From Symbiodinium natans (lineage: Eukaryota; Sar; Dinophyceae; Suessiales; Symbiodiniaceae), in contig CAJNDS010000447.1 of assembly GCA_905221605.1 (NCBI GenBank), positions 888,889 through 952,888 on the forward strand: a DNA stretch of 64,000 nucleotides, given 5' to 3'. The number at the start of each line of letters is the position of its first letter. Position 1 is the stretch's first letter. The notes under the pieces are model-generated. The model was given only the letters and a program-made list of their open reading frames with translations, ran no database searches and was not told the origin of the DNA. The position numbers and the translations under genes were made by a program. Positions 1 through 64,000 of this stretch are shown here, in pieces.

Positions 1-18
1 AACAATCCAGTACTACGC

Positions 19-3000
19 TCATAGCTGCAAGCCCGCCAACAAGTTGCGAGCAATCTGGCAGATGGCTGCCACATAGTGGACATGAGCATTGACAGATGAA
101 CGACTGTTCAGAACCAAGCTGGGGTCAAAGATCCAGCGAAGCAACTCATCATCTCCAAACTGAGGAACGCGCTGTAACCCCAGACGAGTGAGCCAGTGAC
201 GCCGTTGCGAGGCCAGCAATGGACAAGCTCGAATTGCGTGAAGCAGGTTGCACTGGTCACCACAAAGGCACAGAGAGTCCGTCCTGTGCGAATGACGGGC
301 GCTCCTACCATCCGTAAATGGGTGATGGCCACACCGGGCCAGGGTCCACTCTCGGACTGCGGAGATGGGGAGCCCGGAGGAGTGTATGCTGACCAGGCAA
401 TGCAATCGAGGCTGATAGACCGCATAATTGGCCAGCGAAGGTACTGCCAGCAATTCTGCGCGGTAACTCGCATGGGCACGTTGCTGCAAGGTCTGTACAA
501 CCTGATGCCTAGTCCACTGCCAGACACGTCGAAGACCCGATCCCGGGAGCACCCCGTACGATGCCGGAGACATGACGCCATCCTGATGCAAGGTCTGGGC
601 GGTCTCATATGCCCAAGAGCCTGGTCGACTCAGGGCAAAATTGAAGACGCGTGCTGCCAAGCCTCTGCGGACGTCGCGCGTGCTTGTGGCAGAAAGTCTG
701 CCAAAAAGACCAAACTGCAGGCGCTTAACCTGAAACAGAAAGGGTGCCCAGCCAAGCTCACCAAGGACTGCTGCCCCCGGTGCACCACTGGGCCATTGCA
801 GCAAACGTCTCCCCCACTGGCGGATGACCTTGTCCAAGCGAGCAATCGTCGCTGAATCAAGGAACTGTGTGCCATACAGCGTGGAAGGCAAAACATAGGT
901 TTGGAATAGAGCATTGCGGAATCCTGTGTGTAGCTGGCGATTCTCGGCCCAACCCAAAAACTGGTAAAAGCGGCGAGTACTTTTAACTATGAGCCGAGTC
1001 TCATGTTGACGCCATTTTCGAGAGGCTGCGAATGTAACACCCAGGTAGGTGTAGTGTGGCACGCACGGGACGGCACAACCCTGCAAGGAAAAGTGGAAGT
1101 TCAGGAGCCTGGACCCAACAACCATCACAGCTGTTTTTTCGGGACCAATCCCAAAAGAGAAACGCCACCGTGCGCCCCAGTTGCCGATAGCATCTAAGGC
1201 ACGTTGCAAGGTCGCTGCATCATCTGCCAAGATTACCAGATCATCAGCGTACAGAAGAAGTGTCACGCGAGGGGCGCTTGGGCCAGGGCCCAACGCAACG
1301 CCCGGACATACTGCACGCACAGCATCGGCAATACCATTGAACAAGATGTTGAAAAGCAGCGGACCTAAGACGCTCCCTTGACGCACGCCGGCCGTTTCTG
1401 TCCAAGGCTGCGAAGTCAGACCATTCACACGGACTCGAGCTGTGGTTTCACAAAGGAGGTCTGCAATTACCGACCACATCGAACCACTAACGCCGGTCTC
1501 CGCAAGCCTAACTAACACCGCATCCCTCCATGCAACATCAAAAGCTTTGCGTACATCCACGAAAGCACAGAAGGTACGCTTCCTGGCACGCAGCCTGAGC
1601 GTCTCGGCCAAGGTGTAGATTTGCTCCTCGGCCCCCCAGCGAAACCCGGCTTGACACTCATCGAGTTGCGGGTCGACCCTGGGAAGCAGCCGCGCCAGCA
1701 ACAAACGCTCGAAGATTTTGAGGCTGCAACAAAGGAGGCTGATGGGACGATAATTATTGAAATCGTCAGCAGGGCCGCCTTTGTGCAGCGGGCTCACACG
1801 GGCTGAACGCCAAATCGACGGGACAACTGCCCAATGACGCACCAATTCAAAAAACGTCAAAAGAGCCGAAGAAAGGACATCGTCCTTGACAGCAAAAAAC
1901 TCATATGGCAATCCATCCGGGCCTGGAGCTCGATGAGACGGAAGCTGAGATAGAACATGCTGCAGTTCGGCAGCGCTGAGCGGAAGATCCAAAGGGCCGG
2001 ACAGAGAGGCCATATCCCGCCTCAGAGCCGCAGCGCGGGACGTGATGTCTGAGGATGCTGCAGCCGAAGCAGAATCAGTTGCTACGTCAGCCCGGAGCCG
2101 GCCATCGCAAACAGATGGCACATTGCGAAAGTGATCACGCCATGCGGCGAAACATTGGTCACCTTCCAACCGATGGCCCGCCGATCTCATCGAACGCGGC
2201 AGGCCACCGTGACTCTGGCCCATCTGCGTACGCACATTACGAGCAGCCAACCGCGGATTGGACCGTGACAGACCTTCTTGTCGACTGAGCCAGGAAGACC
2301 AAAATGACGATTTCTTGCGACGAACCAGATGATGAAACTCCAGTCGTTTCTGGCGGAAGGTTTCACGGGCACTGGACGTCTGCTCACGTCGCCACTGTCG
2401 CCAAGCCGCATTGCGAGCGACAAGGAGTTCGTAGCAAGCGTCATCCCACCAATCCGGCTGCGGACGCCGGTTGCCACCAGAACGACTAGAAGCGTGGGGC
2501 TCTGCGGCTTGCCAAACTATAGCGACAAATTCGGCATACAGCAGGTCCAGCACGCCACGCCTTTCAGGAAGGGGGAGGGGCTGACCCTGACGCAAATTCA
2601 AAACCTTGGATGCCCATTGCAACAGTTGCGGATGCAAATCTTGGACGACTGAGTGCCAGTTCCGCACACGCGGCCAGGGCTTAGGAACAACATCATCCGC
2701 CTCCGGAGGCACAGCAATTTTGAAGGTGATGAGCTTGTGATCGCTTCCCACAATCGGGTGACACGAGTCACGTTGACAACCGCACGTGTCCCCATCATGC
2801 ACGACAATGTCAACAACATCAAGCGGACGTGAAACAAGAACAATGTCAATGCACGAGCCGGACCTATGCGTAGAGACGCGTGGTGGATTTGCAATGCGGA
2901 GACCAAAATCATGACAAAGGGCGCGTATCAAATCACGCAGCTGGGGTTCATTAGACCTTTCACGCTCGGGGCCCATAACTTCCGCAAGATACACGTTGCA

Positions 3001-3444
3001 ATCACCTGCAAGCACCAGATTCGCATGAGGGTGGTGCCGCAAAGCGTCCTGAATGGAGGCACGAAACCTACTCCAGAAGTCGATGCGTGTGGGAAGCGGC
3101 ACACCCACGTGCGGCGCATAAAAACTACACAGCAAAAGCGCGGGAGCATTTTGAGATGACGCAATGCATCGCCAACGAATGCGATGGTAAGAAGTGTCTA
3201 CATTGAGTGACCACGATGTGGAACCTTGATGAACAAGAAAGCCTGCCTCACAGCCACCAATATCAGAAGGGCCATCATACTGATACGGCTGATCGACTGG
3301 CAAGGCGCCCCCATTGACTGCCCAAGTTTCTTGTAGGCACACGCAATCCACGTCATGAGCACGCAAGATTCCAACAAACCCATGAAAACCCGCATGCTCT
3401 GATCCACTGGGCGCCCAAAAGCGATTGGCGTTCAGTAAAGCCAC
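19..3444 (-). CDS. LINE ORF2: endonuclease / reverse transcriptase
   Basis: Pol protein of a non-LTR retrotransposon, about 1141 residues, which nicks target DNA and reverse-transcribes the element RNA there. The N-terminal 240 residues are an APE-type endonuclease: QETW (E39), GDCN (D148), SGSCIDIV near 197 and SDH at 234-236. The reverse transcriptase follows: APGPDGLPYEF near 507, YRPISL near 565, FVDVRKAFD near 628, GVRQGSVLGPLLFN near 686 and catalytic YADD at 732-735. Near the C-terminus a CxC...C...H...C cluster resembles the LINE zinc knuckle. The frame is intact throughout. No ATG lies at the start: the first usable codon is GTG at 3444, two bases after the ORF1 stop, and the frame is open upstream of it, so translation by termination-reinitiation is an inference. 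The 3' UTR would lie left of the window. Family assignment is secure. Confidence 0.95.
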   Translation of the reverse strand: MALLNANRFWAPSGSEHAGFHGFVGILRAHDVDCVCLQETWAVNGGALPVDQPYQYDGPSDIGGCEAGFLVHQGSTSWSLNVDTSYHRIRWRCIASSQNAPALLLCSFYAPHVGVPLPTRIDFWSRFRASIQDALRHHPHANLVLAGDCNVYLAEVMGPERERSNEPQLRDLIRALCHDFGLRIANPPRVSTHRSGSCIDIVLVSRPLDVVDIVVHDGDTCGCQRDSCHPIVGSDHKLITFKIAVPPEADDVVPKPWPRVRNWHSVVQDLHPQLLQWASKVLNLRQGQPLPLPERRGVLDLLYAEFVAIVWQAAEPHASSRSGGNRRPQPDWWDDACYELLVARNAAWRQWRREQTSSARETFRQKRLEFHHLVRRKKSSFWSSWLSRQEGLSRSNPRLAARNVRTQMGQSHGGLPRSMRSAGHRLEGDQCFAAWRDHFRNVPSVCDGRLRADVATDSASAAASSDITSRAAALRRDMASLSGPLDLPLSAAELQHVLSQLPSHRAPGPDGLPYEFFAVKDDVLSSALLTFFELVRHWAVVPSIWRSARVSPLHKGGPADDFNNYRPISLLCCSLKIFERLLLARLLPRVDPQLDECQAGFRWGAEEQIYTLAETLRLRARKRTFCAFVDVRKAFDVAWRDAVLVRLAETGVSGSMWSVIADLLCETTARVRVNGLTSQPWTETAGVRQGSVLGPLLFNILFNGIADAVRAVCPGVALGPGPSAPRVTLLLYADDLVILADDAATLQRALDAIGNWGARWRFSFGIGPEKTAVMVVGSRLLNFHFSLQGCAVPCVPHYTYLGVTFAASRKWRQHETRLIVKSTRRFYQFLGWAENRQLHTGFRNALFQTYVLPSTLYGTQFLDSATIARLDKVIRQWGRRLLQWPSGAPGAAVLGELGWAPFLFQVKRLQFGLFGRLSATSTRDVRRGLAARVFNFALSRPGSWAYETAQTLHQDGVMSPASYGVLPGSGLRRVWQWTRHQVVQTLQQRAHASYRAELLAVPSLANYAVYQPRLHCLVSIHSSGLPISAVREWTLARCGHHPFTDGRSARHSHRTDSLCLCGDQCNLLHAIRACPLLASQRRHWLTRLGLQRVPQFGDDELLRWIFDPSLVLNSRSSVNAHVHYVAAICQIARNLLAGLQL

Positions 3445-3446
3445 GC

Positions 3447-5591
3447 TTATGTGGCTCGGTCCCCGCCGTGCTGGCGATGACGGCGAGGACCGCGAACGTT
3501 TCCCGTGTTGGCGACCCTTGAACGGAGCGCGTGAGCCGAGGCTTGCAAATCGGGGGGCAAGGCGTGGTCAGGCGGAAGATTCCCGCACGCTTCAGTCAAA
3601 AACTCACCTAACGGATCAGCCGTGGGAGAATGTCGAAGAGACCGAGGACCCGAGCCTCCGCCTGCGCAGCATCGCCGGTTCAAGCAGTGATCAGGGCAAT
3701 ATCCTGTACGGCACGATGCCGCAGGTTGGTTGTGGCAATCCATGCAATCCCTACGGCGACAACGAGCAGAACGCACAGAGTCGTGGGGCGCCGCTGCTCG
3801 TGCGTTGCGACAGCTGCATCGTGGGCTTGTGCAATGTTCCGGACAGAAACCTGTAGCGCACGCAACATCAACAACGTTATGACAAGATCGGTTCCTGCAA
3901 GTGCGAGATCTTGCAACATCCCCTGTTCCATTTCGCGGTTGCCGTGGAACGGGAGGGTCATTATTATGACATGCGTGGACACCCACATGACACGGGCACG
4001 CTCGACTACGGCAGTGGTGCGGGCAAAAACCCGTCTGACAATGTTGGTCTACAAGACGGCGGCACTGCATGTTTCGACACGTGCGACCTGGCACGGGCAC
4101 GCGGGTGCCCGCAGCAGGGGGCGGGGGATCACGAGAGCGGCGTGCACAACAAGAACAACGTGAACTGGTGCAATGAGCAGTGCAAAAACCTGTACGACAT
4201 GTAGGTAGAACAAAGGCAGTACAACTCATATGCCTGCAAGCCCGTGCTCTGGAGGACACAGCCGGCTGCCACGAACCGTCTCTCGCGACATGCTCTGTGC
4301 AACTGCCACAAGAACATCGCCGACTCACACAATGGTTTGGACAGTATCCAGTCACACAGGAGGCTGAAATCAGATTAGCACAACCAGAACGTCTACAAAC
4401 AGGGGCCGATGACTGGCACGCATGTCCTGCTGGGCCATGTGAGCCTCTATGCACACGACAATGCCCAGAATCACAATGATCCGCACAACGCCGGGCCACA
4501 CAACGGGGAGACATCAAGTTTTGGCAACCGCGCTGCACACAACCGTCGCCGTGCACACTGCACTGATGAACAGCGCATTCCTGACTCACACAATGCTGAA
4601 TGCACATGTTTGAGATACACCCGGGTGTATTTAACTGGGGACACTGGGCAAAGGAGCAATGGCTGCGGTTATGGTTCACAGGATCAACCATCGGAACGAA
4701 GCGGTCCCGAATTTCCAATAAAAGCTCCTGCATGCGCCCTTGGTGCTCCACCAGTTGCCCAACTAACTGCGACAACAATGCCCAGTGAGAGTTGGCCGAA
4801 GGCACTCCAGCCGCAGCCGTAGCATTTTCATCACCGGACGACACCACTGGGGGACACAGGACTTCAGCAGGCGCGTGTGGATCACAACCCGGAATTGTTG
4901 CAACTGTTGGCGCAGCAGGCCCACCAGCACGAGTTGCCAAACAAGCAGCCGGAGTTGGCGGGCCTGCAGGATGTGCCTCAGAACACGGAACCGAATCAGC
5001 TGAGGAAGGGACATTGGAAACAGAACTGGGAACAGGACCGTCCAAAATAAGCGGACGCGGCACATGAAACTCTGCGCCGGGCCGTCGATCAGGACAAGCA
5101 TCCAAAGACACGTACGTCCAAGGCTCGAAGAGAGGCAACAACATTTGACGGGTCGCCTGTTCCTCCCCATGGACGTAAACTTTCATTTGAGCTACATGGT
5201 ACAGAACTCCACATCTAATCCGACAAGGTCTGCCGGACTCAAAACGACTGGGTTCACTAATGCGTAGCCACACTCCCCATGATGTTGGGCCTTCAATACG
5301 CAAGTTTGGCTGGCCGATGTCATCAAAAGCATGTGCGTCAATCATGCTTTGTACACGCTGAATATATTCATCTCGCGGAAGGCACAAAAACCGTGTGAAA
5401 TGGGTGAGTTGCGGAGCGGCGCCCGCGGCAGTGGACGCTGGAGCATCGCAAACGCTAGAACCTGCAGCACGCGGCCCCGAGCGATTCTGGACGACAGGTT
5501 CCACTACTTGCGGCACGTCGCCAGCACCACAACCCGCATCATGCCGCCCCGAAAAATTCTGAACAGCAACCTGATCTGCGGCGGGCCACAC
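3447..5591 (-). CDS. LINE ORF1: coiled-coil and Cys-repeat protein
   Basis: A 714-residue reading frame directly upstream of ORF2 in the same orientation, ending TAA two bases before it, so it takes the ORF1 (RNA-binding/nucleocapsid) position. Residues about 268-298 form a short amphipathic, coiled-coil-like helix. From about 312 to 642 there are seven Cys-rich modules starting near 312, 351, 399, 452, 505, 565 and 611. The best-kept ones follow C-x4-C-x7-C-x4-C-x2-H-C-x4-C-x-C, with a recurrent TGFCPxHC core. Such spacing suggests metal binding. This is not the CCHC knuckle or RRM usual for LINE ORF1; I do not recognise a named family. The N-terminus probably continues in another frame (see 5592-5947). 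The function as an RNA chaperone is inferred from position only. Confidence 0.8.
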   Translation of the reverse strand: MWPAADQVAVQNFSGRHDAGCGAGDVPQVVEPVVQNRSGPRAAGSSVCDAPASTAAGAAPQLTHFTRFLCLPRDEYIQRVQSMIDAHAFDDIGQPNLRIEGPTSWGVWLRISEPSRFESGRPCRIRCGVLYHVAQMKVYVHGEEQATRQMLLPLFEPWTYVSLDACPDRRPGAEFHVPRPLILDGPVPSSVSNVPSSADSVPCSEAHPAGPPTPAACLATRAGGPAAPTVATIPGCDPHAPAEVLCPPVVSSGDENATAAAGVPSANSHWALLSQLVGQLVEHQGRMQELLLEIRDRFVPMVDPVNHNRSHCSFAQCPQLNTPGCISNMCIQHCVSQECAVHQCSVHGDGCVQRGCQNLMSPRCVARRCADHCDSGHCRVHRGSHGPAGHACQSSAPVCRRSGCANLISASCVTGYCPNHCVSRRCSCGSCTEHVARDGSWQPAVSSRARACRHMSCTAFVLPTCRTGFCTAHCTSSRCSCCARRSRDPPPPAAGTRVPVPGRTCRNMQCRRLVDQHCQTGFCPHHCRSRACPCHVGVHACHNNDPPVPRQPRNGTGDVARSRTCRNRSCHNVVDVACATGFCPEHCTSPRCSCRNARAAAPHDSVRSARCRRRDCMDCHNQPAASCRTGYCPDHCLNRRCCAGGGSGPRSLRHSPTADPLGEFLTEACGNLPPDHALPPDLQASAHALRSRVANTGNVRGPRRHRQHGGDRAT

Positions 5592-5947
5592 GCACTGACC
5601 ACACGCGACAAAGCGACAACCCCGAGGACAACGAATGTATTCGGTTCCACGTGCAACTCTATTGTTGCATACACAACATCGCCGCTGAGCTCCAAATCGG
5701 GAAGCGGTATGACGCGAATGGTGTACCTTGGGGCCTCCGTTTTGTCCGGGTGATGGGCAAGAAGAGCTCGCCTCTTGTAGCTCTTCAAGGCTTCGGTGTC
5801 CACCGTCTCCAAGGGCACCTCGATGGCAAGAACCCTGAGGGCAAGGGTCTTTCTTTTGCTGGCCGGTGACGGGTCATTCGAGCTGACCGGAGGCATGGCG
5901 AGTGCGAGCCTTTGTGAAGTGTCCCCGAGCAACTCCGGCAAAGCCAA
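5592..5947 (-). pseudogene. Frame-shifted N-terminal part of LINE ORF1 with J-domain-like segment
   Basis: An open frame runs from an ATG at 5947 and stops near 5504, overlapping the 5' part of ORF1 in a different frame. Residues 50-69 read like helix II of a DnaJ J-domain followed by the HPD loop (ALKSYKRRALLAHHPDK), with HPDK at 5741-5752. Helix III is not evident. Downstream the peptide continues with an E/V/L-rich beta-like segment. The 714-residue ORF1 frame begins where this frame is still open, so the natural reading is one ORF1 whose N-terminus and body are separated by a frameshift near 5600. Whether the shift is a mutation, an assembly error or programmed cannot be told here. Confidence 0.5.
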
Positions 5948-5984
5948 GAAAACTCACCGGGTCAAAGGCAAGTTCAAACGTGGT

Positions 5985-6405
5985 CTGCACCTTTTGAACT
6001 TGAGAAGAGGTGCCCGTCTGCATATCTGAAACTTGTAGAAACGGTGCCCGTCTGCATCTCTTAAACTTGTAGAAGAGGTGCCCGTCTCCATCTCTTAAAC
6101 TTGTAGAAGAGGTGCCCGCTTGCATCTCTTAAACTTGTAGAACAGGTGCCCGTCTGCAACTCTTAAACTTGCACAGGTGCCCGTCTGCAGCTCTTAAACT
6201 TGTAGAAGAGGTGCCCGTCTGCACCTCTTAAACTTGTAGAACAGGTGCCCGTCTGCATCTCTTAAACTTGTAGAAGAGGTGCCCGTCTGAATCTCTTAAA
6301 CTTGTAGAGCAGGTGCAGGTCTGCACCTCTTAAACTTGTAGAACAGGTGCCCGTCTGTATCTCTTAAACTTGTAGAAGAAGTGCCCGTCTGCATCTCTTA
6401 GGCTA
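5985..6405. repeat. 34-bp minisatellite, left block
   Basis: About a dozen imperfect copies of a roughly 34-bp unit with core CTCTTAAACTTGTAGAAGAGG and GTGCCCGTCTGCA. Variation is mostly single-base (GAACAGG for GAAGAGG, CTGAA for CTGCA) with occasional shortened units. It begins immediately upstream of the 5' end of the minus-strand LINE coding region and continues on the far side of the telomere-like array, so the telomeric repeats interrupt one satellite block. No cas-like gene lies near and there are no unique spacers, so it is not a CRISPR array. Confidence 0.9.
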
Positions 6406-6411
6406 GGGTTT

Positions 6412-6680
6412 AGGCTTTGGGTTTAGGGTTTAGGGTTTAGGGTTTAGGGTTTAGGGTTTAGGGTTTAGGGTTTAGGGTTTAGGGTTTAGGGTTTAGGGTT
6501 TAGGGTTTAGGGTTTAGGGTTTAGGGTTTAGGGTTTTCGGTTTAGGGTTTTCGGTTTAGGGTTTTCGGTTTAGGGTTTAGGGTTTAGGGTTTAGGGTTTA
6601 GGGTTTAGGGTTTAGGGTTTAGGGTTCAGGGTTTAGGGTTCAGGGTTTAGGGTTTAGGGTTTAGGGTTTAGGGTTCCCGT
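6412..6680 (+). repeat. Interstitial telomere-type (TTTAGGG)n array
   Basis: About 35 tandem heptamers, mostly perfect TTTAGGG with interspersed variants (TTTCGG, TTCAGGG). TTTAGGG is the plant-type telomere repeat also reported from dinoflagellates. It sits inside the 34-bp minisatellite, which suggests a former subtelomere, a telomere fusion, or telomere DNA inserted at a break. G-rich strand is plus. Confidence 0.95.
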
Positions 6681-7195
6681 CTCCACGTCTTAAACTTGTA
6701 GAAGAGGTGCCCGCTTGCATCTCTTAAACTTGTAGAAAAGGTGCCCGTCTGCAACTCTTAAACTTGTACAGGTGCCCGTCTGCAGCTCTTAAACTTGTAG
6801 AAGAGGTGCCCGTCTGCACGTCTTAAACTTGTAGAACAAGTGCCCGTCTGTATCTCTTAAACTTGTAGAAGGGGTGCCCGTCTGAATCTCTTAAACTTGT
6901 AGAACAGGTGCAGGTCTGCACCTCTTAAACTTGTAGAACAGGTGCCCGTCTGTATCTCTTAAACGTGTAAGAAGTGCCCGTCTGTATCTCCTAAACTTGT
7001 AGAAAAGGTGCCCGCCCGTCTGTATCTCTTAAACTTGTAGAAGAGGTGCCCGCTTGCATCTCTTAAACTTGCACAAGAGGTGCCCGTTGCATCTCTTAAA
7101 CTTGCAGAAGAGATGCCCGTCTATCTCTCAAACTTGCAGAAGAGGTGCCCGTTTGCAACTCTAAAACTTGTAGAAGACGTGCCCGTCTGTAGCAT
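6681..7195. repeat. 34-bp minisatellite, right block
   Basis: The same unit as at 5985-6405 resumes in the same orientation directly after the telomere-type array, about 15 copies. The last copies (7080-7190) are more diverged and shorter, as expected at an array edge. From 7200 to 7500 the sequence becomes non-repetitive apart from a short duplicated GATGCYCATGATGCT; no gene seen there. Confidence 0.88.
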
Positions 7196-7512
7196 TTTAG
7201 GGATTTGGGTACATCTGAAAAATTGGAAGCCCTGGGGAAGTTTCGTGGCTTGGAACATCTCTCCGCCCTAAGCCCTTGCATGCATGTCGTCGTGATTTTC
7301 GCGCGGGGAAGGCCAGGATGTCTTTTTAAAAAAAATGGACATGTGGTTTGCAGAGCACTTGATGCCCATGATGCTTGGGATTGCAAAGCACTTGATGCTC
7401 ATGATGCTATACCTTGGTTTTCTTTTTGGAACGATACAGACTTGATACCTTGACTTTCACTTGTGGCCGATACAAGATGGATACCTGGCTGTGTCACAAA
7501 ACTTGCCTCCGA

Positions 7513-7975
7513 ATGCAATGCACAATGCAATGCACAATGCAATGCACAATGCAATGCACAATGCAATGCACAATGCAATGCACAATGCAATGCACAATGC
7601 CCATGCACACTGCAATGCACAATGCAATGCACAATGCAATTCACAATGCAATGCACAATGCAATGCACAATGCAATGCACAATGCAATGCACAATGCAAT
7701 GCACAATGCCAATGCACAATGCAATGCACAATGCAATGCACAATGCAATGCACAATGCAATGCACAATGCAACGCACAATGCAATGCACAATGCAATGCC
7801 AATGCAATGCACAATGCAATGCACAATGCTAATGCACAATGCTAATGCACAATGCTAATGCACAATGCTAATGCACAATGCTAATCACAATGCTAATGCA
7901 CAATGCTAATGCACAATGCTAATGCACAATGCTAATGCACAATGCAATGCACAATGCATGCACAATGCAATGCAG
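7513..7975. repeat. 12-bp to 13-bp minisatellite (AATGCAATGCAC / AATGCTAATGCAC)
   Basis: From 7513 to about 7825 the unit is the 12-mer AATGCAATGCAC with rare substitutions. From about 7826 to 7940 it changes to the 13-mer AATGCTAATGCAC, then returns to the 12-mer. Because 12 is a multiple of three, long open frames (MHNA, MQCT or CNAQ repeats) appear on both strands; they are by-products of the repeat, not evidence of genes. Confidence 0.92.
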
Positions 7976-8082
7976 TAAAACTTACGATTTTTCGGTAAGA
8001 GAGGATTGGGGGAGCGAAAGGGCACCACACAAACCAAAAAGGAAGATTTAAAAAGAACACCACCAGCAACCAAAATGAAGAC

Positions 8083-8260
8083 TCAGAAGAACAGCAACTT
8101 GAACACAACAGATTTCACTCTTGAACAACTGGGCCCGGGGTTCGCCGCTTCGCCGACGCGTACGCCGTCGTAGGGGTGGGCGGGCGGCTCCGCGAACCAC
8201 GCAAGCACGCGGAAAATTTTTGTTTTGAGTCCCAGAAAGTCTACTACCCCGAGGAGAACA
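8083..8260 (-). pseudogene. Fragment with dinoflagellate retroelement motif VGEAANPGP
   Basis: A minus-strand frame carries the peptide YDGVRVGEAANPGPS (NPGP at 8131-8142). From memory, G-V-R-V/I-G-E-A-x-x-PGP is a recurrent signature near the N-terminus of predicted dinoflagellate retroelement proteins. The frame is short, and the RT remnant next to it lies on the other strand, so this is best read as a separate decayed retroelement 5' fragment. Confidence 0.45.
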
Positions 8261-8286
8261 TGACCTTTCAGTGAAGGAAGAAGGAG

Positions 8287-9550
8287 ATGCCGAGGCGAGA
8301 CGCCCAGGGAACGCTTGCAGCTGCCAACAGTTATACCACCCCAGCCCGGTGGCGCCAAGCCCTGGCCAGTGAAGAACTAGGCATCCATGCCGTTTCCGCT
8401 CACATGGTGTCGCCACAAGCGACGTTTTCCGCCGCCTTGTTTCGCGGGCCCTGGCCAAAACGCGTTGCAGGCGAGGCCGCGGATGCGCTGGCAGCGCATG
8501 TACGCACTGTCCTGGAACTGCGGGCCGACGCAGTCCTTGTGTCGCTCGATGGGCCGAGTGCCTGCGACACCATGTCCCGAGCATGTCCCCTTCGTGCGGC
8601 TTTTTTTTACGGCCAGCCATCAGCTCTTTGCTGGTGGGACAGTGAGGGCAATTACCGCACCGTCGCCCAAGGTGAAGGGCTGAGTGAAGGCAATTACCGC
8701 GCCGTCGCCCAAGGCGAAGAGCTGAGATAGCTGAGCAAGGTGCCCCGGCCCTCTTTGCCTTGGGGCAGCATGGGGCCCTGCTCAAAGCCGCCTCCGCCTT
8801 TCATGCGTCGGACAGCTTGCTCGCGTTCCTCGACGACTTGTATGTCCTCACGACGTGCGAGCGCGCAAGCGCCGCCCGCGACACAGTAGTTGGCGTCGTC
8901 GAGGCAGAATGTGGCACAGCCTCCAACGAAGGCAAAACACGAGTGTATAGCTGCGCCGGCGGTCCGCCTCTTCCCGGTGTAGCAGAGCTGGGGGCTGACG
9001 TGTGGCGCGGGCTCCAGCCACTGGAGGAACGTGGGCTGGTTGTGCTGGGCACCCCGCGTGGGCCACCCGCACTTCGTCGCAGCGTGGGCAGCACAGCGGA
9101 TAAGGACCGAGAGGGAACTGCTGCGCGGCGCGCGTGGCTTCTCCTCGTGAGCTGCGCACCGTCCCCCCACAGGTCGTGGCGCCTTATGCGCAGGCACATG
9201 ACGCGGCGTTCTGGGAGACGTTGGAGCTCTGCCTCGGCGGCGTGGCCACAGCGGACGTCGCTCACGCGCAAAACGTGGCAACCTTACCCGCAACCCTCGG
9301 CGGCCTGGGCTTGAGTTCTGCCGTTCGCACAGCGCCGGCCGGATACTGGGCTGCATGGGCTGACGCATTACCGGAGTTCCGCAAGCGCACCCCAGCCTTC
9401 GCCGATGCCTGCACGCGCTTGCTCGCTACAGGCGGTGGGCGAGCGCCGAGCCTCAGGAGCGCAGTTGAGGCACGCGAACTCCTTCGAGAAGATGGCGCGA
9501 GTGCGCTTTTTGGGAAGCAATCGGAGCAGACGCCCGTCCACCTCGCTTGA
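8287..9550 (+). pseudogene. Decayed non-LTR reverse transcriptase, plus strand
   Basis: Three overlapping plus-strand frames carry successive pieces of one RT: AVLVSLDGPSACDT (palm motif A, 8287-8730); DSLLAFLDDLYVLTT with FLDD in the YxDD position and SNEGKTRVYSCAGG after it (8760-9314); and a thumb/C-terminal piece LPATLGGLGLSSAVRTAPAGYWAAWAD (9134-9550). The pieces are in different frames, motif B is disrupted by an internal duplication around 8650-8710 (two copies of EGNYRxVAQGE), and no endonuclease is seen, so the copy is dead. The family differs from the LINE at 0-6 kb. Confidence 0.75.
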
Positions 9551-9639
9551 CCGATCAGCGCTTGGGCCTGGGTGACTGGCCACATGGATGGCAGTGCTGT
9601 GCATCGCGTATTCGAACCCTTTACTTTCGCGAACGCACG

Positions 9640-9975
9640 CTACTGCCTTCCATGTTGCAAGGTGGACAATTCCCGTGCAGCAGCCTCCTTCATCCGCAGG
9701 CTCGCTGATGCGGTCGCCTCGACAGCAACCGGACACGGGCACTTGCGATTGCATGCGCCAATGGCAGAGCTGTCCGACGTCGGAAAGACGTCGCGGGAAC
9801 GTCCGCCTCCCACCTTGCCGCTCGTGCCAACCTCGCCGAATCTTCTTTCTTTCTTCTGGCACGGCAGCAGCGTCCGCCCAAGATGCCCCGTAATCCGCAT
9901 GCCGATTCTGCCGCCGAGGCGAGTCCGAGGCCACCCATGCGCAGCGGCAGGGCTGCTCGCCATTGCGCAAGCACG
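9640..9975 (-). pseudogene. Decayed RT C-terminal fragment, minus strand
   Basis: A minus-strand frame contains ALPLRMGGLGLASAAESA, matching in kind the LPATLGGLGLSSAVRTA segment of the plus-strand RT remnant that ends about 100 bases to the left. A neighbouring frame carries a YGASWADA piece equivalent to YWAAWADA. It is therefore a second broken copy of the same RT family, inverted relative to the first so that the two C-termini converge near 9600. Multiple frame changes; no function expected. Confidence 0.6.
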
Positions 9976-10199
9976 GGTATCGTCTCCCCCCCGGATAGTA
10001 GGTTTGCGAGGCTGCGTCGTGTTCGGGGGCGAACGCGTCCGTGACGCTCGGCAAGACTTCAAAACTGTTCGGGGAGTACCGGCAGTGAAACCCCAACTGG
10101 CGGGAGGAGGAACACCGATGCGAGAAAGCTCCAACATCAACATCGTTTACCCAAGACGACGGTTATGCACAGGAGCTTCTTGCAACCTGAACCGTTAGA

Positions 10200-11225
10200 C
10201 ATCTGTCAGGTCGTGATAGCAAGCGCGGCCCAGCTGCTTGCAACAAGCGAGCGGGCCAACAGCCCAGCTGCTTGCAACGAACGAGTGAACGCAATGTTTA
10301 ACCATCCCAATGGCGGTCGGCGCCCCGCGAGGCCACGTGAGTAGGCGGCCTGCTCCTCCACTCCCGCGCCGCCTGCCCAGCCCGCTGCGCATCTGCGCTC
10401 CACCTCGGCAAGCTTTCCGCAACGAGTCGGGCCCTCACGGCTCAGCCGCGAAAACCGAGTTCGATGACGGCCGTGACGCCATGCATCGTCAAGCACTCTC
10501 CGAAATGGAGCGTGGGACGTGATTGCGGAGACGATGCAGCACTCCTGTCGCGCTCCGCCGGCAAAAACACTACCATGTCCTGAACCGTAGCACAGTGCCC
10601 CCGCCCACCGGCGAGAACCGCGCTCCGCCGGCGAAAACATTTGCCCTTCCTGTCCATGCGCTCCATCGGCGACAAAATTGCCATTTGCGAATGCATACTA
10701 CCCAAGTTCCCCCCCCCCCCCACCCCCAACCACCCGCCCGGACACCCCCGCACACCCCCAGACGCCCGCACGCCACCCAATTCGGATTGCCCTCACGCTC
10801 CGCCGGCGAAGACATTGCCTTTAGCATAGCCCAATTTGTGGTTTCTTGTTCGCGCGATTGCCATTTGGCTTCCTGTCGGCGCGTTCAAAACATTGCAATT
10901 TCCTGCAAGCGTTGCCCAGTTTCGGGTTTCTTTTGCGCGCGCTGCACCGGCGAACGCATTGCCTTTTCCCAGCAAGCATAGCCCGGTTTCGGGTTTCTTG
11001 TCCGCACATTCCGCCGGCGAAGACATTGCCTTTTCCGTCGCCCAGTTTTCGGGACGCTCTCATCGCCTCTTCCTGAAACGTAACCCAGTTTCGGGTTTCT
11101 TGTCCACGCGCTCCGCCGGCGAAAACATTGCCATTTCCTGCAAGAATAGCCTAGTTTGCGCGCTCCGGTGCCATCAAGCAAGCAGGCGCCGATGCGGCGC
11201 AACTCCCGGAAACGGAGCGCCCTGA
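10200..11225. repeat. GC-rich interspersed repeat, about 66-bp unit
   Basis: From about 10,560 to 11,160 a diverged unit recurs: GCGCTCCGCCGGCGAARACATTGCC, then about 15 variable bases, then CCAGTTTCGGGTTTCTTGTCC. Copies near 10,918, 10,982 and 11,085 are best kept. Between 10,700 and 10,790 there is a C-rich tract. Earlier (10,200-10,560) a CAGCTGCTTGCAAC motif occurs twice. Open frames here on both strands are low-complexity and shared between strands; no gene recognised. Confidence 0.6.
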
Positions 11226-13090
11226 GGGAGTCAGCCCAAAACCCGAAATAGGCAGCGAGGGCATGCTCGGGCTGGCAACATGCCTAGAAGATTTCAAAAT
11301 GTATGCACATGGACTCGCAGCTTGGGGCATGCTCCGCGGCCCTGCGAAGGCCAAGTCCGCCGGGCGCAAACACAGGTGCGCATGCTCGGCCGCAGGTTGT
11401 GGCAGGGCAACGCAGGATGTCTCGGTCATGCGACGGAGCAAACGCTCTTTCTGGCAGGAGCAAGCGAAGAAAGGATAGAGCGCGAGGTCACGCTCAGCAC
11501 AGCAGGAGCAACCACGAGACTTGAAGGTCCTGGTCCAAACCCAGCAGTGTGTACTGGCTGGATATGGTTAGTGGCTGGATCTGTTAAATTACAAACATCC
11601 GACGACGTCAAATTTTCCGGCAAACATCGTTGCGAGTAGCTACGTCGCTCGTTCGGCGACGTCGCATACCGGTTGAAATCAGCTGGGCAATCCGGGCGCT
11701 GCACCAAAAAACTACACTTCTTGTCTCTATCCTGTATCGCACTTGATGTTTGTAAATCTGGCGATGGATGGCGATGGCCTGCCCCGAAGCCAACGAAAAG
11801 AGCGTCCATCGACTTTCGCGCCAGTCAGCGCCAGAGAAAACAAACTGGCCGCGAAAGGCGCCGTGCCAAGGCAAACAACCCGAACAGCAGACAACGCAAG
11901 TAATAATGAGAGACGCTTTCATCACCTGTCAGTGTCTCACTCCCATAGACGACGAGACGGCCGATGGGGCATGCTTTTGTTCTCGGAAAGCTTGCCAAAT
12001 GGCCACTCCGCGGTCCTGCCTTAATGGTGCGCATGGCGACTGGCCATGACCTTCCATGCAGCGGTCATCTTGACGGGAAGGCATGACGTTCAAGTCCCGC
12101 ACCGACATGTTCGTCGCCACCCGCACACTGGAACGCAGGCATGCAGCGAGGTCCCCGAACTCATCATGGCAGGGACGGGATTGCTAGGGCGGGACGCCGG
12201 GAACAACGCACTCAAGCTGAGGTTCTTCCTCCTTCTCCGGGGCCCACCGAGTACTGCCGTCCGCTGCGTACCACATTTGTGCGACTTTGGTGCTGCTGGA
12301 GTTCGGGACGTCCTCCGCCGACTATGTTTGCACTACAAAAGCCGACTTTGAACCACGGGAGCCTTCAACGTTGCGGTTTGCGAATCCAGAAATCCAAAAC
12401 CGCGGCCGATGACGACCGTTTCGCATTTCGCGAGCCCAGACGTCCAAACGAAGACCCACAAAGCTTGCTGCCTCAGAGGGAGCCTAACACACCAACAATC
12501 CAGGATGGGAGGAGCCGAAATTGCTGCGTTTGCCTGTCAAACACGACGTTTTGGGAGTCCTCAAGAATTCGGCGGCCACCGATGTTGACAAGAACGTGGG
12601 CACGGGGCGGCCGCCAAAGGAATCATGCTCAAGAAGCAAGCGTCGCAAATGTGTGCATCAGGTCACAAGCAACCCTGGCATTCATTTCGGGATGCGCGTT
12701 GCGTGCCGCTATCCTTCAAGATCCGCGATGGCTAAACTGCACGCGTCGCCCTAACCAGCCATCTGGCCGAAAGCGTACATTCGCGATGACAGCACACGCG
12801 CATCGGATTTCTTCTGTCCTGCATGGTCCCGTGCCTTGACTGCCGACGTTGCCCGTTGCCGCATGATCGACTGGTCGGCTCTCCACACCGGGCTGCACCC
12901 CGCTGCAAGCCACGACGACAAGCGGTCTACGGTCTACAAGAACAAGGACACCTTGAAATCGCGAAGCACCTTGCCTGTGAGCACTGCCACACGTGCCATT
13001 TAGCGCTGCGCTTTCCAGGAAACGGATTTGGCGGCCCGTGCTGTCATCGTGCCGTGGATTTTCTGGCAGCCCTGCGATGACACTGGCTGT
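11226..13090. other. No recognised gene
   Basis: Unique-looking sequence. The longest frame, 12,141-12,839 plus, is rich in R/P/T without any motif I can name, and other frames of similar length overlap it. I see nothing that supports a functional feature. Confidence 0.4.
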
Positions 13091-13139
13091 TGTTGTCGCC
13101 GTTTGTCTTCTTATTATTCTTGTTCGCGTTTTTGCTTGT

Positions 13140-13500
13140 TATTGTGCTGTCCTTGTCCTTGTCCTTGTCCTTGTCCTTGTCCTTGTCCTTGTGCTTGTGC
13201 TTGTGCTTGTGCTTGTGCTTGTTCTTGTTATTCTGATTCTTCACGTATTCTTTTTCTTATTCTTATTCTTATGTTAATTCCTATTCTTCTTCTTGTTCTT
13301 ATGCGTCTTCTTCTTCTTCTTCTTCTTCTTCTTCTTCTTCTTCTTCTTCTTCTTCTTCTTCTTCTTCTTCTTCTTCTTCTTCTTCTTCTTCTTCTTCTTC
13401 TTCTTCTTCTTCTTCTTCTTCTTCTTCTTCTTCGTCTTCTCCTTCTTCTTCTTCTTCTTCTTCTTCTTCTTCTTCTTCTTCTTCTTCTTCTTCTCGTGCT
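13140..13500. repeat. (CTTGTC)n, (CTTGTG)n and (CTT)n simple repeats
   Basis: 13,145-13,225 is a CTTGTC hexamer run changing to CTTGTG. 13,300-13,495 is an almost pure CTT tract of about 190 bp, broken by GTC at 13,432 and CTC at 13,441. The flanking 13,500-13,565 is a related GTCGTTGTC-type tract. Long frames through it are homopolymeric (Leu, Phe, Ser, Lys or Arg). Confidence 0.95.
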
Positions 13501-13599
13501 TGTTGTCGCTGTCGTTGTTGTCCCTGTCGTCGCTGTCGTCGCCGGTGTTGTTGTCATCGCTGGTGATGGAAGGAGGTGCAGCAGCCAGGTTACCAAAGT

Positions 13600-15890
13600 G
13601 ACTTGTGTTGCTTCCTGCCAAGGTACTGGCACCGTGGTCGCACCGAGCATGCTCCCACGATCGAGGCTGGGCTTGCGAATACGCTGCACCTCCACAACAT
13701 CGCACCATAACTCCGTCTTTCGAGTTCAGGGACATGCGCAAGCCTGGAGGATGCCGCCATGCCGCGTCCTGCAAACCACAACCATATAATCCTTGACACA
13801 ATCCAGCCACATCCTTCTGGCTACTGCAAAAGGCAAAGCAAATACGGCTCAGGCTTGAGCCTCTGCCAGGCACCGCGGCCTCCACGGATATATTGACAAC
13901 ATGAGAATGGACCCAAAAGAAGAACCCAAGAACCCTCTAGCACCAACCGCAAGAGATTTGCAACATGGGCAGCTGTTCAATGCCGTGACAGCCCTAACAA
14001 GCCCCCACGAACAGTGGCAACTCGGCTTCAATGCGGCCTGGAGACCAGGAGGGGACATGCATGGCTCCATCAAGGGTCCATTTGCCAATTGGAGTCTTCC
14101 AACATTAGAGCAAAAAAAAGCTGCAGGCATAAGCCCAGCAGCATCTGGGCTCGGGCTTTGGCACTTGTAGCACTTTTGTATACGGCCCTACACGTCAGAT
14201 GAATGGGCATTGCGGGAGGCTCTTGTTCTGTGACATAGCTTCTGGCTGCGTTGTGCAGGATGGCGAATGACCGCAAGCGCAGTTGTGGCATGTCAACCTC
14301 ACCCCCCACAAACTCAAAGTCCCTGTCTTTCAGTTGAATCTCATCAGCATCATGCAAGCCATCAGCATCATGCAAGCGTATAGAGCCTGGCATCGGTTCG
14401 GAGTCCGGAGCTCCGAGCTGTATGGCAGCCAGCACAAGACAGGGCTGACGACAATCGGGCGTCCCGACCAGCCCATAACAAAGAAGCCAAAAGCAAATCT
14501 CCCAAAATGCTTCGTTGCACCGGCTGTATGCTGATTGCAATCTGCTAGCCGCTGCATTCACAGATGCGCTTGCCCTGATAAGGAATGGTTTGACTCGCTG
14601 GGTACCTCCGTAGGCCGTAGATACCTCCGTAGGTACCTCCGTAGGTACCTCCGTCGGCACCGCTGTGGATCCCTCCGTCGGTACCATCTACATATTCCGG
14701 AATCGCGAGGCTGGGTTGGGTGTTGGGCCCTGTCGTATACAATACAGGCTGGATGTCAATGCGTACCAAAACTGGAACACCAGCGCCCAAATCAAGTGGA
14801 GATCTGGTAGGCCGCGCAGGGTTTTTGGCAGCGCGTGGGGAGCGATGCAGAGTCTACGTAGATTCCGGTTGTTTGGCCTGCGCTGGTTCTCAGCATTTCC
14901 TGCCAAACACCACCGCCGAGGCATCTGATCATGGGCGAGCATTCCGAATACGCGAGGGCACTTCGAAGGATGATCAGTAGGCCATGCACGTGGTATTCAA
15001 AAGTGAGTTCACAGGACTCCACAACAGCAGGGGAAGACAGCAGGTTGTCATGCTGAGGAAGATCAGGCAGCCTCGTGCATCCTTGCGCCATTGTCATCTA
15101 TCAATGCTCGGAAAGAAAGGCCGAAAGAACAAAAAGCCCTTGTCCACGAAAAAGTGCAGAAGATGACGTGCAGAGCCGTCCCTACATGCTTTTTGACTTG
15201 CCATCAAGAAAAGCCTGCACACTCTGAGTCTCAAGACCTTAAACCCGAAAATGTCCACCACCCTAAACCCGAAAACCCTCGCCCCGAATCTGATCTGGTT
15301 TCGGCTGGTCTGGCTTTGCTATGCTCGTATACGAGATGGACTTCGAACACGGGATCAACACACACACACACACACACACACAAAATTCAAACACATAGGG
15401 CGCATCAGGGAGTGCGACACGTTGCACTTTTTGAGCTCTCCTTTTTTGCAAGCAGCGGAGGTCCAAGTCCCACGGCATTTCCGGCATCCCAACAGTTCAA
15501 TCATTTTCTGTCGCCTCGGCAAGAAAACATACCACAAAACCCCCTCACTGCCATCTCACTCCTCTGCTCTCCCATCACGACACCCGACACTTGGGGCCGG
15601 CACGTCCTGGCTCACTCTTTCCTTTCTGATCTTGTTCCTCGGCCGCTCGTGCTGGAGATCACTTGCAATATCACTTGATATCACTTTCATTTTGCACTTG
15701 ATATCAAGCTTCATATCACTTCATATCACTTCGATGCTCACCATTCGGCACCATAGAACTGTCTGGGAAACCCGGCACAGTAGGTCGCCAGGCGGCGCCG
15801 TCCTCTGAACAGGGGAGCTCGCATCCAGGGACGTCTGATCCCTCAGGGCCTTAACCGGGAGCTACCCATGGAGCTTCTGAAAAGTCATAG
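13600..15890. other. No firm gene; small repeats
   Basis: A minus-strand frame at 14,070-14,687 (205 residues) has a coding-like middle section but no recognised domain; its start is built from a 12-bp repeat (GTAGGTACCTCC, 14,605-14,665) and it contains a duplicated 18-bp segment (CATCAGCATCATGCAAGC at about 14,344 and 14,362). A (CA)n tract lies at 15,357-15,382, and CACTTGATAT-type short repeats at 15,660-15,735. I would not call a gene. Confidence 0.35.
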
Positions 15891-18800
15891 ACGTGCCTGG
15901 CTCGAGTCCCCTGGCCGACCTCAAGCAGCGCAGGGGAACGGAGGCTCGCAGTGTGCTCACCGCACTGACGCAAGAGTTTTTGTTCACCCAGAATTGGCCG
16001 AGGGACTACCCTTGCCGGGCGCAGATCTCGCGTAGTCCTGCGAGGCAGGATTATGTTGGGCAGTTGGGGCAGTCTTCCAATGCTCCATGCAGTTCAGCAC
16101 AGCCCGTTCCAGCTGAGCCTTGCTCACAGTATAATTGATCATTCGAGCATGTTACAGTACGATCATCAGGGGTCGCCCAAAACATCTGCGAAACGTTGAC
16201 ACTTGCTTGCCGCCCTTAGTCCGACCCCTCAACTTCCTCGACTCAGTCGGTCCTGTGGCTTGGCGCCGATTGGAAGCCCCACGACTGGCGGAGTCGAGTC
16301 GAGGGGTATGTGAAGTGACAGGCCACGGGATACAAATTCGCAAGGATCCTCAGCCTACAATGATCACATCATGAAGATCAAGATGACGACAATTTTGTCA
16401 TCATCATCCTCATGATCAGCATCACCATCATGGTAATGATCTTCATATTCTTCATCTCCAGAATCCCACATTGTCATGATCATCGTCATCATCGTCAAAG
16501 TCATCACTATTGTCATCATCAGCAGCACCATCATCACCATCATCCTCGAAGGGGTGCCCCTGGGAGAGTTAAAGACGAACACAAAGGCACAAAACCCTCA
16601 ACGTCAGGACCTTAGAGCTTTCGAGGCACCCAAGACCCACCTCGGGCAGCGCCGCCCGCCGCTTTGGCCACCGGCGCTGTCGCGGGCGGGGCGACGGTCC
16701 TGCTGCCGATGGCTCCCTCCATGTTCCTCAGCAGTCTTCGGGTTTAGGTAGTTTTTGCCAGGGTTTCGGGCTTAGGGTTTAGGGTTCAAGCATCTGCTTA
16801 AATTTGGGTTTAGGTTTGGGGTTTAGGTAGCGGCACTTGGCTCTCAGAGGAATGTACCAGTCATCTAGTGGGGACCGAGTCAGAAACAACGAGTCGGAAA
16901 ATGCCCGAGGCGAGCCAAATGTCGAGGAAGTTCTCAGGGGCACAGCTTGAAGTGTTTCAGGTAGGGTGGGCCGAGTTTTTTCTCTGGCACGGCCGGATTT
17001 GAGGGGTCCAGGTGGAACTTGGGCTATCATGGATTGGAGGAAAGATACAGGTGCCCCCAGATATCTAACTTGGATTACCCAAACCGCCTCGAACCCGAGA
17101 TCTTCAGTTGACTCCATTCTACCAGGAGCTAAGCTCTTGGCACACGCGGCCGCGGGTCAGGAGCGAGCCTCAGGCTCTCATATCTCAAGGGCATTGCTTG
17201 AAGAACAAGAGAGATGGTTGTTTCTCTTGGAGCCGAGCCCTCGAGAAAGCCCGAGCTCGTCTCCTGGCATTCGCGTGCGTTCGCAAGTGTGCTTTTGGGC
17301 TTTTTGGGGGGCTTTTGGGGGCCAGTTGCTTGTCACCACCACCAGCCTCCTTTCGGTCGTCGGCCGCCTTTGTCTTTGCTCTGCTTCCTGCCTTTCTCCT
17401 GGCCCCTTTCCCAGGTGCCCTTCTGTGTCGAATACGACTCCTGGCCTTTTCCTAAGGCCCTTTGTGGAGGGCCTTTTTTGCCCTTCATGGTGATGGCAAA
17501 GGCCTTGCCCTCTTTCCCTTCCTTGCCGTCCTTGCCGTCCTTGCCCTTCTCCGGGCGGCTTGCACGTATGCTGTGCGCCAACCCGTTGGAGACGTCCAAG
17601 CCTGCTCAAAGACCCAAAGCCGCTAAAGTCGGAGGCGAAGCGCTGGATGGTAGAACTTTGAAGGTCTTTGAGAGTTTGAGAGACGTCTGTGTTTGATTTT
17701 AAGTGCAACTCCCTGCCAGAACCCGGGGCCTGGCGGCATCTTGATCCTGTCTTTGCTGAGACCTTTGCCTGCCAGACGATCCGAGGAGCTCTGAGAGACC
17801 CAGGCCGGTGCAGATGGGAGCCTGAGCGTCGGAGGTTCGCTTGCAAGATGCAAATTTTAAGACCCCTAGCTGCCCTGGCTGCCCTGCTGCACTGCCCACA
17901 CTAACACGACTCGTGCTCTGGCGCACTGGGGGCCAGAATCCTGCACACAGAGGCAAAGACTTTGCCTTCATCTCCCAAGCGTACACAGAAGTGAAGACCA
18001 GCGGAGATGACCGAATGCAAATCCTGGCCCTATGCAATCGTAACGGTGACCTTCATGTTTAACGAAGGAGCCGCCGTGAGGCCTGTGTTGTATTGTTTCT
18101 TGTTTTCGGTCTTGAATTGAGGGCTTGGTCTCATGAAACCCTCAACCCTGAGTACATCAAGTAAAACCGCGATTGAATCGTGAATTCATGTAGCGGTAGC
18201 AGGTGATAAACAAACATAGCCTACATGAAAAGTGTAGAAAATTTAACTACAGCAGGTCGTGCAAAAGATTGTATTTTCTATCGAGAAACGAAGGCTAGGT
18301 GTGTCACTGTGCGGGGGGTGTAGACCAACAATGTGCCTTCGTTTATTGGGGTTGGGAGGGGAATCCTTGCAGCCTGCGTCAGATTCCGAAAAATCCTATG
18401 CCAAACAGGCTCCGCAGCTGCCCGCCTCATGAGAACGAACGGAAAAGTCCCAAGAGGTCAGAGGCAGTCAGAGGGGGGGGACAAAGCCGGGAAGAGCGCA
18501 GGGGACAGAGGACCGAGGCGGGAGAGCTTTCAGCACGACTCGGATCGCGGGAAGGCGCGCGAGACCTTGGCAAGACCTTTTCGAAAAACTGATACGCCGC
18601 GAACGCAGCGGCCCGCCGAGGTGTCTAGGGTGCGATTACCCGAATTGAGCACTCTGCGTCGTAGCGAGAGCCGCGGGTCCGGGCAGGCGCTTGCATCGCG
18701 GTAACGTCGACCTTTCAGCTCTCTTTCCCACTTGCCACACAATTTGGACGGAAAAAACTGGAGAAGAGCAACCCACCTTTCAGAATGGCTAAGGCCCCCG

Positions 18801-19340
18801 GCACCCGGCGTGAGTGCGCCGGTCTCGGCTCCTGCGCTAAGTCTCGGGTTGCGGGTGTTACTGTTGCGCAAAGGACATTGTCTATCATTGTCTCTTTTAT
18901 CTACTATTTATCTACTATTCATCTCCTGTCAATCTACTACAATCTACCGTTGTCAACTATCAATATTGCTAGAAATTCTTGCCTATGATTACATATTTAT
19001 TGTCCGAGAATCTTTGCCATGTAGGTATCTTACCTTGCGCAGGGTTCCGAGTGCATTTAGAGATGGTAAAGTTTCTAGGGTCATTTTTGGGTTTTGGCCC
19101 TTCGGCTGTTGGGAGCGTATAGAGGGCTTTTGTGCTTTGGGGTGTTTAAGGCTTCGGGGCCGAGCTTTCGGGATTAAGGCCTTCTAGCTGGAGATATCAA
19201 GGGTCCTGCTTTCGTATGTGCCCTTTTTCCCCTGGAACCCAAAGCCACCTCCTGATTCCACCAGGCATCTGCTCTCCACCCTTCTTCCCAGTCTTCGTCC
19301 CATCCTGACATCGATGCACCATGGTGCAAGCCGGGCTCGA
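15891..19340. other. Mostly non-coding; ATC-rich and telomere-like degenerate repeats
   Basis: 16,365-16,550 is an imperfect ATC/ATG trinucleotide tract. 16,735-16,830 has degenerate TTTAGGG-like copies. A minus-strand frame at 17,333-17,599 includes a 9-bp repeat coding GKDGKEGK; an exon is possible but unsupported. 18,060-18,300 is AT-richer with nothing recognised; 18,890-18,960 has ATCTACTAT-type short repeats. Confidence 0.35.
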
Positions 19341-19425
19341 ATGTTTAGGGTTTAGGGTTCAGGGTTCAGGGTTCAGGGTTTAGGGTTTAGGGTTTAGGGT
19401 TCAGGGCTTGGTACAGGGTTTAGTG
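19340..19425 (+). repeat. Short telomere-like TTTAGGG/TTCAGGG array
   Basis: About ten tandem heptamers of GTTTAGG / GTTCAGG type. Scattered CCCTAAA-like pieces in the opposite orientation follow at 19,650-19,780 and 20,430-20,780, as diverged telomere-like spacer. Confidence 0.8.
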
Positions 19426-21780
19426 TTCAGAACACCGCCTGCGCCCCAGCCATCCCAGTCGGCATAGTCGTATGCTCCATTGCCTGGCATGGCATGGTTA
19501 AGCTGATGGGCCATACGATACTGCATCCAGTAGACCCTGACATCCAGAAGGCTTTCAAGATCCCCGGAACTCCTAATCCCCCAATCCCCTTGTTTTGCAG
19601 AGCATGCAGAGCCTAAATTCACAAAACCCCATTCGACCCGAAGCCCCCCCATCCTTGAACCCTACCAGACCTTGAACTCCCAAACCCTGAACCCTGTAGC
19701 CCCGTAATCTCCTGAGTTCCTAAACCCTAAACAAAACTCCTCAACATTAGGCCTCCTGACCCGGGCCTACACCCTAAACCTTGCAGGTTTGACGTCTCTC
19801 GTTGTTCGAAGATTTGCAGGAAGCCGATCCCAGCAAGACTCAAGTTTGTGTCGGCTCATGATTTTCCGTGAGTCCGTTGCGCACTCTAGTTCGGAGTTTT
19901 CTGCAGCTAGGGATTCGCCTCGGCTTCCAGCTGAAACAAGAGGTCTTGAACCCTTGGCAGCTCCCTGCCCACCCCGCCCAAGCTTTCACTTTTGGAACTG
20001 ACACACGAGAGGTCCGCCAGCAAGCCTAAACATGCCGCAAGCTCAATAGCACTTCGGGCTCTCAGAGCTTCAGGTTTACAGTCGGTTGCTCTTCTTTCCT
20101 CGGCCCGCGATCGCTTTCCGTATCTGCAGAGCCCAACCGAGCGGACTGGACACTCAAAGGCGCACCGCTTGGACTGCCGAGGCACGCGCAAGGGGTTCAC
20201 AATAACGATCCTCATGCACCCACGGTCCCGTGCAACGTCTTGTTGAGTTTAATCTTCGTGCTGCAAGCTGTACAAGGGGACACCCACCAAAGAAACCCGC
20301 GTCTTTGCACATGTCTAGTTCCGATCTTGCTGGAGTAGCGGTCGCATGAAACAAGTGAGGGTGCGTTGTAAAGATTTAAACAGTGCACACTTCGAGAGCC
20401 GAGGTTTCAGGTCGCATTTTGGAAACTCCTAGCCCCTAAGCAGACCCTAAACCACCACCCTGAACCCGGCAGACCATGAACTTTTACAGAACCCTGAAAC
20501 CCCCCGAACGCCGACACACCCTGAACCCTAGATCCTGAACTCCTACACATTCTTACACCCGCGGAACCCTAAGCAAACCCTACTAAAGACCCCAAACTGC
20601 AAACACACAAGCCCCAAACTCCCAAACCCTAAGCGTAGACCCCAAAGTCCTCCACCTTGTTTCCTAGGTTCAAGGAGGCCCTTCAAACCCGAACTCCCAG
20701 CCTAAACCCTAAACCCGAGAAACCAGAAAAGGCCCCAAGAAACCCCAAGCTAAACTAGCAACATGTCCTAAATCCTCAGCCCCTACACCCAAACCGCCCC
20801 AACAGAAGAGATGCTCCGGCCTGGGGTTGTCCACGCCGACCCTCGTAGTCGGGACATCGGAGCTACCATCACATGGCCAAACGAGGAAGCATGGAGTAGC
20901 GTTGGTGCTAAGATGTGCTTATCACTCTTTTCTGGTTGGTGGTTTCTTGGTGGAATTATCGCCCGTCATTGTTTGGGTGGCTTGTTCAAGCGTACGATGT
21001 GTGGGATTCGATGTATTCGATGTAGTCCCTCGGAGAGGCATGCAGAGCACTCAGAGCTCCTTCTCCGGGGGTTGGGGTCTGAGGGATTCACACTGGCCCT
21101 GAGCCAAGGAAAATTCATTTTGATCCCAAGGGAAAACCTCTGAGCCACAAGCTGCCAGGGTTGCCGGAAAGATTAGAAAGCTTCGCTGAAGGAGCCGGAT
21201 ATGAACGGGCCTCACATACCTCAGACAACTGGCGTTTCAGCGACTTGCAGCACCACACACCTCTCAAAAGGTCGAAATCAGAACATCTCTCACGACGTTC
21301 GATGCACAGCCAACTTGCAGGCACGTTGTGTTTTCTCAGCGAAGGGCTAGGGTTCCTTCGCTAAGGGCTCGGAAGCGGCTCCAGCTCAATGGGCAAGCCG
21401 TCCGGGTCTGAGAGAACCCTCCCGGAGTCTTCAAGCCTGCCCCGAAACAAAGAGCGTGCGGCGAAAATCGTGGGGGCGACAGCTTCGCGCCCGCCCCGCC
21501 CCGTTCCCACCTCCCTGCACGTGCCTGCGCAAATGCTCGGGGGGCAGCCGGATCACGATGCCAGCCAGCCCCTGAATGCGGCGAAAGCAGGGTGGATCCA
21601 CAGTGGAATACAGTGGATCGGGTTGCCTCGCCTCACCCCCTTTCAACCCTTCCAATGCTGCGATCTCGTGCGCCTCTTCGTCTTTGGCAGGTAGGCGCAA
21701 GGTGCCCGGCACGGAGTCCCACCTGAAAAGGAGAGTCGTGGGATAAAATGGTGGGTTCCCACAAGCTTTGCTGCTTTGCT
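19426..21780. other. Telomere-like spacer; no firm gene
   Basis: CCCTAAACC-type degenerate repeats dominate 19,650-19,790 and 20,430-20,790. Between them (19,907-20,215, minus) and at 20,811-21,143 (plus) are short coding-like stretches without recognised domains. 21,500-21,780 minus may hold further 3' exons of the VOC gene to the right. Confidence 0.35.
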
Positions 21781-21784
21781 TTGC

Positions 21785-23134
21785 TCTGCCTGTGCTGTAA
21801 CTCAAGAGTCGTGTAGTCGCGCTGCCACAGCCACTCTCGATTCTCCACCGCCTCAGCTGCGGACAACCGAAGCCAACAACAGAGGCGGCCAACAGTATCC
21901 AAAAGTGCTTCGGTCAGAAGCCTCCAGATCGTCTTTGGGAGGGGTGTCCTCGGTGAACGCGAGGAAGTAAAGCCTGGGCTGAAATCATAGTTGGGGTGCG
22001 GCGTTGAGTGGTGCTCAATGTGATGGTTTCTGCATTCTCATGGGCTCGCCGGCCCATAGGAGAACTTTGCCTTGCAGGCAAGGAGCGTAAAGCCATATGG
22101 GGCCACTTCCTGCACTGAGCTGCACAACAGTTCACTGAAATGCACACACTGAAAACTTCCATGGAATGGGGGGTGCGGGGTCCAAGCCTGCACCGACAGC
22201 AGCTTCATTCCCAAGACCCTGGAGACAGGGAGAAGGGACGGGAGAGGACAGAGGACGGGACGTGGGAAAGTGAGAGCGAGGGCAGGGGATGTGCGTCTGG
22301 CCTCTGGTAGAATTCCAGGCTGCGCTTTGGATCGGTAATGCGCGTTGTGATCTGCCCAATGACCTCAACAGAACTCATAGAACTCGAACCCAATCCCTTT
22401 CATCATCAGGTGCATAACCGCTGAAGCTATCCCAGGCCCTGTTCGCCCCTCCGGGGAAGGGACAAAGTCCTGAGCGATGGTCGAACCTTTGTTTGCGACC
22501 TTGGCGACGGTGCGTATCTGTGGGAAGCCAAGATTTAACAAGCTGCTTCAGGCGAGGAGCCGGGCGCGCCAGCCGCTGCGCCCTCTCTGCGGCATTGGAC
22601 TCAAACGTCGTTTGCAGCAGCTCGATGCAAAAGCCGGCGGGATCTAGCAGTGTCTCAGAATGACTCATGTCTCTCGGCCTCTTATGCCCTCACCACCGTT
22701 CACCGCCTGCCAGGTGCGTGAGAAAGCCGATGTCCCGAAACTGGCTTCCAGGGCGCGCGCCCAGGCGTGCCTGGGTTGCGAAGGGCGCCACAAGAAAGAA
22801 GCGAGATCAGGTCAACGGGGAGCCGCACAAAGGGCTATAAGAAATCATGCCCAGTGCCACTATGCTGCTGCCGCAGCCTGCACGTCATCGACCGCCAGAC
22901 CTATCTTCCAGTAGAGGTCACTTTTGTCGTGGGAGTACGCGACCTGCACACGGGAAATTCACGTTCGAGCTGTGACTTTAACGCGAGGCCTCGGCCACCA
23001 TGGGCCCTCATGGGCCCTCATGGGCCTTCACCTGCTCGTCCGCCAGCAGGCGCAGGGCGCAGCTGGCCGGCTTCCCTGGCACACAGAGCTCGCGCAGCTC
23101 GCCTGTGTCAGTGCTGATCATGCCCAGGCTGGTC
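21785..23134 (-). CDS. Two-domain glyoxalase I / VOC family protein, intron-split
   Basis: Exon pieces on the minus strand read in order as two VOC (glyoxalase) modules. Domain 1: 23,134-23,032 (LGMISTDTGELRELCVPG), 22,943-22,878 (DLYWKIGLAVDDVQ), 22,740-22,707 (FRDIGFLTHLA) and from 22,643 (DPAGFCIELLQTTF). Domain 2: about 22,380-22,302 (GQITTRITDPKRSLEFYQR), from 22,218 (VLGMKLLS), about 21,960-21,890 (LYFLAFTEDTPPKDD) and about 21,850-21,790 (NREWLWQRDYTTLELQH). This mirrors glyoxalase I, which isomerises the methylglyoxal-glutathione adduct; the Q of GQITTR and E of TLELQH are at metal-ligand positions. Junctions at 22,706/22,644 and 22,301/22,219 keep frame with GC donors. The outer limits and some exons are unresolved. 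The family is fairly sure, the exact exon set is not. Confidence 0.7.
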
Positions 23135-23179
23135 CTGCACATTTCTCACTTTCCGTCTGTAAGCTGTTGCAAGCGTGAA

Positions 23180-26100
23180 CCTCGAAAGCAGGGAACATGC
23201 CCGAAGCACAACAATGAGCGTGGATAAGTCCTCAAATGCCCTCCCCGAAGCCCTCAAGAGGTCCGGTAGAAGTCCCAGGTGTTCTGCAGCCGCGCCGGGG
23301 AGACGCGCAGGACGCAGGCAGCCAACATAGTGGCCCCCTTCAGGGTTGAAAAATGAGGCAGGGTCCTCACGGGGTCTGAACAACGGGTCCAGCGTTTCAA
23401 TTTCATAGGGTTTTTGGGTAGGCGATGCAATGAAAGCCACCATGGACTTAAGCATATACAGCCTAACCCCAGACTGCCCAAAAGGACCCGAGTCCGAAAA
23501 TCCCAGAAACCCCCTAAGCCTCTCCTCAAACTCCAAAGTCGTCTAAACTCGTAAACGCCCCATGCGGACGTCAAAGCCCCACAAGCTCGCTAGCGAAGCC
23601 TCGAGATTCTCGCAGGGGCGGCCGGCAGGTGCCACGCACTGTAAGGCTACTTGGAGTTCAATGTTTCGGGCTTAGGGGTGTTGTTCTTTTTTTGGCCTTG
23701 GACTGGATCGTGGTTTCGGAGGAACCTACTGGGGAATACTGGGGAATCATGCGCGTGCTGAAGGTCACCCTGTCCCTGAGCTTGAAGGGCAGCAGAGCAC
23801 TAGTCGACTTCGAAGCGCCCCAATGCTAAGCTCAACTTCCCTCGGCTGCGACCGCACAACGTCCCACGTCACACAGTACTCACACCATCGCCCTCTTCTT
23901 TTGAAAGCTTCTTCCGCTGCCGGAAGTTCCTAGGCACCGCCTTTGCCGCCCTTCAAGGCTTCCTCGGGTGTGAGGAGGTTCAGCACCTGTTCGAAGTTAG
24001 GCTCGTAACATGGGAGAGGGGCGACCCAAAAAAAAAACAAAACAAAAAAAAAGAAAAAGTGGCCCGACGGAGCTGGGGGTGGCACGTCACCACGGGAGAG
24101 GTGGTCCTTGGCCCCATGAGCCCAGAGTCTTCAACACTTTGCCACGCAGAATTGCAGATTCTCTCAAGGCATCTCTTGCGCATCACTTGGCTCTTGGGTC
24201 CTGGTTGACGTGCGCGCGGTAGGTGTTGGTCTCTGGATTCAAGGATGCCTGGTGCTTTGGATTTGCCATGACTAAACCCTTTTGGAGTGGGATCTCTCAC
24301 GAGCAGTTCCTACGAAGCACACTTTTTGGACATACAAGGCGGTTTGAGCTCAAGGCCTACGAAAACAAAGACATTAAAAGAAAGCTCCCTATTTTAGGGG
24401 TAGCGGAGTATGAACACTATACAAAGGACGAGAAAGTATGGAGGTGTGACCTTGGTGCGACTACGGGCTACATAGACAGGGTATGTTTCACAACCCTAAA
24501 CCCTGTATGCCGAAGAGCGCTGAGGGTTGCTTGGCATTTGGGTTCCATGGCGCACCTGAACGATCTCGTATCGGATCATGTCAGTACCCGACTTCAGATC
24601 GTTGACCTCAAGACACACCGCAGCAATGCTCAGAACCACAAGCCATACACACACAGTCTCGCTGAGCAAAGGCCCCTCGCTGCCCGACTCACTACGACTC
24701 ACCTAGCCCTGAGATCCCTGCCAGGTCTGCCTCGGACATCGAGGCCGCGTGCTTCCGAAGCGTGCGGGCCGTTTCGGCCCTGAGCCATTACTCCACTACT
24801 CGTGCAGTACTCGTGCAGCTGGGCACATGATGGCAGATGTTCAGGCAAGAAGCCACGGGCAAAGTTCCAAGCGAGTCTTGACTCTGACATCTCTGACATC
24901 CTGCGCTTGCCACTTGCCAGCCTGGCCTCAACTGGCGTTGTGCTGAGAAGTCGTTTGCAAAGGTCGTCTGTACCGCACGGCAAAAGTCCCGGTACCTGCA
25001 CCGTGGATCGCTATGTGGCACACAACACCACGCTTTGCAAAACAAGGCTCCATGTGAATACAGCAAGCGCGCACGCTGCGGCCACACGCAGTGATCTGAC
25101 CGCCATCTTCGGAACAGGCCGGTGTAATTGTCACAGTATCTAATCTTACTGGGAAGTTGTGTTGCATGCAAGAGAATGTGATCTAGTTGGACGATCATGA
25201 TGAGACTGGACATGTGGTGGCAAAGAAAACAACAGGCCGCGTGTCTGCAAGAGCACGGGGGGTTCTGTCGATGTTCACACTGAATCGATACATCGGCTCA
25301 AGCCCGATGAACGGCTGCAGGACATGATTGGGCCCAAGCTGAACGGACAAAGCCTTGGACCTTTGCAGTATCAAAATTACAAGAAACAGTGGAGATGCCG
25401 GGAGTCGAAGGGAGACCAAGGGAGGCGAGGAGCACAGCAACCCGGCAAAGCCACCCACATGAAGGGAGACAAAGGCAGACAAAGGGAGACAAAGGGAGAC
25501 AAAGGGCGACACAGGGAGACAAGGAGCCCAGGAACCCGGCAACAGTCCTCAGAATGTCGGCAATCCTTAAATGAAAACCCAATTAGAACCCCAACAATAG
25601 ACTGTTTGGGGAATAAAGTCCGAATCACATGTCTTTCATAATCAAAACTTCAGTCAAGCAATGCTACCAACACGCAACCGGCTACCTTGGACCGTGTGAC
25701 AAGAAGGGACGGGTTCACCACTGCGCAGGTCACTGACAAAGCCTCTCGCAGAAGACCTGGGAGAAAAACTGCTCCAAGCGAGGCTGGCCCGAGCCCCGAG
25801 CTTGGAGTGGAACGGAGTGGAACCGGTACGGAACAAGAACCAAGTTTGCGCCACAAGTGCCTCGTCTAAACAAACCAACAGCTCACGCCCTCTCGACACT
25901 TGCTGCATGACTCTCAGTCGGACTCAACACCGCCCGAGCTGAAAACATGTAGAGATGTTTTTTCCTCACTCCCCCGGCCCAAGTCGAGCCAATGCTACTG
26001 TCATCTCCCATCGGGACCTTGACAGATCTGTGCCAAACCTCCGAGATTCGGCAAGCCACAATGAGCCAAGAGTGCAAACGTTGCTTCTCCTTCTTCGTGT

Positions 26101-27500
26101 GGCCAAAGCTCCCGCGCATGACAACGGGGCCAAGCAGCCTGACCACCACGAAGGAGCGATGATGTCTAAGAGCCACGGGAGATGGTCACGCCCCGCCAAC
26201 CCTTGTCACGCCTCCTTGGTTTGCATCACAGGCTGCTAGGCACTGCCAGGCATTGGCCATTAGCCCTCAGCCACCAGAGCACCCGGAGAGTGTCGCGTGT
26301 CCATACGAAGCCTCCTGCGAGGTTCAAGAGATTGCCTTTGCGCACATATCGCGCGGGGAGTACCCCTTGTACTATCTGTCAAGGGCACGCCGCATCGCGA
26401 CGACACGTTTCGAAGGCCTATACCTCCAGAAAATGAGGAAGAGTGTGCACTGGTGTGAGGCTTGGACATGGGAGCGGGGTTAGCCCTTGTTGCAAAGCGT
26501 TCAGTGGAAGATCCGGAGTTTGGAAAGGCTTTGTGAACCTGCGCGATCTTTCAAGGGGTGTTACTGCGCAGGCAGCTTTCTGAGCATGTTTTGGAAAAGT
26601 CGTAGGTGCCAAATGTGCATTGTACAAGATGGCTACTACTACAACTACAAGGACACTACTCCTGCTTGCTGCTACGACAAATTATCATGACTCTCTTACC
26701 CAAGATTGACCGCAGGGCTCTTCATCTTCGGGGCAGTGAGCGCGCCGAGGCAACAGCGAGGCGCCTCCGAACGAGCCGGTGCTGGCGCACGGCGCACAGG
26801 CGTGTGGAACATCGGTCGTCGGGTTAGGTAGTCACGTCCTCCAATGATTCGTGCTGGTGCGCTTGCTTTTGTGTTTCTTGCGTTTGGGGTGATGGGGGGT
26901 GGTGGGGGAGGGGGCAGATGATGACTGTTGTGCAGGTGGTGTTGTATGCCCCTTCCGTAAACAAACAAGGTAAGACCTGCATAATATCGCGCGTGTCGCA
27001 TGGAACACCTCCCAAAACCCGACTTTGCCTCCGATCGTGAAGTGGCTGGACGTGTTGTCGTTTAACAGGAGTCTTTCAACAACGTGACACCTTTCAGGAT
27101 TCTAGGATTGATTATAGCCCTACAGGTTAGGGTGAGAAGGCAGAGGGGAACGCTTCGAGGCGGCATCTTTTTTTTGTGCAGAGCTTTGCTGGCGGCAGAC
27201 ACTTTTCGCAGGACGCTCACCTTCCCCTCTCTTGAGGTCTCAGAGGATCAGCTTGACACCTTTAGTGTCAACCGGACACTTCCACAAAGCCCGAGCCGAT
27301 CCTGTGGTGCTTTTGCCACATGGCTGAGCTCGGACAGAGAGGCCACTGCTATACAGACGGCCAACCTCAAACATTCGGTGGAGTGGCATTTTGCTGCCGC
27401 CTCTTCTTGCCAATCTCCTGAGCCAGACTACCCAAATCTTCGGACAAGCTACGAAGTCACTGTCAGAGGAGCTACCTCCAATCCTAGGTGATGTCCTTCA
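23180..27500. other. No recognised gene; minor repeats
   Basis: Candidate coding-like stretches without recognised domains occur on the minus strand at 23,250-23,536 and 24,496-24,702 (one hydrophobic segment) and on the plus strand at 24,223-24,783. 25,405-25,530 is an 11-bp minisatellite (AAAGGGAGACA). 24,030-24,060 is A-rich. These may be exons of split genes, but I could not chain them. Confidence 0.35.
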
Positions 27501-27521
27501 GGTCTTAAAGGGCCAGAAATC

Positions 27522-29571
27522 TCAGTACCCAAAAATGAATCCAAAAACCCTCCTCAAGAAACAAATCTGCACACACCATAAACGAAGCCACTGTGTAAAA
27601 TGCATGTGCATCCCTGCCTGCAGCAGGCGAACCGTGGTTCTCAGCACCAAGCCTTTGCCAGGACATTCGCGGGCTCCCTCACCATTCACGGAGTTGAAGC
27701 CGACGTGCTTCTCCTGCGCTGGTCTTGAGAAGGGCTTTTCATAATCTCAACGTTCACCCGGACTGCTGAAATGGACTCGACAGCTGCCCTACATGCCTGC
27801 CCCCAAACCCCAGCGATTCCTTGAGGCCAGGCCGATTGTGGTTGAACTCAAAGGCGTCCTCGCCCCAGACGGTCGGGTCAATGTTGGCGTACACGAGGGG
27901 AATGGCCACATTGGTGCCTCAGCCGAGACAGAGAAAACCTCAACTTGGCAGAGCCCTTCAACCTCGTGCGTGTGTGTCGCGAATGTCTCTCAGGCAGGCA
28001 CCTTTCGGGAAGCTGTACGTCTTGCCGGCGATCTCGCAGGAGAAGGGCTCTTGGGCAATGTGATGGGAGACGGTCACCGGCGGGGAGAGCCGGGAGACCT
28101 CCAGGATGAAGCGGAGCACCTCGTCGTCATCCTCCAGGCTCAGGGAGTCCCAGATGGGCCGGGCGTCCACCTGCAGGTTCCCATGGAGCGCCCCCGAGGT
28201 GCAGAGCCAAAGCAGCATGCGGGAGCCCTGCACGCCGGCGATGCGGATGATCGCCGTCATCAGCAAGGCGAGCTCGCGAGAGGACATGCTGTTGTACTCC
28301 GGCTTCACCTCTCAACAACATCAACTGCACACGCCACCAACCAGTCACCAACTTGAAACCCAACTGAAACCCACACCGGAAGGATGCACCGTCTCCCTTG
28401 CCTCGAAGTTTGCGAAGGCCGCGGATTTCTCGTAGAGGTCAGCGACCGTCCCTATCGTGGCATGCTTATCCCAGATGGGCGTGCGGCCAAATGGTTCGAG
28501 GTAGTGCCTAGGGCGGCTCTTGGGCACCCAAATCGAAGAACGTGTACTTATGACGAACAAAGATGAACGCTAAGTTCACCCAAGACTCATCAAGGCAGAT
28601 GACCCTGTGTAAAGGGAGTCGAGCGTGGACAGCACCGCCTTGTCCTGAGCAGGGTCGAGATTTTCTGAAGCTCTCGGGCTCAAAAGCTTGGGGAAGGCAT
28701 CGGGGGAGATTGGAGATGTTTCGGATTGCAGCACTGTGCGTCAGGGCTTGTCTCAGCTTTCCTCGATGTCCAAGGCGAAGAGGACATGGTGCAAGTACTT
28801 CGTCCAAAACACTGTGTTGCCTCCGTCTGTTCCGTAGTAGAAGTCGTTGCTTCCCTGCTTCAGAAAATCCTCGGCAGTCTGGTGTATGAGCTGCTGTGAC
28901 ATCTCGTCCGTCTCCCGCACTCTGGCGGCATCAGTGAAGAGAGTGTCAATCATGCATTGGCGGAAGGCTTCGTGGTCGCCAGTACCCCCTGCAGCTTTGC
29001 CTGACAAGCTCAGCAGGAAGACGCAACGACCAGACTCCCCCTCCGGCAAGGAGCCCCGGTACAACGGGTGCTCGCCCAACCAATGGTTTCGGGCCTGTGG
29101 GTTTAACAAGGCCTTTGACACGTCAGCATGACTGCCCAGCCAAACCTGCCCAGAAGCGCAGAGGTTCTGGCCCCAGTTGCGGTAGGCGAACATGGTGTTG
29201 TCGGTGTTGCCGGCACCTATGCTGTCGATAATTTCCACTGGCGGTAACAAAAGCCGAACCAGGAAGTTCCAGGGTCGTTGGAGTGCCCAAAGCTGGAAGG
29301 AGTTCCTGAGTGAGAAAATGCGACTAGGACTACGTACGGCTATGTGATCTTGTTGACAAGGCTTACAAAAAAAGAGTTGTCTAGACGAAGCATTTAGGCT
29401 CTTGAAGCAGATGAGGATAATCACCTCTATGATGATGTAAAGAAGGACGAGGCCGACGATGATCGCCGATACATACCAAAGGCCGAAGATGCTGAGAAGA
29501 AACACAGTTGTGACGAAAAGCGGGACCACCCCCAGCCAAAACTGCTTCCAGGAGACCAGCGGACCTCGCAA
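27522..29571 (-). CDS. Cytochrome P450, CYP74-clan-like, intron-split
   Basis: Minus-strand exons assemble into a P450. The exon within 29,571-28,753 has two hydrophobic N-terminal helices, then P450-like helices. 28,560-28,345 contributes GTVADLYEKSAAF. 28,308-28,002 has a helix resembling the I-helix, then the ExxR motif (EVSRLSPPV) and SFPKG. 27,917-27,793 gives TNVAIPLVYANIDPTVWG. From 27,713 comes EKHVGFNSVNGEGARECPGKG, with the haem-ligand Cys codon at 27,663-27,665. An intron at 28,001-27,918 (GT...AG|G) joins PKG to TNVAIP in frame; another at 27,792-27,714 gives a haem loop lengthened between F and GxRxCxG. A longer loop and KHV..NSVNG resemble CYP74 (allene oxide synthase, hydroperoxide lyase), which rearrange fatty-acid hydroperoxides without O2. 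Substrate is inference. The 3' end at 27,522 is provisional. Confidence 0.72.
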
Positions 29572-29597
29572 AATGATTCAGTAGTTTCAGCCTGGTC

Positions 29598-30074
29598 TCA
29601 CGACGCAAACAAGCAACAACACAAATCCGCAACACTTGAAGGTAGCTTGGCAGGGTAGGACCCCTTCACCTGGTAGCGTCTGGTCGTTGAGAGGAGGAAA
29701 TACCCGAGTTGAAACGCAACCCCTTCCGTTTGACCTGGCATCGCATCAATCACACGATGTAGGAAACAAAAATCGAAAACGTCAGCTTTAAACCATGTCC
29801 GTCCCACAGACACTCCTGAAATATGGCCCGCCCTTCCAAAAAGACTCCAAAGGATGCACAATACGTATTCAATTCGCTTCCAGGTACTATTCTGATTATA
29901 GTCTGTCGATATAGATTTGTTTCCGTCTTCGAAATACCAACGAAGGCCTCCCAGCACGGGAGCACTCTGGGAGCCCTCTGACATGAGCTTCTCACGGCAG
30001 TTTTCCAGCTCCGGTACCTGGGAGATTCTGGAGATTCGTTTGGAAGATCTCAATTTTCGGGCTTCAACAGACAC
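29598..30074 (-). CDS. Probable upstream exon(s) of the P450 gene or a separate small gene
   Basis: A 158-residue minus-strand frame starts with a plausible coding stretch, residues 1-80 (including SKRISRISQVPELENCREK and GGLRWYFEDGNKS), then loses coding character. Its position just upstream of the first P450 exon and same strand make it a candidate 5' exon. I do not recognise the domain. Confidence is limited to the first ~240 bases. Confidence 0.35.
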   Translation of the reverse strand: MSVEARKLRSSKRISRISQVPELENCREKLMSEGSQSAPVLGGLRWYFEDGNKSISTDYNQNSTWKRIEYVLCILWSLFGRAGHISGVSVGRTWFKADVFDFCFLHRVIDAMPGQTEGVAFQLGYFLLSTTRRYQVKGSYPAKLPSSVADLCCCLFAS

Positions 30075-30623
30075 GTTGGGGATGTTGAGCAGAGGGCTGT
30101 ACTTGTTATGTCTACCAGCTTACAATAGCAAGTTGAAAAAAATTCCTCACCGAAGGCAATGCAAAGATCTTCTCGAAGCACGGCGGGATGCTATGTCGCG
30201 ACGATGACCTCCAACATTGAGCTTCAATCAGCCCGGCGGGCCACAACGAAGCAATCGAGCCGCAACGTGCACACAGGCATCAAAAGCTTTTGTACAGACA
30301 CGTGCAATCACGGAAGAGGAAGTTGCAAGATCCCTTCGGCGAGGAAAATCAAAAGGGATGGAGCATCAACTTAGTTCCATGGTGTCCCTTCATGCTTCCT
30401 TCCTTTTCAACCATGTCTGGTTGGTTCCTCTCTCTTCGCAAACGTGACGTCACTGGAGATCATTGTTCAGCTACAGTGAGATGCTGGCAGACTTCGGACA
30501 CACCGCTGACGACTACGTCAACATCTTCATCGTCCATACCTAGCGCGTGAACAAGTATTCGAGGCTCACCAAAACAGTGCGAGCTCTACTTATCTCGACC
30601 TGATGGATGCACTTGCGTAGCAT

Positions 30624-30953
30624 TTGTTCTTATCTTGCATGCAACTACATGTACATCGTATTTGCTTGCACCAGCACAACCCATCTTTGCAGCTATGTCA
30701 ACCCAAAAGCCCAGCCCCTTCGCACTATGGGATACAACGATGTGCTGGCAGCATGGTTGGCTTTGGCTCTATCGGAGCAAGACACCACCACTACCAAACC
30801 CAAACAAGGACCGCGCATGTGAACACATCACAGATGCAGTACTGCAACGAGACGTACTACGAGTATGAGCAGGTGGTCAGCCATCAGGGGTTCCAGAGCC
30901 CCAACATAATTCACTTGCAATGCCAAATCGAATGCTCCAAAAAGGGCGAGTGA
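30624..30953 (+). CDS. Small hypothetical protein, Tyr/Gln-rich C-terminus
   Basis: 109 residues on the plus strand. The last 45 residues (YCNETYYEYEQVV, then HQGFQSPNIIHLQC) look coding; the first half may be intron. A similar coding-like plus-strand stretch at 30,455-30,540 (SYSEMLADFGHTADDYVN) could be an upstream exon. No family recognised. Confidence 0.3.
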   Translation: MFLSCMQLHVHRICLHQHNPSLQLCQPKSPAPSHYGIQRCAGSMVGFGSIGARHHHYQTQTRTAHVNTSQMQYCNETYYEYEQVVSHQGFQSPNIIHLQCQIECSKKGE

Positions 30954-31179
30954 TCATGCAGAGCAGCTGCGCATCCTGCCCACGTGATCATGCAGAGCAA
31001 TGTTGCACTATGCGCTGAGTGACCTTACGGAGCAGGTGTCATCCTGTTGAGTGTTTCCAAGAGTCCATGTGCAACATGTCTGTTGCTGTCTCATATAAAT
31101 CTTCCTTCGTCCTCCACTACCTCTCCAGAAAGGTGCTCCACTTCTACCACTTAAGGTCTACTACATCATTCCGCAAGCC

Positions 31180-32165
31180 AGTCCGTGTGTCCGTGTGTCC
31201 GTGTGTCCGCGTGTCCGCGTGTCCGCGTGTCCGCGTGTCCGCGTGTCCGCGTGTCCGCGTGTCCGCGTGTCCGCGTGTCCGCGTGTCCGCGTGTCGGTGT
31301 GTCGGTGTGTCCGTGTGTCCGTGTGTCCGTGTGTCCGTGTGTCCGTGTGTCCGTGTGTCCGTGTGTCCGTGTGTCCGTGTGTCCGTGTGTCCGTGTGTCC
31401 GTGTGTCCGTGTGTCCGTGTGTCCGTGTGTCCGTGTGTCCGTGTGTCCGTGTGTCCGTGTGTCCGTGTGTCCGTGTGTACGTGTGTCCGTGTGTCCGTGT
31501 GTCCGTGTGTCCGTGTGTCCGTGTGTCCGTGTGTCCGTGTGTCCGTGTGTCTGTGTGTCTGTGTGTCTGTGTGTCTGCGTGTCTGCGTGTCTGCGTGTCT
31601 GCGTGTCTGCGTGTCTGCGTGTCTGTGTCTCTGTGTGTCTGTGTGTCTGTGTGTCTGTGCGCGTGTGCGCGTGCGTGGGTGTGGATGTGGTTATGGGTAT
31701 GGGCGTGGGGGTGGGGTGGCTGTGGGTGTGGGCGTGGGCGTGGGCATCGGCGTGGGTGTGGGCGGCGCGGGCGCGGGGGCGCAGACGCGGGCAGGGGCGT
31801 GGGCGCGTGGGGCCGTGGGCGTGGGGCGTGTGGTGGGTATGGGTGTGGGTATGGGAGGGTGTGGGTGTGGTGTGGGTGTGGGTGTGGGTGTGGTGTGGGT
31901 GTGGGTGTGGGTGTGGGTGTGGGGGTGTGGGTGTGGGTGTGGGTGTGGGTGTGGGTGTGGGTGTGGTGTGGGTGGGTGTGGGTGTGGGCGTTGTGGGCGT
32001 GGGCGTGGGCGTGGGCGTGGGCGTGGGCGTGGGCGTGGGCGTGGGCGTGGGCGTGGGCGTGGGCGTGGGCGTGGGCGTGGGCGTGGGCGTGGGCGTGGGC
32101 GTGGGCGTGGGCGTGGGCGTGGGCGTGGGCGTGGGTGTGGGTGTGGGTGTGGGTGTGGGTGTGTG
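31180..32165 (+). repeat. 8-bp (TCCGTGTG)n and 6-bp (GTGGGC/GTGGGT)n arrays
   Basis: 31,180-31,670: octamer TCCGTGTG with blocks of TCCGCGTG, TCTGTGTG and TCTGCGTG variants that switch in runs, typical of slippage and local conversion. 31,680-32,165: hexamer GTGGGY, with a perfect GTGGGC block at about 31,985-32,130. The plus strand is strongly G-rich with regularly spaced GGG, so G-quadruplex formation is possible. The long open frames ([20 protein letters not shown]) are repeat by-products. Confidence 0.95.
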
Positions 32166-32425
32166 AGTGAGTGAGTGAGTGAGTGACTGAGTGAGTGACT
32201 GAGTGAGTGAGTGAGTGAGAGTGTGTGTGTGTGTGTGTGTGTGAATGTGTGTGAATGTGTGTGAATGTGTGTGAATGTGTGTGAATGTGTGTGAATGGTG
32301 TGTGTGTGAATGTGTGTGAATTTGTGTGAATATGTGTGTGTGTGTGTTTCTTTTATTCTTCTTCTTCTTCTTCTGCTTCTTCTTCTTCTTATTCTTTTCT
32401 TCTTCTTCTTCTTCTTCTTCTTCTT

Positions 32426-32456
<31 letters not shown>

Positions 32457-32525
32457 TTCTTCTTCTTCTTATTCTTCCTCTTATTCTTCTTCTTCTTCTT
32501 ATTCTTCTTCTTTTTCTTCTTCTAC
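32166..32525 (+). repeat. (GTGA)n, (GTGTGAAT)n and (TTC)n tracts
   Basis: A continuation of the simple-repeat zone: GTGA tetramers 32,166-32,220, GT and GTGTGAAT 32,221-32,345, then TTC/TTATTC from 32,350 to 32,520. No unique sequence between blocks. Confidence 0.95.
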
Positions 32526-33480
32526 GGGGCTGGGCACGCCCAGGTCCACAAGTCGTCGTTGTGAAACGAAAACAGGGAAGACGGCGAGACTGCTCTGAGT
32601 GTGCATTGTTCCCCACCCTCCCCCTCCATTATCGCCTGAACCACCCGCGTTATGCACTTTCACTGCATTGTTCTCACCTGCTTTGTTTTCCCTGCGTGAG
32701 ACTGCCGACATCATGTTAAACAGAACCCGAAACTCTTAACGACATAAACCCCTTATATCATCATCTCCCTCATCGGCTTCTGCTGAGTGTGCCTTAACTC
32801 GTGCTCAACGCTGTCCCGGCTGCTCGGCAAAAGCAACAAACATGAGCGACAAACCCTCCACGGGATGTGTTGAGCTGGGTTTCCTCCTATGTTTCTCCGG
32901 TCTATTGGGCCTTTCTACATGTTCCACACTCCCCGAAAACCCCTCCCCTCCCGCTGCGAACCTTTGACATTTCTCTCTCTCTCTCTCTCTATCTCTCTCT
33001 TTCTTTCTCTCTCTCTTTCTCTCTTTTCTTTCTCTCTTTCTTTCTCTCTTTCTTTTCTCTCTTTCGCTCTTTCTTTGTTTCCTTCGTGTTCCTTCTTTCG
33101 TTCGTTCTTTTGTGCATGGGTGTCCAGGCCCCCGCCACCAAGCAGTTCTGGGCTGCCAAGAGAGCTCAAGGGGAAGGGGGGAAAGCCGAGTTGCCACCCT
33201 GATATCTACACCCTCCTCCCTCGAGCCCTAAACACGGTGAAGTCTGTCTGCCTCTCTCTCTCGCTCTATCTCTCTCTCGCTCTACCTCTCTCTCGCTCTC
33301 TCGCTCTCTCTTCCCTGCGTTTTCGTCCAGACGCAAACTGATGGCACCAGTTGGTCTGCCCATGTCTTCGCATGGCACACATCAAATGGGGTGCTTCAGT
33401 ACCTCTTTCTCGACTCGGCGTTTCGCCGCGTCCTGTTAAACAAGTTCTGCTTTGCAAAGGCAAGGGCACGCCCACACGCA
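32526..33480. other. Non-coding; pyrimidine-rich tracts
   Basis: 32,970-33,075 is a CT/CTTT-rich tract and 33,245-33,312 a (CTCTCTCGCTCTA)-type repeat. Otherwise nothing recognised. Confidence 0.5.
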
Positions 33481-36179
33481 CTAAAACACTTTGCACCAGC
33501 GGCAGCGAGACCTGCAGACATCCCAAGGCATGAAGCAATTACCAAACACATCAATCTGATAGAAAGTATCCCTGATGACATGGTTCCGTTCATCCTCGCG
33601 GGGGTCCATAAAAGCAATGCTATTCCAGTAAAGAATCATGGTGAGAATATGACACGAAGACCGCACAATGTCAAATAGACACAAAATCATCGATCTCCGC
33701 AAGAGCTGTTGCAGACGAAAGTGAAGCACTCCCGTTCTCTGCGCTCTGCTTTCGCACTGGGTCAGCAGGGCCGCGCCGAGAGTACTGGAAGGGATTTCGC
33801 CCAAATAGCAGGCGCACGATCATGGGACCCAAAACGGGCACACGCGCAGTGCAAGAAGGCCCGGCGAACGCCACCAGGATGACGAAAGGACATACAACAC
33901 CGTTCACAATGACATCACCCCACTTGCCACCGAAGGGAACTCCAGGAATCCATTTGGGAGCCACAAGCAGAAGAAATGCCTGAGATCTTTGTGCAAAAGC
34001 CATGCGGTCGCGGGGCATCAACTGAAAGCCAATGCCCGCGACGAGGGCTTCAGCGGCAGCGACTGGCGGGATCCATGCAAATCCCGGCTCGGTCCTCCAC
34101 AAAGCCTTCACATTGGCTTATTTGTGCAAGACAGCTTAGGCACGGCGGAGGCAAACACGAGAGAACATCTCCTGAAGCGCAGCCTGGGTGCGGTGTTGAA
34201 GGCCTGTGTGATCCAGAAGACCAGGCTGATTGCAAACAAACCACGGCTCCAGTTTGAGGCGTTTCCCAGCTCGCCCGCGCGGGCTGTAGCGAGGCACAAC
34301 TCAGGAGTAGAGATGTTCATCCGGAGGAGTACCTGGGGTCGGTTAGGCCGGGATTCAAAAATCTTTACGGCAGGCGGATCTGTCTGGAAGCGTACAAGTG
34401 TCAAGGCATTTGAGGCCCAGGTACTGCCACTGCCTCGTCCACAGCCGCTTCCGTTCCGCTTGCTTCGATGCTGTTCCGGATGGACTCGAGATCCGCTGGG
34501 TTGGATGTCATCGCGTTTCCTGAAATCCCAAAAGGTCTTACGGTCTTGCTCTCCTTCTTTCCTAACATTACGATGTACATGGATGTAGGGGTCAAGGGTT
34601 TTGGGATCAATTCGTTACAACAAGTAGCAGGGTCCCTGTGTTACTTTGGGAGGACGCCTGAGCAATAAGGCAGCTAGTGCATTTTACTTCTCACAGCTGG
34701 TGCTAGGGTCGGATCTTGCCAGTGAAGCCGGCGCGCAAATATCGGGTTTGCTTTGCGGTCTCGGCACCTAACAATCGATCGTACTCCATTGCCCATGCAC
34801 ACAACGGGGCCAGGCAAACCGGCACGAAGTTGGAAGGCCTCCTGAAAGACAGCTGGAATGTGTTGGTCGCCAGGTAGGCGGCCACAAAGGTGCTACATGC
34901 AAAGACTGCGACTTCAGTGGTCTTCCATTCGTACCTGCCTGTCGTCATTAAGTACAGGAAGGAGATACCGAGAAGAAATGCGAGGGAAGCAAAAACAATG
35001 TTCGCCAAGAAGACGAGGTCGCCAGAGAACAGAGCCCAGTCCCTGTTTCCCAGCATCATCGTGCAGAAGCATATGCCCAACATCATGATAGACCAGCTTG
35101 ATGCTCGTAGTGTTCTTGACCAGCATTGCGGTGGCAAAGCTCTGGCCGTGAAGATGGCTTTGCCCCAGCTGTACGCTAGATATGCTTCGAAAACACACCT
35201 GCTTCTCGAGCAACAGTCAATGATGCAAGCTTACCTTTATCATCGCCACGAAGGAAAAACATCCAAAATTCAATGCGTTGCATGCAGGTAAGGCACCAAG
35301 CCCGCGTGTAGATACTGAGCTTGTGATTCGGTGCTGCCAGCACCTGCGTCGCAGATGCCAGCGCCCGGGCAAAGGGTGACTCCTCTGGGCTTGCGATCAT
35401 CCCGCCGATGTCTAAATTCTGCGGGTTCGAGAGGAAGCAGACATAGGCGGCTTTTGCACCATATGGCCACGAGCTTGTTACCTGGTCCAAGAACTCAAAG
35501 ATGCCCTCTGCCCATCCATGTGTGATAAACAAGTCGCATTTCAGGCCCTGTGGGTGGATCATCCTTGGATGCTCCTAATGCCTCCGGGGTTCAGGGCAAG
35601 GGCCAGGGAGTGATCATGCACCAGAGCTAGAGAGTACTGACGAAGAAAGGCACGCGCTAAAAGCCATCGAGCATCAATGCCCAACTGGGGTTGCCCGCCG
35701 CGGCCGTCACCGGCTTGATATATTGCGTGTTGACGGTGTACACAGATGGTCCGATTCGCGTGTCTGTGGCATCAAATGGATCTTGGTCTGTCGGTTTGAT
35801 CATTCCTGCGTTGCTCTTCGTCTCCCTGTCAACAACAATTTTGCCGTCACTTTTCAAGTGCTATTGGAACATGACAGACACTACAATCAACTACTTTTTC
35901 AAATCAGGATCAGGTGCCTGTCACGATGGCATGAAGAACAAGGCGACGAAACTGCTTGAGATCGTCGAGCGTTACGCACCACATATGTTGCTCGACTGCT
36001 TCATGAAGCCTAGAACCTTCATGCACGATGGGGTTCTGTGTGAGGGCAAGGTCTTCTGGTGTCAAGGGCTCGTGGCCTTTCAGGTGGTGGATGAGGAATG
36101 TGCATGCGGCGGCGCCCAGGAAGCCAACAACGAGAAGGCACACGGACAGGACGCCAGCGTAGGTGTCTTCCCCACACAT
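33481..36179 (-). CDS. TIR-like domain multi-pass membrane protein, intron-split
   Basis: Minus-strand exons, 5' to 3': about 36,179-35,930 (one transmembrane segment, then LTPEDLALTQNPIVHEGS); about 35,857-35,660 (DPFDATDTRIGPSVYTVN); 35,547-35,297 (CDLFITHGWAEGIFEFLDQV, VCFLSNPQN, ending IYTRA plus two bases of W); from 35,198 (CVFEAYLAYSWGKAIF), running into at least three hydrophobic helices to 34,703; then about 34,404-34,108 and 34,111-33,671 with more hydrophobic segments and perhaps 33,660-33,481. The intron 35,296-35,199 (GT...AG|G) restores YTRAW-CVFEAYLAY, the core of a TIR-like family (F-I/V-T/S-H-x-W ... R-x-W-C-x-x-E) that I recall as common in dinoflagellates. It probably senses or relays a signal at a membrane; that is inference. 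The internal junction and domain are well supported, other junctions are not resolved. Confidence 0.65.
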
Positions 36180-38370
36180 GCTTGTTCTCTCGCCTGGACC
36201 TTGGGTACCCTGTTCAACATAGTATTCAGCATTGTTTCGAATTTCGAATATAAATTCTTTCAGACTTCATACAAGAAATGTCTTGCCATAAACAAACCAG
36301 AACGTACTTCCTAAGGAGGGCCGAGGGACAGCACGTGAACTCGTATCCTCTGCCAAGATGTGGAGACCAACCTTCCTTCCCCATGGGGAAGAAACCCTCC
36401 AGACACTTGCACGGATCAGAAGGCGTTCCTTAAGGGAACCAAAGCGGAACCCTGAAAGTTCGGTTCATGTATGGCTCAGGCGGCTTAGGGACGTTGGGCT
36501 TAGGGCCCGTATACCACAAGAATCCCAAACGGGTTCTTTACGCAGAAAGCTCATTTGGCACCCAAGAATTCAGCATTACAATCCTCCGCATCATCGGTGC
36601 AAGCCCAATGTGCCTCGAGAGCTCCTTTTGGACAAACCGATGAGGAGCCCTCTTGGAAGCAAGTGGCCAGAACAAAGACATGGACGGCAAAACGGGGCCT
36701 GAATGACCGTGGCTGGCTCGGGAACTCCGACATAGCAAATCAGAGCTGCCGTGCTGTTGCTGCTCCTAGGATTGCACACTCTTCCTGTGTTACGACCCGA
36801 CTACGACTACCGTTTGCGTTGCCACCGCACCAGCATCAACCTTGTTACCACCACTGCCGGAGTAGCCTAGTCTAGATGTCTTCTCCCTGCCAGGGTGTAC
36901 ACAGTGCATGGGTTTAAGCCGACGGCCGCGAAAACATGCTGGTCTGCGCCTTCACAGATGAGAACGCAACCGAACGTGCTAAGCCAGGAAACAGAATCCC
37001 ACTTTTAGGCTGGGCCGTACAGTGCAAAAACCTCTAAACCCTCAATGCCCTTATGCACACCTAAAGACCTTCAAACAACTCTAAACACTTTAGGCCCTTA
37101 ACCCTAAAACCCGGAAGCCCTAAACGCACCAGGAAACCCACTGGAACATATTTCCAGGTAAACCTGCTGTGTCCCGGATTAGAGTTTAGGGCTCACTTCG
37201 GGGGTTCAGGGGCGAAAGTGCTTTAGTGGGAACCCTTTGCTTTACTTTAGGGGACTCTAGGCCTTGTATTGTATGGAGGTTCCTACTACAGATCCAGCCC
37301 GAAAGCCTGCGAGGGTCAAGCCACTCGAAAGGGGGGCCAAGGGGGGCAAGGCCAAGGCCTTCTATGGGAACCTCGGAAACCCGAACTGCCGGAAAAGGTG
37401 CATTCGTCCTTCTACTTCTGGTTTTCTTGAAGTTCCCCTTGGCTTCCCATATTCCTTTGAGAAATGCCTGGGTATAGTGTACTGCAAAATATAAAAGGCC
37501 TACAAGACTGGTACAGCATAGGCTAGAATGTTGTGTAGGCACACCTGTCACCCGTCATTTGCAACTCCGTACGACCTGTATTTTGCGACCCCCCGTTCCT
37601 CTAACCGTCTTCCAACCACTTGCGACACGTTGAGCTGTCCAAACATGTTACCCACATCGGCAGGCGTGTGGTTTTCCACCTGAAGCCCAACCCATCATTT
37701 GTGCTTACTTCGGCCGTTTAGACACGCTAGGAGTCACAGATGTGTTTGTGAGGGGGTGTGTTTTTGTGCATTTTTGTAAGCACTCCAAACGCTCGACTTT
37801 AAACCCGCGGTAGGTGGGGGGGCTTGGGGGGGGTGAGGGGATAATTCCGTACATGTAAACATTCTAAACCAATCCTCCCGAAACGCAAGCTCCTAACCTT
37901 AGACCCTGACCCTAACTCCATGCATTGATTGCGAGTTGGTTAAACCCAAACTTCACACCCTACCCTAAACTGGGCGTGGGTGCGGAGCTGCACTGTTGTT
38001 GTAAACACTGCGGGCTCTCAGATCCATTTTCAATCCCGGCCAATCAACTGCTGCTTTGGAACAGCTTCAACTAGAACGCTCCGTTTTGGAATCCCGGCCA
38101 ATCAACGGAGGCGTGAGGGAAAAACAGAAAATAATAAACAACCCAAGCGTGTATCTTGCTGTTAGATAATCCCTTCCCCCTAGCACTAAACCTCCCCAAT
38201 TTTAAATCTCATTTTTCCCGGACCCTGCCGGCGCCCAGCCCAATACTAAACCTGTTTGAGAATTCGGGGGGGGAGGGCTTCAGGGCCTTCGCTCTTGAGT
38301 TAGGTTTCGGAATTCAGGTTTTAGGATATAGACCCCCCCAAGTTTTAAAGATTTTTCGGGCCCAGGGGGA
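36180..38370. other. Spacer with degenerate CCCTAAA repeats
   Basis: 36,300-37,000 shows short coding-like frames on both strands but no domain. 37,030-37,180 and 37,850-37,970 have diverged telomere-like CCCTAAA/CTAAACC pieces. 38,030-38,110 holds a duplicated GGAATCCCGGCCAATCAAC-type segment (ATCCCGGCCAATCAACTG at 38,033; again at 38,090). Confidence 0.4.
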
Positions 38371-38375
38371 AGGGA

Positions 38376-39331
38376 TTACTCAAGCATGAACAGCTTGAGT
38401 CTTTGATCCGGGAGCTCCCAAGACCGCCCCTGCAAGCCGAAATGAGCACGACACTGCGGTGGAAGCGTGATTCCAGCCCAAACGCGCACCGCACCATGCG
38501 CTGCGGCGAGAGCACAATATTCAAAAATTGCACCGCGCTGTCGCGGGAGCAAGACTTCAAGCCCTTCAAAAGCCGGACCAATCAGTTGCGACCTCATGTA
38601 CCGTTTGCGCAGAAGGGCTGCCATGTGGTACCCGTTATTCGTGACCACATACGTTGCCATCCAAACATCCAAGAACGGCTCAAAAACTGTAAGCTGACTC
38701 CGGAATCAAACAAATGCGGCAGTCCGGTCTCAGAAGATGACGGGCTGCCCACAGTGTGTCAATATGCTTTACACACTCAGCTCGCCTGTTCCATCAAGCC
38801 GTCCACAGTCAGCTCCGTCGGTTTGGAGTCCAGAGGGAAAACACCGCTTAACTTTTCCTCCCCCACAAGATGGAAGCCATGCGTGAGGTCATGGTGCAAG
38901 TGCTCATCGGGCCAATCCAAGGACTTGCCCCTCCAGCTCCTGAGCCACTTTCTCCAAATGACGAAGAGGTTCAGCTTACATTTAACAACAGTCAAAGGAC
39001 CATCGAGGAGCACTCTGGCAATAACAGTCAAGACCTGGTCAGGCAGAGCTGTGGCCACCTCGAAGAAGTGCGTTAGGGTAAGAGAGACAGAGTGGCCAGC
39101 TAGCAAGACCTGATCTGCCAGCTTTCTGTGGGGTTGAGGGCGCTGCGAGAAGACCACTCCGCTTTCAAAATTAAACCGGAGGACCTTAGAACCGACAGGC
39201 ACTGGGCCTGAGAGGCCGGACGGAGAAGACATAGCATGAGCGGAGCCCAGGGCCAGCGAGGCCGCGGAAGCATACCGATTGTAAAACACCTCGGGAAACT
39301 TTCGGCAGTGGAGAAATCCCCGAAAGGGCAC
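38376..39331 (-). CDS. Unrecognised coding region (two frames) next to the copia insertion
   Basis: A minus-strand frame 39,331-38,777 (184 residues, with VFYNRYASAASLALGSAHAM and VLLAGHSVSLTLTHFFEVA) stops, and a second frame 38,672-38,376 (98 residues, ATYVVTNNGYHMAALLRKRY) follows after about 100 bases; either an intron or a disruption separates them. Composition is coding-like and antisense frames are poorer. No family recognised. The LTR element inserted at 39,396-39,400, just upstream of this region, and may have separated it from its 5' part. Confidence 0.35.
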
Positions 39332-39395
39332 CCCAAGGGCGGAGGATGTGAATTGTCACACCGGCGTGCAAGCGCGGACAATTCGGGCAGAGAGG

Positions 39396-39400
39396 TCAAA
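39396..39400. repeat. Target-site duplication TCAAA (left copy)
   Basis: TCAAA directly precedes the left LTR; the same five bases follow the right LTR at 49,990-49,994. Five-base duplications are usual for copia integrases. Confidence 0.9.
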
Positions 39401-39611
39401 TGTTAAAGAACGGGCTTTCCTAAAGGGTTTCCTAAACCACCACCGCGGCTCACTTTTCGCTTCACCGCTCTGCTGTGGTTTCTGTCCTGTCACTCCTTTG
39501 AGACTGGGGAGTCTCCTCTTGAGCCTGGGCCACAAAGTTGGTTCCTGGCTCAATCTGTGCATTCTCCTACACATACAACAGTGTGTTCCTACTAGGCTGG
39601 AATGTTTAACA
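39401..39611 (-). repeat. 3' LTR
   Basis: Same 211-bp sequence as the 5' LTR, no difference seen by eye. Several YAGGA motifs lie in the LTR itself. Confidence 0.96.
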
Positions 39612-39621
39612 CCCCGCCTTC
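39612..39621 (-). promoter_or_regulatory. Polypurine tract
   Basis: GAAGGCGGGG immediately before the 3' LTR on the minus strand, the expected position of the plus-strand primer. One pyrimidine interrupts it. Confidence 0.7.
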
Positions 39622-39912
39622 GAAGTTAGTGAAAGTCGTAGACTAAGCTGGCTTCGACTCTCTTTCCTGAACACACACAAGTGTTTGAAACTCTTTCCTC
39701 AGCGCAGACTCTTTCAAGTCCACTGGCGAATCTCTCCAAGTTCGCTCACATTTCCTTCAAACGAAATGTCTACTATCCTGTACAAAACAAAACGCTGCTG
39801 TTCCTACTTTACTCGGATCATCATCCTGAAACAAACTGCAAAAGAAAACTTTCCTGGAGCTAGTCAAGCTCTCAGTCCGTCCTAGCTCACTGTGCCAAGC
39901 TCACTTTCCTTT

Positions 39913-42900
39913 TCACGAAAAGCTTGTGATCTCGTAGTAGCCATCGTCGACGTCCTTGCTGCTGCTGCTGCTGCTTCCTTTTCCTTCTTCTCCTTTCTCC
40001 TGGCTTTTGTCCTTCTCTTTCCTTTTCTCCTCAACGAACTTCTCGAACTTCTTGAGCTGCTCGTCGCAAACTTTCCTGCCGTTCTTGTCCTTGTGCTGCT
40101 TCACCCATTTTCCTTCACCGGGACTTTTTCCTTCTGAATCGAAGAAGTACCAGTACTGGCTGTCGTTGTTCCACTTCCACTGGTAGAACTTTTCCTTGTA
40201 CTGGAAGACGGCGTAGCTGTTCCTTGTCTTGTCTTTTCCTGAGCCTTTCACGTAGCTCCTCGGCGAGTACGGTCCTTTTTCCTTCACCTCTGGGTCTTCC
40301 TTCTCCTTCTTTTCCTTTGGCTCCTCCTTCTCTGGCTCCTCCTTTTCCTTTGCTGGGCTGCGGCTCTCCTCTTCCGTTGTTGATCCTGCATCGCTTCCTC
40401 TTTGGCTGAGTGCCTTCTCGAGCCTTTCAATCCTTTCCTTGTCCTTCTCTCTTTCCTGCATAAGCAAGAGGACTGCTTCCTCGAGCTCCTTCCTTGCTTC
40501 TGCTTCCTTCTCTGCTGCTGCTGCTTGGGCTGCTGCATTCTTCCTGTGCCTTTCCTCTTCTTCCTTGGCCTTGACTGCTGCTGCCTTTGCTTCCTTGGCT
40601 TCCTTTGCTGCCTGTGCTTCCTTTGCTTCCTGTGCTTCCTTTGCTTGCTTGGCTGCTGCCTCTCGTGCTTCTTCCTCCTTGGCTTGCCTTTCCTTCTCAA
40701 GTCTCCTATCGTTCTCCTCTGCTGCTGCTTCTAAGGTCTTCTTCAACTTTGCCTTCAGCTCCTCTTCTTGTTCCTTTGACAACGGCTGCTGTCCTCCTGA
40801 TCCTGAGCTTGTCTTTCCTTCTTCTTCTCCTGCATGGCCTTTCTTCTTCTTGTTCTTTCCTTTTCCTTTCTCGTGCTTGTAGGCGTAGTCGTAGTCGCAC
40901 CAAATCTTTTCCTGCGTCACGTAGTGCTGGCGGTAAATCGAGCCATTCTCGGTGTAGAACTTCCACTCGGACGAAAAATCGCGTGGGTACTCGAAATCGC
41001 TTTCCTTGTCTTTTGACTCTTCTGCTTTCCTTTGGATCTCCTCGTTGATTCGGCGGATCTTCTCGGTGATGCTCTCGGCTTCCTCTTCCTTGTTCTTTCC
41101 TCCTTTCGAACTTGTAGTTGAGGTAGTCCACGATGTAGCTTCATCCTTTCCTTCCTGCTTTTCCTTCGAACTGGTAGATGAGGTAGTCCACGATGTAGCT
41201 TCTTCCTTTCCTTCTTTCGAACTTGTAGTCGGCGTAGTCCACGATGTAGCTTCATCTTTTCCTTCCTGCTTTCCTTTCGAACTGGTAGATGAGGTAGTCC
41301 ACGATGTAGTTTCCTGAAGATGCCCTTCACGACGAAGTTCTGCTTCCAGTTCTCTGTCCTTTCTTTCCTTCTCCGCGTTGTTCTCCTCGTTGTCTTCTTC
41401 CTCTTCTTCTTCTTCCTGGGCGTACCACTTCACGAAATCTTCAAGGCTTTCGATTCTTTCCTTCAAGTCTTTGACGATCTCCTTCACCTCGTCTTTGGCT
41501 TCTGCTTCATTTTGCTTGATCTCCTTCACGATGTTCTTGATCTCTTCTGTTTCCTTCTTGTAGTCGGACAGGAGCTTCTGGGTTGCTTGGCTTTCCTCTG
41601 CCAAACGACTCATGTTCATGCTGCTTTCCTGCAAAGAGATGGAGACACTCTCCATGGACTCGCTGCGTTCCTGGCGCGTCGTTTCCAGGATCTCACGTAG
41701 TTCCTGCACCAACTGGTTGAAGCTGGTTTCTTCTCCAGTGTCACTCATGGCTACAGGTTTCCTGGCTTCTCTACTGGGCTCTCTACAGTGTTCCTGCTCT
41801 ACTTCTACAGCTTGACTGCTGCACTCGGAATGCGGCGAATTTCCTGCTCCTACTCTCTCTGCACAAACAGTTCCTACTTCACATGCACACATGTTTCCTG
41901 CATGAAGACTGTTCCTACAACAAGACATGACTGTTCCTAACGCAAATTCACTCGTGTCAGAAATGCACATGACGTCCTGCTCACATGCTCTCATGACTGA
42001 CATGTCTGTTCCTGAAACTTTTCCTGAACCCTCAAACACAAAACCTTCTGAAATTCCTGCAATGGTTGAAAACATCAAAGCTGCAAACGCGAATGTTCCT
42101 TTACTCTTGATCAACCTCACAGTAGCCTTAGCTTGTTCCTGGGTTCGGTGGTCTTTGAGCTCTTGTTTTCCTACGGGTTCGTTGTCTTCAGTTTGGAATC
42201 CTAGCCAATGCAAAAGAAGTTTGATACGCTTTCCTGACAAGGGCTTAGTTCCTATATCGGCGGTGTTGTCCTTGGTCCCTACTGGGTGCACGCTAACGGT
42301 TCCTTGTTTGTGGAGGTCTTGAAGAAACAAGGTCCTGATCTGCAAATGTTTGACTCTTCCTACTCCCTGCCGAGTGATGATACCTCGGGCTGCCGAAGAA
42401 TCAAGATGCAAATGTACTACACAACGTTTTCCTGTCAAGAACTGAATTGCTTCCTTCAACAGAATTGAATCTGATGCTGCCGATGCTGCGGCGTAGTACT
42501 CTGCTTCACCAGAGCTGAGCGAGACTGTCTTCTGGCTTCGAGAGAAACTATAGATCACCTGTCCATCCAGAAATACGTTTCCTGAGCTGGTTGATCTACG
42601 AGTGTCTTTCTTTCCTGCCCAATCACTGTCGCTGAATACCTCTAGAAGATGATACTCTTTGGACTCTACTCCAGTGAAATCATAGCTACCGTTCCTGATA
42701 CTCTCATGAAGATTGCTGAGGCCTCTGGGGGTCTTCCTGTACACAAGATGATAGCCTTCTGTCTTAGACATGTACTGCACAAGATGAATCAAGTGTTTCC
42801 ATGATCCATACGTAGGTTCCGACATCTTTGACGCTAGTCCACGTACTGCGAACTGCAAATCCGGTCTATCCTGGCCTACATACAGTAAGATTCCTACACA

Positions 42901-44862
42901 CTTTCGGAATGATGCTGCTTGTTCCTGGTCAAGACTGTTGGTGTGATCGGCTTCCTGGCTTTCATGGGTGCAAGGAGTTGGCTTTGAGGCTGTGCTCTTG
43001 AGTTTGAGTTCTTCCTTGAGCTTGATGAGATACTTCGGGTCACTCTTGATGTGCAACTCATGGTTGTGGTACGTAAATTTCCTCTTGAGGAATCTAATGG
43101 TCTGAAGCGACTCTCTTACTGCAAGTTCTTGCTCAGTGAGAAAAGGGCCTTCGATCTTGAGTTCGTAGGTTTTGCCTAACATGCTCAGAACTGGCGCAAG
43201 GCTCCTATTCTTTCCTGCTGCTTGAATGTCGTCTACGTGTACAACAAGAATACTCTTCATCTTGTCACGAAACAAAGTTGGACATGCAACACACCTGTCA
43301 AAGTCCTGTTCCTGCAAAGTGCTCGCAAAGTGGTCACTCCACAACAATGCTGCATCTCTCTGTCCTGGAAGTACACGCAAGAGTAACAAACCTTCGTTCC
43401 TGCAGTTGGGATCTTCTTCTCCGAAAAGCTCTACATATTCCTTTGGGAATTCACACGCTGTCCTGTTCCTTTGGGGTACCTGAAGGAATGCGTCCTTCAC
43501 ATCTACAGAATACAATGCATACTCCTGCTGCAATCCTAGTACCGGGATCAGTCTCACCAGCGAGGCGCTCGTCGCCGGACTGAACGTGTCTGTGCGGTGT
43601 TCCTGTGTCTTGAACTCCCGCGCAACTAATCGAGCTCTACGAATCCATCGGTTTCCTCTAAATCTCCAGTCAAACACAAACTTCGTGGTAAGCCACTTGG
43701 TTCCTACGTCTCTCTCTTCGTTTCCTTCACAGTTCTCTCCTCTCTCTTCTTCTCTCTCAAGTTCCTGCAAAGGGACTCGGTCTACTGCTTTCATGTCCTT
43801 GAGACGATCGATCTCGGTGACCATCGCTTCTCGATCCAAGACTCTGAGTTCCTCCTCTGAAAGTTCTGGAGGTCCTGCATCTTCACTCGTGAAAATGTCC
43901 TGTTCTTCATCTGAGTCACCAATCTCAGAATAGGTGTCTTCCCAGAAAATGTCGTCAGTTCCTGCTTCAGGAAGTTCCTCATCATTGTGCTCAAAAACTC
44001 TTCCTACGTTGAAAGGTGGATACTTCTTAGTTGGGGAATCCAGCTTCGGGATCTTGGAACCTGTTCCTACATCTTCAAACTGTGCTTTCCTAAGCTGTGG
44101 AGGTCCTCGTGCTGTGAGAAGTTCACTCAACATTGCACTGTCTGGCAAAAGTTCTTCAGACTCACCACCATCAGAAACATCCATACCTAGCTCTTTTTCC
44201 TGGGGACTGCTTGAAGACGAAGGGTCACTAGACAACACATCTGACGCTGCTTCAGGTTCAACTTCTTCAAGATCTTGTTCGGCTTTCCTCTTTTGGGCTG
44301 CTTGGTGCTGTTTGGCTTTACCTGCTAAATACGTCGTCCTTGGGATCACTGGTCCTGGCTTCTCACCAGAATCCCCGCCTTGGATGACAACTGCCTCAGA
44401 TTGACTCTGAGGTCCTGAAGGTTTGTCCTGCACTGCTTGGTCCTGTTCACCGGTCTCACCCATGATCTGGGTCATTACTGGTTTTGGTCCTGGAAGGCTT
44501 TTCTTGGGAACTACTCTGGTTGCTAGAGTGGTGTGCTTCACTTCCCATGAATGGATTCCTACACTGCTGATTGCCTTAGCGTCGAAATGTTCAGGGCAAC
44601 GCTTTGCACTTCTGCTAGTTTTGATACCATCCATGTGCCAAGTGATGTACAAGTCGTTGTCAGACTTTCCTAAGAACACTCCTCTCAACCACAAAGGATC
44701 ACCTTTCCTGCTACTCTTCACGCCTGTCCTGTTAGCCAACACCATCAAACTCTCTCCAAACTTTGAAACGGGCGACCTGAAATCCACTCGTAAGGGGTCA
44801 TCCCTGTTCCTGAGTGTCGATGGTACCTGTTGATTATCCAGCTGGCATGTCGAAATGCCCAA
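39913..44862 (-). CDS. Copia integrase C-terminus, RT, RNase H and long C-terminal extension
   Basis: 1649-residue frame. Residues 30-75 finish integrase (PVSKFGESLMVL, LRGVFLGKS). RT: KFVFDWRFRG near 394, YSVDVKDAFLQVP near 451 and catalytic VHVDD at 541-545. RNase H: FSDSDWAG near 743, SLSSGEAEYYAA near 781, HLDSS near 819, ending about 889. The following roughly 760 residues are not a normal copia part: a hydrophobic stretch 922-944, a Cys-rich segment to about 1025, a long coiled coil (about 1045-1200), four imperfect repeats EATSWTTSTSSK (about 1230-1320), a WW-like motif (SSEWKFYTENGSIYRQ to WCDYDYAY), an Ala/Lys/Glu coiled coil, and a second aromatic motif (FYQWKWNNDSQYWYFF). The frame is intact to its stop. 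Confidence 0.9.
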   Translation of the reverse strand: MGISTCQLDNQQVPSTLRNRDDPLRVDFRSPVSKFGESLMVLANRTGVKSSRKGDPLWLRGVFLGKSDNDLYITWHMDGIKTSRSAKRCPEHFDAKAISSVGIHSWEVKHTTLATRVVPKKSLPGPKPVMTQIMGETGEQDQAVQDKPSGPQSQSEAVVIQGGDSGEKPGPVIPRTTYLAGKAKQHQAAQKRKAEQDLEEVEPEAASDVLSSDPSSSSSPQEKELGMDVSDGGESEELLPDSAMLSELLTARGPPQLRKAQFEDVGTGSKIPKLDSPTKKYPPFNVGRVFEHNDEELPEAGTDDIFWEDTYSEIGDSDEEQDIFTSEDAGPPELSEEELRVLDREAMVTEIDRLKDMKAVDRVPLQELEREEERGENCEGNEERDVGTKWLTTKFVFDWRFRGNRWIRRARLVAREFKTQEHRTDTFSPATSASLVRLIPVLGLQQEYALYSVDVKDAFLQVPQRNRTACEFPKEYVELFGEEDPNCRNEGLLLLRVLPGQRDAALLWSDHFASTLQEQDFDRCVACPTLFRDKMKSILVVHVDDIQAAGKNRSLAPVLSMLGKTYELKIEGPFLTEQELAVRESLQTIRFLKRKFTYHNHELHIKSDPKYLIKLKEELKLKSTASKPTPCTHESQEADHTNSLDQEQAASFRKCVGILLYVGQDRPDLQFAVRGLASKMSEPTYGSWKHLIHLVQYMSKTEGYHLVYRKTPRGLSNLHESIRNGSYDFTGVESKEYHLLEVFSDSDWAGKKDTRRSTSSGNVFLDGQVIYSFSRSQKTVSLSSGEAEYYAAASAASDSILLKEAIQFLTGKRCVVHLHLDSSAARGIITRQGVGRVKHLQIRTLFLQDLHKQGTVSVHPVGTKDNTADIGTKPLSGKRIKLLLHWLGFQTEDNEPVGKQELKDHRTQEQAKATVRLIKSKGTFAFAALMFSTIAGISEGFVFEGSGKVSGTDMSVMRACEQDVMCISDTSEFALGTVMSCCRNSLHAGNMCACEVGTVCAERVGAGNSPHSECSSQAVEVEQEHCREPSREARKPVAMSDTGEETSFNQLVQELREILETTRQERSESMESVSISLQESSMNMSRLAEESQATQKLLSDYKKETEEIKNIVKEIKQNEAEAKDEVKEIVKDLKERIESLEDFVKWYAQEEEEEEEDNEENNAEKERKDRELEAELRREGHLQETTSWTTSSTSSKGKQEGKDEATSWTTPTTSSKEGKEEATSWTTSSTSSKEKQEGKDEATSWTTSTTSSKGGKNKEEEAESITEKIRRINEEIQRKAEESKDKESDFEYPRDFSSEWKFYTENGSIYRQHYVTQEKIWCDYDYAYKHEKGKGKNKKKKGHAGEEEGKTSSGSGGQQPLSKEQEEELKAKLKKTLEAAAEENDRRLEKERQAKEEEAREAAAKQAKEAQEAKEAQAAKEAKEAKAAAVKAKEEEERHRKNAAAQAAAAEKEAEARKELEEAVLLLMQEREKDKERIERLEKALSQRGSDAGSTTEEESRSPAKEKEEPEKEEPKEKKEKEDPEVKEKGPYSPRSYVKGSGKDKTRNSYAVFQYKEKFYQWKWNNDSQYWYFFDSEGKSPGEGKWVKQHKDKNGRKVCDEQLKKFEKFVEEKRKEKDKSQEKGEEGKGSSSSSSKDVDDGYYEITSFS
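44745..44862 (-). promoter_or_regulatory. Integrase frame transition (-1)
   Basis: Integrase homology moves from TPYEWISGR in one frame to PVSKFGES in the other at the CGCCCGTTTC segment near 44,765-44,775. A -1 move, or one missing C in the CCC run, restores continuity. Confidence 0.5.
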
Positions 44863-47800
44863 CTGAAGATCGGATGCGTGTGTGCAACAAGAATTCCTGC
44901 ATGCTCTTCCATGCCTTTGATCAAAGTCAGAGCTTGCCTACGGACGGTTTGGATAGCTCGTTCAGCCATGCCGTTGGTTTCCTTTTGTCCTGAAACTGCA
45001 TCTTGCAAGACTGTTCCTAGTCCTAACGATGATCGCTGCTTCTGAATGACCTGCTTGAGCTTCTTCATGGTTCCTTCGTTGTCGGCTTTCAGGTTGATGG
45101 CTCCATACTGCAGTTGAGTGCTCATGTACGTAACTCCTTCAGCTAGATGATCAATCAGGCCTTTGCCTTTAGATGCTGTGGGAATACAGACAACATTCCT
45201 ACTCCAAGAGTCAATGCACACAAGACATACTGCAGACGCTGCTTCATCGTAGCTAGTACCTGTGAAGCAAAAATCCATACAGAACGTAGGTCTCGATGAT
45301 CTTTCCTTTTCAGGGTTCTCTCTAGGATGAGGCGACTCCTTTCCTTTACACGCAACACACACCGGACACCATGACGCATATGGCAGATGCGTCAAGTTGT
45401 GAACTGCTACCTCTTCAGGTGGCGGCATCTTTTGGTCCTTGAGTGGTTCGGCAATTGCATATTCCTGATACCTTTTCTGAGCTGTGCTAAGTTCGTGGGT
45501 TCTTTCAGCTTCCATGACGGTCCTACTGAGTCTCCTCAGAATGTCCTGCTTTGAACCAAACTTAGATACACCAAACTCGGTGCAAAGTCCTCTCAGGGTC
45601 TTCAGGCTGCTTTGCTGGTTGTACTCATACCCATTGTGGTTGAAAACAAGTTCTCCTGCAAGTTCGTACCTGTGTTCGGGTGCTTCAGGCTCTTCAGGTT
45701 GAAATGCCTCATTTTCCTCTTCGACCTGTTCAGGGATCGTGTCGAGTTGCTTTTGTTCCTTCTTCTGCTTCTTGGTTTTGGGCTCTACTGGGTAGATCAG
45801 CTGGAATCTGCTTTGTCCTGTCCAGGACAATCCATTGAATGCCTCAGGGAACTGATCATGCTCATCTTCGGTCCAAGATTTGTCATCCTCAAAGAACTCA
45901 CGCTTGATAGGTTCCTCTCCATAGGTTTTCCTATCAGGCTTCAGGTTTGAGATCTCTACCGGGATGTCTTTGGAATCTAGAGGATTGAACAATGCTTTCC
46001 TGGGCGAATGGTGGTACCTAATCACCTCAGTGCCATCGTCACTGATCGACCAAACATCCTTAGTGTACTCTTCGAACATGCACCTGTCTTGGGCTTCTTT
46101 GGGTGTTCCTAAGAGGTTCAAGGGAAACTCTTGGTTTGAAGCTAACGTCAACACCTTGTACTTCCTAGTTCCATCGAAGATCGCACCTGTAGGATTCTCT
46201 AGGTCTCCAAACATGACACTATGGTACAGTAAATGCCATTCCTTGTCATCATGAATGAGGACTGCTCTGTAGGGGTACTTTCCTGGCTGAAACTTGAGGT
46301 CAAAGTCCACATGCTGCGAAGTTCCGAGGCTGTAGTGAACTTGGTAAGGGTCTCTCCAGAATGACCATCCTATGCGCTGTTCCTCTACGACAGACTTGAG
46401 GTTTTCACACAAGTGCAAGGGTATCGGCTTTCCTGTGGATGCTGTGTTCACTGCTCTCACGAATGCTGTAGCAGTAAGTGAGTTGTTATTGTAGTTGACT
46501 GCAATCTTGGTTGTTCCTTCTGTAAGGACGGTACCTGTCGCTGTGCCGTTCCTAAACTCCCAACCTTTCTTCATCAACTTTCCTACAGCAAGTAACGGGT
46601 GAATCACTGATGAAATCAAGAACACTTCCTCAACCTTCACGGTAACTCCTGAAATGTCCTGAAACTCAACCTCAATGATCCTTTGGTCCGAAACCTTGAT
46701 CAACTTACCTTGAGCATCCCTCAGAACAACTTGTGCTTTCTTTGGCGCTTTCCTACCAAATCTTTTCATCCACATAGGTGCCAACGAAATGTCGGCTCCA
46801 GAATCCAGTACCACTTCGATCTCTCGGGACTGGTCCTGTCGTGCTGTCCTGACAAACATCTGTTCCTGTTCGTCACCGTACCAATGGTACAGCATGTCGT
46901 CAAGTTCTTCACATTCCTGGGACTCATCTTCATCTCCTATCCAGAACTCTTCTGTCTCTTTTCTCTCTTCCTGACTCTCTTCACACGAAACTCTCAAGAT
47001 CCTTCCGAAGTAGTCAATCTCAACTTCCTCTGAATCCTCGCTCAATGCAAACTCTTCCGGGAAACTTGTTCGGGGATCTCCAATGTGATGCATTGAAACC
47101 ATCCTAACTACAGGCTTGTTTGAGTTGGAGGTTCCTTGGCTGCTTTGGCTTCTTTGAGACTGCTGGTACCTCGAGGCTGACGAAGGGGCTTGAGTTGAGG
47201 TTCCTGTTGTACTCTGTTGTTCGCTTTGGCTCTCTAGGTCTACGGTCCTAGCTTGGTATCCCATGTCCATCTGCTTTTTCCTACACTGTGCTTCAAAGTG
47301 TCCATACCTATGGCAGTAGTGGCAAACTCCTGACGCTGACTGTGCTTTTCCTTTGCCTTTGCCTTTGTAACTACCAAAGCCTCTACCATAGCCTTTTCCT
47401 CTACCTTTACCTCGGCCTCTGAAGCCTCTACCTCGACCTTTCCAATTGCCTCCTCGACCTTTGCCTTTACCTTTGCCTTTACCTTTACCTTTGTCCTCGA
47501 AACCTTTACCTGAACCTTTGCCTTTCTTGCCTTTACCTTTGCCTTTACCATAGCCTTTGTACCAACCTTTACCTTTGCCTTTCCATGCTCTGTTGACATC
47601 CATCGCTGCTAAACCTCCATGGTCTTCACCTGTGTCGATCAGGTCGGTTGTGGTCCTATGCGGCGTTCCTTGCTGCTGGCTAAGGGAGTTAGTCCATCGT
47701 TCGGTTGACTCGTAGTTGACTAGATACTGACGAAGGCTGTTGTACTTAGTGTCTTCACCAATGTTCAGCAAGATATGTCTCTTCACATCAGGCTTCATTC

Positions 47801-47873
47801 CTTGGATGAGGGTTGAAACTTTGAGGTTTTCCCTCACCTGTTGCCTTCTCATACAACTCAATCTTTTCTTCAT
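44745..47873 (-). CDS. Copia Gag C-terminus, zinc knuckle, protease and integrase
   Basis: 1042-residue frame. Residues 1-60 continue Gag (KVSTLIQGMKPDVKRHILLN). 98-180 is a Lys/Gly/Arg-rich tract (GKGKGKG), likely nucleic-acid binding. A CCHC knuckle CHYCHRYGHFEAQC is at 184-197. The aspartic protease active site is DSGAD at 357-361. Around 810-840 is the integrase HHCC-type zinc region (HNLTH...CPVCVAC). The integrase catalytic residues are about D867 (MDF), D931 (KADNEG) and E971 (NGMAERAIQ). It overlaps the Gag frame by 86 bases and the next frame by 118 bases. True starting Met is doubtful; expression is likely by frameshift from Gag or the frame break is a single-base indel. Confidence 0.9.
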   Translation of the reverse strand: MKKRLSCMRRQQVRENLKVSTLIQGMKPDVKRHILLNIGEDTKYNSLRQYLVNYESTERWTNSLSQQQGTPHRTTTDLIDTGEDHGGLAAMDVNRAWKGKGKGWYKGYGKGKGKGKKGKGSGKGFEDKGKGKGKGKGKGRGGNWKGRGRGFRGRGKGRGKGYGRGFGSYKGKGKGKAQSASGVCHYCHRYGHFEAQCRKKQMDMGYQARTVDLESQSEQQSTTGTSTQAPSSASRYQQSQRSQSSQGTSNSNKPVVRMVSMHHIGDPRTSFPEEFALSEDSEEVEIDYFGRILRVSCEESQEERKETEEFWIGDEDESQECEELDDMLYHWYGDEQEQMFVRTARQDQSREIEVVLDSGADISLAPMWMKRFGRKAPKKAQVVLRDAQGKLIKVSDQRIIEVEFQDISGVTVKVEEVFLISSVIHPLLAVGKLMKKGWEFRNGTATGTVLTEGTTKIAVNYNNNSLTATAFVRAVNTASTGKPIPLHLCENLKSVVEEQRIGWSFWRDPYQVHYSLGTSQHVDFDLKFQPGKYPYRAVLIHDDKEWHLLYHSVMFGDLENPTGAIFDGTRKYKVLTLASNQEFPLNLLGTPKEAQDRCMFEEYTKDVWSISDDGTEVIRYHHSPRKALFNPLDSKDIPVEISNLKPDRKTYGEEPIKREFFEDDKSWTEDEHDQFPEAFNGLSWTGQSRFQLIYPVEPKTKKQKKEQKQLDTIPEQVEEENEAFQPEEPEAPEHRYELAGELVFNHNGYEYNQQSSLKTLRGLCTEFGVSKFGSKQDILRRLSRTVMEAERTHELSTAQKRYQEYAIAEPLKDQKMPPPEEVAVHNLTHLPYASWCPVCVACKGKESPHPRENPEKERSSRPTFCMDFCFTGTSYDEAASAVCLVCIDSWSRNVVCIPTASKGKGLIDHLAEGVTYMSTQLQYGAINLKADNEGTMKKLKQVIQKQRSSLGLGTVLQDAVSGQKETNGMAERAIQTVRRQALTLIKGMEEHAGILVAHTHPIFSWAFRHASWIINRYHRHSGTGMTPYEWISGRPFQSLERV
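47780..47873 (-). promoter_or_regulatory. Gag to Pol frame transition (+1)
   Basis: Gag homology crosses from the first to the second frame around GGTGAGGGAAAACC (about 47,826-47,839 on plus coordinates). A +1 move is needed. One surplus G in the GGG run would explain it; a programmed site cannot be excluded. Confidence 0.5.
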
Positions 47874-49779
47874 ACTCTAGAATGTTCTCTGCAATGCCTT
47901 TTTCCTTCGCGAAACGATAGTTGAGAACACTGTGGAAAAGCTCCAAAGATCGTGCTCTGTTCACCGGCTGATATTCCTTCATCAACATCCTATACGCTTC
48001 CATGCCATTCTGTTCCTGTACATGCTTCACAACACGAAAAGGTCTACCTTTTGTGTAGCTACTCAACACGCTGTACAACCTACGACTGGCTTCTCTGGCT
48101 TCTGTTGACATCTCACTCATAGTGACTGCCTTATCTTCCTTGAGGTTCTTCTCTACGCGGTCCATGATCCTCACCATATTTTCATCCAGTGCTCCAAGCC
48201 ACGTTCGGAGTCGATTCCTGAACTCTCCAAATCCACTCTTCTCTTCTTGCCATGTACCTGGGTTGAAAGCTTCGGGTGCTTTGATTAGTTTGTGTAGCTC
48301 CACATCTCCTGGCTTTCTTTCCTTGACGGCTCTCTCAAGTGATGAGCCAATCTCCTCAAATGTTGTGACTGCTTCTTGTTGTGCTCTCACAAGTGCTTCT
48401 TGTGACTCGGCTTGCTTCTGCTGAACTGCTGCTACTGTTTCCTGAAATGCTCGCGTCAATCCTTCCTCTCTTTGGCTTCCTGCTGCTGCTGAGTGCCTTA
48501 TCTCCTGCGACAAAGCTTGTATGCCTTGCAGTGTTTGCATGTTTGCTTCGGCCAATGTTTTGAGTGCTTCTTCCATACCTTTGGCTGCTTCAAGGTTGTT
48601 GTAAACAAGTGTTGCTAAAAGCAATGATTTGTACTGCCTGCAATGTGCTGCTGCAGCTCTCCTCTGCTCTCGCGTCTTCTTTCCTGGCTTCTTCCTTCTG
48701 CTTCTGACTGCTTGGCAAAAAGACTGTGAAAAATACATCAGGATGATCCAAGTAACCAATCCTAACGGTGTTCCTGTATATACAACTAGGCGAATTCCTT
48801 GAAACATGACTGTGTTGGAAAACGCTCCATGAAAGATCTCATGCACGACGTCGTGAAACAAACTCTCTACTGTAGCTACTCTTTCCTTCAAACACTTCTC
48901 AAACCATCTCAGTACTTGTCCTAGTCGATGTAGCGCTAAAAGATTTCCTTCTCGGGCTTCTTGTTTTACTAGTGCACTAGGGGCGTAGCCGGACTCAAGG
49001 CTCACACTCTCCTGGCTGTCAAACTCACCAACGAAGTTCCTGAACTGAATCGTGTAGACGTTCATGAACTGAATCGGGTAGCCGTTCCTGTCGTCGAGAT
49101 TCTCGAAGTTCTCGATGTAGTTCCATTGCGTATTGGGGCTTCTTGAGATGCTGCTCCAAGTCGCCATCAGCTCGCTCTCGTCGGACTCTCGATTTTCCTT
49201 TCTCTCAAGCTTTTCCTTTCTTGCACGGTCTTCTTGCGGTACATCCTCGAAGGCGCGACCTCCAAGGGCTAGTTCATCCTTGACCTCTCTCTTTTCCTGC
49301 ACGTAGTCAAGGGCACGCCACGGCTCCACATCTGCGTCCATCATTCCCAGGTTCCTTGTCATCCCGCAGTAAGTTGCGAGGCATCCTAGGAGAAAACCAA
49401 TCAGCAAGACGATTCCTGCTGCCATGCCGTAGCACCGCATGTTCACCTTCTTCGTTTCCTGAACCACATAGCGCTCCGGGAAGCACTGAAAGCAAGGGGC
49501 AAAGTCCCTCACTGCTGCTGCACCAGCAATCGACTGATTCCTGATGATTCCACAGTTTCTTCTGTGGTATCTGGTTCCTCTTCTATATGCGATCCTGACC
49601 GTGGGGAGGTACTCGAAGAACTCTCGGACCTCGGTTCTCTTTTCCTGCTTCCACATGTGTCTCAGCCCACAGACGAGAGAAGCCACCATGGCTATGAAGG
49701 TCGTTCCTACTGCTAGGAGTAGCATCATCGCTGTCAAGGTTCCTGTCAAGGTTCCTGGTTCAGACAGCTCCGCTACCAT
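47788..49779 (-). CDS. Copia Gag with N-terminal membrane and metal-binding module
   Basis: 663 residues, the structural protein of the element. Residues about 15-39, 117-139 and 333-356 are strongly hydrophobic, membrane-span length. Between the first two lies YHRRNC...FAPCFQCFP (residues about 70-101), matching the YHxxxC...PCxxC small metal-binding module seen at the ends of some secreted nucleases. Residues about 400-490 are a coiled-coil-like Gln/Glu/Ala region. From about 505 the sequence becomes copia-type Gag (EAFNPGTWQE, MKEYQPVNRARSLELFHSVLNYRF, NILEYEEKIELYEKATGEG). The ATG begins at the last LTR base, so there is essentially no leader. The Gag homology continues in the next frame (see 47,780-47,873). 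A membrane-anchored Gag is unusual for copia. Confidence 0.8.
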   Translation of the reverse strand: MVAELSEPGTLTGTLTAMMLLLAVGTTFIAMVASLVCGLRHMWKQEKRTEVREFFEYLPTVRIAYRRGTRYHRRNCGIIRNQSIAGAAAVRDFAPCFQCFPERYVVQETKKVNMRCYGMAAGIVLLIGFLLGCLATYCGMTRNLGMMDADVEPWRALDYVQEKREVKDELALGGRAFEDVPQEDRARKEKLERKENRESDESELMATWSSISRSPNTQWNYIENFENLDDRNGYPIQFMNVYTIQFRNFVGEFDSQESVSLESGYAPSALVKQEAREGNLLALHRLGQVLRWFEKCLKERVATVESLFHDVVHEIFHGAFSNTVMFQGIRLVVYTGTPLGLVTWIILMYFSQSFCQAVRSRRKKPGKKTREQRRAAAAHCRQYKSLLLATLVYNNLEAAKGMEEALKTLAEANMQTLQGIQALSQEIRHSAAAGSQREEGLTRAFQETVAAVQQKQAESQEALVRAQQEAVTTFEEIGSSLERAVKERKPGDVELHKLIKAPEAFNPGTWQEEKSGFGEFRNRLRTWLGALDENMVRIMDRVEKNLKEDKAVTMSEMSTEAREASRRLYSVLSSYTKGRPFRVVKHVQEQNGMEAYRMLMKEYQPVNRARSLELFHSVLNYRFAKEKGIAENILEYEEKIELYEKATGEGKPQSFNPHPRNEA
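49767..49778 (-). promoter_or_regulatory. Primer-binding site, probably for initiator Met-tRNA
   Basis: The 12 bases directly after the 5' LTR on the minus strand read TGGTAGCGGAGC. Animal-type initiator tRNA-Met 3' ends predict TGGTAGCAGAG(C), one mismatch. The site lies inside the gag coding sequence (codons 1-5). The exact tRNA of this organism is not visible here. Confidence 0.65.
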
Positions 49780-49989
49780 GTTAAAGAACGGGCTTTCCTA
49801 AAGGGTTTCCTAAACCACCACCGCGGCTCACTTTTCGCTTCACCGCTCTGCTGTGGTTTCTGTCCTGTCACTCCTTTGAGACTGGGGAGTCTCCTCTTGA
49901 GCCTGGGCCACAAAGTTGGTTCCTGGCTCAATCTGTGCATTCTCCTACACATACAACAGTGTGTTCCTACTAGGCTGGAATGTTTAACA
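49779..49989 (-). repeat. 5' LTR
   Basis: 211 bp. In the element's orientation it starts TGTTAAACATTCC and ends CTTTAACA. Terminal inverted TGTTAAA / TTTAACA. The last base of this LTR is the A of the gag ATG. Confidence 0.96.
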
Positions 49990-49994
49990 TCAAA
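49990..49994. repeat. Target-site duplication TCAAA (right copy)
   Basis: Matches 39,396-39,400. Confidence 0.9.
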
Positions 49995-50530
49995 GCTCTT
50001 GATTGCTTACCACGCGCGCCTCCGTGCACGCAGGCGTCATAAGGCACAACAGAGCAACGAGGACGCAAGTCCCGGAACTCAGGCTTTTTTTTTGAACCGT
50101 CGCCTCTTTACTACATCAGCAGCGCAGTAGGCCGTCCTTGTGGGTCTCAACACTAGAGGTGAAACAGTCGCAGGCGCGAAAACCAAAGCAAGCACACACC
50201 AAAAACACCACCAAACACAACCACAAAAACCCGCAGCAACCCGCCAAAACCAAAAGCGCCAAACGTCTAGGTGTCCCCCGCGCTCAGTACTCGAAGTCGT
50301 CACAGAAAACCAGGTGTAATCAAGCAGCGCAGAGCATGCGGGGGAGTCGCAAAATGCGAGAGTTTGCCAGATCATCAAAACCACCATCATGAAGCCACTG
50401 GTGCAACGAAGGTCAGCACGGAAAGCTGTAAATCGAAGAAGGACAGCGAAGTTATCGACCAACACGGGCAGGTACCAGGCACACAGTGGCGAAAAGGGAA
50501 GGTACAGAGTGGCCAACTTTCCCAGAGGAG
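49995..50530. other. Flank between copia element and duplicated segment
   Basis: Continuation of the host sequence disrupted by the LTR element. It contains a T-run at 50,083-50,092 and A/C-rich sequence; open frames on both strands, no domain recognised. Confidence 0.4.
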
Positions 50531-50536
50531 AGGCAA

Positions 50537-50670
50537 GGCCAGCACGCGCCCCACGGCGGTCAGCCAGTGGGGACTTGTCAGCAAGAACAGCGGATGCAAG
50601 ACCAGCCCAGGGCACCCCATGGTGGTCAGCCAGTGGAGCAACCCCGAGCAACAGCCAACACAACTTGCGG
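50537..50670 (+). repeat. 134-bp direct duplication, copy 1
   Basis: GGCCAGC...CAACTTGCGG recurs 337 bases downstream (50,874-51,007) with a few substitutions. Each copy itself contains CATGGTGGTCAGCCAGTGG-like sequence twice. In plus-strand translation both copies encode the same peptide (VSQWGLxSKNSGCKTSPGHP), but in different frames because 337 is not a multiple of three. Confidence 0.85.
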
Positions 50671-50873
50671 CTCTATTATTGAAGCCCGACCCAAAGTTCC
50701 CAACACCTGTGCTCAGTCCGGCCACATACCCAAGTAGAACCTGGGGCCGCAGTCAGCAGAGCCCTCCTAGTTTCCCAGGGAGGAAGCCTGCGAGTAGCAA
50801 CAGCTACCGATTCCGAGGGGAAAGACTACCAGACAGCAGTCAAACCCTTACTCTGGCCCGCAGCAAGAGGAAA

Positions 50874-51007
50874 GGCCAGCGCGCGCCCCATGGTGGTCAG
50901 CCAGTGGGGACTTGACAGCAAGAACAGCGGATGCAAGACCAGCCCAGGGCACCCCATGGTGGTCAGCCAGTGGAGCAACCCCGAGCAACAGCCAACACAA
51001 CTTGCGG
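50874..51007 (+). repeat. 134-bp direct duplication, copy 2
   Basis: Second copy of the unit at 50,537-50,670. It forms the start of the ubiquitin-like reading frame. Confidence 0.85.
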
Positions 51008-51297
51008 TTCGGCCCACCAGAGAGTACCATATCATTTACGAAACTACCGGCGTCTATGTGACAGTGCATGAGTCGGACACCGTGCTCAGCATCAAAGATA
51101 TCCTGGCCGAGATGTTGTCGTTGGGTCGTCGCAGAATCAGCACTGATCAATTCTTTCTGGCTCAGCACAGATGGCTGCTGCACCCAGACATGCCGGTTCG
51201 GAATCTTCCCACCCAGCATCCCGTGGAGATTCAACACAATCCGTCCCGATGGCGCTGCAGCCAGAGACAGGCTCAGCCGGCCGCTCGCGTCGAGTAG
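50890..51297 (+). CDS. Ubiquitin-like domain protein, probably retroelement fragment
   Basis: 135 residues. After the duplicated N-terminal segment, residues about 40-118 resemble a ubiquitin fold: a first strand pair (YHIIYETTGVYVTVHE), SDTVLSIKDILAEML matching the SDTI..VK..I helix, STDQFFLAQHRWLLHPDMPVRNL matching DQQRLIF.GK.L.D...L, and a last strand HPVEIQ. Ubiquitin-like domains fused to retroelement or tandem-repeat proteins are plausible in dinoflagellates but this one ends early, without a C-terminal Gly-Gly. The true 5' end is uncertain because the upstream copy lies in another frame. It sits 180 bases left of the split-direct-repeat element and in opposite orientation. Confidence 0.5.
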   Translation: MVVSQWGLDSKNSGCKTSPGHPMVVSQWSNPEQQPTQLAVRPTREYHIIYETTGVYVTVHESDTVLSIKDILAEMLSLGRRRISTDQFFLAQHRWLLHPDMPVRNLPTQHPVEIQHNPSRWRCSQRQAQPAARVE

Positions 51298-51480
51298 AAT
51301 CACCTCAAAACGTCCAGTGTGGCGGTATGCTGAGTTTTAGGTCTGTTGTTGTGCAGCCCTGCCAGATCGCCTTCAGGAGCTCCTGAGAAATCCCGAATGA
51401 AAAGTATGATGGATCTTTTCGCTTAAAAGCAGCACGAACGTAGTAGAACATCCTCATCATTTGGGAGTCTTGCGAAACCG

Positions 51481-51718
51481 TTATTGTTCAAAACCGTGCT
51501 TGTCTTGAAATGTCATGTCGTGTTCGAACACATCAAGCATGACACACTCTCCACCAAGCAACATGCATTCTGCTCACATCACTCGCTCACGTTCGAATCT
51601 TTTCACGTGGTGGGGAAACAGTACCGAGCACGGCTGGTTGGATCTCGATCCCTCCTGTAAGACCCAAGACTGTTGTTGAGTCTCGAAAAGTCCTGTGAGA
51701 CACAGGGCTCCTTTCCCC
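51481..51718 (-). repeat. Split direct repeat B2 (element 3' end)
   Basis: 238 bp, identical by eye to B1; marks the left boundary of the element. Confidence 0.93.
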
Positions 51719-51813
51719 TTCGAGAGGAAAATGTAGCTAACTCACTACCTCTCACAGGTTCGACCTAAGTGTGACGGCCTGAACAGAATACCCAGCAGGT
51801 TCAGAACGACAGG

Positions 51814-52218
51814 TCAAGAAGTTTCTGGCTGTCGCTGAGAGCTTGACGAGGCAGCTTCACTTGGCTGCTCCAAGTCAGGTTCAGGGTTCACAAACTGCCA
51901 CTGAGGTTGAAGAGCTGCAGCAGCCTCTCGTTGCTGCATTTCGCGGTCCTTCACGAGGGAATCCATATTCAAAGAGTGAAGCCACACTCGAAAATCATTC
52001 AGCTGATCTCGTGTCAACGACCGCGCCATGAAGCGTGCTGAGAAAAGTAAAGTGGTGGAAGAGCAATACTCGAGCCTTTTATGCATCAAACAGCAAACAA
52101 AACTGTCATCACGCAAAGTAAGGCCCGCGCTAACAAGGGTCCCTGATTGCAACACGCTCGCTGAGTCGCCTGGTCCCTTCCCGGATACTGCCACAACCTC
52201 TTGTGCACACTGAGTCAT
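51814..52218 (-). CDS. Small ORF between A2 and B2
   Basis: 134 residues on the element's strand; the second half, from MARSLTRDQLNDFRVWL near residue 64, looks coding, with a Gln/Glu/Ser-rich tail. It occupies the segment between A2 and B2, which other split-repeat elements usually leave non-coding. No family recognised; a short accessory protein or a chance frame. Confidence 0.35.
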   Translation of the reverse strand: MTQCAQEVVAVSGKGPGDSASVLQSGTLVSAGLTLRDDSFVCCLMHKRLEYCSSTTLLFSARFMARSLTRDQLNDFRVWLHSLNMDSLVKDREMQQREAAAALQPQWQFVNPEPDLEQPSEAASSSSQRQPETS

Positions 52219-52280
52219 CTCCTGACATAGTTGCGAAAACTCTCACATTAGTATACAAGGGTGGCGAGGGTGGGTTTTTC

Positions 52281-52533
52281 AAAATTGATCTATCAGCCTC
52301 TAAGAGCACTTTCCGGGCATCCTGCCCCTCGAGAGGTCCCGCTGCGACGGGTGTATACAGTAAGTACAACCCTGCATGAACAAGCATGAAACTGATCGAG
52401 CAGTGAAAATAAGTTGTGCAAAAAGACAAGCACTAAAACAACAAGCAAATGTTTTGTTCACTGCAACATTTTTGAATGTTGTTTCCTTTGAACAGTAAAG
52501 CTCTATCTTCTCCAGGTATTCGAAGAACGATAC
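52281..52533 (-). repeat. Split direct repeat A2
   Basis: 253 bp, about 97% like A1. It abuts B1 exactly at 52,533/52,534 (CGATAC|TTATTG on plus). Confidence 0.92.
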
Positions 52534-52771
52534 TTATTGTTCAAAACCGTGCTTGTCTTGAAATGTCATGTCGTGTTCGAACACATCAAGCATGACACAC
52601 TCTCCACCAAGCAACATGCATTCTGCTCACATCACTCGCTCACGTTCGAATCTTTTCACGTGGTGGGGAAACAGTACCGAGCACGGCTGGTTGGATCTCG
52701 ATCCCTCCTGTAAGACCCAAGACTGTTGTTGAGTCTCGAAAAGTCCTGTGAGACACAGGGCTCCTTTCCCC
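52534..52771 (-). repeat. Split direct repeat B1
   Basis: 238 bp, TTATTGTTCAAAACC ... CTCCTTTCCCC on plus; identical by eye to 51,481-51,718. Confidence 0.93.
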
Positions 52772-52789
52772 ATTCACCTGAGCCGTGCG

Positions 52790-53410
52790 TCAAACCTTCA
52801 GTTCCGAGGCTCTCTTTACAACCGCTGAAATGATCCTGCTCGCTTCTAGCGATTCGTCCTTGAATCCTAACTTCCTAACCAAATCAAGTTGGAACCTCGA
52901 AGGTTGATCTGCAAGATTCGCTGGGGAAGCAACCCTTGCATACCACGGTAGAAATCCGTGAACATATTCCAGGAAGTTTGCTTCATCCACCAACATTCCA
53001 GCGACTCCTTTCTTAGCAGATCCCGAGATGTAGGCGTGTCTGGCCGCATCGTTGTCGAGGTAGACGATTACTCCAGTTCCAGCAGTCGCTCCATGCTGGG
53101 AATACGATTCAGCAAAGGCTACAGTCTTACATGTCAGCAACTTCAAACCAATCAAAACCCCAAGCATCTCCAGCTCATAGATAATAGTTTGCTCTTCCTC
53201 TGTGGATAGCACCCGGGTTTGGGGTTCTGAGATCGGCACACTGAAGAACGACAGTGCTGTCCCACTCCCGGTAAGGAGCACACCACCTAAGCCACCAGAC
53301 CTTGTCTCGGTTTCGAAAGCTGCATCAGTAAGTATCATGAACGATCTGCATGACACCTGTCCCACCAACCTGGGCTGAGCAGCATCTAAGAACTTGCAAA
53401 AGTCTTCCAA
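52790..53410 (-). CDS. RNase H domain of the YR element
   Basis: 206 residues, DIRS-type RNase H: MILTDAAFE (first Asp), YELEMLGVLIGLKLL (Glu), VYLDNDAARHAY (Asp) and PANLADQPSR (last Asp). It degrades the RNA of RNA-DNA hybrids after reverse transcription. It overlaps the end of the RT frame by 25 bases, and the RT homology can continue into it by a -1 move near the GGCGGAAAA tract (about 53,434-53,442). It is the last gene before B1. Confidence 0.85.
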   Translation of the reverse strand: MEDFCKFLDAAQPRLVGQVSCRSFMILTDAAFETETRSGGLGGVLLTGSGTALSFFSVPISEPQTRVLSTEEEQTIIYELEMLGVLIGLKLLTCKTVAFAESYSQHGATAGTGVIVYLDNDAARHAYISGSAKKGVAGMLVDEANFLEYVHGFLPWYARVASPANLADQPSRFQLDLVRKLGFKDESLEASRIISAVVKRASELKV

Positions 53411-55986
53411 AAGGTCTTTGGTGTATCCCGGAATTTTCCGCCTCCCACCATAGCATGTCTCGTTATCTCAACCAGACATCTCCTGCCCAACCTTCCGAAG
53501 AACTGAGCTTGTGCAAACTGTAATCTGCCCCTCAATTGTAAGGCCTCCTTCTGGGCCATCAAACCATTCTCCAGGAAACCTCTGATGGCTGTGACCAACT
53601 CCCGACGCCTTCGTTCAGTGTTCTTGACTTTTAGGACCCCTGTCCCTGTTTGGTCCAGCTCAAACAAAACGCCCAAAGCTTCGAAACTTGTGCTCCACTC
53701 CGTAGTCTTGTCTGATGACAGCTTCCAACCTAACAGTTTCATGACCTCATCGAAAGTATACCCACATGAACTCCTGTCACCACTCAACGCGAGGAGAACA
53801 AAGTCGTCAAAGTAATTCGTCGTAGGGATTCTGGCTCCTTTCACCAGGATCGTCCAAAGAGCCCTCGCAACTCTCAAGAAGAAGTATACTGCTTTCGTGG
53901 AACCAAAAGGCACTGCCAGTTGCTGGAACAGTTTGGGCTTCCCCTCGATCGGGTCGTACACTGCTAAGTATGAAAATTTCAAACTCTCATCTGAAATGGC
54001 CAACTGTCGATAGGCGCTTTTCAGGTCAGCCGTCTTCCCGAAGAGTTCCAACAGTCCTTTTTTCCTAGCTGCCTTCGATAGCTTGGTAATTAGGAGTGCG
54101 ATCTCGTCAATTGAATGTGTAACAGGTTTCTCGGAGACGGTGACCGTGTCGTTAATGAGACTGGAAGAATAGTTGTCAATAGGTCGGAGTTTGCCTCCCT
54201 GCATCAGAGGGAAACGGGAACTCACCAAACAGCCTTTGGGGAGATGGCGAACGTCGAAAGGTCCTGCGAGATGACCCTTCTCAACCTCCTCTAACGTTTT
54301 CTCCCACAACAGCGTGTCCATGTTTCTAGCACCACTGGATATTGTCCTGGCGAGAATCTGTTCACACACCTGGTCGGACATGTCCACAAGTTGTTCAATG
54401 TCCATCCTGGCTGGCTTCAGTTTCGCATCCAAAACTCCTGTCACTGGGATAGGGCCTGTGAGCGTGGCTCCCTGAATGAGCTCCTGCACCACGCCCATAT
54501 CATCATATTGAATGTCTTGAAGCATTTCTTGGAAGAGGAGGATACGTTTCGGTCCAAGGATCGCTCCTCGATGGGTGGACATACCAGCCTTCAGCTGTGC
54601 CTCCTCTGGCTCCAGTTCTTTGGCTCTTCTAGCCCATTTCTCAAGGTAAAACTTTCTCTGGGATCTCACCGAACCTGGACGATGTACAAGTTGCTCGATC
54701 AACGTCTCTAATGGTTTGTTGCACTTAGACAGCTGATGATAAGGGTGTCCTAGCTTTGCTGCCTTTCCAATAAATTCAATCGGATCCCAAGGAATCCCCA
54801 CTCTCAGCACTGAGGCACCATCCAGTTGCTGCATTTCCTGCTGAAGCTGCGGGCTCAAGTTCCCCCCTGTCTGAGTCCGCGACAGAAGCTGGGAATCCAC
54901 CGGCAGGGCGGCCATCCCCGGCAACACTCGGATGCCATCCGGAATCCGCCACTCCTGCTTGAGACGCTTGCGTCCTGAGAAAGGGTCCTCAGTCACTGAT
55001 CTAGGCAGCAGCACATAGACGACCACCTTCCATTCCGGCATGACCTCATTCAAGTGCCCTCGAGGTTGGTGCATGGCCGACACTCGAATGGCCTTATTGG
55101 CCAAAGAAGGGTTTTGGCACAGAAGTTTTCTCGCTGTGACGCCAGCCGCGAAGACCTCAGCCAAAGCAGTCGCAAAACCTCGGGGGTAGGCCCCTGAGGA
55201 GGTCTCCAGTGTTGTCGACTTCCCTGCCGGTTCTCGCCCTTCGCGCCTAACCGTGGTGATTTCAGGAAGGTTCGACATCACAAAACTCCGCTGCTGACTC
55301 GCAGGGATCCAGCATCCCCACTCTACTTCGACCCAATGGGGTGCCTGCTGAGCGTCTGGAAGTTGGTTCAAATTATCCCAAAATGGGGACTTGCAAGAGC
55401 CTTCTACCACTAACGGCAAGTCCCTGTCGAGGCATCCATTGATAACCGCGAAAACAAATGCCGCAGAGATGGGGTCCAAGGTGAGCTTTGGTATGCAAAT
55501 CAGCACCCCCGCAATCTTTCGTTTGTCCAACCAAGTAAGAACAGAATCACAAGCTGTCCGAGAGGACAGGTCCATTTGCAAAACAGGTGCCATAGCGGAC
55601 TTGTGTTTAACACGATCCACTCCATAAGCAAAGTAACCCTGCGCGAGCAGAGCTGCAGCCACACGGGCCTGCCCAGCAAAACATTGAAGGATCGCACGGG
55701 TAGGTCCCCCGTGCTGTTCATTCGAGAAAACTTGTTGCGGCTCTGTAGCCGGAGAACACTGCTCGCTCCGAGAAGATGTCTCCTCGCCGGTCTGGAAAAC
55801 TGGCAGTGTTATGGCCGACGGCATTGAAGCCATCGAAAAAGAACATTCAACGTCACATTCACAACCTTCGGCAACCCCAACTGCAGATACGGGTTCCAAT
55901 CCCGCACCTGAAGGTAAGGCCTCCATACCGACCTCCTGGGTCGGAGCAGAGATGACGCCACTAACGGATTCATCCTGAGGAACCAT
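53386..55986 (-). CDS. MTase-like domain and reverse transcriptase of the YR element
   Basis: 866 residues. Residues about 95-235 resemble the SAM-dependent methyltransferase domain found in many DIRS-order and dinoflagellate retroelements (LQCFAGQARVAAALLAQGY, GVDRVKHKS, MDLSSRTACDSVL), but the catalytic Pro-Cys segment is replaced by CIPKLTLDP, so activity is doubtful. From about 590 is the RT: VSSRFPLMQGGKLRPIDNYS, KTADLKSAYRQLAI, QLAVPFGSTKAVYFF and catalytic NYFDDFVLL with FDD at 726-728, then LGWKLSSDKT. The frame is continuous with Gag through a single UGA at 56,035-56,037 (no other stop between), so it may be made by readthrough; the internal ATG at 55,986 is the alternative start. 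Confidence 0.88.
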   Translation of the reverse strand: MVPQDESVSGVISAPTQEVGMEALPSGAGLEPVSAVGVAEGCECDVECSFSMASMPSAITLPVFQTGEETSSRSEQCSPATEPQQVFSNEQHGGPTRAILQCFAGQARVAAALLAQGYFAYGVDRVKHKSAMAPVLQMDLSSRTACDSVLTWLDKRKIAGVLICIPKLTLDPISAAFVFAVINGCLDRDLPLVVEGSCKSPFWDNLNQLPDAQQAPHWVEVEWGCWIPASQQRSFVMSNLPEITTVRREGREPAGKSTTLETSSGAYPRGFATALAEVFAAGVTARKLLCQNPSLANKAIRVSAMHQPRGHLNEVMPEWKVVVYVLLPRSVTEDPFSGRKRLKQEWRIPDGIRVLPGMAALPVDSQLLSRTQTGGNLSPQLQQEMQQLDGASVLRVGIPWDPIEFIGKAAKLGHPYHQLSKCNKPLETLIEQLVHRPGSVRSQRKFYLEKWARRAKELEPEEAQLKAGMSTHRGAILGPKRILLFQEMLQDIQYDDMGVVQELIQGATLTGPIPVTGVLDAKLKPARMDIEQLVDMSDQVCEQILARTISSGARNMDTLLWEKTLEEVEKGHLAGPFDVRHLPKGCLVSSRFPLMQGGKLRPIDNYSSSLINDTVTVSEKPVTHSIDEIALLITKLSKAARKKGLLELFGKTADLKSAYRQLAISDESLKFSYLAVYDPIEGKPKLFQQLAVPFGSTKAVYFFLRVARALWTILVKGARIPTTNYFDDFVLLALSGDRSSCGYTFDEVMKLLGWKLSSDKTTEWSTSFEALGVLFELDQTGTGVLKVKNTERRRRELVTAIRGFLENGLMAQKEALQLRGRLQFAQAQFFGRLGRRCLVEITRHAMVGGGKFRDTPKTFWKTFASS

Positions 55987-56027
55987 CTCAACATCCTGAG
56001 CCAGCGAAGTCTCATCAAGACCAGGAT

Positions 56028-56040
56028 CACCTAGTCACAG
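56028..56040 (-). promoter_or_regulatory. Possible UGA-CUAG stop-codon readthrough site
   Basis: Gag ends CTG TGA CTA GGT. The same frame stays open after TGA and runs through to the MTase/RT frame. UGA followed by CUAG is a recognised leaky-stop context in eukaryotes and several viruses. Function here is inferred from context only. Confidence 0.5.
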
Positions 56041-57324
56041 CTTTTTAGGCTTCAGCGGGCACTTGGTAACCGGGTGGTCACCACCACACTTGTAGATGAT
56101 GCAACCATGATCACCCCTCTGACAATTGGCGTCCGTGCACCCGCCGAGGTTGAAACCGTAGCAGACCTTGTTGCCCTTCTTGTTCCATGCGGACGCTCCC
56201 TGGTAACGTAGGCCCTCGGGTAGCCATTCCGACTTGCCAGCCCCGTAACCTTTCCCTATGCCAGCCTTCTCCTTACCCTTGGGTGAGGGTTTGCCCTTTC
56301 CGGACCATGACTCGAAGCCCCTAGGGCTCCAAAAGGACTTCCCCTTGCCCGGCTTGCCTTTGTTCGGAGCATGCTCGTACGGATGACTACGGTTGCCTTT
56401 TCCCAATCGCAACTTTCCTCCACCTTCAAAATCCCCCAAAGGAAGGAGCGCAACGATCAAATCGTAATCCTGCAGCACCGAAGAAATCCTGGCATCCAAA
56501 GGCAAAGTCCCCGATGCGTCTGCACGAACCTCTGCTCCTGCCTCGGACATCTTTGCGAACGCCAACTTGTCAGCTCGCAGAATCTGCCTCAAGGAAACCT
56601 TACGGTAACCTTGTTGAGCTGGTTTGGTGAGGTACTTGAAAAGCGAGGAGACGTAAGCCTCATGCTTGTCCCAACTAATCAGCCTGGCGAATGCATATGC
56701 AACTCCCCGCCTTCTAAGGGCGTTTAACACCTGGAGGGATCCCTCTATATCACGATCTTCCATGCCAGAGGACTCCGTAACTTTGAGTTTTCCCCCTTCG
56801 AGGGAGAGGCTGGTGGTCAACGGCTTCAAGTTCTGAACTTCCTCCTCGCGGCTGTGGCATTTTTCCGGGCCAATGTACTTAAGGCATCGGTTTTCCCACT
56901 GCTGAACGGTCATGTCCAACAAGGCATGACTAGGCTCTAACTGGCCAGTCAGGGAAATCCCCGAAAGCTGAGTGCGCAACTGGTCCATGCGTGCATTACG
57001 CTCAGCGAGTCCCACCTTCTTAGGTGCAACACCCTCGGATGGTTCTGCCATGTCCTTAAGGGAGGCCACCAACATCGTCTGGGCCTCAAGAATCAACCGT
57101 CTCAGTGATGCCTTCTCGCCCACCGTAAGGTCTGCCAATACTGCTGTGCTCCATGTATCGAAATCCGATTGAGCCAGGAGTTGCCCCGGCTGGCCCACGC
57201 AAAAGGCTAACTGAGCCAAGGTTTTGACCCCTTTAGCAGTCAGTGCATCAACGACCCGCTTGGTCAGCAAAATCTCCTCTGCTCGCTGGAGGAAGTAAGG
57301 TGCCGAATCCACGGAACTTGTCAT
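56035..57324 (-). CDS. Gag of the YR element with CCCH and knuckle zinc fingers
   Basis: 429 residues, the capsid/nucleocapsid candidate. The N-terminal 270 residues are largely helical with no named motif. 300-385 is Gly/Lys-rich (GKGNRS, GKPGKGKSFW), likely RNA-binding. The C-terminus has a CCCH-like cluster (VCYGFNLGGCTDANCQRGDH, about 389-408) and a second C-x4-C-x3-H-x4-C cluster (CIIYKCGGDHPVTKC). A single C-terminal knuckle group after basic residues fits Gag. The ATG lies about 145 bases after the recombinase stop. Confidence 0.75.
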   Translation of the reverse strand: MTSSVDSAPYFLQRAEEILLTKRVVDALTAKGVKTLAQLAFCVGQPGQLLAQSDFDTWSTAVLADLTVGEKASLRRLILEAQTMLVASLKDMAEPSEGVAPKKVGLAERNARMDQLRTQLSGISLTGQLEPSHALLDMTVQQWENRCLKYIGPEKCHSREEEVQNLKPLTTSLSLEGGKLKVTESSGMEDRDIEGSLQVLNALRRRGVAYAFARLISWDKHEAYVSSLFKYLTKPAQQGYRKVSLRQILRADKLAFAKMSEAGAEVRADASGTLPLDARISSVLQDYDLIVALLPLGDFEGGGKLRLGKGNRSHPYEHAPNKGKPGKGKSFWSPRGFESWSGKGKPSPKGKEKAGIGKGYGAGKSEWLPEGLRYQGASAWNKKGNKVCYGFNLGGCTDANCQRGDHGCIIYKCGGDHPVTKCPLKPKKL

Positions 57325-57469
57325 GGCTGCTACAAGCTAGACGAGCCAAACAAACACTCGCAAGCGGAGACCTCACACCTGAGTCTACGCGATGGCATGA
57401 CAACAAACTCACCCTGATCTTTTCCAACGGAGCTCGTGCTCACCATTTCCCCATCAGGGGAAACTGGCA

Positions 57470-59201
57470 CTAAGAGAAACATTTAGTACACTGAGGATAA
57501 GCATGTGCCCTAACCAAAGGAACGCGGTGGTAATGATCTCCAAAAGCTCTACCGCACAAAAACAAAGCAGACCCAAGTGTGGTTCTGTGCAAGACCTGAC
57601 TCGTAGGGTGAGCCCAGTACAAGGGACTCTCCGAATTATCCTCCTCTGAATCAGAAGCATCTGAAACAACAGCCAAGGCAGCGTCCTGATCGTCGGCCGT
57701 GTCCCCCGGAGTGGTTTCATCATCTGCAGGTGCAACCGCGGCAGATTCCATGATCTTTTGACGGTTCCAGCCTTGAGCAAAGTGGCCGCTCCTAGTTTGG
57801 TCAGGAAAAAATTTTCCTGACGCAACCGCTTCCAGGATGATGATGTACTCACGCAACGCAGCACTCTGCAGCTCCCGACCGTACACCGCGTCTGATCCTG
57901 TAGCAGCGTCAGCGCGATGACCAAGAACACGCTTAGTCTCCCTCAGCATGCCGAATTTGGAACACCACACTAGGGTGGTCGAGAGAATGACTAGACAATG
58001 GCTTTTCTGAATCAGGACGAGGAAGTAGGAAACGCAGCCAGCGGGTCACTTCACTAGATGACAGGGGGTCCGAAGACCAGCTATAGGGCCGAGGGGCCGG
58101 CAGGAAGGGGACATCAATCCCATCATTCGGCAACCCAGCTTCATCTCTTAACTCCAGCAGCACCTGTCCCAACGGGACTTTAGCAATACCAATTCCCGGA
58201 ATCACCAAGGGAAGGATTCGGCGTTGCTGAGCATCAAGCCGTGAAGTTTTATGGTAGAGGGTACCTAGTTCAATGAAGCCGTGACTCCAATCCGCGCCAC
58301 TCTTGTCAATAATCAAAGGTTGAATACAACGAACATCAGAAGCCCTAGCCCTGCCATAGAGCATGGCCAGAAAATGAACTGCACCACATCTGTCAATAAG
58401 AGAGATGCCCTCATCCTGAGCGATTGCATGAAGCTGCAACACCTCGTGTACTTGCAGAGGGGGAGCCGGGTCCCATGGACTCTTGTTGGCCAGAGCTTTA
58501 GCCACCAGTCCGTTGACACGTGCACTCTGAAAAACCTCAAGACGTACCCGCAATCCCAGGGCATGATAACTCCACTTGATGGCCTTTAGACACGTATCCA
58601 AAGTGGATGCAGCCGTTCGGGGCAGCTTCAAGACGCAGTTGACAAAAGACCAAACGACCTTTTCAGGAAAAGGAGGAAGGTTCCCTGACTTCACCAGCCA
58701 TTCACAAAATGTGCGAATTGGCCCCACATGCTTCAAAACTGTGGCTGGGGATTTGCCAGCCAGAATCGCCTGCAATGAGTCCTGACCAGTCTCTGTATCA
58801 TCCTCCATCAGAGTGCACAAGTCAAAGAAACTAGCAAAGGATTGGAGCAAGAGCAAAACCTTCTGATAAGCTTCGTGCTGACGGTCTCTTGAGCTCGCCC
58901 CCTGACGGGCCTTAACTGCACGAGTCCAGGCCTGGCAGTGCGACGCCGCCTTATCTGATACACTTGTCGAAAACTGCGTGTCAGCGGTTGAGGCGGCCAT
59001 CGGTAGTGGTCTCCCACCCTGATAAGGCACGCCCAACCTTTGAGGGAACATCGCCTTCGTCGGATCAAAAATGCACAGCATACTCGGCTGTTCCCAAGGC
59101 TGGCTGGGCAAAGGCGAGCGTGCGTGGACGTGGTTACGAAAGCAGAGTTCAGTCTCGCTGGAGCTGGGGTCTCGACCGGACATGACGAAAAAGCCAATCA
59201 T
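57470..59201 (-). CDS. Tyrosine recombinase of the YR element (frame-broken)
   Basis: Two frames make one integrase of the lambda-integrase type. The first (59,201-57,933, 422 residues) has the catalytic-domain start LYGRARASDVRCIQPL, with the first catalytic Arg, and ends in SSHSL. The second (from 57,970) continues with TTLVWCSKFGMLRETKRVLGHR (the H-x-x-R/GHR region) and AVYGRELQSAALREY (nucleophile-region Tyr). Homology moves frame at TCTCTCGACCACC (about 57,979-57,991). The enzyme would join the circular DNA copy to the target. Its position upstream of Gag is unusual for the class. Either one indel has broken it, or the sequence has an error. Confidence 0.82.
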
Positions 59202-59387
59202 ACACTCCCCAGATACTATATGAACAATTGAGCCGACGCATCACAAAAGCAACAAATTGAGTTGTCCCTGCTGGAGAACTTGATGCATGTACAGAAAAGA
59301 CCACATTCACATGTGCAAACTCATTGTTTCCGATCTGCCCGATCGCTGCAGCCCGTGCTGTTCATACTAAGGGTCCGGCTCACCCTT

Positions 59388-60506
59388 TCAGCGAGGCCAC
59401 CCCACTGCTATGCCACGAAGCACAACATGCTTAGGCGAGAGCAGAAAATGCTCCCCAGAGCGCACTGAGCCCGCATCTCGGCATGCCGAATGGAGGTAGT
59501 CGTGTCCACCTTCCACCTGAGGGGTGGGCCCAGGAAGCTCAGCTTCCACCACCAGCATAGCCCCTCCGAGGGACTTTGCTCGGCTCGCTGTCTTCTTCAC
59601 AGCTGCCACCATGGCATCCTTCGAGTACCCCACCAGGGCACCACGAGCACTAAAGCCATAAGCCGGGAAGCCATCTTCCCGGTTGTCCCCCACAGTGATT
59701 TCTCCGCATTGGGCAACGCCAATCACCGAAGCAAAACTAGTGCCATGACACATCGTGGCCTGGCTGGCATAGTTGGCATCATGGACAAAGCTCGGTCCCT
59801 TGATGTTGCAGCCCACGAACAAAACGTTTTGGCCCGGGACATCAAAAGTGAGCATCTCCGGTCCAACCTTCTGGGCCAAATCACCATCGCCCTCCAGCGG
59901 GCGGCCGTAATGCCGGAAAGCCGCCATAATCGTGGCCATTCTTCCAGCCACTGCATCTGGCACCGAGAGGTGTGCCATGAGGGACTTACACTCCGAAGCC
60001 TCGGAAAATTTGGCCGCAATCTTGTACCAAGGGTACTTCCACCAGGGCTCAAGCTGCCCCTTCTCAACCAACTCACGTGCACTGAGAGGCCGATCCGTGG
60101 CCGCCCATGCAGCCGTGTTAGCCGACTCCCACAGGGCTTTGAGATATTCCCCGTCATCAGCGTCTTCATCCTCCAGGGTAATCTCATCCGTTTCAGCCTT
60201 CTCAGCAGCTGATTTCCGGGCCGCAGCTGCCCGAATCTCCTCGGGTGTGGCTTCCTTAACATTGTAACTCGCAGCAGGCCTGCCACGATCTTCCTCTGGC
60301 TTGTTCTTCTTCCAAGCCTCGTTCTGCCACTTATTCCATGGCTTTCGTTGGGGTTGCTTCCACTGAGACTTCCAGCTATCCTTCCAGCTGGAGGCTGCCT
60401 CTCGCCCCACGCCAAGCAAAGCTTGGGAGGCCGGTGGCTGCATCACCGGCACCTGTTGCCACACGTGCCCTGGGCTGGCCATGGGTAACGCAGGTGGTGG
60501 TGGCAT
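59388..60506 (-). CDS. First ORF of the YR element: ART-like domain
   Basis: 372 residues. The first 75 are Trp/Lys/Gln-rich (SWKDSWKSQWKQPQRKPWNKWQ), 80-130 acidic/Ala-rich. Residues about 210-355 resemble an ADP-ribosyltransferase-like fold: a conserved MCHGTSFASVIGVAQCGEI (HGT... followed by a G-x-I strand), FPAYGFSARGA, and later strands (AMLVVEAEL, HFLLSPKHVVLRGIAV). A similar HGT...L...G..V domain is, from memory, common in dinoflagellate repeat proteins. No catalytic Glu can be assigned, so activity is open. It is in the same frame register as the recombinase N-terminal frame and ends 187 bases before it. Its tie to the element rests on lying inside the A1-B1 bounds. Confidence 0.5.
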   Translation of the reverse strand: MPPPPALPMASPGHVWQQVPVMQPPASQALLGVGREAASSWKDSWKSQWKQPQRKPWNKWQNEAWKKNKPEEDRGRPAASYNVKEATPEEIRAAAARKSAAEKAETDEITLEDEDADDGEYLKALWESANTAAWAATDRPLSARELVEKGQLEPWWKYPWYKIAAKFSEASECKSLMAHLSVPDAVAGRMATIMAAFRHYGRPLEGDGDLAQKVGPEMLTFDVPGQNVLFVGCNIKGPSFVHDANYASQATMCHGTSFASVIGVAQCGEITVGDNREDGFPAYGFSARGALVGYSKDAMVAAVKKTASRAKSLGGAMLVVEAELPGPTPQVEGGHDYLHSACRDAGSVRSGEHFLLSPKHVVLRGIAVGWPR

Positions 60507-60700
60507 GGGCGGCGGTGCCGTCTACGGGGTGGGGTGCTCCCACGGCTGCGTTCCGTCCTCCTGGACCTACGCCGACCCCTTGAACGATCTCTCGTTCGCT
60601 CTCTTGAGCGCGAGTCTGAGCTGCTGCGCCGCCTACGGCGACTGCTCCGGGACTCTGTCCCAAAAGGTGGCATCAATGGCCATGGGTACATCTGGCCCAC
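60443..60700 (-). CDS. Short Arg/Ser-rich reading frame in the element's leader
   Basis: 85 residues: SRSSRRRRRSSSDSRSRERTRDRSRG, then RRSRRTERSRGSTPPRRR. It overlaps the start of the ART-like ORF in another frame. RS-rich tracts occur in splicing proteins; here it may be part of the same product before a frame break. 60,701-61,130 holds nothing recognised. Confidence 0.3.
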   Translation of the reverse strand: MGQMYPWPLMPPFGTESRSSRRRRRSSSDSRSRERTRDRSRGRRRSRRTERSRGSTPPRRRHRRPCHHHLRYPWPAQGTCGNRCR

Positions 60701-61130
60701 CAGGCACCTGCCTTCGTGTCACAGGTTTCCGTGCTCCTGCACAAAATGCCCCGGCGAGTCACGCCCCAAACTAAGGTTTTGGGCCAACGAAACACAAATA
60801 TTTCACGAGCACTTGCTGCAAGGACCACATCTGTGCATACCACCGATACTCTGCGGCGCCGATCCTTCCTTTCCTTGTTGATACACATCAAGTGTTTGCG
60901 AGGCTCTTCTCGGCCGGCCCTCGTGGGCTCTACGCTTTTCATGAGAGCACTTCTGGCTCGAGCTTTCGGCTCAGAATCAAGACACGACCTAGGTCGTGTG
61001 ATCAAACTTACACAAAAAAGCAAGCCTCAAAACGATTCTCCAAAACTGCACTGCATCACAATGCACATGAGTCTGTCACTCGTGAGGTCGCAAAACAAGT
61101 GCACTCCTTTTTCTTTTTTTTTTCACGTGG

Positions 61131-61383
61131 AAAATTGATCTATCAGCCTCTAAGAGCACTTTCCGGGCATGCTGCCCCTCGAGAGGTCCCGCTGCGACGG
61201 GTGCAAACAGTAAGTACAACCCTGCATGAACAAGCATGAAACTGATCGAGCAGTGAAAATAAGTTGTGCAAAAAAACAAGCACTAAAACAACAAGCAAAT
61301 GTTTTGTTCACTGCAACATTTTTGAATGTTGTTTCCTTTGAACAATAAAGCTCTATCTTCTCCACGTATTCGAAGAACGATAC
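61131..61383 (-). repeat. Split direct repeat A1
   Basis: 253 bp, AAAATTGATCTATCAG ... GAAGAACGATAC on the plus strand; partner of 52,281-52,533. Confidence 0.92.
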
Positions 61384-61871
61384 GTAATGCAGACGGGCGA
61401 GTCGTCGCCTCGACCCGGAATAGGAAGAGCGATGTTGAGTGAAAGAGCTCTTCAAGTTCTGCCAGATCGCCTGCCCGAAAATGGTAAGACGGCTCCGACA
61501 TTTAACTGTTGGACATGACCTGTTTACCTGCATCGCAAAAAGAAGGCAGTTCAGACTGGTCCTTGCAGTGAGTTTCAACGAAGCCGAGTGTAACCTTCGA
61601 ACCCGCAACCCGAAACCCGAAACCTGAATTCGCGCGGAAAGACACCGTCCTCGACTGCGCAGACGCATGGAAGCATCGGCCGTCATCAGCTCTGGGCTCA
61701 CAGACGTAGTTGAAGTGCTTCCGGAAGAGCTCACAGCAACTATGCGTGCAAGGCGGTCTTTTTCCGAAGATAACACACTTCAAACTTACACTTTTACGAG
61801 GTAGGGACCGTATTCGGGTAAACCCTTGCGCGACACGCAGACCTTCGCCTCTAAGAAGTCTTTTCTTGGCC
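61384..61871. other. Upstream region of the kinase-like gene
   Basis: Contains GTCGCCTCGACCCGGAATAG...GAAGAGCGATGTT at 61,401-61,436, which recurs (GTCGCCTCGACCCGGATTGG) at 63,767. CAACCCGAAACCCGAAACC at 61,607 is a short tandem. No gene. Confidence 0.4.
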
Positions 61872-62600
61872 ATGGCTGCGCAAGATTATCGACGCGCCGG
61901 TCTGCCAGCTCCCGTGGTCGACTTCGGCATTTACAAGGCTACGATGTTCTGGGGAAACGAGAAGAGCAATCGTTCGCTGGGCAAGATGGCTGAGCGATAC
62001 ACTGTCTGGCTGAAGCTGGACGATGACACGATCGTCGAGGACGTCATCGATTGGCGAGCAGCCGGCGCGGGCCGCAACTGTTACTTCTTCCGAGATCATC
62101 CTCTCGCACTGAAACTCTTCGCAGATGACACGCAGCAGTGGAATCATAACCAGATGGAACAGGAAGCCTTGTGTGAATGGCTGCCGCGGCTGCCGCAGCA
62201 TCTGTCTCCCTTTTTTGGCCGGTACGTGATGTGTCATGACGGGGAAAAGCATCGTCTGGACGCCATACTGGTTGGCAAGCTGGGTCCTACCCTGAGGACA
62301 ATCTTGACTGACATCAGTGACGACGTAGAGGATCCTATCATGGAATACGTCAATGAGCGGACAATGAAAAGGCAAGCTCGGAAACATTTCTTGGAGGTTG
62401 TCTGTGCCTGCGAACGTGCCTTTCACGCTGGCCTGATGTTCTACGCCAACCTGCACATGGACAAAATTTGCCTGGACGAGGTTACCCAGCAGTGGATCTT
62501 TATTGATCTGGAGATATTCCAAAAGGTGCCTCCTCACTTCACGTTTCGGCTAGCGTTGCAAACAGCCGCGAAGTTCCTACTCCGGGGGTTCCTGCATTGA
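61872..62600 (+). CDS. Protein-kinase-like fold protein
   Basis: 242 residues from the ATG at 61,872 (context GCCATGG; the frame is open 54 codons further up, but the upstream part is Arg/Leu-rich and not coding-like). The order of motifs matches a small kinase-like fold: a Lys strand ALKLFADD (VAIK position), an Asn/Glu helix NQMEQEALCEWL, a hinge-like HRLDAILVGKLGPTL, then ANLHMDKICLDEV at the HRD/catalytic-loop position and WIFIDLE in place of DFG. The catalytic loop HxD is kept but Asn is replaced, so it may be an atypical kinase or pseudokinase. Single exon as far as visible. Substrate unknown. Confidence 0.55.
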   Translation: MAAQDYRRAGLPAPVVDFGIYKATMFWGNEKSNRSLGKMAERYTVWLKLDDDTIVEDVIDWRAAGAGRNCYFFRDHPLALKLFADDTQQWNHNQMEQEALCEWLPRLPQHLSPFFGRYVMCHDGEKHRLDAILVGKLGPTLRTILTDISDDVEDPIMEYVNERTMKRQARKHFLEVVCACERAFHAGLMFYANLHMDKICLDEVTQQWIFIDLEIFQKVPPHFTFRLALQTAAKFLLRGFLH

Positions 62601-63148
62601 CCGTGCCGACGACCTTCCCCCATGGTCGGTTGTCGACCTTGTCGACCGTGCAGGTACAGATGACCTCCCCCCATGCAGAAAGCAGCCGTGCCAACATCCC
62701 ACGCGCAGGTACACATGACTCCCCCCCCCCATGGGCGGAAAGCAGCCGTGCGCCGCGGACACTCGCTGCGTCTACCGACCCGGATTGGGATGACATCCCC
62801 CCATGGCACCGACCCGGAATGGGGAGGAGATCCAGCGGTGGCGAGTAGCACCTATTTTGCGCAGGACTGCCCATAAGGGCCCGAGTCATGGTCGCGAATT
62901 AGGGAAGCTCTGGCGCACGCGACTTTGCAAAGACAAAAGCTTACTGCTGCGCTTGTTGCTTCGCTTGGCAGACATATCGCAAACCTTGCAGTTGAGATTT
63001 CGACTTGGCTTCAAACTTTCGCCTCCGGTTGTGCTTGCTGCTCGCGTAACCTGACAGGTCTCTTCCGCTCGCCGAGAGGATGACGGACGGCTAACATGCC
63101 CGCGACTTTGCAAACACAAGAGCTTACGGCTGTGCTTCTTGCTTCAGT
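62601..63148. other. Intergenic with short direct repeats
   Basis: CAGGTACAGATGACCTCCCC...GAAAGCAGCCGTGC recurs imperfectly (62,651-62,692 and 62,705-62,752). CGACTTTGCAAAGACAAAAG with following sequence at about 62,929-62,985 recurs at about 63,105-63,150. Confidence 0.5.
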
Positions 63149-63734
63149 TTGCATGCGCATCAGCAGCTCTGGGCTCAGAAACGTGGTCACACTGTATACG
63201 CAAAGAATATATTTGTTATTGAATGCTTCGACGCCATGTCCAGGAAGCTTCCAGATTCGTTGCTCGGAAGCATGACTGGCGCACTGGGCAATCACGATGT
63301 CATCGACGAATTCTCCGTTGCCATGAGAGATCTCGACCAGCACGACCAGCGACACCTCGCGGAGATCGTTGCACTGAATGTTCTGCGCCGACAGCTGACA
63401 AACGAACATGGTGCTCGGGCCCCCGTGACTGACAGGCAAGAGTACCTCATGATCACGGTGAGTTTTCTTCAGTTGACGAGCACGAACGATGTCACCGCCG
63501 GAGGACACGAACTTCAACGATGTGGGCAGCAAGGTCCGGGCGCTTCGAGCTGCAGCAGATGCGCTGAAATACGCAGGGACCACCAGCGCGGACGTCAGCG
63601 GCGATCCTGCTGCTGCTGCCACAGCGTCGCTCGACCAACCTGAGCCCGACCCGGTGCCGCTCATGGCCGAAGCTCCCACGGCCAGCGTATCTTGTACTGA
63701 GAAGCGCAAGAGAAATCCCCCTCCTATCGCCTAA
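63149..63734 (+). CDS. Hypothetical protein, possibly two exons
   Basis: A plus-strand frame 63,149-63,643 has a coding-like section (NIFVIECFDAMSRKLPDSLL, VIDEFSVAMRDLDQHDQRHL, EIVALNVLRRQLTNEHGA) that loses character after about 63,455. An ATG frame at 63,489-63,734 (SPPEDTNFNDVGSKVRALRA, then a Pro/Ala tail ending KRKRNPPPIA) looks coding after it. GTGAGT at 63,459 could be a donor, but no good acceptor leads into the second frame. No family recognised. The antisense frame across this region is also long, which lowers confidence. Confidence 0.35.
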
Positions 63735-63956
63735 GAGCATCTCAAACGACTGGCTGGTCGCCTCGACCCGGATTGGGAAGAGGGATGTTGGCCTGTCTCT
63801 GGTGAGTGTACAGGGCTTGTACCTGAGCAGCCACTGATCGGATCGGCCTCTGTTTAAGGCGGCGGTCGCCTTAGTGTCTGTGTGTGCGTGTGCATCGTTG
63901 CGTGTGCGAGTGCGCGGCTGTATTTCTGTGTGCTTCTGGACAGAGCAGACACAAAG
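63735..63956. other. 3' flank
   Basis: Carries the second copy of GTCGCCTCGACCCGG-type sequence (63,767-63,792) and a GTGTGCG-rich stretch. No gene seen. Confidence 0.4.
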
Positions 63957-63960
63957 AGAT

Positions 63961-64000
<40 letters not shown>
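63957..64000. repeat. (GA)n dinucleotide repeat
   Basis: An AGAG run reaching the window edge; true length unknown. Confidence 0.95.

Follow-up and report, generated by a model that had tools for sequence, protein, structure and literature searches.

A multi-copy tyrosine-recombinase retrotransposon family of Symbiodinium natans with split direct repeats, its recombinase ahead of Gag, and a conserved gene in the repeat spacer

The 64,000-nucleotide stretch of Symbiodinium natans DNA analysed here (the window) very probably holds a defective member of a tyrosine-recombinase (YR) retrotransposon family that is of the order DIRS, has many copies, and belongs to this dinoflagellate. The evidence supports a split-direct-repeat element in which YR precedes Gag and a further 5' ORF (ORF1) precedes both, the full layout being A1 - alpha - beta - ORF1 - YR - Gag - Pol(RT-RNase H) - B1A2 - delta - B2. 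This layout can be read as two tandem cassettes, A-[main genes]-B and A-[delta]-B. Delta, a conserved gene of about 81 codons between A2 and B2 that is under purifying selection, is new here, and it shows that a conserved gene can reside in the spacer of split repeats. YR retrotransposons are classed by their repeats and gene order, and those of dinoflagellates are little described.

Structure and coding capacity

The features of the window copy, in minus-strand order, are as follows.

61131-61383, minus strand: A1 repeat, left element end, terminal GTATCG
60522-61130, minus strand: 5' leader, shortened in this copy
59388-60521, minus strand: ORF1 (5' ORF), conserved C-terminal domain with HGTS motif
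57470-59240, minus strand: YR, in two frames overlapping at 57936-58045
56035-57336, minus strand: Gag, with a Cys/His zinc-knuckle-like tail (by eye)
53386-56034, minus strand: Pol, an N-terminal part of no assigned kind, then reverse transcriptase (RVT_1)
52790-53467, minus strand: RNase H part of Pol, by motif, in a different frame from RT in this copy
52534-52771, minus strand: B1 repeat
52525-52542, minus strand: B1/A2 joint GAAC-AATAA/GTATC-GTTC, element ends at its centre
52281-52533, minus strand: A2 repeat
51814-52029, minus strand: delta, a short conserved ORF between A2 and B2
51481-51718, minus strand: B2 repeat, right element end, terminal CAATAA

The split direct repeats of the original prediction (A1...B1A2...B2) were found exactly where it had placed them, in the order A1-ORFs-B1A2-spacer-B2. 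The two A repeats differ at 6 of 253 positions and the two B repeats at 0 of 238, and B1 adjoins A2 without a gap at 52534/52533. The repeats are direct, and no inverted repeat pair of at least 60 bases was found. The search for other copies that had been proposed as a check yielded 164 candidates in the host genome for the joined B1A2 stretch (491 bp), of which 40 were scored as copies at 93-100%; consequently, the repeats are not a product of chance. B1 and B2 are identical or differ by one mismatch in all eight copies compared.

Several defects mark the window copy. Neither YR nor Pol has an intact frame, and the gap between A1 and the shared leader is 22 bp, versus 1,250 bp in copy C1970, 1,252 bp in C280, and 1,027 bp in C2404, a loss of about 1.2 kb (about 1.23-1.25 kb) of leader. 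In the fuller copies, the missing part bears two small ORFs, alpha of 88 aa and beta of 172 aa, and the ORF1 of longer copies and several relatives has an Arg/Ser-rich N-terminal part. Elsewhere in the genome, 19 of 55 Pol rows have a stop-free open frame of 1,081 aa with RT and RNase H in one ORF. The ratio dN/dS between copies is 0.09-0.40 for alpha, 0.04-0.41 for beta, 0.07-0.31 for ORF1, 0.12-0.31 for YR, 0.02-0.13 for Gag, and 0.06-0.48 for Pol, the high values coming from close pairs with few changes; the ORFs are thus shown to be under purifying selection.

RT, YR, and RNase H, the last by motif only, occur together in one element, as expected for the order DIRS. The RVT_1 match in Pol (Pfam E 1.2e-5, under the curated cut-off) recurs in 15 of 17 relatives and is the only Pfam match among the element's ORFs. 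In YR, the R, K, H, H, and Y positions are invariant in 23 aligned relatives, and all 23 have HSLK as the second residue pair, where the textbook pair is HxxR. A SAM-like integrase domain was found in 3 of these 23 relatives and PF00589 in one (E 0.23), while a YR-like ORF of another element in the same genome matches PF00589 at 5e-9. UniRef labels 3 of 43 YR relatives "Tyr recombinase domain". Profile searches of PDB gave no YR or RT match, only meaningless ones. Relatives whose organism is shown come from Symbiodinium or Durusdinium, and nine pattern matches in viral contigs included no relative. Visual inspection had suggested that the N-terminal part of Pol is a DNA methyltransferase, but neither Pfam nor hhalign supported this: Pfam detected no methyltransferase in the ORFs or their relatives, and none was detected when hhalign compared the Pol N-terminus with a seven-sequence profile that covered C5-methylases only.

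The original prediction had also placed an ADP-ribosyltransferase (ART)-like ORF ahead of YR and Gag. The position holds for ORF1; the identity, judged by an ART fold with an H-Y-E-type triad, reaches the motif level only. Pfam gave no match with ORF1 as query. In hhalign against 12 PARP segments, the probability was 29-35% and the score 31.5, the highest among 60 column shuffles being 21.7, and the alignment is firm only over about 18 columns at HGTS; an unrelated DNMT control profile scored not far below (26.6, 4.4%), and the global alignment fails. On this one motif block, ORF1 may be termed ART-like. No literature joining DIRS, retrotransposon, and ADP-ribosyltransferase was found.

Insertion, RNA intermediate, and a proposed cycle

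Twelve copies with both ends readable each run GTATCG...CAATAA with no target-site duplication, and the target bases differ among them. Two empty sites, C1288 and C2064, read through as GCATTACCGGTTTC, where the filled site in the window reads GCATTAC/element/CGGTTTC; an insertion of one copy inside another, in C2375, is exact too. Insertion is exactly conservative, and both the empty sites and the two-ended copies show the lack of target-site duplication expected of the order DIRS.

In copy C2404, 249 bp of A1 are followed directly by GCCATTTTGGCTCAAG, the 3' portion of the dinoflagellate leader (PMC6616646), and then by the leader sequence that stands just behind AG in C280. A spliced-leader relict placed in this way after a restored A1 suggests an RNA intermediate. 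As a regular feature of copies the spliced leader was rejected, an exact pattern search having found the joint in this one copy only. Since the copy bearing it still has a 5' repeat, the proposed end-restoring role of the internal B1A2 is directly testable.

These features can be arranged in a model. The element would be transcribed and its RNA trans-spliced to the spliced leader, and Pol would then make cDNA. The internal B1A2 copy would supply sequence for restoring the ends, A1 presumably being restored from A2. A circle with a B/A joint may form as an intermediate, and YR, acting at that joint, would insert it at sites without evident consensus and with no target-site duplication. The B1/A2 joint of the element is presumed to be a copy of the circle joint that YR uses. 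For ORF1, alpha, beta, and delta, roles in the cycle are something we only infer.

The spacer gene and solitary units

Delta is 81 aa long in other copies and 71 aa in the window copy, which lacks 10 aa in frame. The whole spacer frame of 142-152 aa was rejected as a gene: dN/dS between copies is 1.1-1.9 for its first part and 0.58-0.92 for the frame taken whole, and only the last 82 or so codons, the C-terminal stretch that holds delta, are constrained (0.04-0.26).

Units of the form A-delta-B are also found alone in the genome. It is somewhat probable that these arose by homologous recombination between A1 and A2, in the manner of solo LTRs, rather than as separately mobile cassettes: A1 and A2 offer long stretches of near-identical sequence, the identities of the solitary units match different subfamilies, and C2211 terminates in one B, beyond which the DNA is unrelated, the outcome expected of recombination between B1 and B2. 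However, the clean flanks and exact ends of the solitary units (8/8 flank pairs) would be given by either route. A two-cassette element, in which YR can recombine the B/A joints of each cassette and the delta cassette would be separately mobilised and exchanged between families, is rather unlikely. The eight loci at which the delta frame measures 110 aa were rejected as solitary units; the two that were read both belong to a third family, B1-A2-delta-B2, with B1 partial in one. The ends of this family do not match those of the element, and its spacer is 83% identical over the delta block.

Gene order across copies

The predicted position of the recombinase ahead of Gag recurs in many copies. 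YR lies upstream in 46 of the 54 Gag loci tabulated, 31 of which carry the full YR-Gag-Pol-B1A2 series, and the sole case of YR downstream of Gag is a nested pair. Comparison of gene order among copies, another of the proposed checks, found the layout kept, with YR next downstream of ORF1 within 3.5 kb in 39 of 40 ORF1 loci tabulated. The split repeats and the order ORF1-YR-Gag also recur in a second family (C602; YR 47-48%, Gag 63%). YR ahead of Gag is common to several families in this genome.

The order alone is not novel, because the available text of a 2018 study (PMC5890265) describes Symbiodinium DIRS elements with A-coding-B-A-B repeats and shuffled YR/Pol ORF order, some without DNMT. 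On these grounds, the present element could belong with one or the other of the two SymbioDIRS-Dnmt3 structures of that study, as a cousin without DNMT, and the copies here could simply be further examples, a reading that is possible but on balance doubtful. One DNMT-bearing locus of the host genome, L083, matches DNA_methylase at 1.1e-8 and, in the ORF that follows, Phage_integrase at 5e-9; its YR lies downstream. Furthermore, there was no blastp match to the element's proteins below E 0.49 for the large ORF of L083 or below E 1.1 for its YR, profile searches gave E 0.17-0.18, and the word "Gag" is absent from the available main text of PMC5890265. The sequence comparison with SymbioDIRS-Dnmt3 covers this one locus, and with it one of the two published structures.

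That a Gag-Pol retrotransposon took in YR and the 5' ORF as a nested element of separate origin is highly improbable: although the frames of the window copy are broken, true nesting exists at C2375, and 8 of the 54 Gag loci have no YR row upstream, this reading is ruled out by the order across copies, with YR directly upstream of Gag in 46/54 loci and next to ORF1 in 39/40, and by a second family in which split repeats, ORF1, YR, and Gag occupy the same positions. YR and the 5' ORF are therefore not nested strangers. The original prediction was to fall if these genes belonged to a nested element or if the order were absent elsewhere; neither is the case, because other copies keep the layout and the second family keeps the repeats and ORF1-YR-Gag.

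Comparison with other YR retrotransposons

The family may form a distinct dinoflagellate YR lineage, a view put to the test in part, the named DIRS groups having been compared by features and published descriptions. DIRS1-like elements have inverted terminal repeats and insert at an identical 3-bp sequence (PMC3266345), whereas the present element has direct repeats and varying target bases. The PAT/Ngaro signature assigned at first stood as regards the split direct repeats; the PAT methyltransferase was not found and the Ngaro order Gag, RT/RH, YR is not kept.

PAT-like elements (Pat1, Toc, Kangaroo) share with the window element split direct repeats, present in its second family too, and, in Pat1, a zinc-finger Gag (PMC4157794, as far as its available text goes). 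They differ in that the window element has YR ahead of Gag and no detected methyltransferase (MT) domain. In addition, the internal repeats of nematode Pat1 and Kangaroo lie between MT and YR, and thus the gene beyond B1A2 is YR there and delta here (PMC4157794, same text). Ngaro-like elements are described in the accessible parts of PMC8547959 and PMC4157794 as A1-ORFs-B1A2B2 with no MT domain and with isolated AB repeats in the genome. They have in common with the window element split direct repeats without MT, but YR follows RT/RH in Ngaro, whereas here it precedes Gag and a gene occupies the spacer.

SymbioDIRS-Dnmt3 and the DNMT-less DIRS are like the window element in host group, A-coding-B-A-B repeats, a separate YR ORF, and shuffled YR/Pol order (PMC5890265, available text). 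Unlike SymbioDIRS-Dnmt3, the window element has a Pol without a detected DNMT domain, extra 5' ORFs, and a spacer gene.

In VIPER, YR lies upstream of RT, in the order Gag, YR, RT/RH. The ORFs are listed as Gag-like, YR, and RT/RH in PMC6681497, whose accessible text makes no mention of delta or ORF1 for VIPER/TATE. The window element departs from this order in having YR before Gag, a comparison made by description only. Yet VIPER/TATE of kinetoplastids resemble it in the A1...B1-A2-B2 repeats, with the same B1-A2-B2 pattern at the 3' end, in having three separate ORFs, and in a host that trans-splices; moreover, SIRE, the A2-B2 region of VIPER, resembles the solitary A-delta-B units (PMC6681497, same text).

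Structure and gene order of the element

The split repeats of the tyrosine-recombinase (YR) retrotransposon lie where the original prediction placed them, with A at 61131-61383 and 52281-52533, B at 52534-52771 and 51481-51718, and B1 adjoining A2; the layout on the minus strand is A1-ORFs-B1A2-spacer-B2. Six of the 253 positions are mismatched between A1 and A2, and none of the 238 between B1 and B2. The window copy is defective. Its YR and Pol reading frames are broken, and A1 is separated from the shared leader by 22 bp, versus 1,252 bp in the copy on host contig C280 and 1,250 bp on C1970; the absent leader stretch codes for alpha, a small coiled-coil-like ORF of 88 aa, and for a second small ORF, beta, of 172 aa. 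Genome-wide, the Pol frame is stop-free over 1,081 aa in 19 of 55 Pol matches. Immediately beyond the element's right end lies a 145-bp direct repeat (96%; window 50529-51010). The window also holds an interstitial telomere-type array of 39 TAGGGTT units (6404-6675) with 34-bp tandem repeats on either side (whole stretch 5983-7189).

Named relatives of the proteins come from Symbiodinium and Durusdinium, which points to a dinoflagellate host. In the host genome (759 Mb, 2,543 contigs), 164 candidates for the B1A2 joint (491 bp) were found, and the 40 that were scored are 93-100% identical. The surroundings of another eleven joints, which lie on ten contigs, were examined, and seven of these contigs were oriented. 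The order leader-ORF1-YR-Gag-Pol-RNase H-B1A2, where ORF1 is the 5' ORF ahead of YR, is common to C2404, C484, C280, C66, and the outer copy of C2375. C1970 retains ORF1 and YR and has lost an internal part of Gag-Pol, the C2446 copy is without YR, that of C1413 is broken off inside RNase H, and C1805 and C1808 have Pol parts alone within the 10 kb examined.

When genome-wide protein searches (55 Pol, 75 YR, and 100 Gag matches) were merged, YR was found upstream of Gag, on the same strand and within 4 kb, at 46 of the 54 Gag loci entered, and 31 of the 54 carry the complete YR-Gag-Pol-B1A2 series. Seven have no YR match, and the sole locus with YR downstream, on C2375, is a shortened copy nested in the leader of another copy. 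Similarly, of 103 ORF1 matches, 40 loci were entered, and YR follows within 3.5 kb in 39, the exception being C2446. Thus, comparison among copies, the check proposed with the original prediction, bears out the placing of the recombinase before Gag. This order is a family-wide trait and perhaps a clade-wide one; YR is also upstream of Gag at the distant loci on C2096, C956, and C1241 (YR 35-40%, Gag 37% identity). On contig C1000, four joints spaced by 12,045, 12,907, and 12,045 bases recur in step with Pol, YR, Gag, and ORF1 matches, which looks like a tandem duplication of elements plus host DNA or an assembly effect.

A second family, on C602 (YR 48% and Gag 63% identical to the main family), has the same plan: A1 (193 bp), an ORF that by eye looks coiled-coil-like, a relative of ORF1 that retains HGTSF (E 7e-5; 25% across 131 aa), YR, Gag, B1 (276 bp), A2, the small spacer ORF delta, and B2. 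Its Pol gave no match in the genome-wide Pol search; an RNase H-like end ahead of B1 was seen by eye only.

A conserved gene in the spacer and its solitary units

The A2-B2 spacer holds an open frame. For the whole frame, dN/dS is 0.58-0.92 between the diverged copies; taken separately, the first part gives 1.1-1.9 between copies and the last ~82 codons 0.04-0.26. This conserved part, delta, begins with MARSL and is present in the window as follows:

52029-51814, minus strand, delta, with an in-frame loss of 10 aa

Delta has 107 genome matches, from 100% down to about 35% identity, and no convincing match in Pfam (best E 0.027). A third family, on C461 and C804, shows a B1-A2-delta-B2 series (B1 on C804 being only 113 bp). 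No match of its A and B sequences to the main family was detected, and its main spacer block is 83% identical to that of the main family. This suggests that the spacer with delta has passed from one family to another. The ORF1 search also gave some 50 extra ORF1-like matches outside the main family (33-50% identity), several lying ~9 kb ahead of a delta match (e.g., C570, C2096, C1024, C1892). In further families, too, the two ORFs seem to be carried together.

Eight of the 38 full-length A2-spacer-B2 matches have no adjoining B1. In all eight solitary units the outer ends are exact and the delta frame is open, and in blastn their short flanks matched none of the tested element pieces. Such units may have arisen by recombination between A1 and A2, or they may have been inserted separately. 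The sequence beyond Pol was also followed in four copies that have no scored joint. In C2211, Pol-B is followed by unrelated DNA; in C97 and C1721, B continues into just 64-65 bp of A before similarity stops; and in C2527 there is no element match beyond Pol.

Selection and protein relationships

Between copies, dN/dS (Nei-Gojobori) is 0.09-0.40 for alpha, 0.04-0.41 for beta, 0.07-0.31 for ORF1, 0.12-0.31 for YR, 0.02-0.13 for Gag, and 0.06-0.48 for Pol, the higher values coming from close pairs with few changes. Given these low values, all of the ORFs, ORF1 among them, look like working parts. Synonymous distances between C280 and C2375 are 0.15 (alpha), 0.22 (beta), 0.45 (ORF1), 0.13 (YR), and 0.11 (Pol), and that of Gag is 0.05 for the window copy or C66 versus C2375. 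The subfamilies look like mosaics.

All 23 YR relatives compared keep the R, K, H, H, and Y residues, and the motif is HSLK where tyrosine recombinases usually have HxxR. Pfam finds a SAM-like integrase domain in 3 of the 23 and PF00589 in 1 (E 0.23); the UniRef label "Tyr recombinase domain" is given to 3 of 43 relatives. The Pol N-terminus has no DNMT support, and none of 117 PF00145 genome matches overlaps a Pol match.

ORF1 has a conserved C-terminal domain carrying HGTS. The ORF1 query has no match in Pfam; four scattered single-member matches have E 0.05-0.8. Against 12 PARP segments of the host genome, hhalign gave a probability of 29% (score 31.5; 60 column shuffles reached at most 21.7, and reversal gave 9.9), rising to 35% once C602 was added. 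The alignment with PARPs is firm over about 18 columns; the global alignment fails. ORF1 may, with reserve, be called ART-like; an unrelated DNMT control profile gave ORF1 a score of 26.6 (4.4%), which weakens this reading. In one protein, P0003, the ORF1 relative is split by a non-matching stretch, and the same protein has a precomputed PF00078 annotation; apparently, another retroelement has inserted in ORF1.

Insertion and a possible RNA intermediate

Twelve copies with both ends (the window copy, C280, C1970, nested C2375, and eight of a further set of ten) start at GTATCG and finish at CAATAA; none is flanked by a duplication, and their target sites share no evident consensus. In the other two of the ten, no A1 was found where it would be expected, and C66 and C484 are 5'-truncated. 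Empty sites matching the window copy's joined flanks are found on C1288 (99%, 297/297 bases) and C2064 (98%, 282/297), and three further matches span the flank join at 81%. Both empty sites contain GCATTACCGGTTTC, which is exactly the two flanks joined end to end. The joint reads GAAC-AATAA/GTATC-GTTC in the main family and GAAC-AATAA/GCTGC-GTTC in C602; in both, the element boundary (slash) lies midway between short inverted arms. With a length of 4 bp, and shared by two families that are related to each other, these arms only weakly suggest a putative YR core site; the third family's joint has no such arms.

In C2404, an element embedded in a GGAATC-type repeat, 166 bp of extra A sequence follows B2 before that repeat resumes. 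Here the 249 bp of A1 lead into GCCATTTTGGCTCAAG, behind which stands the leader sequence that AG precedes in C280. The available text of PMC6616646 gives the dinoflagellate spliced leader as CCGTAGCCATTTTGGCTCAAG, and the 16-mer in C2404 is its 3' part. Elsewhere in the examined DNA, the 16-mer occurs once, on C1413 in apparently repeated DNA and away from any element joint, and so the 16-mer alone is not decisive; its placement exactly between A1 and the post-AG position is telling. The A1/leader joint is unique in the genome as an exact pattern. Since trans-splicing should remove A1 from the element RNA, A1 ahead of a leader relict suggests that in this one element A1 has been rebuilt from a further repeat copy, for instance A2.

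Relation to known elements

In the accessible part of PMC3266345, DIRS1-like elements are modelled as inserting at an identical 3-bp sequence; in contrast, no such identity is visible in the present element. Dinoflagellate elements with A-coding-B-A-B repeats, including two DNMT-bearing structures with YR and Pol shuffled, are described in the portion of PMC5890265 that was available, the one paper on such dinoflagellate elements recognized in full-text searches, and YR/Pol shuffling is thus already published. The same host genome has a DNMT-bearing DIRS-type locus (C557:1459500-1464499), in which a 1,209-aa ORF with DNA_methylase is followed downstream by one with Phage_integrase. RT and RNase H of this locus were recognized by eye, Pfam gave no RVT_1, and the locus has no detectable similarity to the present Pol or YR. 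Neither a spacer gene nor an ORF1-like gene is mentioned in the accessible portions of published descriptions, which does not prove that they are absent. What goes beyond YR/Pol shuffling is the conserved A2-B2 gene, the solitary A2-spacer-B2 units, and A1 before a leader relict. Isolated AB repeats of Ngaro are reported in Cafeteria in the available part of PMC8547959. Furthermore, according to the accessible text of PMC6681497, SIRE of T. cruzi is the A2-B2 region of VIPER, comparable to the solitary units here.
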